A DNA stretch of 45,676 nucleotides, taken from a bacterium HR08 (GTDB lineage: Bacteria > Acidobacteriota > Blastocatellia > HR10). Shown here one piece after another: positions 1 to 45,676 of this stretch. The notes beneath the pieces are model-generated. The model worked only from the letters and a program-made list of their open reading frames with translations, was not told the DNA's origin and made no database searches. The stretch covers positions 1 through 45,676 of the forward strand of contig BEHK01000005.1 of the NCBI GenBank assembly GCA_002898775.1, read 5' to 3'. How positions within the stretch are numbered: the stretch's first letter is position 1; each line of letters starts with the position of its first letter. The translations under genes were made by a program, and so were the position numbers.

Positions 1-3594
<3,594 letters not shown>

Positions 3595-3615
3595 GGCCCC
3601 CCCGCCGCCGGCGCG

Positions 3616-4104
3616 CTAGGACGCCTCCCCTTCACTCAACTCCTGGTGGAGGGTGACGAGCTTGATGATCTCGAATCGGCGCCGTCGGGCCGGCGTTTGA
3701 ACGATCACTTCGTCCCCCTCTCGTTTCCCCAACAGGCTCGATCCGATAGGAGAGGAGACGGAGATGATGCCGCGCTCGGGGTCCACCTCATCGCCCAAGG
3801 CCAGGCGATAGGTCACCTCTTCTCCGGTGTCCAAATCCAGGAGCGTGACCGTAGAGCCATAGGCCACGCGATCCCGGGGAAGAGCGTTCATGTTGAGCAT
3901 CGAGAGATCGGAGAGCTGTTTGCGGATCTGCGCGATGCGCGCGCGGACGAACTCCTGGCGCTGAAGCGCCGCCTGATATTCGGCGTTCTCCCGTAAGTCG
4001 CCGTGCGCCAGGGCCTTCTGCAACTCCTTCGGCAGCTCAAACTTCAATTCGTTCTCCAAAGTGCGCAGCTCCGCTTCAAGCCGCTCCTTGAGTTTCGCGA
4101 GCAC
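3616..4104 (-). CDS. greA: transcription elongation factor GreA
   Basis: GreA rescues backtracked RNA polymerase by stimulating cleavage of the nascent transcript. The N-terminal half is a coiled coil containing HGDLRENAEYQAA, the family hallmark whose acidic residues reach the polymerase active site. The C-terminal half is the FKBP-like domain (SPIGSSLLGKREGDEV). I place the start at GTG 4104 (162 residues, normal for GreA), which has GGGAGG six bases upstream. The longer ATG at 4140 sits directly behind a TATACT −10 element, so it would be at or upstream of the transcript start. Monocistronic, convergent with thiC and divergent from the E1α gene. Confidence 0.95.
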   Translation of the reverse strand: MLAKLKERLEAELRTLENELKFELPKELQKALAHGDLRENAEYQAALQRQEFVRARIAQIRKQLSDLSMLNMNALPRDRVAYGSTVTLLDLDTGEEVTYRLALGDEVDPERGIISVSSPIGSSLLGKREGDEVIVQTPARRRRFEIIKLVTLHQELSEGEAS

Positions 4105-4141
4105 GTTCGTCCCTCCTCCCGCTGCTGGATTTTTCACCATA

Positions 4142-4169
4142 AGTATAGCCGGCTCGCGCGGAAATTCAA
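4142..4169 (-). promoter_or_regulatory. greA promoter
   Basis: On the minus strand TTGAAT (4169–4164) and TATACT (4147–4142) are 16 bases apart. The predicted transcript start falls near 4135, leaving about 30 bases of leader before GTG 4104. This position argues against the upstream ATG as the greA start. Confidence 0.5.
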
Positions 4170-4209
4170 GGGATCGTCCACCGCACCCGGTGAAGCGTCA
4201 GCGCCCTGC

Positions 4210-4239
4210 TTGTCGTCCCCGTGCGGCCTTCGCTATAGT
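4210..4239 (+). promoter_or_regulatory. promoter of the E1/E2–lipB–lptFG operon
   Basis: TTGTCG (4210–4215) and TATAGT (4234–4239) are 18 bases apart in the greA–E1α divergent region, about 115 bases upstream of the E1α start. No other good promoter is seen before 11675, so the five genes downstream are probably co-transcribed. Confidence 0.45.
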
Positions 4240-4353
4240 AATAGGCGATCTCGGAGGGGCGAGGAAGAAGATGACGCGGGATTCGCTCAACAGGAGGGTG
4301 AGGCGCGCACAGCGATCCGCACGCGCCTTCATCTCTGCCGGAGAGGGCGACGT

Positions 4354-5382
4354 ATGGAAGAGGCGCTGACCCCCAAGCAACTGCTCGACATGTACTACTA
4401 CATGAAATTGACGCGCCTGGTGGAGGAGCGCTTGCAACGCCTCTACCGACAGGGGAAGATCGTCGGCGGTCTCTATCGCAGCCTCGGGCAGGAGGGCGAG
4501 TCCGTCGCCAGCGCCTACGCGCTGGAGGAGGGGGACTTTCTGGCCGTCATGATCCGAAACCTCGGCGCGCTCTTTGTGCGTGGCGTCCGCCCGTGGGAGA
4601 TCTTCACGCAATATATGGGCAAGGGGACGAGCCCCACGCGCGGCAAGGATAACATCGTCCACTTCGGGAGCGTGGAGCGCGGCCTCATTCCCCCGATCAG
4701 CCACCTTGGCGACCTCATCCCGGTGATGGCGGGAATCGCCCTGGCCTCGAAGATGCAGCGAAAGCGATCGGTGGCGCTCACCTATATCGGTGATGGAGGG
4801 ACCAGTACGGGAGCTTTCCACGAGGGCTTGAACTTCGCCGCCGTCCTCAAGCTGCCTTTGATCGTCATCGCCGAGGACAACGGCTATGCGTACTCCACAC
4901 CCAAACATAAGCAGATGGCCATCGAGAATATCGCCGATCGCGCCATCGGATACGGGATCTTCGGAGAGACCGTGGATGGCAACGACGTCATCGCCGTGTA
5001 TCAAGCCACCCGCCGCGCCATCCGCCGAGCTCGCGAGGGACTGGGGCCTACGCTGCTCGAGGTCAAGACCTTTCGCATGCGCGGTCACGCCGAGCACGAT
5101 GACGCCTGGTACGTGCCGCGCGAGCTGCTCGAATACTGGCAGAAGCGAGATCCGATCCTCCGATTGGAGACCTATCTGAAAGAGCACGGACTGGCCGATG
5201 AGACCACGTTCGAAGAGATCACTCACCGCATCGAGCAAGAGATCGAGGCCGATCTCCGATACGCCGAGGAGTCGCCGATGCCCGATCCGCAGATCGCCCT
5301 GGAAGGCGTCTATGCCGAGTCCCCTTCCGTCTCTGAGAGTCCTTCGATCTCCCGCGAATCGGAGGTGAAGGCCCGATCCTAG
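4354..5382 (+). CDS. 2-oxoacid dehydrogenase E1 component, alpha subunit (pyruvate or branched-chain type)
   Basis: This is the thiamin-diphosphate subunit of a two-subunit E1, which decarboxylates a 2-oxoacid and passes the acyl group to lipoyl-E2. The thiamin motif is visible as GDG at residues 146–148 followed by N176 (GDG-x27-N, ending EDN). The protein has 342 residues, typical for E1α. ATG 4354 follows GGAGAGGG; the open frame extends to 4003 but overlaps greA and its promoter. E1β starts 15 bases after the stop. The sequence does not let me separate pyruvate from branched-chain 2-oxoacid specificity, so no symbol is given. The C-terminal tail is Ser/Glu-rich and probably disordered. 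No E3 (lipoamide dehydrogenase) gene is in the window. Confidence 0.9.
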   Translation: MEEALTPKQLLDMYYYMKLTRLVEERLQRLYRQGKIVGGLYRSLGQEGESVASAYALEEGDFLAVMIRNLGALFVRGVRPWEIFTQYMGKGTSPTRGKDNIVHFGSVERGLIPPISHLGDLIPVMAGIALASKMQRKRSVALTYIGDGGTSTGAFHEGLNFAAVLKLPLIVIAEDNGYAYSTPKHKQMAIENIADRAIGYGIFGETVDGNDVIAVYQATRRAIRRAREGLGPTLLEVKTFRMRGHAEHDDAWYVPRELLEYWQKRDPILRLETYLKEHGLADETTFEEITHRIEQEIEADLRYAEESPMPDPQIALEGVYAESPSVSESPSISRESEVKARS

Positions 5383-5397
5383 GAGGCGCATTCGCGT

Positions 5398-6372
5398 ATG
5401 CCCGTGCTGACCTATCTGGAAGCCATCCGTCAGGGACTCTGGGAGGAGATGGAGCGCGACGAGCGCGTCTTCCTCCTCGGCGAAGACATCGGCGTCTACG
5501 GAGGCGCCTTCAAAGTCACCGAGGGATTCCTGGAGCGCTTCGGCGAGGAGCGCGTCATTGATACGCCGATCTCGGAGGCAGCCATCGTGGGCGCGGCTAT
5601 CGGCGCTGCCCTCGTGGGCTTGCGTCCGGTCGCCGAGATGCAGTTCATTGATTTCATCTCCATCGCCTTCGATCAGCTCACGAACTTCGCCGCCAAGTGC
5701 CGATACCGATGGGGAGCGGCCGTCCCCATCGTCGTGCGCGGCCCCTGTGGAGGCGGCGTGCACGGCGGTCCCTTCCACTCGCAGAATGTCGAGGCCTACT
5801 TCTTCCACACGCCCGGACTGAAGATCGTGGAGCCGGCTACCCCCTACGACGCCAAGGGATTGATCAAAGCGGCGATTCGAGACGATGATCCCGTGCTCTA
5901 TTTCGAACACAAGTATCTCTACCGCCGCATCCGAGGGGAGGTCCCCGAGGGTGACTACATCGTCCCCATTGGCAAGGCGGATGTGAAGCGTCCGGGTCGC
6001 GACGTCACCATCCTGACCTACGGATGGATGCTTCACAAGTCGCTCGAAGCCGCGGAGATCATCGCCTCCGAGGGCATCGAGGTCGAGGTCGTGGATTTGC
6101 GCACGCTCCTGCCTCTGGACGACGAGACGATCCTCAGCTCGGTCGCCAAAACCGGTCGCGCCGTCATCGTGCACGAGGACACGCGCACGGGGGGAATCGC
6201 CGGGGAGATCGCCATGCGCATCAACGAGCGGATCTTCGAGTATCTGGAAGCGCCCGTCGTGCGCGTCACTGCCCCAGACACACCGATCCCTTTCAGTCCC
6301 CCCCTGGAGGAGTTCTTCCTCCCCCAAGTCGAGGAGATCGTACAGGCCGTCCGATGGGTCGCCAATTACTGA
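5398..6372 (+). CDS. 2-oxoacid dehydrogenase E1 component, beta subunit
   Basis: It pairs with the upstream E1α to form the α2β2 thiamin-dependent decarboxylase. The 324 residues cover the pyrimidine-binding transketolase fold (FLLGEDIGVYGGAFKVT, then RVIDTPISEAAIVGAAIGAA) and the C-terminal transketolase domain (VEVVDLRTLLPLD…). The motif RGPCGGGVHGGPFHSQN is characteristic of E1β subunits. AGGAGG overlaps the region of the E1α stop, indicating translational coupling. As for E1α, the substrate could be pyruvate, branched-chain 2-oxoacids or acetoin; leucine dehydrogenase elsewhere in the window makes the branched-chain option worth testing. Confidence 0.9.
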   Translation: MPVLTYLEAIRQGLWEEMERDERVFLLGEDIGVYGGAFKVTEGFLERFGEERVIDTPISEAAIVGAAIGAALVGLRPVAEMQFIDFISIAFDQLTNFAAKCRYRWGAAVPIVVRGPCGGGVHGGPFHSQNVEAYFFHTPGLKIVEPATPYDAKGLIKAAIRDDDPVLYFEHKYLYRRIRGEVPEGDYIVPIGKADVKRPGRDVTILTYGWMLHKSLEAAEIIASEGIEVEVVDLRTLLPLDDETILSSVAKTGRAVIVHEDTRTGGIAGEIAMRINERIFEYLEAPVVRVTAPDTPIPFSPPLEEFFLPQVEEIVQAVRWVANY

Positions 6373-6391
6373 TCCGAAGCAGAGACTCGTG

Positions 6392-6411
6392 GGAGCGCGC
6401 CGGCGCGCTCC
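6392..6411. repeat. perfect 20-bp palindrome between E1β and E2
   Basis: GGAGCGCGCCGGCGCGCTCC is its own reverse complement. It starts 20 bases after the E1β stop and ends directly before the AAGGAGGT ribosome-binding site of E2. In mRNA it would fold into an ~8-bp GC stem with a four-base loop. No T-tract follows, so a simple terminator is unlikely; partial termination, RNA processing or control of E2 translation are options. Confidence 0.6.
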
Positions 6412-6424
6412 GAAGGAGGTGTCC

Positions 6425-7819
6425 ATGAAAGTCGAAGTCATCATGCCGCAGATGGGTGAGAGCATCGCCGAAGGAACGGTCACGAAATGGCTCAAGAAGC
6501 CGGGCGATTACGTCCGCCGCGATGAGCCGCTCTTTGAGATCTCCACCGACAAAGTAGACGCCGAGATCCCCTCGCCGGCCGAGGGCGTCCTCGCCGAGAT
6601 CCTCGTCCAAGAGGGCGAGACGGTTCCCATTCAGACCGTCGTCGCCCGTATTGAGACGGATAAAGAGGCCGTCGAACCCGCGCCGCGTGAGACGAAAGCG
6701 CCTATCGCCCAGGCCGAGGAGACGACTCCCGCGAAAGCCCCGACTCCGGAACCCGTGCGCGCAGCCCCACCGCCTCCCGAAGAAGAGCCCTCGCCCATGC
6801 GCGAGGTCATCATCCCGCCCCTCCCTTGGGAGAAACAGAAGAAGGAGATTCGCCTCACGATCCCGGCCGAGCGCGTCGCATCCGGGCGAAAGGCCGTACG
6901 CTCATCCCCGGTCGTCGAGAAGCTGGCGCAGGAGTACGGTCTCGATCTCACGCAGATCGAGGGGACGGGACGTGGCGGGCGCGTCACCAAGCGCGACGTC
7001 TTGCGATACCTGGAGGAGCGCGCGGCTGCTCCGGAGGGTCAGGCGCGCCCGCAACCGGTCGAAGTCCCCTCACCGCAGCAGCCTGAGCCGGAGACGCCCC
7101 TCTATCCCCCCTATCTCCCCGGCGAGCGCGTCGAGATCGTCCCCATGAGCGTCATGCGGAAGAAGATCGCCGAGCACATGGTCTACAGCAAGCGCGTCGC
7201 TCCCCATGTGACGACCTTCTTCGAGATCGACATGACGCGCGTCAGCCGACTGCGGGAACAACTCCAGGCGGATTTCGAGCAGCGGCATGGCGTCAAACTC
7301 ACCTACCTGCCCTTCATCGTTCAGGCCTGTGTGAGCGCGCTGAAGGCCTTCCCCATCCTCAACGCCTCGATCGCGGGTGACAAGATCGTCTACAAGAAGG
7401 ACATCAACATCGGCATCGCCGTCGCCCTGGATTGGGGACTCATTGTCCCCGTCATCAAGAACGCGGATACATTGAGCTTGGTCGGACTGGCCAAGGCCGT
7501 TCACGACCTGGCCACGCGCGCTCGGAACAAGCAACTGAAGCCGGAGGAGGTCCAAGGAGGGACGTTCACGATCACCAATCCCGGCGTCTTCGGTTCGCTC
7601 TTCGGAACCCCGGTGATCAACCAACCGCAGGTGGCCATCCTCGGCGTCGGTCGCATCACCAAGCGTCCCGTCGTCGTCGAAGACGATGCCATCGCCATTC
7701 GGGCGATGGCCTACTTCTCCCTCTCCTTCGATCATCGGCTCATTGATGGGGCCGTGGCCGACCAATTCATGGCGCACGTGAAGCGGACGCTGGAATCGTT
7801 CGAACTGACAGGAATCTGA
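6425..7819 (+). CDS. 2-oxoacid dehydrogenase E2 component (dihydrolipoamide acyltransferase)
   Basis: This is the core acyltransferase of the complex (464 residues). Domains in order: lipoyl domain (~1–80) with the lipoylated lysine K43 in STDKVDAEIPSP; an Ala/Pro/Glu-rich linker; the peripheral-subunit-binding domain (~155–195, SSPVVEKLAQEYGLDL…GTGRGGRVTKRDV); a second Pro-rich linker; and the catalytic domain (~235–464) ending in FDHRLIDG, where H437 and D441 form the HxxxDG active site. ATG 6425 has AAGGAGGT at ideal spacing; the frame opens earlier (6389) through the palindrome. A single lipoyl domain is seen. The next gene encodes LipB, which supplies octanoyl groups for lipoylation of exactly this protein class. 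Confidence 0.93.
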   Translation: MKVEVIMPQMGESIAEGTVTKWLKKPGDYVRRDEPLFEISTDKVDAEIPSPAEGVLAEILVQEGETVPIQTVVARIETDKEAVEPAPRETKAPIAQAEETTPAKAPTPEPVRAAPPPPEEEPSPMREVIIPPLPWEKQKKEIRLTIPAERVASGRKAVRSSPVVEKLAQEYGLDLTQIEGTGRGGRVTKRDVLRYLEERAAAPEGQARPQPVEVPSPQQPEPETPLYPPYLPGERVEIVPMSVMRKKIAEHMVYSKRVAPHVTTFFEIDMTRVSRLREQLQADFEQRHGVKLTYLPFIVQACVSALKAFPILNASIAGDKIVYKKDINIGIAVALDWGLIVPVIKNADTLSLVGLAKAVHDLATRARNKQLKPEEVQGGTFTITNPGVFGSLFGTPVINQPQVAILGVGRITKRPVVVEDDAIAIRAMAYFSLSFDHRLIDGAVADQFMAHVKRTLESFELTGI

Positions 7820-7821
7820 TC

Positions 7822-9108
7822 ATGCGCGCGTCAGACCGCCCGAACCTCGAAGGGGTCTCTCTCGGAGAGAGGGAGCTCCGAAGGACTGCGGTCGAGAGCT
7901 TCGGCTCGGCACCGCCTATTGGTCACGTCCGACGCCTGGGGCTTGTCGAGTATGAAGACGGGGTGGAGGCCCAACAAGCGTTGGCGACGGCGCGAAAAGC
8001 CGATCTCATTCCCGACCAATTGCTGTTGCTCGAGCACCCGCACGTGGTGACGATCGGTCGGCGAACCCGCCATCTGAGCGCGGCCCTGAGCGACCATTTC
8101 CGCGTTCCCCTCGACGTGCTCGCTCACCTGGACGTCGAGGTACAGGAAACGGATCGAGGAGGCGCCCTCACCTATCACGGACCTGGGCAGCTCGTCATCT
8201 ACCCGATCCTGAAACTCACCGGACGACGCCGCGACGTCCACCGCTACCTGCGCGATCTGGAGGAAGTCATCATCCGCGCGCTCGGTGATTTCGGCATCTC
8301 GGCCGGGCGCTTTCCCGGACAAACGGGCGTGTGGGTGGGGGAGGAGAAGATCGCCTCCATCGGCGTCCATCTCTCGCAGTGGGTCACGACTCATGGCGCG
8401 GCGCTCAATGTGAATACGGATCTCCGCTTCTTCGACCTCATCGTCCCGTGCGGGCTGAACGGCGTGCGCATGACCTCGATGGAGCGCGTGCTCGGATCGC
8501 CCATCCCTATGGACCGCGTGCAGGAGCGCGTGATCGCCCATTTCCAGGAGGTCTTCGAGTGCCACCTCCTCGAACGCCCCGTCGAGGCTGAATCCGTCCA
8601 GGTCCTCCTCCGTACGCCGGAGGGACGATACCTCCTCTTGAAACGCGTCGAGCACGAGGGGGGATTCTGGCAACCCGTCACCGGCGTGATCGAACCGGGT
8701 GAATCGCCGATCCAAGCGGCTATTCGGGAAGTTCGAGAGGAGACGGGCCTCGATCTCGCGCACGCGGTCCCCGAGCCGAAGAGCCTCCGCGTGACCGACG
8801 GCGGCGAGGCTGCGAAGCCCTCTCCGCTGCTGGTGCTTCCCTATGTTCATGCCTTCGCGCTCTCCGAACCGCGCGATCCTCTCCCCTATTTCATTCGCGA
8901 GCACTCCTTCCTGGCGATGATCCCGGCCCTGGCCTCCATTCGCCTGAATCCCGCCGAGCACGAGACCTTTCGCTTCGAAGAGGCGGCGGCGGCCCTGGCG
9001 CTCCTTCGATGGAAGGGCAACCGTCGCGCGCTGCTCCTGAGCGAGCGCCTGTGCCGCGCCGACACCTCGCCGCGCGATCCTCTTCTGGCGAAGGCGCAGG
9101 GCCTATGA
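7822..9108 (+). CDS. lipB: LipB octanoyltransferase fused to a Nudix hydrolase domain
   Basis: A 428-residue two-domain protein. The first ~250 residues are LipB, which moves octanoyl from acyl carrier protein to lipoyl domains. RGGALTYHGPGQ (112–123), K176 in EEKIASIGVH and C210 in IVPCGLNG match the LipB signature and its Lys/Cys active-site pair. Residues ~255–400 form a Nudix domain with a complete box: G288, E294, R302, E303, E306, E307, G309. The FWQPVTG lead-in resembles NudB-type dihydroneopterin triphosphate hydrolases, but the substrate is unknown. LipB alone is usually ~210–240 residues. The gene starts 2 bases after the E2 stop and overlaps lptFG by ATGA, so it is translated within the operon. 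The first ~35 residues are not conserved LipB sequence. Confidence 0.9.
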   Translation: MRASDRPNLEGVSLGERELRRTAVESFGSAPPIGHVRRLGLVEYEDGVEAQQALATARKADLIPDQLLLLEHPHVVTIGRRTRHLSAALSDHFRVPLDVLAHLDVEVQETDRGGALTYHGPGQLVIYPILKLTGRRRDVHRYLRDLEEVIIRALGDFGISAGRFPGQTGVWVGEEKIASIGVHLSQWVTTHGAALNVNTDLRFFDLIVPCGLNGVRMTSMERVLGSPIPMDRVQERVIAHFQEVFECHLLERPVEAESVQVLLRTPEGRYLLLKRVEHEGGFWQPVTGVIEPGESPIQAAIREVREETGLDLAHAVPEPKSLRVTDGGEAAKPSPLLVLPYVHAFALSEPRDPLPYFIREHSFLAMIPALASIRLNPAEHETFRFEEAAAALALLRWKGNRRALLLSERLCRADTSPRDPLLAKAQGL

Positions 9109-11675
9109 GGAGGCGAATCGAGCGGTACCTGGTGGTGGAGATCCTCCCCTATTTCGTCCTGGCCGCTCTTGTCCTCACCGTTCTCGTGCTCGCGAGCCAA
9201 ATGGCCGAGTTCGCCGAATTGTTCGTGAAGAAGGATGTGCCGCCCTCGCTTGTGCGGACGTTGCTGCTGGCTCTCATCCCGCGAATCCTCATCCTGACGC
9301 TCCCGCTCTCACTCCTTGTGGCCGTGATGATGGGGCTCGGACGCTGGCACGGGGATCAGGAGCTGACCGTCCTGCTGACGAGCGGCATCGGCCGACGCCA
9401 TCTCCTGGTGCCGCTCCTTCTGCTCGCTCTTCCGACGAGCGCGGTGACGTTTCGTCTGGCGGCCTTCGACATGCCGCATGCGCTTCGACAGGTGAAGACG
9501 ATACGGGCCGAACTGATCCTGCAGGGGATTCGCCTCCAGACCAAGCCCCGCGTGTTCGACGATCGGTTCGCGGGCAAGGTCCTCTACATCGGCGAGATGG
9601 ACCGGCAGAGAGATCTCTGGCAGCACATCTTCCTCGCCATCGAAGAACAGCCGCCTGAGGCGGAGACCCCACGTGAACTCACACTCATCACGGCCACGCG
9701 GGGCCGATTGGAATTGGGTCGGACGCCTGACGGTTCGCAGCTGCACCTGTACGAGGGAGTCATTCACCAACGCCGCCTCACCAGCGATGGACCGCGCTAC
9801 GATGTCGAAGCCTTCGCGCGCGCCACGATTCGCTTCGATGCACAGTCGCGAGAAGCCGCGCGCCTGCGAACGGAGCCGGACATCGCCTCCTCTTCCGTGA
9901 AGAGTCGGATCCAAGAGATGACGCTCCCCGAACTCTGGGCGGCCCGACGCGATCCACTACTCGCTCGGCGAGCCCTCACGGAATTCCACAAGCGCTTGGC
10001 CGTGAGCGTCTCCCCTTTCGTCCTCGTTCTCGTTGGTGTCGCCGTGGGGACGACCCGACGACGGGGCGGACGCGGCTATGGGTTCTGGCTCGGCATCCTG
10101 TTGGCGGCCGTGTACTATCTGCTGCTGCTGGGCGGCGAGAATATGGCGCGCGTCGGGCGGCTGCCACCTTCGCTCGCCCTCTGGGGGGGGGACATCCTCC
10201 TCACGGGGTACAGCGCCCTGAAGCTCTCGGAACGCTTCTCCCTGATCCGGGCGATCGAGCGAGCGGCTGAACGAGCGCGGCTGACCTCAGCGACAACTCC
10301 TCCGCTTCGCGTCCAACTGGTCACCCAATGGGATCACCTGCGGGCGCGCACCCGCCGGATCGGACGCGAGGTGCTCATCCGCCTCTCTCGCCCTTTCCTC
10401 ACGCGCGCGGGCGCGTCTCGCTCCCTCGTGGTGGATTCGATGCGCGCTCTCGGCCACCTCGCGCGCGGCCGTCTTCGGATCGGAGATCGCTACGTCGTGG
10501 CGCAGTTCCTGGGTCTCTATCTCACGACGCTCGTCGGCTTGTGGACGCTCTTTGTCATCTTCACGGTCTTCGAGCTCTCGTCTGACTGGGTTGCGAATCA
10601 GATCCCCGCCCGTTTCGTCGCCGAGTATCTCGTCTTCCTCACCCCTTCGGTGCTCAGCTACCTCGCTCCCCCCTCAGCGCTGATGGCGGCGCTGGTGAGC
10701 ATGAGCGTGTTGAGCAAATCCGGGGAGCTCACGGCCTTTCGCGCAGCCGGGATCTCGATCTATCGCGCGTCGGCCCCCATTCTCGCGGCGAGCGCCGTCG
10801 TGGCGCTCGCTCTCGCCTTCTGGCAGGAGCACGTTGTGCCACAGGCGAACGTCCGGCAGGAGCTGTTGCGCTTCTATATCAAAAAGGGGCGTTTCCCTTC
10901 AGACGCAGAGCGTTCCATGACCGCCCCAGCCATCCGGTGGATGGCCTTCTGGTCAGACGAGGAGGAGGCGACCGCCCGTTCCACAGGCCGCGTGACGAAG
11001 ATCCCCCCGCCGCTCACGAGCGCTTCGGCCAGTCCGCCCGACCGTGAGCGCTTCCCTCGGCGAATCGTCCGCTTCACCTCTTTCGATCCGGCGACCCGTC
11101 GGGCCTGGGCTCCTGTGATCCTCGAATTCTCGCCGGAGAGATTCCTTTTGCACCGTCGGATCGAGGCCGAGGTCGCCCAATGGGATGAACAGCGCGCCGC
11201 CTGGCTCCTCTCCCGCGCCTCCGTTTGGGAATTCGACGGCGCCTCTCTTCGGGCCGAGCGCCACCTGGATCGTCTCTGGCTCCCGGACGGGATGGACTCG
11301 GAGCTCCTCGCCCATTCTCCTCGGAAACCGGAGGCGATGACCTCGCGGGAACTCCGCGCGCACATTCGCGCACTGACGGAGCGAGGATTGGATCCGACGG
11401 ATTTCAAAATCGCTCTGGAACGCCGATCGGCCAACGCGGCGGCAGTCTTCGTCATGGCGCTTTTCGGGATCCCCTTCGGCTTGACCTTCGGTCGGAAGGG
11501 GGCGCGTCACGCCATCGGCCTCGGGATCGCGATCGGTCTGCTCTATTGGCTCGCGCTCGGGTTCTTCGAACAATTAGGGCGCTATGAATACTTCTCGCCC
11601 CGCGCGGCGGCATGGAGTCCCAACGGATTGCTCTCGGCGCTCGGCCTCTACCTCTTGCTTCGGGTGCGGACGTGA
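9105..11675 (+). CDS. LptF–LptG fused LPS-export permease
   Basis: LptF and LptG are the two membrane subunits that, with the LptB ATPase, extract lipopolysaccharide from the inner membrane. Both are normally separate ~360-residue proteins. Here one 856-residue chain contains two copies of the fold. Copy 1 (~1–385) has membrane segments near 10–30, 52–78 and 97–118, a periplasmic β domain (~120–250) and segments near 298–316 and 326–345. An Arg-rich linker (~385–455) leads to copy 2 (~456–856), with the same order and a GIPFGLTFGRKGARHAIG helix near the end. The start ATG 9105 overlaps the LipB–Nudix stop. No lptB or lptC is in the window; waaA and lpxK farther on belong to the same pathway. 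Confidence 0.88.
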   Translation: MRRRIERYLVVEILPYFVLAALVLTVLVLASQMAEFAELFVKKDVPPSLVRTLLLALIPRILILTLPLSLLVAVMMGLGRWHGDQELTVLLTSGIGRRHLLVPLLLLALPTSAVTFRLAAFDMPHALRQVKTIRAELILQGIRLQTKPRVFDDRFAGKVLYIGEMDRQRDLWQHIFLAIEEQPPEAETPRELTLITATRGRLELGRTPDGSQLHLYEGVIHQRRLTSDGPRYDVEAFARATIRFDAQSREAARLRTEPDIASSSVKSRIQEMTLPELWAARRDPLLARRALTEFHKRLAVSVSPFVLVLVGVAVGTTRRRGGRGYGFWLGILLAAVYYLLLLGGENMARVGRLPPSLALWGGDILLTGYSALKLSERFSLIRAIERAAERARLTSATTPPLRVQLVTQWDHLRARTRRIGREVLIRLSRPFLTRAGASRSLVVDSMRALGHLARGRLRIGDRYVVAQFLGLYLTTLVGLWTLFVIFTVFELSSDWVANQIPARFVAEYLVFLTPSVLSYLAPPSALMAALVSMSVLSKSGELTAFRAAGISIYRASAPILAASAVVALALAFWQEHVVPQANVRQELLRFYIKKGRFPSDAERSMTAPAIRWMAFWSDEEEATARSTGRVTKIPPPLTSASASPPDRERFPRRIVRFTSFDPATRRAWAPVILEFSPERFLLHRRIEAEVAQWDEQRAAWLLSRASVWEFDGASLRAERHLDRLWLPDGMDSELLAHSPRKPEAMTSRELRAHIRALTERGLDPTDFKIALERRSANAAAVFVMALFGIPFGLTFGRKGARHAIGLGIAIGLLYWLALGFFEQLGRYEYFSPRAAAWSPNGLLSALGLYLLLRVRT

Positions 11676-11680
11676 GCGGA

Positions 11681-12241
11681 TCACTTCACGCGCTCGATAT
11701 ACGCCCCCTCGGTCGTATCCACGCGGACGATGTCGCCCGGTTCGACAAAGGGAGGAACCTGAATGACCAGACCGGTCTCCAACGTGGCCGGCTTGTTGAC
11801 GGCCGTCACGGTCGCCCCCTTCAGTCCGGGCTCCGTCTCGACCACGCGCAGATCCACAGTCGGGGGCAATTCGATGCCGATCGGCTTGCCCTGATAGAAG
11901 GCGACCTTGAGGCGCAGATTCGGGATGAGGTAGTTCACCGCATCGCCCAAGACCTCTTCATCCAGGGCGATCTGCTCAAACGTCTCCGTGTTCATGAAGT
12001 AGTAACTCGTCCCGTCGCTGTAGAGGTACTCGAACTCCTGCTCCTCCAGAACCGCCTTCTCCACCGTATCGGTCGAGCGAAAGCGATGCTCGAACGAGAT
12101 CCCCGTCCGCAGATTCCGCAACTTCGTCTGCACCATTGCGCGCCAATTCCCCGGCGTCACATGCCGAAAGTCGAGGACCAGACACGGATCCCCTTCATGA
12201 ACGATGATCATCCCGCGCCGAATCCGCGTCGCTTGTATCAT
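11681..12241 (-). CDS. efp: elongation factor P
   Basis: EF-P relieves ribosome stalling at polyproline. The 186 residues show the three-domain layout of the family: KOW-like N-domain ([19 protein letters not shown]), middle OB domain ([21 protein letters not shown]) and C-terminal OB domain ([30 protein letters not shown]). The loop that reaches the peptidyl-transferase centre reads [15 protein letters not shown]. Aligned to the PGKGQAF loop of E. coli, the modified Lys34 position is occupied by N32, so neither lysylation nor arginine rhamnosylation can occur at that site. Convergent end with lptFG (5-base gap); divergent from purL. Confidence 0.96.
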
Positions 12242-12282
12242 CGCCTGTCCTCCGGAAGCGTGACCCCTCTTCGAGGCAGTTA

Positions 12283-12313
12283 AAATTAGCGCACGGCTTT
12301 GGGCACGGTCAAG
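12283..12313 (-). promoter_or_regulatory. efp promoter
   Basis: On the minus strand TTGACC (12313–12308) and TAATTT (12288–12283) are 19 bases apart by position, with CTAATT one base earlier giving 18. It overlaps the purL promoter back to back, so the two genes may compete for polymerase. Confidence 0.4.
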
Positions 12314-12327
12314 ACTTCCGCTATAAT
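12299..12327 (+). promoter_or_regulatory. purL promoter
   Basis: TTGGGC (12299–12304), a 17-base spacer and a consensus TATAAT (12322–12327) lie 40 bases before the purL ATG. Confidence 0.55.
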
Positions 12328-12367
12328 CTCGCCTTCGGAGTCATCGTCACCGCAGGGTGCGGAGACC

Positions 12368-14599
12368 ATGAACGAGCTCACGCCGGAGGAGTATCAACGG
12401 ATCGTCGAGCATCTGGGGCGGGAGCCGAATCCCGTCGAGCTGGGGATGCTCGCGGCCATGTGGTCGGAGCACTGTTCGTACAAATCGTCGAAGATCCACC
12501 TGCGCCGGTTGCCCACGACGGGCGCGCGAATCCTTCAAGGGCCGGGCGAGAACGCCGGGGTCGTGGATATCGGCGACGGGTGGTGCGTCGTCTTCAAGAT
12601 CGAGTCGCACAACCATCCGAGCTTCATCGAGCCGTATCAAGGGGCGGCCACGGGCGTCGGCGGGATTCTGCGCGACATCTTCACGATGGGGGCGCGCCCC
12701 ATCGCCGTCCTGGACTCGCTGCGATTCGGCCCCCTCACCGAACCGCGCAATCGCGCGATCATGGATGGCGTTGTGCGCGGCATCGCCGACTACGGCAATT
12801 GCTTCGGCGTCCCCACCGTCGGGGGGGAGGTCTTCTTCGCCGAGTGCTATTCGCGCAACCCTCTGGTGAACGCTATGGCCGTTGGCCTGGCGCGCCCCGA
12901 CCACATCGTCTACGCTCGCGCGAGTGGTCCCGGCAACACCGTCCTCTATGTGGGCGCCAAGACCGGGCGCGATGGGATTCATGGCGCGCGCATGGCGTCC
13001 GCGCAGTTTGACCACTCGGCGTTCCAGCACCGTCCGGCCGTTCAGGTGGGCGATCCCTTCCTAGAGAAGTTGCTGCTGGAAGCCTGTCTGGAGGCCTTGC
13101 GCACGCAGGCTATCATCGGCGTGCAGGATATGGGGGCCGCCGGGCTCACCTGCGCCAGTTGCGAGATGGGCGCGCGCGCGCGAACGGGTATTGAGCTGGA
13201 CCTGGATCGCGTGCCCCAGCGCGAGACCGGTATGTCCGCCTACGAGATCCTCCTCTCGGAATCGCAGGAGCGCATGCTGCTGGTCGTTCGCGCCGGACAC
13301 GAGCGGGAGGTGGGAGAGATCTTCGCCAAATGGGGTCTGGACGCCGTCGAGATCGGTCGCGTCACGGACGACGGCCGACTGCGCGTGTTCCATCGCGGGC
13401 AGCTCGTGGCCGATCTCCCCACCCAATTGTTGGCCGAGGGGGCTCCGGTCTACCAACGGCCCATGCAGCGGGCCAAGACCGGAGACGAAGTGCCGTGGGA
13501 CACGATTCATGATCCTCCCGCTTCGCTGGAGCATCTGCTCCGCCAGATGCTGCGTTCACCGAATTTGGCCTCGAAACAGTGGGTCTATCGCCAGTACGAC
13601 CACATGGTGCGCACGAACACGATCCTGCTGCCCGGTGCGGATGCCGCCGTGCTCAGAGTCAAGGAGACGCGAAAGGCGATCGCGTTGACGCTCGATGGCA
13701 ACGGGCGCTATTGCTACTTGAATCCCCGCGCGGGCGCGCGATTGGCCGTCGCTGAAGCTTGTCGCAATCTCGTCGTGACCGGAGCGGTGCCGATCGCGTG
13801 CACGAACGGTTTGAACTTCGCCTCTCCGGAGCATCCGGAGGTCATGTGGGCCTTCAGCGAGGTCATTGATGGGATGGCCGAAGCGTGCGCCATCTTCCAA
13901 ACCCCGGTGACCGGAGGGAACGTGAGCTTCTATAACGAGACCGAAGGGCGGGGCATCTATCCGACGCCGGTCATCGGAATGCTCGGCGTGATCGAGGGCT
14001 TGAATTACGGAGGCGCCGAGCAGAGGAACCGCCCGAAGATCCCCGTGCCCATCACCCCGTGGTTCAAGAGCGAGGGGGATGTCATCGTGCTGCTCGGTCG
14101 CACGGGCGATGATCTGGGCGGGAGCGAATATCTGGCGTGGATCCACGGACTCGTCGGCGGGGACGTGCCCGCGCTGGATCTGCACCTGGAACGAGCCGTC
14201 CAACAGGCGTGCTTGATGGCCATAGCGGAGGGGATCATCAAATCTGCCCACGATTGTTCCGACGGCGGCCTGATCATCGCCCTGGTCGAATGTTGCTTCT
14301 CCAGCCACCGGCGAGAGGCCATCGGCGCCGATCTCATCCTGACGACCGAAGGCGTTCGATCGCCGATCGCGCTGCTCTTCAGCGAGACGCCCTCGCGCAT
14401 CGTGGTGACGGTTGAGCCCGATCATCTGACCGCTCTGGAGCGCATCGCGCAGCAGTTCCACATCCCCTACGCCATTTTGGGGCGCGTCGGAGGGATGCAC
14501 TTCCGCGTCACGATTGACGGGAAGATCGCCATCAATGCTCCGATCCGCGAACTGGAAACCATCTGGCAGAACGTCCTGCCCGAATACCTGGGTCCGTGA
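12368..14599 (+). CDS. purL: phosphoribosylformylglycinamidine synthase subunit PurL
   Basis: PurL is the ATP-dependent amidation subunit for step 4 of purine synthesis. At 743 residues it is the small PurL form that works with separate PurS and PurQ; neither is in the window. Visible motifs include [12 protein letters not shown] near residue 36, [24 protein letters not shown] (nucleotide-binding region), [16 protein letters not shown], and [14 protein letters not shown] at the start of the second half. The ATG at 12368 is behind GGAG and a strong promoter; the open frame extends further upstream but lacks family sequence. It is probably monocistronic, since the next element is a tRNA on the opposite strand. 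Confidence 0.96.
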
Positions 14600-14774
14600 G
14601 TCACGCTGCGAAAAGACGCTCGCGATTCGCCTCAGCGATCCACGCCTTCGCGATTGGCGACACCCTCCTCCGATGTCCCGCGTCCAAAGAGAGCATCACG
14701 AAGAGGCAGAAGAACGCGCCTCAAACGCCCTCGCGCGGGGTGGGTCCAGACGGTTCGCGGAGATCAGAGAGGCC

Positions 14775-14850
14775 TGGTGGCCAGGGACGGAATCGAACCG
14801 CCGACACAGGGATTTTCAGTCCCCTGCTCTACCGACTGAGCTACCTGGCC
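14775..14850 (-). tRNA. tRNA-Phe (GAA)
   Basis: The minus strand folds as a 76-nt cloverleaf: acceptor GGCCAGG/CCTGGCC, D-arm with AGCTCAGTCGGTAGAGC, anticodon loop CTGAAAA with GAA, T-arm GGTTCGATTCC, and an encoded 3' CCA. The 175 bases between the purL stop and this gene hold nothing I can identify. Confidence 0.97.
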
Positions 14851-14862
14851 AGTAGGTCATAC

Positions 14863-14892
14863 AGCTTACTCGGAGAGGAGCGGCATTGTCAA
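14863..14892 (-). promoter_or_regulatory. tRNA-Phe promoter
   Basis: TTGACA (minus strand, 14892–14887), an 18-base spacer and TAAGCT (14868–14863) end 12 bases before the tRNA 5' end. Confidence 0.55.
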
Positions 14893-14950
14893 CTCGGGCA
14901 GGCGCACGCACGATGGGCCGCAGCGTGATGAGACTTCCGCGGAGGAGGAG

Positions 14951-15703
14951 ATGGCGCTCAGAGAGAGCGAAGCGTTCGTTTTGATGACGTACCCGCTTGC
15001 GGAGGCGGATAAGATCGTCGTCCTCTTCACCCATCTGTACGGGAAGATTCGCGCCGTCGCCCGAGGGGCACGTCGGCCGAAGAGTCGCTTCGGCGCATGC
15101 TTGGAACCCCTGTCCGAGATCTTCGCTTCTTTTTACGAGAAGGAATCCAGGGAGCTGGTCTCTTTGCGGAGTTGCGAGTTGCTGTGCTCCCCATTTGAGC
15201 GCGCGGTGACGCCTGAAGGCGAAGCGTTCCTCCACCACGTGGCCGAACTCGTTGATGCCTTTCAACCTCTGGCGGAACCGCAGCCTCCGGTGTATCGGTT
15301 GATCCGCGCGACGCGAGATGCGTTCCTTCGCGGCGCCCCACTGCCGGCCCTGGCCGCTTACTTCGAGGCGTGGATGTTGAAGCTGGGCGGCTTCTTCGCC
15401 GCCCTGGAGGCGTGCGCGGCCTGTGGGCGCGCCCTGCGTCCGGAGGAATCCCTCTGGATCACGCGCGAGGGTACCCCTCGATGCGAGCGGTGCCGCCCGC
15501 CTCTGGGCGGTCACGTGGTTGCTCCTTCGCTGCGCCGCCTCTTCGCCGAGATGCTCAAGCGCCCTCCGGGCGAATGGGCGTCCCTGCCGACCTCGAGAGA
15601 GACGGCGCAACTGCGCCACGTGCTCCGACAACTCCTTCGCGATGTCCTTGAACGTGAATTGAGGACCGCGTTATTATTGGACGTTTCAAATTCGAGGACG
15701 TGA
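14951..15703 (+). CDS. recO: DNA repair protein RecO
   Basis: RecO anneals single strands and loads RecA with RecR in gap repair. The protein has 250 residues. The N-terminal OB-fold (ALRESEAFVLMTYPLAEADKIVVLFTHLYGKIRAVARGARRPKSR) is typical. The helical C-terminal part carries a zinc site at C155, C158, C178 and C181. GGAGGAGG precedes ATG 14951 by a few bases. It is followed by ppdK with a separate promoter inside its 3' end. Confidence 0.93.
   Translation: MALRESEAFVLMTYPLAEADKIVVLFTHLYGKIRAVARGARRPKSRFGACLEPLSEIFASFYEKESRELVSLRSCELLCSPFERAVTPEGEAFLHHVAELVDAFQPLAEPQPPVYRLIRATRDAFLRGAPLPALAAYFEAWMLKLGGFFAALEACAACGRALRPEESLWITREGTPRCERCRPPLGGHVVAPSLRRLFAEMLKRPPGEWASLPTSRETAQLRHVLRQLLRDVLERELRTALLLDVSNSRT
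15648..15677 (+). promoter_or_regulatory. putative ppdK promoter inside recO
   Basis: TTGAAC (15648–15653), 18 bases and TATTAT (15672–15677) lie at the AT-richer 3' end of recO, 100 bases before the ppdK start. Confidence 0.4.
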
Positions 15704-15776
15704 AGGAAGATGGGATGCCGCGCATGAGGCATGTCCTCGAGAATACGCGAAGAATGTCTGCGGAGAGGGAGCGACT

Positions 15777-18488
15777 ATGGGCAAGTACGTGTATTTCTTC
15801 GGGAACGGTCAGGCGGAAGGATCAGCGCGCTTGAGGGACTTATTGGGAGGGAAGGGGGCCGGCCTCGCTGAGATGACCAATGCGGGATTGCCGGTTCCTC
15901 CAGGATTCACAATCACCACCGAAGCCTGTCGGATCTTCTACGAGAACGGAGGCCGCTTGCCGGCGGAGATCGAGGAGGAGATCGAGCGCGCCTTGCGGCG
16001 GCTTGAGGAGCTGCGCGGGGAGCGGTTGGGCGACCGCGAGCGACCGCTGTTGGTCTCGGTGCGCTCCGGCGCCAAGTTCAGCATGCCGGGGATGATGGAT
16101 ACGATCCTGAACCTGGGCCTGAACGATGTGACCGTTGAAGCCCTGGCCCGCCGCACGCGCAATCCTCGCTTCGCCTATGACTGTTATCGCCGATTCGTCC
16201 AGATGTTCGGCAATGTCGTCCTGGGCGTGGAGAAGAGGAAGTTCGAGGAACGGATCGAAGCCAAGAAGAGGGAGCGCGGCGTTCACCATGACACGGAGCT
16301 GACGGCCGAGGATCTCAAGGCATTGGTGCGCGAGTTCAAACAGCTCATCAAGGAAGAGACCGGCGGAGATTTTCCTGAGGACCCGCGCGAGCAATTGGTT
16401 CAAGCTCGCGACGCCGTCTTCCGCTCTTGGAACAACGAGCGCGCGATCACGTACCGGCAAATTCACAACATCCCGCACGATCTCGGAACGGCGGTGAACG
16501 TCCAGGCCATGGTCTTCGGCAACATGGGCGAGACCAGCGGTTCCGGCGTCGGATTCACGCGCAATCCGGCGACCGGAGAGAAGGAGCTGTTTGGCGAATT
16601 CCTGCCGAACGCCCAGGGCGAGGACGTCGTCGCCGGGATTCGGACGCCGCTTCCCTTGCAGAAGCTACGCGAGATTCTCCCGGACGTCTATCGCCAGTTG
16701 GAGGAGATCGCCGAGCGGCTGGAACGTCACTATCGCGATGTGCAGGATTTCGAGTTCACCGTGCAGGAAGGTCAGCTCTTCATGCTCCAGACGCGGAGCG
16801 CCAAGCGCACAGGTCTGGCGGCCATCAAGATCGCGTGCGATATGGTGGATGAAGGCTTGGTGACGCCGGAGGAGTCGTTGCGGCTCATCGAAGCGCCCAC
16901 GCTGAACCAGCTCCTCCATCCCACGTTCGATCCGGTGCGGCGACGGGAATTCCGCGTCATCGGCCGAGGATTGGCGTCTTCTCCGGGTGCGGCGGCCGGA
17001 CGGATCGCCTTCACCGCGCGGCGCGCGGTCGAGATGCGGCGACAAGGCGAGCGGGTCGTGCTCGTGCGCGCGGAGACGTCGCCCGATGATATCGCCGGCA
17101 TGCAAGCCTCGGAGGGATTCCTCACGGCTCGGGGCGGCGCCACCTCGCACGCGGCCGTCGTCGGGCGCCAGATGGGCAAGCCGGCCGTCGTCGGATGCAG
17201 CGCGCTGGTCATTGACGAGGAGGCGGGCGTGGCGCGCCTGGGCGACGTCCTCCTTCGCGAGGGCGACTACATCTCCATTGACGGGACCACCGGGGAGGTT
17301 CTGCTGGGCGATGTCCCCAAGGTCGAATCCGAGATCTTGCGCGTCCTCAATGGGGAGCTGGCTCCGGAGCAGTCGAACGTCTATCAGTACTTCAAGCGCG
17401 TGATGGACACGGCGCGCGAGGCCAAACGGCTCGGCGTCCGCGCCAATGCCGATACGCCGGAAGACGCGCGTCTGGCGCGCGCTTTCGGCGCCGAGGGGAT
17501 CGGGCTGGCGCGCACCGAGCACATGTTCTTCGCGCCGGATCGTCTGCCCCACATGCAGGCGATGATCCTCGCCTCGACGGAGGCGCAACGGCGCGAGGCG
17601 CTGGCGCGGCTGCTCCCCATGCAACGCGAGGACTTCGCGGCGATCTTCCGCGTGATGGATGGATACCCGGTCACGATCCGGCTGCTCGATCCACCGCTGC
17701 ACGAGTTCCTGCCCAAGCGCGAACAACTCATGGTGGAGATCGCCGTCATGAAGGCGAAGGGGGAAACCGAAGGGCTGGAGGAGAAAGAGCGCCTGCTGGC
17801 GCGCGTCGAGGAGCTGCACGAGTTCAATCCCATGCTCGGATTCCGCGGCTGCCGACTCGGGATCCTCTATCCGGAGATCACTGAGATGCAAGCCCGCGCG
17901 ATCTTCGAGGCGGCCTGCCAGGTCGCGCGCGAGGGCGTACGCGTGCATCCCGAGATCATGGTGCCGCTTGTGGGCATCGCCCGCGAGTTCGAAGCGCAGC
18001 GCGAGATCATTGATCGCGTGGCCCGCGAGGTCATGCGGGAGACGGGGGTGACCATCTCCTATCTGGTCGGGACCATGATCGAGCTGCCGCGCGCAGCGCT
18101 CACGGCCGGAGAGATCGCGCGATCGGCTGAGTTCTTCAGCTTCGGCACGAACGACTTGACGCAAACGACCTTCGGCTTCTCGCGCGATGATACGGTGGCC
18201 GTCATCGAGGCGTACATGAAGCGCGGGATCCTGGAGACCGACCCCTTCCTCATCCTCGATCGCGCGGGCGTGGGCGAACTCCTGAAGATAGGCGTCGAAC
18301 GCGGACGCGCCGCGCGCGCTGATCTGAAGACCGGCATCTGCGGTGAGCATGGTGGCGAGCCGAGTTCCGTCGAATTCTGCCATCGCATCGGGCTGGATTA
18401 CGTCAGTTGCTCTCCATATCGCGTGCCCATCGCTATGCTCGCCGCCGCGCAAGCCGCCGTCACCGAACTGGCGGCTGTCCTGGAGTGA
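15777..18488 (+). CDS. ppdK: pyruvate, phosphate dikinase
   Basis: PPDK interconverts pyruvate, ATP and phosphate with phosphoenolpyruvate, AMP and pyrophosphate. The 903 residues carry the N-terminal ATP-grasp domain (LLGGKGAGLAEMTNAGLPVPPGF at the start; SVRSGAKFSMPGMMDTILNLG) and the swivelling phosphohistidine domain with H458 in GGATSHAAVVG. The C-terminal PEP-binding barrel has FGTNDLTQTTFGFSRDD and the catalytic C855 in GICGEHGG. GGAGAGGGAG precedes ATG 15777. PPDK in a heterotroph can serve gluconeogenesis or pyrophosphate-linked glycolysis; direction cannot be read from sequence. Confidence 0.97.
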   Translation: MGKYVYFFGNGQAEGSARLRDLLGGKGAGLAEMTNAGLPVPPGFTITTEACRIFYENGGRLPAEIEEEIERALRRLEELRGERLGDRERPLLVSVRSGAKFSMPGMMDTILNLGLNDVTVEALARRTRNPRFAYDCYRRFVQMFGNVVLGVEKRKFEERIEAKKRERGVHHDTELTAEDLKALVREFKQLIKEETGGDFPEDPREQLVQARDAVFRSWNNERAITYRQIHNIPHDLGTAVNVQAMVFGNMGETSGSGVGFTRNPATGEKELFGEFLPNAQGEDVVAGIRTPLPLQKLREILPDVYRQLEEIAERLERHYRDVQDFEFTVQEGQLFMLQTRSAKRTGLAAIKIACDMVDEGLVTPEESLRLIEAPTLNQLLHPTFDPVRRREFRVIGRGLASSPGAAAGRIAFTARRAVEMRRQGERVVLVRAETSPDDIAGMQASEGFLTARGGATSHAAVVGRQMGKPAVVGCSALVIDEEAGVARLGDVLLREGDYISIDGTTGEVLLGDVPKVESEILRVLNGELAPEQSNVYQYFKRVMDTAREAKRLGVRANADTPEDARLARAFGAEGIGLARTEHMFFAPDRLPHMQAMILASTEAQRREALARLLPMQREDFAAIFRVMDGYPVTIRLLDPPLHEFLPKREQLMVEIAVMKAKGETEGLEEKERLLARVEELHEFNPMLGFRGCRLGILYPEITEMQARAIFEAACQVAREGVRVHPEIMVPLVGIAREFEAQREIIDRVAREVMRETGVTISYLVGTMIELPRAALTAGEIARSAEFFSFGTNDLTQTTFGFSRDDTVAVIEAYMKRGILETDPFLILDRAGVGELLKIGVERGRAARADLKTGICGEHGGEPSSVEFCHRIGLDYVSCSPYRVPIAMLAAAQAAVTELAAVLE

Positions 18489-18492
18489 TCCC

Positions 18493-18506
18493 GGGAGCCG
18501 GCTCCC
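18493..18506. repeat. perfect 14-bp palindrome after ppdK
   Basis: GGGAGCCGGCTCCC begins 5 bases after the ppdK stop and lies 17 bases before the waaA start. It lacks a T-tract. It is placed like the palindrome between E1β and E2. Confidence 0.5.
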
Positions 18507-18523
18507 CGCCTTGCTCGGCGCGC

Positions 18524-19846
18524 ATGTGGTACGCGCTCTATAACCTGTCGCTTCTGCTGGCGACCGCGGTGCTGCTGCCCTATCTCGCCATCCGCGCCCT
18601 CGTCACCGGGAGAGAGCTTCACCGATGGCGCGAACGCCTCGGCTTCCCGGCACCGCTCCCGCGCGAGCGGCCCGTCCTCTGGATCCACGGCGTCTCGGTC
18701 GGTGAGATCCTCGCCGCCGGACCGCTCATTGAAGCGCTCCCTCGATCCTCCCCATCGCCTTTTCACCTGGTGCTCTCCACGGTGACGGAGACGGGACAGC
18801 AGATCGCGCGTCGCCGCTATGGGTCTAAAGCGACGATCGTTCGCTTTCCGTTCGATTGGCGCTTCTCGGTCACGCGGGCCTTTGAGCGGCTTCATCCGAG
18901 CCTCGTCCTCATCATGGAGACGGAGATCTGGCCGAATTTCCTGCGGGAGTGCGTTCGTCGGGGCATTCCTGTGGTGCTCGCCAGTGGTCGCCTCTCGGAT
19001 CGCTCGTTTCGTCGGTATCGCCGGTTTCGCCCGTTCATGGCGCGCGTTCTCAAAAACTTCCGTCTGCTCCTCATGCAAAGCGAGGAGGATGCCCGGCGCA
19101 TGCGTGAGCTGGGCGCTCCCGCCGAACGCGTTCGCGTCGTCGGCAACGTGAAATGGGATGCGCGCCCCTCGGACGAAGAAGTGGCGATAGTGGAAGAGCT
19201 GGCGCACCAACTCGGGCTCCCGAGAGAGCGATCGCTCATCGTGGCGGGGAGCACGGCGGCGGGCGAGGAGGCCGTGATCTTGCGCGCCTTTGAGCTCCTC
19301 CGCGCCCGGTGCGCGGACCTTCGCTCGATACGCTTGCTCATCGCTCCCCGGCGTCCGGAACGATTCGACGCCGTGGAGGCCTGGCTCCACGCCTCAGGAT
19401 GGCGGGTCATTCGCCGCACGCGCGCGAGTGATCGCGAGAAGGCGGAACGGGCGGAGGTCATCCTCCTGGATACCCTCGGGGAGCTAGCTGCCGTCTACCG
19501 CCTGGCTCACGTGGCGGTGATCGGAGGCAGTTTCTATGTTTCCCTCGCTCACAACGTGATCGAGCCTCTGGCCCGCGGCGCGTGCGTCATCGTCGGCCCT
19601 CGATACAGTGATCCCCATTTCCCCGCGTATGCGGCGTGCGTGTGGCGGATCTCGGCGCCCCCGGGACCGGACGCTCTAGCCCGCGCGCTCGCGGACGCGA
19701 TGGAGCGACTTCTCCGGGAAGAGGACCTGCGGGCGCGCTTTCACGAAGCGGCGCGCGTCTTCCTGGCGCAGCATCGCGGGACGACCGAACGGATCCTCTC
19801 GCATCTTGCGCCGATCCTCGTCGAGGCGATGGCGAGGAGACCATGA
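18524..19846 (+). CDS. waaA: 3-deoxy-D-manno-octulosonic acid (Kdo) transferase
   Basis: WaaA (KdtA) adds Kdo to lipid IVA on the cytoplasmic face of the inner membrane. The protein has 440 residues with an N-terminal membrane anchor (~5–25) and a GT-B fold. HGVSVGEILAAGPLI contains E61, the conserved catalytic base position. METEIWPNFLRE and the C-terminal GGSFYVSLAHNVIEPLARG (a variant of the usual GGSF…GGHNxxEPAxxG) are further family blocks. ATG 18524 is chosen because translation then starts at the membrane anchor; no strong ribosome-binding site is seen. The stop overlaps the lpxK start (ATGA). Confidence 0.94.
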   Translation: MWYALYNLSLLLATAVLLPYLAIRALVTGRELHRWRERLGFPAPLPRERPVLWIHGVSVGEILAAGPLIEALPRSSPSPFHLVLSTVTETGQQIARRRYGSKATIVRFPFDWRFSVTRAFERLHPSLVLIMETEIWPNFLRECVRRGIPVVLASGRLSDRSFRRYRRFRPFMARVLKNFRLLLMQSEEDARRMRELGAPAERVRVVGNVKWDARPSDEEVAIVEELAHQLGLPRERSLIVAGSTAAGEEAVILRAFELLRARCADLRSIRLLIAPRRPERFDAVEAWLHASGWRVIRRTRASDREKAERAEVILLDTLGELAAVYRLAHVAVIGGSFYVSLAHNVIEPLARGACVIVGPRYSDPHFPAYAACVWRISAPPGPDALARALADAMERLLREEDLRARFHEAARVFLAQHRGTTERILSHLAPILVEAMARRP

Positions 19847-20901
19847 GCGAATGGCTCTTTCAACTGCCACGACCGGTTCGAAAAGGCTTGGCCTGGCTCT
19901 TCAAGTTCGGCGTCGCCCTGCGCCTGGCGCTCTACAAGACGGGATACGCGAAGCCCAAACGGGTCAAGGCCTTCACCATCAGCGTGGGAAATCTCACCGT
20001 GGGAGGGACCGGGAAGACGCCGCTCGTCGAATATATCGCGCGACTCCTGCTGTCGGCAGGCTATCGGCCGTCTGTGATCAGTCGAGGATATGGCCGGCGT
20101 TCTCGCGCCCCACTTGTGCTCGTCTCCGATGGCACCCGTCTTCGCGCCACGGTCCGGGAGGCTGGAGATGAACCGCTCCTGCTCGCCCGACGTCTCCCCG
20201 GAGCTATCGTCGCCGTCGGCGCTCGCCGCTATGCCGTCGCGCGTCACCTGGAGGAACACTTCCAGCCTGATGTCCATGTGCTCGATGACGCCTTTCAACA
20301 TCTGGCGCTCGAGCGCGATCTCAATCTGCTGCTGATTGATGCCCTGGATCCCTTCGGCGATGATGAGCTTCTCCCCCTCGGACGATTGCGCGAACCCGTG
20401 AGCGAGATGGCGCGCGCTTCGGCGATCATCGTCACGCGAGCGGACCATCCCTTTGACCATCTGGCGCTCGAAGCGCGCGTGCGCGCGTTGGCCGGACCGA
20501 TCCCGATCTTCTACAGCTACCATGAGATTGTCGAACTGCACGCGCCCCTCACCGGCGATCGGCTCCCCCCCCAGAAACTCTATGGACGGGCGATCGGCGC
20601 CTTCTGCGCGGTGGGAAATCCCCAGCTCTTCCAGCGCGACCTGGCCCACTACCGCGCGCGTATCGTTCTCTTTCGCGCCTTCCGCGATCATCATTGGTAT
20701 ACCCGGCGAGACCTCGCGCGCTTGTTTCAGGAAGCGGAACAGGCCGAGGCCGAATGGCTCGTGACCACGGAGAAAGACTGGATGCGCATGGAATCGCTCG
20801 CCCTTCCGGAGAGACCACCGCTCTACGTCGCTCGCATTGAGGCGCGTGTGGAGGACGCCGAAGTCTTCAGGAGTTTCCTCCTTCGGCATCTCGCGCGATA
20901 G
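19843..20901 (+). CDS. lpxK: tetraacyldisaccharide 4'-kinase LpxK
   Basis: LpxK phosphorylates the 4' position of the lipid A disaccharide. The 352-residue protein has an N-terminal hydrophobic stretch (~14–30) that sits on the membrane and a Walker A GGTGKT at 54–59 in ISVGNLTVGGTGKTP. Further family blocks are VISRGYGRRS, GDEPLLLARRLP and VHVLDDAFQHLALERDLNLLLIDA. GCGAGGAGACC precedes the ATG, which overlaps the waaA stop, so the two lipid A/Kdo genes are coupled. The gene converges with the ctpA-like gene. Confidence 0.95.
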   Translation: MSEWLFQLPRPVRKGLAWLFKFGVALRLALYKTGYAKPKRVKAFTISVGNLTVGGTGKTPLVEYIARLLLSAGYRPSVISRGYGRRSRAPLVLVSDGTRLRATVREAGDEPLLLARRLPGAIVAVGARRYAVARHLEEHFQPDVHVLDDAFQHLALERDLNLLLIDALDPFGDDELLPLGRLREPVSEMARASAIIVTRADHPFDHLALEARVRALAGPIPIFYSYHEIVELHAPLTGDRLPPQKLYGRAIGAFCAVGNPQLFQRDLAHYRARIVLFRAFRDHHWYTRRDLARLFQEAEQAEAEWLVTTEKDWMRMESLALPERPPLYVARIEARVEDAEVFRSFLLRHLAR

Positions 20902-20909
20902 GCGCGGCC

Positions 20910-22151
20910 TTATTTCTTCCGAAGGATCTCGATGGCTCGCTTCAACGGTAGGTCTTCCGCAGGAGGTTGGGCCGGCGGATGCGTCACAGGCTCTTCCGGC
21001 GGCAGCTCCTCACGCTCTTCCAATTCCTCCGGGGCTATCCCTCGATCGGGTCGCGGCACCTCCACGGTGGGAACAATCCCACTGGCCGCCGACGTGCTCC
21101 CCATAATGGGTTTGCCCGAAGGCGTCGCGTACTTCACGACGGTGATATAGAGCCCGCCGCCGTCTCGCAGCGGGAAGAGCTTCTGCTCCCCCCCAGCTCC
21201 GAACGTTCGCTCGCCGACCAACTCACCGCGTTTGTTCTCCAGGATGGCGGCAGCGATGACTTCCGCGGCTCCCGCCGTGCTCCGATCAATGAGCGCGATC
21301 AGATCACCGCGATAGAGCTGTCGCTGAGGATCCGCCGTGAAGGTTTGCAGGACGCGCCCCTCTCGCCCGATCGTCTTCGCCAATGTGCCCGAACCGATGA
21401 GATAGTTCGCGACGGCCACCGCCTCGGCCAAACTCCCCGTAGCGACGCCGCGGAGGTCCACAATCAACTGATTCACCCCCTGAGCGATCAAGCTCTCCAA
21501 TTCCGCGCGGATGCGCGCGGATTCCCCCTCATCCAGAGTCGCGAGCTTCAGATAGCCGAGCCCGCGTTCCAGGATCTTCGCTTCGGGTTTCGGACGCGGG
21601 AAGCGATCGAGTTGGAACTTGAAAGTCTCCGCTCGTCCCTCTCGAAAGACCCTCACCTCGACCTCCTTGCCGCGTGGTCCGACCAGCAGCTCGCGCGCCT
21701 CGTAGAGGCTCATATCGCGCGTCGCGCGCGTCCCGATGTACTCGATGATGTCTCCGGGGCGAAGGCCAGCGATCTCCGCCGGCGATCCCTTCAGGACGGA
21801 GACCACGTAGGCATATCCCGCGACCTTGGAGAGGACGAGACCGCTCTCGGCCTCCCCGTCCGAGGTCCTTCCGTTCAAGCGCCGGACCTGTTCCGGTGTC
21901 AGATAGGCGCTGTAAGGATCCAGCCCCTCGGCCAATCCGCGCAGGGCCCCCACGCGCACCTTCTCCAAGTCGGGCTCATCCACGTAGTCATTGATGATGC
22001 GCGCCAAGACCTCTTGGAAGATCGTCAGCTGAGAATACGGATCGTTGTAGCTGGCGATCACCCCGCTGCGCGGCAACAACCCGCCGATCACCACATAAAG
22101 GGCGAGGACGACCGAGACGATCAGAACGCTCACCTTGAATTTCATCGCCAT
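20910..22151 (-). CDS. S41 (CtpA-like) PDZ protein lacking the catalytic Ser and Lys
   Basis: The 413-residue protein has an N-terminal membrane anchor (~6–26), a helical region, a PDZ domain (~102–168, SPAEIAGLRPGDIIEYIG) and an S41 peptidase domain (~195–365). A Pro/Glu-rich tail follows. In CtpB-type proteases the catalytic Ser lies in GSASASE and the Lys in FGKG. The ungapped alignment here gives STAGAAE, with Gly294 at the Ser position, and TFGAG, with Ala319 at the Lys position. I confirmed both on the nucleotides. The fold is recognisable but the canonical Ser–Lys dyad is absent, so it is probably a non-proteolytic scaffold or regulator. The start is ATG 22151, 8 bases after GAGGGG; GTG 22157 is the alternative. 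Confidence 0.85.
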   Translation of the reverse strand: MAMKFKVSVLIVSVVLALYVVIGGLLPRSGVIASYNDPYSQLTIFQEVLARIINDYVDEPDLEKVRVGALRGLAEGLDPYSAYLTPEQVRRLNGRTSDGEAESGLVLSKVAGYAYVVSVLKGSPAEIAGLRPGDIIEYIGTRATRDMSLYEARELLVGPRGKEVEVRVFREGRAETFKFQLDRFPRPKPEAKILERGLGYLKLATLDEGESARIRAELESLIAQGVNQLIVDLRGVATGSLAEAVAVANYLIGSGTLAKTIGREGRVLQTFTADPQRQLYRGDLIALIDRSTAGAAEVIAAAILENKRGELVGERTFGAGGEQKLFPLRDGGGLYITVVKYATPSGKPIMGSTSAASGIVPTVEVPRPDRGIAPEELEEREELPPEEPVTHPPAQPPAEDLPLKRAIEILRKK

Positions 22152-22199
22152 GCGCACGACCCCTCATCTGTTCCTCACCTCTCGACCCCAAGCGGGACA

Positions 22200-22229
22200 A
22201 TGGTACACCACGCCGCCGATCTCCGGCAA
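22200..22229 (-). promoter_or_regulatory. putative promoter of the ctpA-like gene
   Basis: On the minus strand TTGCCG (22229–22224), 18 bases and TACCAT (22205–22200) lie about 50 bases before the start. Confidence 0.35.
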
Positions 22230-22261
22230 CCGCCCTCGACGACTGATCGGAGCCCCCCGAC

Positions 22262-22290
22262 TTGCATCTCGCCGCCGAAGCCGATATAGT
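22262..22290 (+). promoter_or_regulatory. promoter of the β-oxidation operon
   Basis: TTGCAT (22262–22267), 17 bases and TATAGT (22285–22290). The predicted transcript start near 22298 leaves no room for a ribosome-binding site in front of ATG 22303, which supports ATG 22330 as the first gene's start. Confidence 0.55.
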
Positions 22291-22329
22291 AAAGCGCGCG
22301 ATATGGGGGGTCCGGGGGCGAACCGGGAG

Positions 22330-24135
22330 ATGACCATAGCCGAGCCGACCACGCTCAACGAACTCTTCGCTCTGGCCCTGCAACGGTACGGATCGAGGCC
22401 GGATGTGCTCGCCTACCGATCGGGCGGTCGTTGGGTGACGATCTCCGCCACAGCGCTCGCGGAGCAAGTGCGGACGCTCGCCTTCGGGTTCTACGCGATC
22501 GGCGTTCGCCCCGGCGATCATGTCGCGCTTCTCTCGGAGAACCGGCCCGAATGGACGCTCTCGGACCTGGCCCTTCTGGCGCTCGGGGCCGTTGACGTCC
22601 CGATTCATGCGACGCAAGCGCCGCCGCAAGTCGCGCACATTCTGCGCGATTCGGGCGCCCGCATCCTCGTGCTCTCGACCGGGGAGCAGTGGCAACGCGT
22701 GCGCGACGTCCTCGCCGGCGTGGAGTCGGTGGAGAAGATCATCACCTTCGAGGAGATCTCCGATGGGGATGCTCGCCTCCTCCCCTTCTCACAACTCTTC
22801 GAGGCCGGGCGGCGATGGGCTGCGCATGAACCTGAGCTCTATGATCGCCTGCGCCGCGCTGTCGGCCCGAGCGACCTGGCGACGTTGCTCTACACCTCGG
22901 GGACGACGGGCGAACCCAAGGGAGTGATGCTCACCCATGGGAACATCACCTCGAACGTCACGGCGGCCTTGCGCGTCCTCGGCTATTCCTCGCGCGATGT
23001 CGTGCTCTCGATCCTCCCCCTCTCGCACAGCTTCGAGCGCATGGCGTTCTACAGTTACCTCCACGGTGGCTTGAGCATCGCCTACGCCGAAGCTTTCGAC
23101 AAAGTGGCCGAGAACCTGCGCGACGTCCGCCCGACGGTTCTGGTCGGTGTGCCGCGCCTCTTCGAGAAGATGCGCGCGCGCATCCTGGAAGCGAGTCGCG
23201 CTCTGCCGGGGCTCAAGCGGCATCTCGTGACTTGGGGACTCCGGACGGGGGAGCGCTTCGAACGCGCGCGCCGCAGAGGGGATGCCCCTTCCCCATGGCT
23301 CCGGTGGCAACACGATGTGGCCGAACGCGTGGTCCTGGCGCGCATCCGGGAGCAAATCGGGCTGGACCGCGCGCGCTCGCTCATCTCTGGAGGGGCCGCG
23401 CTCTCTCCCGACGTCGCCTATTTCTTCCTCGGTTTGGGGCTGGAGATCCTGCAAGGATATGGCCTCACGGAAACGTCGCCCGTCGTGACCGTGAATCCTC
23501 CGGGCGCGAACAAGATCGGGACCGTCGGCCGCCCGATCCCCGGCGTGGAGGTCAAGATCGCGGAGGATGGGGAGATCCTCGTCCGCGGCCCCAACGTCAT
23601 GCTCGGCTACTACCATCGTCCCGAAGAGACGGCCGCCGCCTTCACCGAAGACGGATGGCTGCGCACGGGCGATGTGGGCTTCCTCGATGCTGACGGATAC
23701 CTGGTGATCACGGATCGAAAGAAGGATCTGATGAAAACCAGCGGGGGGAAGTACGTGGCGCCGCAGGCGTTGGAGAATCGGCTGGTGGCCAGTCCACTGA
23801 TCGCTCAAGCTGTCGTCGTGGGCGATGGGCGAAAATTCCCGGCTGCGCTCATCGTCCCCAACTTCGAAGCGCTCCGACGATATGCGGAGGCGCAGGGGAT
23901 TCCTTTCCGCGAGGCGCACCAGCTGTGCGCTCATCCGAAGATCCGGCGCCTTTACGAAGCGGAGGTGGAACGCCTGATGGCCGATTTCTCTCCCCACGAG
24001 CGGGTGAAGAAGATCGCTCTGCTCGAACGCGAGCTGACGATCGCCGAGGGGGAGTTGACGCCGACGTTGAAGGTGCGCCGCCGCGTCGTCGAGGAGAAAT
24101 ACCGCGACGTCATCGAGCGCCTGTATGCGGAATGA
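22330..24135 (+). CDS. long-chain fatty acid–CoA ligase (AMP-forming)
   Basis: It activates fatty acids to acyl-CoA through an acyl-AMP intermediate, feeding the β-oxidation enzymes encoded downstream. In this 601-residue protein the AMP-binding P-loop is YTSGTTGEPKG. GYGLTETSP (A5), GWLRTGDVG (A7) and DRKKDLMKTSGGKYVAPQ (A8–A10 region) follow in order, matching the FAA1/FadD15-type COG1022 family. ATG 22303 is possible but would sit almost at the transcript start. The next gene begins 18 bases after the stop. Confidence 0.92.
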   Translation: MTIAEPTTLNELFALALQRYGSRPDVLAYRSGGRWVTISATALAEQVRTLAFGFYAIGVRPGDHVALLSENRPEWTLSDLALLALGAVDVPIHATQAPPQVAHILRDSGARILVLSTGEQWQRVRDVLAGVESVEKIITFEEISDGDARLLPFSQLFEAGRRWAAHEPELYDRLRRAVGPSDLATLLYTSGTTGEPKGVMLTHGNITSNVTAALRVLGYSSRDVVLSILPLSHSFERMAFYSYLHGGLSIAYAEAFDKVAENLRDVRPTVLVGVPRLFEKMRARILEASRALPGLKRHLVTWGLRTGERFERARRRGDAPSPWLRWQHDVAERVVLARIREQIGLDRARSLISGGAALSPDVAYFFLGLGLEILQGYGLTETSPVVTVNPPGANKIGTVGRPIPGVEVKIAEDGEILVRGPNVMLGYYHRPEETAAAFTEDGWLRTGDVGFLDADGYLVITDRKKDLMKTSGGKYVAPQALENRLVASPLIAQAVVVGDGRKFPAALIVPNFEALRRYAEAQGIPFREAHQLCAHPKIRRLYEAEVERLMADFSPHERVKKIALLERELTIAEGELTPTLKVRRRVVEEKYRDVIERLYAE

Positions 24136-24153
24136 GTCTTCAGGAGGATCGCG

Positions 24154-26562
24154 ATGCCGAGCGGGAGGATCACGAAGGCGGCCGTCCTCGGTGCGGGCGT
24201 GATGGGATCGCAGATCGCCGCGCATCTGGCGAACGCGGGCATTGCGGTCGTGCTGCTGGACATCGTCCCCTCTTCGCTCACCGAAGAGGAGCGGGCGCGC
24301 GGCCTGACGCTGCAGAGTCCGGAGGTTCGCAATCGGTTCGCCCGTCTGGGGCTCGAACGCGCCAAGCAGCTCAAGCCGCCGGCCTTCATGGATCCGGATC
24401 GCGCGCGCCTCATCACGGTGGGGAACCTTGAGGACGATCTGCCGAAGCTCGCGACAGCGGATTGGATCATCGAGGCCGTTGTGGAGGATCTGGAGGTCAA
24501 GCGTGCGCTCTTCCAACGCGTGGAGGCTTACCGACGCTCCGACGCGATCGTCAGCTCGAATACCTCGGGCATCCCGATCGCGCGCTTACAGGAAGGGCTC
24601 TCGGCCGGGTTCCGGCGCCATTTCCTCGGCACGCACTTCTTCAATCCCCCGCGGTACATGCGGCTCGTGGAAGTGATCCCGACGCCGGAGACTTCGCCGG
24701 AAGTCGTGCGCACGATCGCTGACTTCTGCGATCGCGCGCTCGGCAAAGGCGTCGTCTTCGCCAAGGACACGCCCAATTTCATCGCCAATCGAATCGGCGT
24801 CTTCTCCTTCCTCTGCACGCTGCGCGCGATGTTGGAATATGAGCTCACCCTTGAAGAGGTGGACGCCCTGACCGGCCCGGCCATCGGGCATCCGAAGAGC
24901 GCGACCTTCCGAACAGCCGATCTGGCGGGTCTGGATATCCTGGCGCGCGTGGTCGAGAACATCGCGGCGAATGCGCCAGAGGATGAATGGCGCGAGGTCT
25001 TCGTCCTCCCCGACTTCGTGCGAGAGATGATCCGTCGCGGCTGGATCGGGGAGAAAGCGGGATGCGGCTTCTATCGCCGCGATCCGACGACCGGGGAGGT
25101 CCTGGCTCTCGACTACCGAACGCTGGAGTATCGGCCGCGTCAGAAGGCGCGCTTCCCGGCGCTCGAGATGGTTCGCCCCATTGAGGACGTGCGCGAACGT
25201 CTGCGGACGCTTCTGCAGGGCACAGATCGCGCGGGACGGTTCCTCTGGACGATCGTGAGTGAGACAGTGCGGTACGCGGCCCATTGCCTCCCCGAGATCG
25301 CCGATGACCTCGTCCAGGTGGACCGCGCGATGCGATGGGGGTTCAATTGGGAATTAGGCCCCTTCGAGACGTGGGATGCTCTGGGCGTGCGCGCCGTCGT
25401 GGAGCGTCTGCAGCGAGAGGGGCGCGCGATCCCCCCCGTGGTGCAGGCGTTGCTGACATCCGGCCATGAGACCTTCTATCGCGAGGAGGCCGGGCGCCGG
25501 TTCTACTTCGATCCGGCGGACGCGAGGTATCGCGAGGAGGAGCAGCCTCCTGGTCTTGTGCTCCTCTCTGCCCTGAAGGCGCAACATCGTCTCATCCGCT
25601 CCAATCCCGGGGCGAGCCTCATTGATCTCGGCGATGGCGTCGCGTGCGTGGAATTCCACTCGAAGATGAATACCATCGGCGCGGATACGGTACAGATGCT
25701 GCAGTATGCGCTCGAGCGCCTCAGCGAGGGGGAGTTCGAGGGATTGGTCATCGGGAATCAGGGTGAACATTTCTCGGCCGGAGCGAATCTGATGCTCCTG
25801 CTGCTGGCGGCTGAGGAGGAAGAGTGGGACGAGCTGGATCTGATGATCCGCGCGTTTCAGCGAACGAATCTGGCGCTGAAGTACGCGGCGCGTCCGGTCG
25901 TCGTCGCGCCGTTCGGATTGACGCTCGGCGGAGGATGCGAGATCACACTCCATGCGCCGAAGGTGCGCGCCGCGGCCGAGACCTACATCGGACTGGTCGA
26001 GACGAGCGTCGGATTGATCCCGGCCGGCGGCGGGACGAAGGAGATGCTCCTGCGGATGCTCGAGCGCGCGCCGCGGGGAGACGCGGTGGATCTCCTCCCC
26101 TATGTCCGACAGGCGTTTGAGACGATCGCCCTGGCGAAGGTCTCCGGCAGCGCGCACGAAGCGAAGCGGATGGGGCTGCTGCGTCCGAGCGATGCTATCA
26201 CGATGAATCGCGATCGGCTCATCGCCGATGCGAAGGCGACGGTGCTGGCGCTCGCGCACGAGGGGTATGAGCGCCCGGCTCCTCCCGCGGAGATCCCTGT
26301 GCTCGGTGAACCGGGGCTGGCGGCGCTCAAACTCGGCATCCACCTGGCGTGGCGCGCCGGACAGATCACCGAGTACGATGCGCACATCGGACGGAAGCTC
26401 GCCTGGGTGCTCTGCGGCGGCGATCTGCGAGCGCCGCGCGCGGTGACCGAGGAATATCTGCTCGATCTGGAGCGCGAGGCCTTCCTCTCGCTGCTGGGCG
26501 AGCCCAAGACGCGCGAGCGCATTCGCCACATGCTCACCGAGGGGAAACCGCTCCGGAATTGA
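24154..26562 (+). CDS. 3-hydroxyacyl-CoA dehydrogenase / enoyl-CoA hydratase bifunctional protein (FadN-like order)
   Basis: The 802-residue protein combines two β-oxidation steps. The NAD-binding hydroxyacyl-CoA dehydrogenase comes first (GAGVMGSQIAAHLANAGI, glycines at 13–18; GTHFFNPPRYMRLVEVIP with the catalytic His). Its C-terminal dimerisation part follows, then an enoyl-CoA hydratase/isomerase (crotonase) domain from ~490 (FSAGANLMLLL; FGLTLGGGCEITLHAPKVRAAAETYIGLVE). This order is the reverse of E. coli FadB and matches Bacillus FadN (YusL). AGGAGG lies 6 bases before the ATG. It sits between the acyl-CoA ligase and the thiolase, forming one operon. Confidence 0.94.
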   Translation: MPSGRITKAAVLGAGVMGSQIAAHLANAGIAVVLLDIVPSSLTEEERARGLTLQSPEVRNRFARLGLERAKQLKPPAFMDPDRARLITVGNLEDDLPKLATADWIIEAVVEDLEVKRALFQRVEAYRRSDAIVSSNTSGIPIARLQEGLSAGFRRHFLGTHFFNPPRYMRLVEVIPTPETSPEVVRTIADFCDRALGKGVVFAKDTPNFIANRIGVFSFLCTLRAMLEYELTLEEVDALTGPAIGHPKSATFRTADLAGLDILARVVENIAANAPEDEWREVFVLPDFVREMIRRGWIGEKAGCGFYRRDPTTGEVLALDYRTLEYRPRQKARFPALEMVRPIEDVRERLRTLLQGTDRAGRFLWTIVSETVRYAAHCLPEIADDLVQVDRAMRWGFNWELGPFETWDALGVRAVVERLQREGRAIPPVVQALLTSGHETFYREEAGRRFYFDPADARYREEEQPPGLVLLSALKAQHRLIRSNPGASLIDLGDGVACVEFHSKMNTIGADTVQMLQYALERLSEGEFEGLVIGNQGEHFSAGANLMLLLLAAEEEEWDELDLMIRAFQRTNLALKYAARPVVVAPFGLTLGGGCEITLHAPKVRAAAETYIGLVETSVGLIPAGGGTKEMLLRMLERAPRGDAVDLLPYVRQAFETIALAKVSGSAHEAKRMGLLRPSDAITMNRDRLIADAKATVLALAHEGYERPAPPAEIPVLGEPGLAALKLGIHLAWRAGQITEYDAHIGRKLAWVLCGGDLRAPRAVTEEYLLDLEREAFLSLLGEPKTRERIRHMLTEGKPLRN

Positions 26563-26584
26563 GGCGGGCGATCGAACGTCCGCC
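26563..26584 (+). other. hairpin directly after the hydroxyacyl-CoA dehydrogenase stop
   Basis: GGCGGGCG (26563–26570), loop ATCGAA and CGTCCGCC (26577–26584) pair over 8 bases with one G·U. No T-tract follows and the operon continues, as with the palindromes at 6392 and 18493. Confidence 0.4.
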
Positions 26585-26607
26585 CCTGGAGTCAGGAGGA
26601 AGACGCG

Positions 26608-27789
26608 ATGCGAGAAGCGGTGATCGTCGCAGCGGTGCGAACAGCCGTGGGGAAGGCGCCGAAGGGGACGCTGCGCCACATGCGTCCGGATGACATGGCG
26701 GCCGTCGTGCTGGCCGAAGCCGTACGCCGCGTCCCCGGATTGCATCCGGAGGAGATTGACGACGTCATCCTCGGATGCGCCATGCCGGAAGGCGAACAGG
26801 GCATGAACGTCGCGCGCATCGCCGCCTTGCGCGCCGGCTTCCCCCACACGGTGCCGGCCATGACGGTGAACCGGTTCTGCTCCTCGGGCCTGCAGACAAT
26901 CGCGCTGGCGACGGAGCGGATCGCCGCGGGATTCGCCGAGGTGATCCTGGCCGGAGGGACGGAGTCCATGTCGCTCGTCCCGATGGGGGGGTATAAGATC
27001 GCGCCCAATCCCTATCTCGTCGAGCATTACCCGGATGTCTACCTGAGTATGGGCTTGACGGCCGAGAACCTCGTCCGCAAATACGGCATCTCGCGCGAGG
27101 AACAGGATCGCTTCGCGCTGCGCAGTCATGAGCGCGCCATTGCGGCCATTGATGCCGGGAAGTTCCGAGACGAGATCGTCCCGCTGCGCGTCCCCATCGA
27201 GGAGATGGACGACCGCGGCCGCCCGCGCGTGCGGGAGATCCTCTTCGACACGGATGAGGGGCCGCGCCGTGATACCTCGTTGGAGGCTTTGGCGAAGCTG
27301 AAGCCGGTCTTTCACGTTGCAGGAACGATCACCGCCGGCAATTCCTCGCAGATGAGCGATGGGGCGGCGGCCGTCGTCGTCATGTCGCGCGAGAAGGCAG
27401 AGGCTCTCGGCGTTCGGCCTCTGGGGCGGCTCATCGCCTACGCCGTCGCCGGCGTCCCTCCGGAGGAGATGGGCATCGGGCCGGTCGCCGCTATCCCTAA
27501 AGCACTGCGCATGGCGGGACTGAGCCTGGACGATGTGGACCTGATTGAGCTGAACGAAGCCTTCGCCGCTCAAGCCCTGGCTGTCATCAAACTCCTGGAG
27601 CTGGATGTGAATAAGATCAACGTCAACGGGGGAGCGATCGCCCTCGGCCATCCGCTCGGTTGCACGGGAGCGAAGCTGACGGCGACCCTGCTCTACGAGA
27701 TGCGACGCCGAGGCGCGCGCTACGGTATGGTCACCATGTGCATCGGCGGCGGCATGGGCGCAGCCGGAATCTTCGAGCGCCTGGAATGA
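26608..27789 (+). CDS. fadA: acetyl-CoA acyltransferase (thiolase)
   Basis: It performs the last β-oxidation step, thiolytic release of acetyl-CoA. In this 393-residue protein the acyl-accepting C91 lies in [10 protein letters not shown]348 in [10 protein letters not shown] and the acid/base C378 in CIGGGMGA. The first residues ([20 protein letters not shown]) are the canonical thiolase start, with GTCAGGAGGAAGACGCG upstream. Its partner, the bifunctional enzyme, is 45 bases upstream. Confidence 0.95.
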
Positions 27790-27817
27790 GATCATAATGG
27801 CGAGGGGGGGACACTCT

Positions 27818-29602
27818 ATGACGAGACCTGAAGACGAGCGGATCAAAGGCGGCAGTTTCCTGATTCGCGAGGCCTCGCCCGAGGAGGTCTTCACACCGGA
27901 AGATTTCACCGACGAGCACCGGATGATCGCGCGCACGGCTGAAGAGTTCATGGAGCGCGAGGTGGTGCCCCAGGCTGAGCGGATCGAGCATCAGGATTTG
28001 GAGCTGATGGTCGAGCTGCTGCGGCGCGCGGCCGAGGTGGGGTTGCTCGCGGCCGAGATCCCCGAACGGTACGGAGGATTGGGCCTGGATAAGGTGAGCG
28101 CGATGATCATCTCCGAGAAGCTCGCGGCCAACAGCTCCTTCGCCGTCTCTCATGGCGGGCATACGGGGATCGGCACGGCGCCCATCGTCCTCTTCGGCAC
28201 GGTGGAGCAAAAGCGGAAATATCTCCCCAAGCTCGCCAGCGGCGAATGGTTCTCGGCCTATGCCCTTACCGAGCCCGAAGCCGGATCGGATGCGCTGGCC
28301 GGCAAGACGCGCGCCGACCTCGCTCCCGACGGCCGCCATTATCTGCTGAACGGCTCGAAGATGTGGATCACCAATGCCGGATTCGCCCACATCTTCATCA
28401 CCTTCGCTAAGGTCAACGGCGAACATTTCTCCTGCTTCATCGTCCATCGGGATACGCCGGGGCTGACCATCGGCCCGGAGGAGAAGAAGATGGGCATCAA
28501 GGGCTCCTCGACGCGAGCCCTTCTGTTTGAGAACGCGCGCGTGCCTGCCGAGAATCTGCTCGGCGAGATCGGCAAAGGGCACAAGATCGCCTTCAACGTC
28601 TTGAACCTCGGCCGACTTCGGCTGGGCGCCAGTTGCGTGGGGGGGTGCAAGATCGGTCTGACGGCGGCTCTTCAATACGCGAAGCAGCGTCGCCAGTTCG
28701 GCCGTCCCATCTGCGAATTCGGCCTGATCAAGCAGAAGCTCTCGGAGATGGCCATTCGAACCTGGGTGGCTGAGAGCGCCGTCTATCGCACGGCGGGCCT
28801 CATTGACGCCGCGCTCTCGGGGCTCGACGAGGATGACCAACCGGCGCGTATGCGAGCCGTCGAGGAATACGCCATCGAGTGCGCGATCAATAAAATCGTC
28901 GGGAGCGAGTTCGCCGATTACGTCGCCGATGAGGCCGTCCAAATCTTCGGCGGGAATGGCTACAGCGCCGAATACCCCGTCGAGCGCTACTATCGCGATG
29001 CGCGCATCAACCGCATCTTCGAGGGGACGAACGAGATCAATCGCCTGCTCATCACGGGGATGCTCCTGCGGCGTGCACTCTCGGGCCATTTGCCGCTTCT
29101 GCCGGCCATCCAGCGGACGATGCACGATGTGCTCGCTCCATCGGCGCCCGAGCTCGAGAGCGAAAGCCCGCTGGAGCGCGAACAACGCCTCGTCGCTCAG
29201 GCGAAGAAGATCGTGCTCCTGGTCGCCGGGGCCGCCGCGCAGAAATATCGCGAACGCTTGACCGAAGAGCAGGAGATCGTCGGTGCCATCAGCGACATGG
29301 TCATCGAGGTCTTCCTCATGGAGAGCGCCTTGCTGCGAGCCCTGAAGCTGAGCGCGCGGCGCGGTCCGGAATCCTGCGCCGTTCAGCAGGACATCGCCCG
29401 CACGTACATTCACGATGCGATGGGGAGGATCGAGGTGCTCGCCCGCCAGGCCGTGAGCGCGCTCGCCGAAGGCGATGAACTGCGCCTGCAGTTGGCGGCC
29501 CTGCGCCGCCTGTCCAAGTTCACCCCGATGAACACCATCGCCGCTCGACGCCGGATCGCCGACGCGCTCATCCAAGCCGGACGGTATATGTTGAGCGAGT
29601 GA
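27818..29602 (+). CDS. acyl-CoA dehydrogenase
   Basis: A flavoprotein catalysing the first dehydrogenation of β-oxidation. The 594 residues are longer than the ~380-residue classical enzyme and match the FadE form found with FadN/FadA in Bacillus-like operons. N-terminal helices are followed by YALTEPEAGSDA and KMWITNAGFA in the β domain and by RRQFGRPICEFGLIKQKL. The active-site region is FGGNGYSAEYPVERYYRDARI then FEGTNEINRLLI, where Glu is the expected base. A ~170-residue extra helical C-terminal domain follows. ATG 27818 is preferred over 27797 because GAGGGGGGG lies ideally before it. It ends the operon. Confidence 0.93.
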   Translation: MTRPEDERIKGGSFLIREASPEEVFTPEDFTDEHRMIARTAEEFMEREVVPQAERIEHQDLELMVELLRRAAEVGLLAAEIPERYGGLGLDKVSAMIISEKLAANSSFAVSHGGHTGIGTAPIVLFGTVEQKRKYLPKLASGEWFSAYALTEPEAGSDALAGKTRADLAPDGRHYLLNGSKMWITNAGFAHIFITFAKVNGEHFSCFIVHRDTPGLTIGPEEKKMGIKGSSTRALLFENARVPAENLLGEIGKGHKIAFNVLNLGRLRLGASCVGGCKIGLTAALQYAKQRRQFGRPICEFGLIKQKLSEMAIRTWVAESAVYRTAGLIDAALSGLDEDDQPARMRAVEEYAIECAINKIVGSEFADYVADEAVQIFGGNGYSAEYPVERYYRDARINRIFEGTNEINRLLITGMLLRRALSGHLPLLPAIQRTMHDVLAPSAPELESESPLEREQRLVAQAKKIVLLVAGAAAQKYRERLTEEQEIVGAISDMVIEVFLMESALLRALKLSARRGPESCAVQQDIARTYIHDAMGRIEVLARQAVSALAEGDELRLQLAALRRLSKFTPMNTIAARRRIADALIQAGRYMLSE

Positions 29603-29665
29603 ATCGCTCAGTCGCTCGACATCCCTCAGGGATTTCGCGCTCCGGGTGGCTACCGGAAAGGGAAT

Positions 29666-29741
29666 TGGCTCCTCAGGGAGGACTCGAACCTCCAACCCGC
29701 CGGTTAACAGCCGGCCGCTCTGCCAATTGAGCTACTGAGGA
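29666..29741 (-). tRNA. tRNA-Asn (GTT)
   Basis: A 76-nt cloverleaf on the minus strand: acceptor TCCTCAG/CTGAGGA, D-arm AGCTCAATTGGCAGAGC, anticodon loop CTGTTAA with GTT, T-arm GGTTCGAGTCC and encoded CCA. Confidence 0.97.
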
Positions 29742-29755
29742 GCACTACGGGAGGT

Positions 29756-29785
29756 AGCGTAGCAAAACGGACGCGCTTTTGTCAA
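29756..29785 (-). promoter_or_regulatory. tRNA-Asn promoter
   Basis: TTGACA (minus strand, 29785–29780), 18 bases and TACGCT (29761–29756) end 14 bases before the tRNA. The arrangement matches the tRNA-Phe promoter. Confidence 0.5.
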
Positions 29786-30084
29786 TGGTCATCTCGTTCA
29801 ACAGGGCCACAAGCTCAATCCCACAGTGATAGCGCGGAGAATACGAGGGAGCGTGAACCCGCCCCCTCCCGGCGCGCGAATAGGAAGAAGCGCTTCCCTG
29901 CGCGTTTTCACGGCAGAACGAGGCGATCGCGCCTCACCTCAGGCCTGATCCACGGGTCGCTCGTTCGCGCGATCATAGCTCCAACTCACCTCTCGCCGTC
30001 ACCGGCACATTCGTTCATACGGCTCGATACCCGCATCGAGCAAGGGATGCCCCTCGCTCTCGGCAGGACTCCTCCCGATCCGCC
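29786..30084. other. non-coding gap with one hairpin
   Basis: No credible open frame on either strand. A hairpin GCTCGAT (30022–30028) / ATCGAGC (30035–30041) with a six-base loop lies 44 bases beyond the TGA at 30085, so it could end the minus-strand operon, although it has no T-tract. A 10-bp palindrome GAAGCGCTTC also occurs near 29890. Confidence 0.4.
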
Positions 30085-30309
30085 TCACCGCAAAGCAGCC
30101 TTAAGGACCTCCGTCTTCGTCCCCCTATCGGTCGTGATGTGCCTGACGAAGTAGAGGAATCCATCGCGTCCCACCGCCTGCAAACTCCCCCAATCATCCC
30201 CAACCGGGATCGGACGAACGTGCGCTCTATCTGGCGAAAGGAGATACAGCGCATAGGTGAACGGGCGATGAATGACCCACGATCCCCCCTTTAGCTCGCG
30301 CTTCTGCCA
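30085..30309 (-). pseudogene. in-frame continuation of the β-propeller-like gene beyond an amber codon
   Basis: After the TAG at 30312–30310 the same frame stays open for 74 codons to TGA 30087–30085. It reads WQKRELKGGSWVIHRPFT, then YALYLLSPDRAHVRPIPVGD, DWGSLQAVGRDGFLYFVRH and ITTDRGTKTEVLKAAL. This looks like two more propeller strands and a natural C-terminus, unlike random sequence. The upstream gene is therefore either truncated by one point change, read through, or affected by a base error in the assembly. No ribosome-binding site suggests separate translation. Confidence 0.6.
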
Positions 30310-31110
30310 CTAGCTCTCCTGCGTCACTACGGCCAGAAGGAAGCTGCCATCAATGAAGGCGAAGTGATCCACTTCCACCCTCCGACGGACTCTCCACGAT
30401 CGCCTCAGCTGCGTCTGGAGTTCCCCTAAGTCTTCTTCTTCCCACCTTCCCGCCTCCAGGGCGCATCGCCGAAGCCGCAAGGTCCCCGGATCGAGCCAGA
30501 ACAAGTCCTGGCCTCGGACGATCAACCGCTGAGCCCGCGAGATCGCACGCCCGATATCCGCCGACCCATCGCCCGGGATCGTGGCCAGCACCTGCCCATT
30601 AGCCCCGATCCGATAAACCCACATGCGGGCTTCGGAGGTCCCAGCCTGTCCAGATGCCCTCACACCGACCAGAAACACTTCCCCGCCCTCTGCCGGTTCC
30701 ACGGTCCAGGGGATGAACTCAGGCACCTCGAAAGAACGACGCAGACGCCCTTCGGCATCGAAGATGAGCCCGCGCGTGACCAGCCTCCACGGCGTATCCG
30801 ACGCCCCACCGATGACCACCAGCTCGCCACTAGGAGCAATGCGAAAATCTAGGAACCCCTGCAGTTGCTGCTCCCTGGCCCACAACTCGAACACACGCCC
30901 TCCATCCGGCCGAAGCTTCACAATCACCTTCGGAGAACCCCAGTATAGCATTCCCGCGCGGTCAACCTCCAGATAGAAGTGACGGAAGTTCTCCGCAAGC
31001 ACCCTTCGCTCAACGACCACCAACTCCTGAGGAGAGGCGTGCGGCCACGCTCGACCTCCGAACACCATGAAAATCAACAGCACACGTCTCCACATGCCTG
31101 TGCCTGACAT
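30310..31110 (-). CDS. exported β-propeller-like protein, ended by an in-frame TAG
   Basis: The ATG at 31110 (MSGTGMWRRVLLIF) has GGGAGGGG three bases upstream. Residues ~6–22 form a signal peptide (WRRVLLIFMVFGGRAWPHA). The remainder has repeated β-rich units with turns such as DRAGMLYWGSPKVIVKLRPD, FRIAPSGELVVIGG, GLIFDAEGRLRRSFEVPEF and YRIGANGQVLATIPGD, the pattern of a six-bladed propeller. Similar proteins in Acidobacteriota and Bacteroidota sit beside small secreted peptides. The frame stops at TAG 30310 after 266 residues, but coding potential continues (next entry downstream), so this is probably a truncated form of a ~340-residue protein. Function unknown. The 5' end overlaps the Cys-rich gene by 101 bases. 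Confidence 0.7.
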   Translation of the reverse strand: MSGTGMWRRVLLIFMVFGGRAWPHASPQELVVVERRVLAENFRHFYLEVDRAGMLYWGSPKVIVKLRPDGGRVFELWAREQQLQGFLDFRIAPSGELVVIGGASDTPWRLVTRGLIFDAEGRLRRSFEVPEFIPWTVEPAEGGEVFLVGVRASGQAGTSEARMWVYRIGANGQVLATIPGDGSADIGRAISRAQRLIVRGQDLFWLDPGTLRLRRCALEAGRWEEEDLGELQTQLRRSWRVRRRVEVDHFAFIDGSFLLAVVTQES

Positions 31111-31540
31111 AATCCCCTCCCTCACATACCCCGGAAAACCGACTCCCTGTCAAGATCGGTCCCGGAGGACAAGCAATGTCGCGATCATCTTCAGCCCACA
31201 ACTCCCGCACGCTGTTGTCCTCAGCACAGAACAGTAAGGCACAAAGATAAAGATCCTGCCAGCATTGTCTATTTCCGATGGGGAACACCACCCGGCAAAA
31301 ATAATTCGTGCACCAAACCTGCACGCACGTTTGCTCCCCATCTCTGGAGGGACAACACAAAGTATCAGACGAGCGTGCGGTGTATGTGGAAGTGTATCCA
31401 CAGCCTTCTTGAAGCGTTGCCGATTCGGAAGAAGAAAGAGCCCGCAAGACTGTCGCCGACGGAACCCACCCGATAGATTGAGCCGCCAGGATCACCCCGA
31501 TGGCCACGCCGCGCCGGAGAAGCTCCCGCTTCATGCTCAT
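31010..31540 (-). CDS. secreted cysteine-rich protein of unknown function
   Basis: A 176-residue frame starting at ATG 31540 (or ATG 31534) after GAGAGGGGG. A basic N-terminus and hydrophobic segment (~11–29) lead to LSSSESATLQEG at 35–46, which resembles a double-glycine leader, followed by C47. Ten cysteines occur between 47 and 124 (C47, C62, C63, C72, C77, C82, C93, C100, C105, C124), suggesting a disulfide-bonded extracellular product. Residues ~144–176 overlap the β-propeller gene out of frame, so the true end may be earlier or a frameshift may be present. A promoter-like repeat lies 38–83 bases upstream. No family recognised. Confidence 0.6.
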   Translation of the reverse strand: MSMKRELLRRGVAIGVILAAQSIGWVPSATVLRALSSSESATLQEGCGYTSTYTARSSDTLCCPSRDGEQTCVQVWCTNYFCRVVFPIGNRQCWQDLYLCALLFCAEDNSVRELWAEDDRDIACPPGPILTGSRFSGVCEGGDYVRHRHVETCAVDFHGVRRSSVAARLSSGVGGR

Positions 31541-31577
31541 GGCGTCAACCCCCTCTCGGCCATGTTGAACCCACCTT

Positions 31578-31623
31578 TGAGCTTTTCAGGCAGCTCCAAT
31601 TATACTGTCTGTCAAGCCCGTTT
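31578..31623 (-). repeat. promoter-like repeat, copy A, before the Cys-rich gene
   Basis: Read in gene direction: AAACGGGCTTGACAGACAG, then TATAATTGGAGCTGC, then CTGAAAAGCTCA. It matches copy B at 34472–34521 except for one substitution and one 4-base tandem unit. It contains TTGACA and TATAAT only 5 bases apart, followed by a small stem GAGCT…AGCTC that would lie in the transcript leader. Confidence 0.8.
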
Positions 31624-31647
31624 CTCATGGGCGGCGCGGGCCGACAA

Positions 31648-32256
31648 TCAATCCTCTCCCATATGGTCATGCTCACGACACCGTCTCACGATGGAAAGCA
31701 GCGCGGAGTAGGATGGCTCGTCTTCCCGGAGAGCACCGGAGTGGACCCACAAGATGATCCCGTGAGGCGAGACCACAACGGCTTGAGGGATCGCCGTGAC
31801 GCGATAGGCCCTCCAGAGGGTCCGATCTGGAACGGAGGCGATCTCGAAGTCCCGAGCATGGCTTTGAGCCCATGCGGCTGTCTCTTCGAGAGGGTCTAAG
31901 GAGATCCCGAGGATGTCCCAACATTCCCGATTGATTTCGCCAGACAGTCGTTCCCAAAGGGGGAAGTGTTCCTCACAGACTCGGCACTTCGGTGAGAAAA
32001 ACAACAGCACACACCCCTTTCGACCGGGAACAAAAATTTTCCGACCGTTGAGCGTCACGGCCTGAAACGAAGGGACCCGATCCCCCACCAAAGCCCTCGC
32101 GGGTCCGGATAATCCACCTCCGACCTGCTCAAGCTCGGCCCGCAATCTCAGATTCTCTCGTAATAAGGCGACCGAGAAAAGGAGCGCCAGGAATGCCGCT
32201 GAGCATGCGATCGCCAAGTTGAGGCCGTGAGAGAAGCGAACCTTAATCCCGATCAC
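31648..32256 (-). CDS. membrane-anchored thioredoxin-fold (TlpA/redoxin-like) protein
   Basis: The 202-residue protein has an N-terminal membrane anchor (~12–32), a short coiled segment and a periplasmic thioredoxin fold. FFSPKCRVCEEHFPLW carries the CxxC pair C91/C94, and AIPQAVVV holds the cis-proline P157 that faces it. TlpA-like proteins reduce or rearrange disulfides outside the cytoplasm; the two Cys-containing secreted proteins encoded next to it are natural candidate clients (inference). The start is GTG 32256, overlapping the upstream gene by 14 bases, which indicates coupling. The gap to the next gene holds repeat copy A. Confidence 0.8.
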   Translation of the reverse strand: MIGIKVRFSHGLNLAIACSAAFLALLFSVALLRENLRLRAELEQVGGGLSGPARALVGDRVPSFQAVTLNGRKIFVPGRKGCVLLFFSPKCRVCEEHFPLWERLSGEINRECWDILGISLDPLEETAAWAQSHARDFEIASVPDRTLWRAYRVTAIPQAVVVSPHGIILWVHSGALREDEPSYSALLSIVRRCREHDHMGED

Positions 32257-34024
32257 CGATACGCGCCTCGGTCCCTCCGGATGCTGACCTACCTTTTAAG
32301 GCCCCCGCGCAAGCGGCGATCACCGCCCTTGCCCGCAGGACCGGATGGGCGAGCGCTCGCGCGAAGGCCATCGTCCCATAGAAATCTCGCGCGCCGAGAA
32401 GCGAAAATGGGAGTTCGAAAGAGAACACGCGCGCATCAACCTCGTAGGCGAACGAGAAATCGCCGACCGTGATGAGGTTCCCCAGCGACACCTCCCCATC
32501 GAAGTCCTTCGCCCGATTGATCACCTCCACCGCCTCCTGAAGCGTCAGGAAAGCAGAAGGACTGTTCATGAGGCCATGGAGAACCGACAGGCCCAGGAGA
32601 AGAGACGCCTTCACACGATCCGGCTCCAACTTCCGGGTGATTTGCTCCGCTTCGATGAGTGATCTCATCGCTTCGGACGGATCGTCGGAGGCGAACTGAC
32701 GATGGGCGATCAAGGCCAGCAGATACGCCTTCAGGGAGGGCTTCATCGGCCGCCGCACACGCTCAAGAGCCTCGGCGAGATTTCCCGCACGAATCGCTCT
32801 CTCGGCCACTAGGTAGTGAACGAAAGAGAGAATCTCCTGGCGTCGTTCGGGCGAGATCTTCTCCGCGATCTCGAAGGCCTGCTCAAAATTCCCCTTCCGA
32901 ATGGCGCGGTCCAGAGCGAGGAAGAAGAGGCGATCCCGCACCTTTGGGTCCGTCGCTCTCTCGGCTTTCTCCAAGAGATCCTCGCCACCGTCTGGGTGCG
33001 GCGCAAGCGAAGAAGGAGGCCGTGACGCGGCACGCTCTAACGACGCTCGTTCCCCTTGAGGGAAGAGAGCAGCGAGCAGATTCCGTTGCCGTTCGAGTTC
33101 ATCGGCCAGAGCCGGAAGAAAGCGATGACAGTGGGGCAAGATCACGCTGAGGAAGAAGAAATCTCCACGAGGCCCCCACAGCGGCCCTCGGCCGGCATAC
33201 CGTTCTGGAGCCAAGAGCGGAGGGATTACACGCTGAAGAAACCTCACGGCCATCTCCGAATCGACGGGGCCACGCCGATATCCCGGCAGAGAGAACATCC
33301 GAGGCCCCTCCCCCGTCAGTTGCATGGGGAGCGCAGGCGAGAAGACGTACGCGTAAAGCAGAAGGAGTTCGTTCACATCCCCCGCCCCCTGGCTCGCGAC
33401 CTGGGAAGTCAAATCGAGAAAAAGGAGATCGGCCTGCGCGCGCGCCTTCTCCCGCAGATCGAGGAGAAACAGCAGTCCCTCCCAATTGAGAAGAGTCCTC
33501 ATCCTTCTCCTCACCATATAGCCGGCCAAATCCGGATGGTTCTCGATCAACCCCCGCGCGAACTGCACATAACTGACCTGGGCGGACGAAGTCGTCTCGG
33601 CCGAAGCCGACCTCTCATGAAGCTCATCGAGCAATCTCTTGGCCAATCCCTCATCGTGCTGCGCGATGCGGCTGATGATCCGCCTCTGCAGGGCGCTCCA
33701 CTTTCCTCGCCAGTGGTCGTCCTTCGCACCACCTTCATCGCTGAGCGTCTCTTGGAAGGCACGAGTGAGAAGCCCCCGGGCCCTCTCCGGATCCTCGCTT
33801 CTGAGGATGTCAGCGATCCGAATGATGAGTTCCAGGCGCTGTTCCCGCCGCTCAATGTCGCGGATCTCATCGGGCAGCAAGGAGAGCGTCTCAAGAGCCG
33901 CCTCTCGCGGATTCGATGGCTCTTCTCGCTGTAAAGGCCTCCGACCCCCGCTCCAGATAGTCAAGGTCACGCCGATCACGAGAAAAGCGAGCAGAGCGAG
34001 GCAATGCACACCCCTTCCGCACAT
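32243..34024 (-). CDS. exported helical-repeat protein of unknown function
   Basis: 593 residues; AGGAGG lies 5 bases before ATG 34024. A hydrophobic N-terminal segment (~8–25, LALLAFLVIGVTLTIW) is a signal peptide or anchor. The rest is almost entirely α-helical with repeated helix pairs such as RLELIIRIADILRSEDPERA, LFFLALDRAIRKGNFEQAFE, VHYLVAERAIRAGNLAEALE and LALIAHRQFASDDPSEAMRS, spaced as in TPR/SEL1-type scaffolds. Similar uncharacterised proteins occur in Acidobacteriota as far as I recall. It is translationally coupled to the thioredoxin-fold gene. Confidence 0.75.
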   Translation of the reverse strand: MCGRGVHCLALLAFLVIGVTLTIWSGGRRPLQREEPSNPREAALETLSLLPDEIRDIERREQRLELIIRIADILRSEDPERARGLLTRAFQETLSDEGGAKDDHWRGKWSALQRRIISRIAQHDEGLAKRLLDELHERSASAETTSSAQVSYVQFARGLIENHPDLAGYMVRRRMRTLLNWEGLLFLLDLREKARAQADLLFLDLTSQVASQGAGDVNELLLLYAYVFSPALPMQLTGEGPRMFSLPGYRRGPVDSEMAVRFLQRVIPPLLAPERYAGRGPLWGPRGDFFFLSVILPHCHRFLPALADELERQRNLLAALFPQGERASLERAASRPPSSLAPHPDGGEDLLEKAERATDPKVRDRLFFLALDRAIRKGNFEQAFEIAEKISPERRQEILSFVHYLVAERAIRAGNLAEALERVRRPMKPSLKAYLLALIAHRQFASDDPSEAMRSLIEAEQITRKLEPDRVKASLLLGLSVLHGLMNSPSAFLTLQEAVEVINRAKDFDGEVSLGNLITVGDFSFAYEVDARVFSFELPFSLLGARDFYGTMAFARALAHPVLRARAVIAACAGALKGRSASGGTEARIGDRD

Positions 34025-34053
34025 ACGCTCCTCCTCTCGTCATGAGACCGTAG

Positions 34054-34082
34054 CCGTCCGGCCCAACCTCTCCACCGGACGG
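34054..34082. promoter_or_regulatory. inverted repeat upstream of the helical-repeat gene
   Basis: CCGTCCGG (34054–34061) and CCGGACGG (34075–34082) are perfect 8-bp arms around a 13-base spacer, 30–58 bases before the start codon. It could be an operator or leader hairpin. The rest of 34083–34240 shows only an imperfect hairpin near 34181–34204, a possible terminator for the small peptide gene. Confidence 0.35.
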
Positions 34083-34240
34083 AGCAAGCACGCCGCTTCA
34101 TCTGCGATATCGGCCCCTCTACATACAGGCCCTCCGATCACCGGCGATGCCCACTCGTTTCTTCGAGAAGGCCTGAATGAGGGGAGCGCTCTACAACGCT
34201 CTCCAATCTGACAATCCCGCCGCTCGATTCACCCTGTTCC

Positions 34241-34453
34241 TCAGTCAAGGAGGGTAGGGATCCAGCAGTTGACGACCCGACAATCTCCTCCCCTGATCAC
34301 CCCATACTCGCCCGTGGCGGGATAGTAACAGTTACACTTTGGAGCCGCCTCGTCGTCTTGCGCCCAAGTGGGGACGGATACCCACAATCCCACAAGAGCC
34401 AGCGTCATCGCCAAAAGGGTCCAGGGAGCGAACCATTTCAATCTTTCGCCCAT
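34241..34453 (-). CDS. small secreted four-cysteine peptide
   Basis: The 70-residue product starts at ATG 34453, eight bases after a perfect AGGAGG; the frame also opens at GTG 34462. A classical signal peptide (positive GERLK, hydrophobic ~9–27) ends in PTWA-Q, predicting cleavage after residue 31. The mature ~39 residues contain C40, C42, C58 and C63 (KCNCYYPATG…GGDCRVVNCW). It is too short for a folded enzyme; a disulfide-bonded peptide is likely. Repeat copy B lies 19–68 bases upstream. I do not recognise a named family; its setting beside redoxin and propeller genes recalls NVEALA-type peptide loci of Bacteroidota, without sequence proof. Confidence 0.7.
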   Translation of the reverse strand: MGERLKWFAPWTLLAMTLALVGLWVSVPTWAQDDEAAPKCNCYYPATGEYGVIRGGDCRVVNCWIPTLLD

Positions 34454-34471
34454 GGCCTTCACCTCCTGCTA

Positions 34472-34521
34472 TGAGCTTTTCAAGCAGCTCCAATTATACT
34501 GTCTGTCTGTCAAGCCCGTTT
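34472..34521 (-). repeat. promoter-like repeat, copy B, before the four-cysteine peptide
   Basis: Read in gene direction: AAACGGGCTTGACAGACAG, ACAGTATAATTGGAGCTGC, then TTGAAAAGCTCA. Compared with copy A it has one extra 4-base unit, so TTGACA and TATAAT are 9 instead of 5 bases apart, and one base differs inside the loop of the GAGCT…AGCTC stem. Confidence 0.8.
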
Positions 34522-34637
34522 GCAGGAAGCGCCGCGGGGCCAGATCCTCAGCCGCCGGGTCAAGGTGAAAGGCGTTGAGGGTGAAGCGAACCCACCCGCC
34601 AGAAGGGCCCGATTCCGGTCGAAGGCCATCGCTCGTC

Positions 34638-35324
34638 TCAGGTCTCGCCCGCTTCAGACCATTCTTCCGGACGGGTGCGCCAGACGTAGATCTGCCGAGC
34701 GATCTCCTGGTCCAGGGCGATCTCCGTCTCCTCGCACCGCAGGACGATACTCGGCCATCGCTGCAAGAGCTGAACGGAAACGCCGGGCATGATCCCCAGC
34801 GCGGAGAGCCGCAGCAGACGGGCATGCGAGCGCGTGCTCACATAGGCGACGCGCGCCGTTTCGCCAAGCGCCAGGCGATCGCAGGGCAGGAGGATGGCCC
34901 TCACCTGCTCCTCCGCTTGTCGGCAACATTCGCCCTCGGGGATAGGACGTCCATGCGGACACACGCGCGGATGGCCGAGCAGCGTGCAAATCGCCCGCGT
35001 GACCCCCTCCGCGAGGGAATGCTCGAACTCACAGGCAGCCGCTTCGGTCTCCTCCACATCCACCCCCAGGACATCGCACATCAAGCGCTCGGCCAACCGA
35101 TGGCGGCGAATGATCGGAGTCGCCATCGCGCGTCCCTTCGGCGTGAGGCGCAGATGTCCCGAAGGCTGTCGCACGATAAGCCCTTCGCCAAGAGCTCGCT
35201 CCAACAACTGATCCGTCACCTCCGCATGAGCGATGCGACGAACGTCTTGAAGGAACGCCTCACCCTGTTCCTCCGACGTCCACAGGGCTTCGAGCAGCTC
35301 GCCGAGTTCCCGATCCACCTCCAT
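34638..35324 (-). CDS. DtxR/MntR-type metal-dependent repressor fused to a FeoA domain
   Basis: The 228-residue protein begins with a winged helix (~5–65), followed by the DtxR dimerisation/metal domain with HRLAER (H75, E79), ACEFEH (C98, E101, H102) and GHPRVCPHGRPIP. Residues ~145–217 are an SH3-like FeoA domain (LRLSALGIMPGVSVQLLQRWPSIVLRCEETEIALDQEIA). The gene follows feoB by 13 bases and its AAGGAGG overlaps the feoB end. No free-standing feoA is present, so the fused domain may serve both as repressor module and FeoB partner. Expected role: iron (or manganese) sensing and control of this operon. I could not identify its operator. Confidence 0.9.
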   Translation of the reverse strand: MEVDRELGELLEALWTSEEQGEAFLQDVRRIAHAEVTDQLLERALGEGLIVRQPSGHLRLTPKGRAMATPIIRRHRLAERLMCDVLGVDVEETEAAACEFEHSLAEGVTRAICTLLGHPRVCPHGRPIPEGECCRQAEEQVRAILLPCDRLALGETARVAYVSTRSHARLLRLSALGIMPGVSVQLLQRWPSIVLRCEETEIALDQEIARQIYVWRTRPEEWSEAGET

Positions 35325-35337
35325 GCTCGTCCCTCCT

Positions 35338-37596
35338 TCATGAGAACACGCGAAGAGTCCTCAGGATCCCCCCGAGCGCTCCGCCCACGGCAAAAGCGAA
35401 CGGAAGGATGAAACCGACGATGGCGAGGGCGCGCTTCCACCCTTGTTCCCTCACGATGACGAGGAAATTCGCCAGGCAGGGGACAAAAAGCGTGATCACG
35501 ACCAGGCTGACGATAATCTGAGTCGTCGTCAACGCTCCCTGCTGCGCCAGATCGAAGAGCCCGGCGGCTCCGTAATCCCGACGCAAGAAGCCCATGAGGA
35601 ACACGCGGGCAGCCGCGGCCGGTAAGTGGAGCCAGCCGACGACGAGCGGGCGCACCCCTTCTTCGATCGCTTCGATCCCCGTTCGCGCGCCGAACCGCAC
35701 GCGATCGAGGAGGAAGAGCGCCAGCGTCGCTCCCAGAAAGAGGGGGACGACCTCGGCCAGGAACCACCGCAAGCGAAGCCACGTCTTCAGCAGGATATTC
35801 CGCACGAGTGGGACGCGAAGAGGAGGCAACTCGAAGATGAAGTCGCTGCGCTCGCCCGAGAGCACGCGCGAGGCCAGATGGCCAACGAGCACAAGCTGTG
35901 AAGCGACGACGCCAAAGACCGTGAGCATCACGGCTGGCGAATAGGCCGCGGCGATCCCCAGAATCACGCCCAATTGCGCCGAGCACGGCACGCCGAGGGC
36001 CAGAAGCAATGTCGCGATCAACCGCTCGCGCGGAGTGTTGAGGATACGGGTTGTCATCGTCGCCATCGTGTCGCATCCGAGGCCGAGCACCATCGGCAGG
36101 ATGGCCTTGCCGTTGAGCCCCACCACGCGCAAGAAGCGATCCGAGAGGATCGCCAGACGCGGTAAATACCCGCTGTCCTCAAGGACGCCAAAGGCGAGGA
36201 AGAACGTTCCGACAATGGGGAGAATGATGGCGAGGGCATACGTCAACCCCATGGAGATGAGCCCGTAGGGACCAACGAACAGGTCATGGAAGAATCCCGG
36301 CGGGAGCAGTGACTGGAGCCACGGGACGAGGTAGGCCCCGAAGAGGATCTCCTCCAATACGCCCACGAGCGCCTGAGCGCCCGTGCGGCCGACCACCTCA
36401 TAGATGAGGACAAGGATCACGAGGAGGATCGGGATGCCCGTCAGCGGCTGACGCGTCCATCGCCCCAAGGAGGAGAGGAACCGCGCGCTCCGCCGCATGA
36501 GCACGACGATGGGAATGACCAGTGGAGCAAGAAGCGCGAACAGACGAACGGCCTCGGTGAGCAGTCCGGCTCCTCCTCCAACCCGAGAGCCGAAAAGGAG
36601 CTGATGCCAGAGATCGAGCCGATAGGCGCGGAAGAGCGCCCAGGTGGGATCAGCCACATATCGCCGGATGAGCGCACCGAGTATCGTCGCCAGAGTCGGC
36701 CACTGAAAGTATCCCCCCACCTCTTCCCACGCCAGGAGCCCCACTCCACCCAGCAACAGCACCACCCAGAATCGAAATGCCGAGGGCGTCAATTCGGACC
36801 GCGCTCGTTCCCCGCCCTTCTTTCGGAGAGTCAGGAGAGCGCTCTCCAGAAACCGCGCGCGGGCGCGTTCGAGCTCCCGACAGAGCGATCGCGACGTCGG
36901 ACATCCCCGACACCCGCGCTCCCACAGATGGGGCACGCGCGCCAGGCGCGAGCGTCCCAAGAGTTGCTCCACCTGCTGCCGAAATCGCGCATCCCCCACC
37001 TCCATCCACTCGACGAGCAAGCCCATGGGGAGCGCGGATCCCGCGGCTGTCCCCAGGACCTCGCGCTGCTGCTCCTCGAGCGGATTTCGCGGAACGGTCG
37101 CTCGTGGAATCGCGCGCAGCAAATGGCGGATCCCGTAGCCGTAGGTGGCAATGGTCTCGACCACGGGGATTCCAAAAAGTTCGGCGAGCGCCTCGCCATG
37201 AACTTCGATCCCACGCTCGCGCATCTCGTCCACCATGTTCAGGACGAGCACCATCGGTCGCCGAAGCTCGACCAGTTGGAGCGCCAGCAAGAGCGTGCGG
37301 CGAAGGTTCTTCGCATCGGCGACCTGCACGATGACGTCCGGCTGCTCCCGCAGCAACAGCTCGCAGGCCACGCGCTCATCTTCGGACTGCGGAATGAGGC
37401 TGGTGACGCCCGGCGTGTCTATGACCTCGTATTCGATCCCCTCCAGAGACAACCGACCGCGAGAGATCTCGACGGTCGTCCCCGGATAGTTCGAGACCAC
37501 GGCATAGCGCCCCGTGAGGTGGCGAAAGAGCGCCGACTTCCCGACATTCGGATTTCCGACGAGGACTACTTTCCGCCGCCGCGGTGCCGGTGACAT
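35338..37596 (-). CDS. feoB: ferrous iron transport protein FeoB
   Basis: A GTP-gated Fe(II) transporter of the inner membrane (752 residues from ATG 37596). The G domain shows G1 GNPNVGKS (14–21), G2 region YPGTTVEIS, G3 DTPG and G4 NMVDE. A helical segment with a CRGCPTSRSLC cluster lies near 230. The membrane part begins near 280 and contains the two gate motifs around GTFFLAFGVLEDSGYLPR and GLGCDTMATMTTRILNTPRERL, ending with FVPCLANFLVIVREQGWKRA. A longer frame starts with TTG at 37626; ATG 37596 starts directly before the G domain. Forms an operon with the downstream DtxR–FeoA gene. Confidence 0.96.
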   Translation of the reverse strand: MSPAPRRRKVVLVGNPNVGKSALFRHLTGRYAVVSNYPGTTVEISRGRLSLEGIEYEVIDTPGVTSLIPQSEDERVACELLLREQPDVIVQVADAKNLRRTLLLALQLVELRRPMVLVLNMVDEMRERGIEVHGEALAELFGIPVVETIATYGYGIRHLLRAIPRATVPRNPLEEQQREVLGTAAGSALPMGLLVEWMEVGDARFRQQVEQLLGRSRLARVPHLWERGCRGCPTSRSLCRELERARARFLESALLTLRKKGGERARSELTPSAFRFWVVLLLGGVGLLAWEEVGGYFQWPTLATILGALIRRYVADPTWALFRAYRLDLWHQLLFGSRVGGGAGLLTEAVRLFALLAPLVIPIVVLMRRSARFLSSLGRWTRQPLTGIPILLVILVLIYEVVGRTGAQALVGVLEEILFGAYLVPWLQSLLPPGFFHDLFVGPYGLISMGLTYALAIILPIVGTFFLAFGVLEDSGYLPRLAILSDRFLRVVGLNGKAILPMVLGLGCDTMATMTTRILNTPRERLIATLLLALGVPCSAQLGVILGIAAAYSPAVMLTVFGVVASQLVLVGHLASRVLSGERSDFIFELPPLRVPLVRNILLKTWLRLRWFLAEVVPLFLGATLALFLLDRVRFGARTGIEAIEEGVRPLVVGWLHLPAAAARVFLMGFLRRDYGAAGLFDLAQQGALTTTQIIVSLVVITLFVPCLANFLVIVREQGWKRALAIVGFILPFAFAVGGALGGILRTLRVFS

Positions 37597-37933
37597 AGCC
37601 TGCCTCGCACATAACCGCTCAAGCAATCCTCATGCCGACTGACGCGGTCTCCCGCGGCCACCTCTCCGGGAGCGGTCCTATTTCGCGCGAAGGAAACCTC
37701 TTGCCTCTCCCTGAGGAGCGAGCGAGCCGGCCGGAGGATGCCACAAGGATCGGGGCTTTTGCCCCAGTGTGGGGGTATTTTCCCAAGGGACGGATCGGCT
37801 GGTTCCCTCTCGACCGTGATCTTCCCCGTCAACTCCCTTCAGAGAAATCGAATGTCCTCACCGGGGGAGCCCGTTTGAAGCCTCCGCGCGGCACGGCGAT
37901 TGCTATGTGAATTTTCGTGAGGGAGAGGGAATC
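37597..37933. other. divergent non-coding region between feoB and the haemerythrin–ferredoxin gene
   Basis: No credible gene. GGGGC (37752–37756) / GCCCC (37761–37765) with a TTTT loop forms a small hairpin. The feoB and ferredoxin-fusion promoters should both lie here, but I see no convincing −35/−10 pairs and no recognisable IdeR or Fur box. Confidence 0.4.
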
Positions 37934-38431
37934 ATGTCGGGAGAGGCATTGGCCCATGAGATTCGTCGCGAGCACGAGAGGCTCGCCGCGCTCGTGCAAC
38001 GGCTGCGCGAGGACGTGACGGCCCTCTGGTCTTCCTGGGCATCCGCGCGCGACGATCGGCGCACATTGCTGAATCATCTCCGGCGTCATTTCGCCGTGGA
38101 GGAGGACGGGGGATTCATAGAGGACGTCCGGCCGCGCTGGCCGCACGCCACCCCACACGTGGAAATGCTTCGCGCCGAGCACGAACGGCCGCGCGCGGCG
38201 CGCCGGCTGCGCAGCCGCGTTTTCCTTCTCACCGAACGCTGCAAGGGCTGTCGGTTCTGCGTCGAATTCTGCCCTCGACAGGTTCTGGCGATGTCCGACC
38301 GCTTCAACAGCAAGGGCTATCACATCCCTGTCGTCATCGCCGAAGAACGATGCACCGATTGTAAGATGTGCGAGCTGCTCTGTCCGGAATTCGCCATCTA
38401 CGTCGTTCGCCTCCAGGAGGAGGGGCGATGA
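37934..38431 (+). CDS. truncated haemerythrin-like domain fused to a 2[4Fe-4S] ferredoxin (Kor delta-like)
   Basis: 165 residues. Residues ~1–88 look like the first three helices of a haemerythrin HHE domain (REHERLAALVQRL with H14; LNHLRRHFAVEEDG with H48, H52, E56; HVEMLRAEHE with H75, H83), but the fourth helix is missing. From residue 95 a two-cluster ferredoxin follows: C103-x2-C106-x2-C109-x3-C113-P and C140-x2-C143-x2-C146-x3-C150-P. The ferredoxin is like the delta subunit of 2-oxoacid oxidoreductases, and its stop overlaps the korA start. It should pass electrons from KorAB. The fusion may be genuine or result from a deletion joining two genes; no good internal start for the ferredoxin alone is seen. 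GGGAGAGGGA precedes the ATG. Confidence 0.8.
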   Translation: MSGEALAHEIRREHERLAALVQRLREDVTALWSSWASARDDRRTLLNHLRRHFAVEEDGGFIEDVRPRWPHATPHVEMLRAEHERPRAARRLRSRVFLLTERCKGCRFCVEFCPRQVLAMSDRFNSKGYHIPVVIAEERCTDCKMCELLCPEFAIYVVRLQEEGR

Positions 38432-39585
38432 AACGCGGGCCCGCAGTGCTGACGGGCGTGCATTTCATCAACGGAGACGTCGCGTGCGCCGAGGGCGCCT
38501 TGGCCGCCGGGTGCCGGTTCTTCGCGGGATACCCGATCACGCCGGCGACGGAGATCGCCGAACGCATGGCCGAGCGCCTGCCGGAAGTCGGAGGGACGTT
38601 CCTCCAAATGGAGGACGAGATCGCCTCCATCAGCGCAGTGCTCGGGGCGTCCTGGGCCGGCGTGAAGGCCATGACGGCGACGTCCGGTCCCGGCTTCAGC
38701 CTCATGATGGAGAATCTGGGCTTCGGTTACATGACCGAGACGCCGTGCGTCATCGTGAACGTCCAGCGCGGGGGGCCCTCGACCGGATTGCCGACGCTGG
38801 TGGGGCAAGGCGATATGATGCAAGCGCGCTGGGGATCGCATGGCGACTACGAGACGATCGCTCTGGCGCCCAGCTCCGCGCAGGAGATGTTCGATCTGAC
38901 GATCGTCGCCTTCAACCTCTCGGAGAAATATCGTCTGCCCGTTCTGATCATGAGCGATGCCGTTGTCGGTCACATCACGGAGCGGGTCATCATCCCCCCG
39001 GAAGCAGAGATCCCGATCGTGAATCGAAAGCGGTTCGCCGGTCCGCGCGGGGCGTATCTCCCGTATCTCCCGGAGGACGATCTGGTGCCTCCGATGGTCG
39101 CGGCAGGCGAGGGGTATCGAGTGTACATCACCGGCCTCACGCACGACGAGCGGGGATACCCTTCGACATCGCCGGATGTACAAGAGCGGCTCGTGCGCCG
39201 GCTTGTGGAGAAAGTGCGGCGAAATGCGCATGACATCATCCGCCTGGAGGAACGCGGGGTGGAGGACGCCGAAGTCGTGCTCGTCGCCTACGGGATTTCG
39301 GCGCGCGTGGCCTATCGGGCGATGGAGCTGGCGCGCGCGGCCGGACGTCGGGTCGGTTGGCTGCGGTTGATCACTGTCTGGCCGTTCCCGGAGGAACGCC
39401 TTCGCGAGCTGGCGGCCCGAGTACGAGCCTTCATCGTCCCGGAGCTCAATCTCGGACAGATCGTCCGAGAGGTCGAACGCTGTGCCGCCGGACGCGCGCT
39501 CACGATCCCCGTCCTGCGCCCCGGAGGCGCCGTTCACGATCCACGGGAAATTCTCGCGGCCATTGAGGAGGCGTTCCATGTCTGA
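38428..39585 (+). CDS. korA: 2-oxoacid:ferredoxin oxidoreductase, alpha subunit
   Basis: 385 residues. The pyrimidine-binding domain holds FFAGYPITPATEIAERMAE and QMEDEIASISAVLGASWAG. Domain II follows (VLVAYGISARVAYRAMELAR; GWLRLITVWPFPEERLRELA). Together with KorB, KorC and the ferredoxin it oxidises a 2-oxoacid to acyl-CoA and reduced ferredoxin. The sequence fits the 2-oxoglutarate type best, but branched-chain 2-oxoacids are also possible given the adjacent leucine dehydrogenase. CAGGAGGAGG precedes ATG 38428, which overlaps the upstream stop. Confidence 0.92.
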   Translation: MKRGPAVLTGVHFINGDVACAEGALAAGCRFFAGYPITPATEIAERMAERLPEVGGTFLQMEDEIASISAVLGASWAGVKAMTATSGPGFSLMMENLGFGYMTETPCVIVNVQRGGPSTGLPTLVGQGDMMQARWGSHGDYETIALAPSSAQEMFDLTIVAFNLSEKYRLPVLIMSDAVVGHITERVIIPPEAEIPIVNRKRFAGPRGAYLPYLPEDDLVPPMVAAGEGYRVYITGLTHDERGYPSTSPDVQERLVRRLVEKVRRNAHDIIRLEERGVEDAEVVLVAYGISARVAYRAMELARAAGRRVGWLRLITVWPFPEERLRELAARVRAFIVPELNLGQIVREVERCAAGRALTIPVLRPGGAVHDPREILAAIEEAFHV

Positions 39586-40456
39586 GGAACGACATCCCTT
39601 GGATCATCTCCTGCGAGCGGATCGGCTGCCGCACATCTGGTGCCCGGGCTGCGGCATCGGCATCGCCATGCGCTGCCTGGTGCTCGCGTTAGAGGAGCTG
39701 AGGATTCCACGGGATCACACGGTCGTCGTCTCGGGCATTGGATGTTCGGCGCGCGTCGCCGGATATGTGCGACTCGATGGATTCCACACGACGCACGGCC
39801 GGGCGATCCCCTTCGCGACGGGCTTGAAGCTCGCCAATCCCGACCTGACGGTGATCGTCTTCAGCGGCGATGGGGACTTGGCAGCCATCGGGGGGAACCA
39901 TCTCATTCACGCGGCACGACGCAATGTGGACCTGACTGTCATCTGCGTGAACAACTTCATCTACGGCATGACCGGAGGGCAATTCGGTCCGACGACTCCA
40001 CTGGCGGCGCGCAGCACGACGACGCCTTACGGAAACTTCGAGCCTCCCTTCAATCTCCCGGCCGTGGTGGCGGCCAGTGGCGCCGTCTACGTCGCCCGTT
40101 GGACCGTCTTCCACGTCCGACGCTTGATCACAGCCCTTCGAGAAGCGATCACCAAAAAAGGCTTCAGCTTCGTCGAGGTCCTCTCCCCCTGCCCGACCGG
40201 ATACTTGCGCCGCAACCAGTTGGGCGATGCCTTGGACATGATGCGCTTCTTCAAGACGCAGAGTGAGATTCGGCATGGCGCTCCTCCGGCCGAGGTGGGG
40301 ATCGAGCTGGGGAGGAAGCTCATCCTCGGGAAATTCGTGGACGTGGAGCGGCCGACGTATCATGAGCGCATGAGAAGACAACTGGCCGCATTCTTCACCG
40401 AACCGTATGTGGAGAAAGCGAGCGAAGAGGTGGAAGCCAAAGAAGTCGAATCATGA
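39578..40456 (+). CDS. korB: 2-oxoacid:ferredoxin oxidoreductase, beta subunit
   Basis: The thiamin-diphosphate and [4Fe-4S] subunit, 292 residues. Cluster ligands are expected at C22 and C25 (WCPGCGIG), C56 (GIGCSAR) and the later SPCPTG. The thiamin motif is SGDGDLAAIGGNHL followed by VNN about 25 residues on. GAGGAGG lies just before ATG 39578; the start overlaps korA by 8 bases. The C-terminal ~60 residues are a charged extension. Confidence 0.93.
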   Translation: MSEERHPLDHLLRADRLPHIWCPGCGIGIAMRCLVLALEELRIPRDHTVVVSGIGCSARVAGYVRLDGFHTTHGRAIPFATGLKLANPDLTVIVFSGDGDLAAIGGNHLIHAARRNVDLTVICVNNFIYGMTGGQFGPTTPLAARSTTTPYGNFEPPFNLPAVVAASGAVYVARWTVFHVRRLITALREAITKKGFSFVEVLSPCPTGYLRRNQLGDALDMMRFFKTQSEIRHGAPPAEVGIELGRKLILGKFVDVERPTYHERMRRQLAAFFTEPYVEKASEEVEAKEVES

Positions 40457-41037
40457 GCCGATGGGAGGTGAAGATCGCCGGATTCGGCGGGCAAGGGATC
40501 ATCTTGGCCGGGTATCTCCTGGGCAAAGCGGCCGCCGTCTACGATCGCCGCCACGCGACGATGGTGCAGTCCTATGGGCCGGAAGCGCGCGGAAGTGCCT
40601 GTAACAGTCAGGTCATCATCGCCGATGAGCCGATCTACTACCCCTACCTCACCGAACCCGATGTGCTGATCGCCATGTCTCAGGAGGGGTATGCGCGGTT
40701 CGCTCCGGAGGTGAAACCTGGTGGCCTGCTGATCGTCGAGCAGGACCTAGTCACCTTGGATGCCGCGCGGCTCCGGGAGGAAGGATCAGGAGGGGACATC
40801 GTGCGACTTTACACCCTCCCGGCGACGAAGATCGCCGAAGAGCTGGGGCATCGCATCGTGGCGAACATCGTCATGCTCGGCTTCCTCTGCGCGCTCGCGC
40901 CGATCGTCTCTCCATCGGGGATGCGAGAGGCTGTGCGCTCCTCGTTTCCGAAGAGTGCGATCGAGCTGAACCTGATGGCCTTCGAAGCCGGATATGAGCG
41001 CGGACGGCTGAGCCGATCGGCCGACGATCGGGTATAA
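40453..41037 (+). CDS. korC: 2-oxoacid:ferredoxin oxidoreductase, gamma subunit
   Basis: The 194 residues show the gamma-subunit pattern: KIAGFGGQGIILAGYLLGKA at the N-terminus, QSYGPEARGSACNSQVII, and the KPGGLLIVEQDLV and GHRIVANIVMLGFL blocks. ATGA overlap with korB. The last codons contain a TATAAT that may begin the leucine dehydrogenase transcript. Confidence 0.92.
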   Translation: MSRWEVKIAGFGGQGIILAGYLLGKAAAVYDRRHATMVQSYGPEARGSACNSQVIIADEPIYYPYLTEPDVLIAMSQEGYARFAPEVKPGGLLIVEQDLVTLDAARLREEGSGGDIVRLYTLPATKIAEELGHRIVANIVMLGFLCALAPIVSPSGMREAVRSSFPKSAIELNLMAFEAGYERGRLSRSADDRV

Positions 41038-41038
41038 T
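41033..41038 (+). promoter_or_regulatory. possible −10 element for leucine dehydrogenase
   Basis: A consensus TATAAT overlaps the korC stop codon, 35 bases before the next start. No good −35 is seen at 17 bases, so read-through from the kor operon remains likely. Confidence 0.3.
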
Positions 41039-41072
41039 CCGGCCGGAGTTCACTTCACAGGAGGGAGAGCCT

Positions 41073-42173
41073 ATGACCCCACTGGCCAAGATGGAAGAGT
41101 TCGGGCACGAGGAGGTCATCTTCTGTCAGAATAAGGACGTCGGGCTACGAGCGATCATCGCCATCCACGACACGACGCTCGGACCAGCCCTGGGGGGCAC
41201 GCGCATGTGGCCGTATAAGACGGAGGAGGAGGCCCTCTTGGACGCGCTGCGACTCTCGCGAGCGATGACGTACAAGGCGGCCGCAGCCGGCCTCAATCTC
41301 GGCGGGGGGAAGGCCGTCATCATCGGCGATCCGAAGACGGACAAGTCCGAAGCACTCTTTCGCGCCTTCGGACGCTTCGTCGAGAGCCTGAAAGGGCGGT
41401 TCATCACGGGAGAGGATGTCGGCATAGATGTCAACGACATCGAGTACATGTACATGGAGACGCGATATGTCTCCGGACTCTCGCCCGCGCATGGGGGCGG
41501 AGGCGATCCGGCCCCGGTCACCGCTTTCGGGGTGATCCAGGGCATGCAAGCCTGCGTGCAGGAGAAACTCGGGCGGGATTCGCTCAAGGGCCTGAGCGTC
41601 GCCGTTCAGGGACTCGGGCACGTCGGGTTCAACCTGGCCGCGCGGCTCCTGGAAGAGGGCGCCCACGTCATCGGGGCGGACATTGATCCAGAGAAGGTCG
41701 AGCGAGCGCGCAGCGAGTTGAAGATCGAAATCGCCAGCCCGGAGGAGATCTACGACGTGGACGCCGACATCTTCGCGCCCTGCGCTTTGGGCGCCGTGCT
41801 CAATGATCACACGATCCCGCGCATGAGGTTCAAGATCATCGCCGGGGCGGCGAACAATCAACTGGAAGAAGATCGGCATGGCGTGGAGCTGCACCGCCGG
41901 GGCATTCTCTATGCGCCCGATTACGTGATCAACGCCGGCGGCCTGATCAACGTCTACGTGGAGCTTGAGGGATACGATCGCGAACGCGCCCTGCGCATGA
42001 CGCGGGGCATCTACTATAACCTGCGTCGCGTCTTCGACATCTCCAGGCGGGAGAACATCCCGACCTTCCAGGCAGCAGATCGCCTCGTCGAGGAGCGCAT
42101 CGCGATGGTCCGGCGGCTCAAGAGCATGTACACGGGTCAGGCCGTCCACCGCTTCCGATGGGAGATGCGCTGA
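41073..42173 (+). CDS. leucine dehydrogenase (Glu/Leu/Phe/Val dehydrogenase family)
   Basis: It catalyses NAD-dependent reversible deamination of leucine and other branched-chain amino acids to 2-oxoacids. 366 residues, as in the Bacillus enzymes. AIHDTTLGPALGGTRMW and MTYKAAAAGLNLGGGK are nearly identical to Bacillus leucine dehydrogenase as I know it, with the catalytic lysines at K68 and K80. AVQGLGHVG is the Rossmann motif, followed by ADIDP, whose Asp favours NAD over NADP. CALGAVLND and APDYVINAGGLINV are also family blocks. AGGAGGGAG precedes the ATG. Position after kor suggests the product 2-oxoacids are used nearby. Confidence 0.93.
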   Translation: MTPLAKMEEFGHEEVIFCQNKDVGLRAIIAIHDTTLGPALGGTRMWPYKTEEEALLDALRLSRAMTYKAAAAGLNLGGGKAVIIGDPKTDKSEALFRAFGRFVESLKGRFITGEDVGIDVNDIEYMYMETRYVSGLSPAHGGGGDPAPVTAFGVIQGMQACVQEKLGRDSLKGLSVAVQGLGHVGFNLAARLLEEGAHVIGADIDPEKVERARSELKIEIASPEEIYDVDADIFAPCALGAVLNDHTIPRMRFKIIAGAANNQLEEDRHGVELHRRGILYAPDYVINAGGLINVYVELEGYDRERALRMTRGIYYNLRRVFDISRRENIPTFQAADRLVEERIAMVRRLKSMYTGQAVHRFRWEMR

Positions 42174-42204
42174 CCCCGGTCATGCGCGCGAGCGGAAGAG
42201 AAGC

Positions 42205-42226
42205 GCGGGGGGAGGACTCCCCCCGC
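42205..42226. terminator. bidirectional terminator-like hairpin
   Basis: GCGGGGGGAG (42205–42214), GA and CTCCCCCCGC (42217–42226) form a very stable stem between the convergent leucine dehydrogenase and pentahaem cytochrome genes. ACCGTTTCC follows on the plus strand, so the T-tract is poor. Confidence 0.55.
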
Positions 42227-42250
42227 ACCGTTTCCGCGACGGTCAATCGG

Positions 42251-43396
42251 TCACCGCAGCGCGTTCAGTGTGGCCGTGAGCACATCGCGCGCGAAGCTCG
42301 GATTGTGGACGCCCAGGCTCCCATCGTGCTCGATCAGCAAGTAGTTCCAGCACGCGCGGATGATCGGATCTGAGGTCGCGAAGACGCGCTGACCATCGGG
42401 CTTGTCCCAAATCTCGCCCGCTCGAGCATAGACTTCCTGCCCATCCGCCAATGTGAAGCGGAAGGCGATTTGCCCATGAACACTGAGGATCTCGGCGACC
42501 TTCGCGATCTGCCGGCCATCGAGCGGGAAGTTGTCCGTATATTGATCGGTCGCCGGATCCCACTTACGGACGACGCCGATCCGATCGCGAACGGCCAGAA
42601 TCCGTCGCTCGATCGCGGCCTTGACCTGATCCAATAACGCCTCAATCGGCTTCTGCACGAACTGAATCGTCATGGATGGACCATGGCAGTTCGCGCACAC
42701 GGTCTCGGACGGCTCGAACGTATGCCCATTCTTGCCGAGCACCAGATGGCACGTCACGCAACTGTCGCTCGTGAAGAGCGCGTGAGCGGACGCGCGATCC
42801 ACCGTGTCGTTCAGGAAGAAGGAGTTCTTCCCCATGATGACATCGGCTTGCGCGGACTCATGCGGAGCCGTGTAGCGACCGGGATCGGCCGTGTCCCACT
42901 GGATGCGACCATTACGCGTATTGTGGCAGGTCATGCAGAGCGCGCCCTCTCCAACAGCCCAGGCGTCGAACCCCGCGGGGAGTATCGGCGTGTTGTCGCG
43001 AATGCGCGGCTCGAAGTCCTCCCCGTGACAGGTCCGACACGTGATCGGCTGCACGCGATCCACGGTCAGACCCAGACGGCTGAGATACTCCACATCAGCC
43101 GCCGACCCATCTGGTTTCTTGATGAGGCCGGGATCTCCAGCCAGAAGCTGCGGCAGCCAGGCCAGGAAGCCCTGCTCGCTGTGGCAGCGCCCGCAGTGAG
43201 CGGCTGTTGTTCCCCGCCGCTCTACGGTCGCCTCCGCGATGGCCGTCTCGCGATTGGCGTGCTTGCTGCGCGCCCACTCGCTGGCAGGGTTCCCCTGTGG
43301 CACGGCCGCCGACGAGCGTCCGAGCATCAACGCAACAGCGAAAAAGAGGATGACGCCACAAACGGCGAAGAGCTTCATGTACGATCGCTTCCGCAT
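42251..43396 (-). CDS. exported pentahaem c-type cytochrome
   Basis: 381 residues with a signal peptide (~8–31) starting at ATG 43396 after AAGGAGGTG. Five haem-attachment motifs are visible: CGRCH (68–72), CRTCH (120–124), CMTCH (154–158), CVTCH (213–217) and CANCH (234–238). A haem-free C-terminal region (~245–381) contains helices and a β-rich segment. It is a periplasmic electron carrier or reductase subunit. No CxxCK is present, so it is not a standard NrfA nitrite reductase. It diverges from a monohaem cytochrome gene, with which it may share a pathway. Confidence 0.88.
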   Translation of the reverse strand: MRKRSYMKLFAVCGVILFFAVALMLGRSSAAVPQGNPASEWARSKHANRETAIAEATVERRGTTAAHCGRCHSEQGFLAWLPQLLAGDPGLIKKPDGSAADVEYLSRLGLTVDRVQPITCRTCHGEDFEPRIRDNTPILPAGFDAWAVGEGALCMTCHNTRNGRIQWDTADPGRYTAPHESAQADVIMGKNSFFLNDTVDRASAHALFTSDSCVTCHLVLGKNGHTFEPSETVCANCHGPSMTIQFVQKPIEALLDQVKAAIERRILAVRDRIGVVRKWDPATDQYTDNFPLDGRQIAKVAEILSVHGQIAFRFTLADGQEVYARAGEIWDKPDGQRVFATSDPIIRACWNYLLIEHDGSLGVHNPSFARDVLTATLNALR

Positions 43397-43914
43397 AGCC
43401 GGTCACCTCCTTGACTCTTGTATGCCCGTGGACCATTCCGAAGGGAGAGCCGGTGAAACCTCAGGCGCTCCATGAGGCTTTGGCACTCCATATCCCCGTC
43501 CCTCCCTCCGCGTGATGTTCTTTCATCCCATGAAAGAGGGATGCAAATAGCGTGCCATCGCCGAGTGGATGGGAGAGCCGGCGAGAGGGGTAAAGGATCA
43601 GCGAGTTAGCCCTTCCTCGCTCGACGACGAACGTCCGGGTTGGGCCTTATTCCCCATCGCGGCGCGTATTTTTTCCCACCCTTCTCCAAGCCCTTCATCC
43701 GGAGGCGCGACCAAGCGGACGAAAGACGAGGAAGACACCAAGCCCACAAGGAGCGATCACGAAAGTCCGTGGCCTATCCCCCTTCGCCTTCGCGATGAGG
43801 GCGAGCGCAGTGTGCGCACGTGAGAAGCACGGCGTCAGATTCGGCATGAGATTTGCTTCACCGCGAGATGGAACTCTCGAGCGCGCTGAGACCACAGACC
43901 GAAGGAGGAGAACA
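43397..43914. promoter_or_regulatory. divergent cytochrome control region with an inverted repeat
   Basis: This 518-base gap has no credible gene. TCTTTCAT (43519–43526), CCC and ATGAAAGA (43530–43537) are perfect 8-bp arms, typical of a dimeric regulator's operator, roughly 120 bases before the pentahaem cytochrome start. I see no clear −10/−35 pair. Confidence 0.35.
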
Positions 43915-44328
43915 ATGAACCGACGACGGACAGCGATCCTGATCATGATGAGCACCCTTGGGCTTGGGCTCGTGACCGCGCTCGCCCTTTCTCAGGAGGG
44001 AGGCTTCATCGAGAAGGGACGTCGCCTTTACGTCCGGCACTGCGCGGCATGTCATGGAGTAGATGGGAAGGGGAACGGACCGGCGGCCGTCTCCTTGAAG
44101 ACACCGCCGCCGGACCTCACGCGCCTTCAGCCGGAGGGCGAGACGTTCCCCATCTACCGTGTGATGAACGTGATCGAAGGCGAGAAGGTCGTTCCGGCTC
44201 ACGGGAGCCGCGAGATGCCGATTTGGGGGACGATCTTCCGACGAGCTCGCGGAGAAGCCCTGATGCGCTCGGACATCTACGCGCTCGCTCGTTATCTCGA
44301 AGCGATCCAGGCGAAGCGCTCACCGTGA
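43915..44328 (+). CDS. monohaem cytochrome c
   Basis: 137 residues. A signal peptide (~6–27, ending ALALSQ) is followed by a class I cytochrome c fold with CAACH at 43–47 and a likely axial Met101 in GSREMPIWG. GGAGGAG lies 5 bases before ATG 43915. It is a soluble or anchored periplasmic electron carrier. It lies 72 bases upstream of the radical SAM gene. Confidence 0.92.
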   Translation: MNRRRTAILIMMSTLGLGLVTALALSQEGGFIEKGRRLYVRHCAACHGVDGKGNGPAAVSLKTPPPDLTRLQPEGETFPIYRVMNVIEGEKVVPAHGSREMPIWGTIFRRARGEALMRSDIYALARYLEAIQAKRSP

Positions 44329-44400
44329 GAGATGTCGAGGATGGAGCGCTCCCCAAGGAGGGCGACCGAGACGGGAGGACTTCTGCTCGCAGAAGGGGTC

Positions 44401-45453
44401 ATGCGCGAGGCCATGCTCTATCACAAGCTCACGCCGCAGGACGTTCGATGTGACCTCTGCTGGCACCGATGTCGCATCGGACTCGGACAGCGCGGACGCT
44501 GCGGCGTGCGCGCGAACGTGGAGGGGACGCTCTATACGCTCGTCTTCGATCGCGTCGCCCTCCTGACCATTGATCCGATCGAGCGGCACGCGTTCTTCCA
44601 CTTTCGACCGGGGACCTACGCATTGGCCCTCGCGACGGTGGGATGCAACTGGCGCTGCCGATATTGTGCGAACTACGCACTCTCGCAAATGCCCAAAGGA
44701 CCACACGGACGCCTCCTCGGTCGCCGCCTCTCGCCAGAAGAAATCGTGAAGACGGCGCTCACGCATCGCTGCCAGAACCTCATTTACACGTACACGGAGC
44801 CGACGGTCTTCTTCGAGCTGGTATACGAGACGGCGCGTCTGGGAGCTGCCCATGGGCTCAGGAATCTCATCGTCACCAACGGCTATCTGACGCCGGCGGC
44901 GCTTCGGATGCTCCGCCCGTATCTCGATGCGGCCCATGTGGACGTGAAGGGCTTCGATGACCGTCGGCATCGCCAGATGTGCGGAGTCCGCCGGCGTCCC
45001 GTATTCGAATGTCTGCGCCGGCTCAAGGCTATGGGTGTATGGGTGGAGGTGACGACCCCTATCGTCCCGGGTCACAATGATTCGGACGATGAGCTTCGCG
45101 CCATCGCGGAGTTCCTCGCTTCCCTCTCCTACAGTATCCCCTGGCACGTGACCGCCTTCCTCCCCGCATACAAGATGGAGGACCGCCTGCCGGCAGCGTT
45201 TGAAGCTGTGCAGCGCGCTTACATGATCGGTCGCAGCGCGGGCTTATACTATGTCTACTGCCATGACGCGCCCGGCTCGGCCTGCGCGAGCACGTTTTGT
45301 CCACAGTGTCGGACCGTGCTCATTGAGAGAGCTGGCTTCACCGTGCTGGCGAACCGAATCGCTCGCGACCGATGTCCGCAGTGCGGTCGGTCCGTGGACG
45401 GCATCGAGATGAACCCCGTCCCCCTCTCCCTTCACCACGTCACCGCCTCTTGA
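44401..45453 (+). CDS. amrS: AmrS-like radical SAM protein (AmmeMemoRadiSam system)
   Basis: The 350-residue protein starts MREAMLYHKL, the usual AmrS beginning, preceded by AAGGGG; the frame extends to 44332. An N-terminal Cys cluster (C17, C20, C24, C34) precedes the radical SAM motif C82-x3-C86-x2-C89 (GCNWRCRYC). The C-terminus has two CxxC pairs (FCPQCRTV, RCPQCGRS), probably a zinc or Fe–S site. AmrS proteins usually occur with Memo (AmrB) and AMMECR1 (AmrA); neither partner is in the window. Their reaction is not established. A pyruvate formate-lyase activase-like role is the older annotation. Confidence 0.85.
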   Translation: MREAMLYHKLTPQDVRCDLCWHRCRIGLGQRGRCGVRANVEGTLYTLVFDRVALLTIDPIERHAFFHFRPGTYALALATVGCNWRCRYCANYALSQMPKGPHGRLLGRRLSPEEIVKTALTHRCQNLIYTYTEPTVFFELVYETARLGAAHGLRNLIVTNGYLTPAALRMLRPYLDAAHVDVKGFDDRRHRQMCGVRRRPVFECLRRLKAMGVWVEVTTPIVPGHNDSDDELRAIAEFLASLSYSIPWHVTAFLPAYKMEDRLPAAFEAVQRAYMIGRSAGLYYVYCHDAPGSACASTFCPQCRTVLIERAGFTVLANRIARDRCPQCGRSVDGIEMNPVPLSLHHVTAS

Positions 45454-45537
45454 GCTGAGCAACCGACGTAATGCTCCCTCTCCGCGCGCTGAGGAGCGCT
45501 CTCCAAGCGATGCCCCCCTTCGCTCACCGGCGCACGC

Positions 45538-45676
45538 TCAGGACGCAGCAGCCGCCATCCGCTCCTCAAGGGGGACGTAGTTGCGGCGCGGGGGGCCGAT
45601 GTAGATTTGGCGGGGTCGGGCGATCTTCTGCTCGGGGTCCTGCAGCATCTCGAGCCAGTGGGCGATCCAGCCCGCC
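45538..45676 (-). CDS. gltA: citrate synthase, C-terminal fragment (5' end outside window)
   Basis: Only the last 45 codons are present, ending at TGA 45540–45538. They read AGWIAHWLEMLQDPEQKIAR, PRQIYIGPPRRNYVPLEERM, then AAAAS. GWIAHWLEM…RPRQIYIG is the conserved C-terminus of type II citrate synthase. It converges with amrS; the 84-base gap between them shows no clear terminator. Confidence 0.88.
   Translation of the reverse strand, partial: AGWIAHWLEMLQDPEQKIARPRQIYIGPPRRNYVPLEERMAAAAS

What the first reader, a model, noticed from the sequence alone, without database searches (positions are those of the whole stretch)
31578..34521. Two nearly identical promoter-like repeats, each in front of a secreted Cys-containing small protein
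Copies at 31578–31623 and 34472–34521 share ~45 bases with one substitution and one 4-base tandem indel. Both lie upstream of the only two small secreted Cys proteins in the window and both read toward them. TTGACA and TATAAT are 5 or 9 bases apart, too close for sigma-70, so TTGACA may be part of an operator or the −35 may lie elsewhere. A GAGCT…AGCTC stem follows, and the one substitution falls in its loop. The proteins themselves are not similar, so the control region is conserved more than the genes. This suggests a dedicated regulon of secreted peptides.
Basis: seen in the sequence. Interest (0 to 1): 0.75.

Follow-up and report, generated by a model that had tools for sequence, protein, structure and literature searches.

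The report
Repeat-spaced promoters for secreted peptides
In a family of hot-spring Acidobacteriota, at least 31 copies of one promoter, whose two recognition boxes are separated by a variable number of GACA repeats, stand in front of secreted, mostly cysteine-rich proteins, which looks like a repeat-length switch for a whole set of secreted peptides in non-pathogens.

Summary
The two window copies belong to a promoter family, AAAGGGC-TTGACA-(GACA)n-G-TATAMT-nnnGGCCGCC. There are at least 10 copies in this genome and 31 in the six family genomes. Every one is followed 22-88 nt later by an open frame with a hydrophobic, signal-peptide-like N terminus; 24 of 31 of these proteins have at least 4 cysteines (median 6.2% Cys against 0.7% for other genes). 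Every run of three or more ACAG units in these genomes (26 of 26) lies in this promoter. The element was not found in the other 156 genomes of the class.

Two recent tandem copies with identical upstream DNA carry n=8 and n=2. In the sister genus one orthologous operon has the same two boxes with a non-repeat 17-bp spacer. No GACA copy has 17 bp (n=4).

Best explanation: slippage-driven, phase-variable promoters whose -35/-10 spacing switches secreted peptides on or off. The anatomy is shown; the switching is inferred. The rival is a regulator that binds the GACA repeats. The cargo proteins match no known family.

The parts
34472..34521 (-). promoter copy 2: AAACGGGC-TTGACA(34513-34508)-GACAGACAG spacer 9 bp (n=2, 34507-34499)-TATAAT(34498-34493)-TGGAGCTGC
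31578..31623 (-). promoter copy 1: AAACGGGC-TTGACA(31615-31610)-GACAG spacer 5 bp (n=1, 31609-31605)-TATAAT(31604-31599)-TGGAGCTGC
34241..34453 (-). small secreted Cys protein (70 aa, 4 Cys, Sec-like N terminus), first gene after copy 2; 93% identical in HR10
   Evidence: no Pfam or NCBIfam family
32243..34024 (-). 593-aa secreted helical-repeat (TPR-like) protein, probably same operon; related large proteins recur downstream of other copies
   Evidence: family match only sub-threshold
31648..32256 (-). 202-aa membrane-anchored thiol-disulfide oxidoreductase, ResA/TlpA-like (AhpC-TSA)
31010..31540 (-). secreted Cys-rich protein (176 aa, 12 Cys), first gene after copy 1; homologs in HR10 and the sister genus
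30088..31098 (-). NHL-like beta-propeller gene downstream of copy 1, interrupted here by an in-frame TAG (ORF ends at 30310)

Best explanation
The repeat is a family-specific promoter cassette that drives a regulon of secreted, mostly Cys-rich proteins. It has two fixed half-sites, AAAGGGC-TTGACA (-35 side) and TATAMT-nnnGGCCGCC (-10 and start side), joined by a (GACA)n tract that is the whole spacer (4n+1 bp). Slipped-strand changes in n move the -35 relative to the -10. Only n=4 (17 bp), or an imperfect tract reaching 16-18 bp, lets sigma-70 RNA polymerase use both boxes; other n values are off or weak. Each locus can therefore switch independently, giving a cell population with mixed sets of secreted peptides. 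Shown: the cassette, its place before secreted genes, its restriction to the family, the variable n, a 17-bp non-repeat version in the sister genus. Inferred: that n controls transcription, that n changes fast within a population, and that the peptides act outside the cell (perhaps as bacteriocin-like agents).
For: (1) All six family genomes carry it; none of the reversed-pattern controls match for the element, and the other 156 class genomes give one non-repeat chance hit. (2) 26 of 26 ACAG runs of three or more units in these genomes lie exactly between a TTGACA-like and a TATAAT-like box (one at a contig end). In 345 kb sampled, no other tetranucleotide reaches 4 copies. (3) 31 of 31 are followed by an ORF with a hydrophobic N terminus against 41% of background genes (p=7e-13); Cys 6.2% against 0.7% (p=1e-10). 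(4) n differs in 7 of 9 own/HR10 ortholog pairs; own C54 tandem copies with 50/50 identical upstream bases have n=8 and n=2. (5) A sister-genus ortholog has TTGACA-17 bp-TAAAAT-gcGGTCCGCC with no tract. (6) Ordinary TTGACA...TATAAT promoters of this genome have 16-17 bp spacers. (7) No copy has 15-19 bp; a smooth fit expects 4.6 of 30, P=0.007. In E. coli, 17 bp is strongest and 15-19 bp is the high range (PMC8695583).
Against: No expression data and no within-species variation are available. The commonest tracts are short (n=2, 11 of 30), where slippage should be slow, and 2-3 units would have to be gained to reach 17 bp. Five tracts carry impure units. The missing 17-bp class could instead mean that spacing does not matter, or that a strong promoter is selected against. 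One genome per species and short-read assemblies give only a consensus n. Choosing the start codon for the first ORF slightly favoured hydrophobic N termini.
Confidence: 0.57

Rival explanations
1. A dedicated DNA-binding regulator recognises the GACA direct repeats next to the -10 box and activates or represses the regulon; repeat number tunes affinity (a rheostat), and sigma-70 does not use TTGACA as a -35.
For: The regulon is coherent and the tract abuts the -10 box. Short tracts (n=1-2) are commonest and too short for a 17-bp pairing. NadR at nadA in Neisseria shows that repeat number can act through a regulator (PMC2791445).
Against: The 5' border is always a near-perfect TTGACA preceded by AAAGGGC whatever n is, which a repeat-binding protein would not need. 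The sister-genus ortholog keeps both boxes at 17 bp and has no GACA tract. Tract length varies from 5 to 33 bp with no fixed minimum beyond n=1.
Confidence: 0.27
2. The cassette is a passively spreading promoter plus signal-peptide block, dispersed by recombination between repeats; tract length is neutral slippage and expression depends on the -10 region alone.
For: Mosaic junctions at the element: own C146 and HR10 C66 share 87% identical upstream DNA but unrelated genes; own C5-34.5 kb and HR10 C12-19.2 kb share the gene but not the upstream; one signal-peptide block is shared by six copies with different mature parts. Several cargo genes are broken.
Against: TTGACA is conserved in 28 of 30 copies across two genera; no copy was found away from a secreted-protein gene; no terminal repeats or transposase were seen at the copies.
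Confidence: 0.12
3. A simple local duplication in the window with no wider meaning.
For: The two window copies are very alike over 46-50 bp.
Against: At least 8 further copies in the same genome and 21 in relatives.
Confidence: 0.01

Closest known systems
Phase-variable promoters with a simple repeat between -35 and -10 (porA, fetA and opc of Neisseria meningitidis; hifA/hifB of Haemophilus influenzae)
   Same: A simple repeat occupies the promoter spacer, so slippage changes -35/-10 spacing; genes encode surface or secreted products. porA, fetA and opc are described so in PMC2791445; hifA/hifB from my own knowledge.
   Different: Those are homopolymer or dinucleotide tracts at single loci in host-associated pathogens. 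Here one tetranucleotide cassette serves at least 31 loci in environmental thermophiles, with 4-bp steps in which only n=4 gives 17 bp. Switching has not been shown here.
nadA (TAAA)n promoter of N. meningitidis
   Same: A tetranucleotide tract in a promoter region whose copy number changes expression (PMC2791445).
   Different: There the tract lies upstream of the core promoter and acts through NadR/IHF operator spacing; here it lies between the -35 and -10 boxes.
vlhA GAA-repeat promoters of Mycoplasma gallisepticum
   Same: One repeat-controlled promoter type in front of a multigene family of surface proteins (PMC6258824, abstract).
   Different: GAA repeat upstream at about -40; homologous lipoprotein genes of one family. 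Here the cargo proteins are largely unrelated to each other.
Secreted bacteriocin-like peptides (for example halocin C8, recalled from memory)
   Same: Some cargo has signal peptide, linker and a hydrophobic Gly/Cys-rich C-terminal part, with ABC transporter genes beside it (own C56, HR10 C66).
   Different: No Pfam or NCBIfam match at all; function unknown.

Membership tests
SSR-mediated transcriptional phase variation | Simple sequence repeat located within a promoter | tested here: met
   (GACA)n forms the whole spacer between TTGACA and TATAMT in 30 complete copies
SSR-mediated transcriptional phase variation | Repeat number differs between otherwise similar loci | tested here: met
   7 of 9 ortholog pairs differ; own tandem copies have n=8 and n=2
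SSR-mediated transcriptional phase variation | Repeat number changes reversibly at high rate within a strain or population | not testable with these tools
   One assembly per species; no reads or strain sets
SSR-mediated transcriptional phase variation | Repeat number alters transcription | not testable with these tools
   No expression data; only the spacing argument
Sigma-70 promoter | TTGACA and TATAAT-like boxes present | tested here: met
   28 of 30 TTGACA; TATAMT in 27 of 30, all TATRHT
Sigma-70 promoter | 15-19 bp spacer | tested here: not met
   0 of 30 GACA copies; met only by the sister-genus ortholog without a tract
Regulon sharing one control element | Several unlinked loci with the same element before functionally alike genes | tested here: met
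   31 copies, all before ORFs with a signal-like N terminus
Halocin C8-like bacteriocin | Match to a curated family model | tested here: not met

The most novel reading that the evidence does not exclude
A whole phase-variable arsenal in an environmental thermophile: one tetranucleotide-spaced promoter cassette, mostly off in any one cell, independently switches more than ten secreted peptide loci, and recombination at the shared promoter and signal-peptide block swaps the mature peptides, so that a clonal population fields and diversifies a combinatorial set of secreted, possibly antagonistic, peptides.
Probability: 0.27. Interest if true: 0.9.

Novelty: new variant of a known kind. Interest (0 to 1): 0.72.

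Why it matters
The repeat-controlled promoters that I know of or found in the papers are mostly single loci in pathogens and commensals. Here a single repeat-spaced promoter governs a coherent set of secreted, family-less proteins in free-living hot-spring bacteria. If spacing is the switch, it offers a simple, testable case of promoter geometry as a genetic dial (4-bp steps with one optimum). It would also show population-level bet-hedging of secreted peptides outside host association, and it flags a group of uncharacterised Cys-rich peptides as candidates for antagonism or signalling.

Tried and rejected
Rfam: only two tRNAs in the window, so no riboswitch or known RNA. The GAGCT stem as an operator or attenuator: not conserved in the family. 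A search with the full 3' extension (TATAATTNGAGC) found only the two window copies and would have wrongly suggested a local duplication. Exact scan of 85,000 species for n=1-2: about 37 scattered hits without GACA context besides family members, treated as chance. Pfam, NCBIfam and PDB for the cargo: nothing for the Cys proteins; ResA-like and NHL-like only for companion genes. Methylamine-dehydrogenase-like maturation (MauA/MauD) was considered because of Cys proteins beside a thioredoxin-fold protein and a propeller; no family match supports it. Homologs of the propeller in other families sit beside small Cys proteins but without this promoter, so the gene pair is older than the element. 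A half-site pattern without the tract was written too strictly to survey fixed-spacer copies, but it did recover the 17-bp case.

Full report
Observation. The two window copies are as described: 46 and 50 nt, one substitution, one GACA unit of difference, both on the minus strand and both just upstream of a secreted Cys protein. The window sequence gives 2 matches where shuffles give none. The box spacing is 5 and 9 bp.

Genome-wide test. A first search that included the bases after TATAAT found only the two window copies, even in 162 class genomes. Dropping that extension changed the picture. TTGACA with TATAAT within 30 bp occurs 13 times in this genome. Seven sites have ordinary 16-17 bp spacers. 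Six have a spacer made of GACA units. Allowing TATACT and related -10 boxes and searching for ACAG runs directly gave 10 copies in this 73% complete genome, 16 in bacterium HR10 (one at a contig end), 2 in G004 (a JZ-3 Acidobacteriota genome), and one each in G003, G005 and the sister-genus genome G001.

Specificity. Every run of at least three ACAG units in these genomes, 26 of 26, lies in this element. In 345 kb of fetched sequence no other tetranucleotide reaches four copies, while ACAG reaches nine. The pattern TTGACAG...ACAGTATAAT was found in all six family genomes and in one of the 156 other class genomes, there without GACA repeats. A scan of 85,000 species for n=1-2 gave no other GACA-type cluster.

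Anatomy. Aligned on the boxes, the consensus is AAAGGGC-TTGACA-(GACA)n-G-TATAMT-nnnGGCCGCCAg. The upstream block stays fixed to TTGACA and the downstream block to TATAMT, whatever the length between them. Spacers are 5 (4 copies), 9 (11), 13 (6), 14, 20, 21 (4), 25 (2) and 33 bp. None falls at 15-19 bp. A negative binomial fit expects 4.6 copies at n=4 (P=0.007; 0.007 also after removing orthologs of equal length). This is suggestive only: the fit is a choice of mine and the copies are not independent.

Variation. Between this genome and HR10, 7 of 9 ortholog pairs differ in spacer: 21/14, 5/9, 20/21, 9/5, 33/13, 25/13 and 9/5 (the last HR10 copy is decayed); two pairs are equal at 9. Flanks of most pairs are 83-94% identical. 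Two tandem copies on contig C54 share 50 of 50 upstream bases but carry n=8 and n=2. So tract length changes faster than the flanks.

A key comparison. The sister-genus ortholog of the own C4 operon (G001 contig 94) has TTGACA-GATACAGAGAGAGGGAG-TAAAAT-GCGGTCCGCC: the same boxes and downstream block with a 17-bp spacer that is not a GACA repeat. This argues that TTGACA is a real -35 box and that the tract has taken the place of an ordinary spacer. More distant homologs in the order and class keep a small Cys gene next to the propeller gene but lack the element.

Cargo. All 31 copies are followed, 22-88 nt after the -10 box and usually after a Shine-Dalgarno-like sequence, by an ORF with a hydrophobic N terminus; the background rate is 41% (p=7e-13). 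Median length is 141 aa and median Cys 6.2% against 0.7% (p=1e-10). The scoring of starts favoured hydrophobic N termini, so the first figure is somewhat inflated; the Cys figure is less affected. The proteins fall into several unrelated groups and match no Pfam or NCBIfam family. Two groups have a hydrophobic Gly/Cys-rich C-terminal part, some beside ABC transporter genes. Companions include ResA-like thiol-disulfide oxidoreductases, NHL-like propellers and large helical-repeat proteins. ResA-like proteins would fit disulfide handling of Cys-rich exported proteins; that is inference.

Mosaic structure. HR10 C66 and own C146 share upstream DNA (87%) but not the gene. The HR10 and own copies at 19.2 kb and 34.5 kb share the gene (90%) but not the upstream. 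A signal-peptide block (MRLTREFLRRG-like) is shared by six copies with different mature parts. At the mraZ locus, promoter and signal peptide are kept in four species while the mature protein differs. Several cargo genes are interrupted: HR10 C14 and C12, G003, G001 C94, and the window propeller.

Interpretation. The simplest reading that uses all of this is a repeat-length switch on a sigma-70 promoter, as known for porA, fetA and opc of Neisseria (PMC2791445) but spread over a regulon. In E. coli promoter strength peaks at 17 bp and is high from 15 to 19 bp (PMC8695583). By that rule the window copies, at 5 and 9 bp, would be off or weak in this assembly. The main weakness is that short tracts are commonest and should slip slowly. 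A regulator that binds the repeats remains a serious rival. Neither can be decided without expression or population data.

Verdict. The regulon idea is supported. The element is real, family-specific, and most likely a new variant of repeat-controlled promoters.

Noticed in passing
window 30088-31098 (-): NHL-like propeller gene carries an in-frame TAG; the HR10 ortholog is uninterrupted.
   Followed up: partly
L173 ~7037 (HR10 C14), L049 ~2400 (HR10 C12), L053 ~8600 (G003), L199 ~2240 (G001 C94): Cargo ORFs downstream of these promoters are truncated or frameshifted in several genomes, so loss of these proteins is common.
   Followed up: partly
L178 end (HR10 C59): An assembled contig ends inside a GACA tract of at least 6 units, as if the assembler stopped at a long or variable repeat.
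   Followed up: no
L054 3076-3900 (G004 C23) and L171 ~6700-7480 (HR10 C7): 260-262 aa secreted proteins with a Gly/Cys-rich hydrophobic C terminus (18-19 Cys), near-identical C-terminal parts in two species at different loci; no known family.
   Followed up: partly
L207, L209-L212: Small Cys-rich secreted protein next to an NHL-like propeller gene is an order- to class-wide gene pair without the GACA promoter.
   Followed up: partly
window 34638-37596 (-): DtxR/FeoA fusion regulator beside FeoB lies directly upstream of promoter copy 2; in HR10 another Cys/ResA/helical-repeat module sits there instead.
   Followed up: no
L061 6835-6860 (own C88): A further TTGACAGACAGACAATAAAA sequence upstream of a different gene, with no clear TATAMT box.
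   Followed up: no
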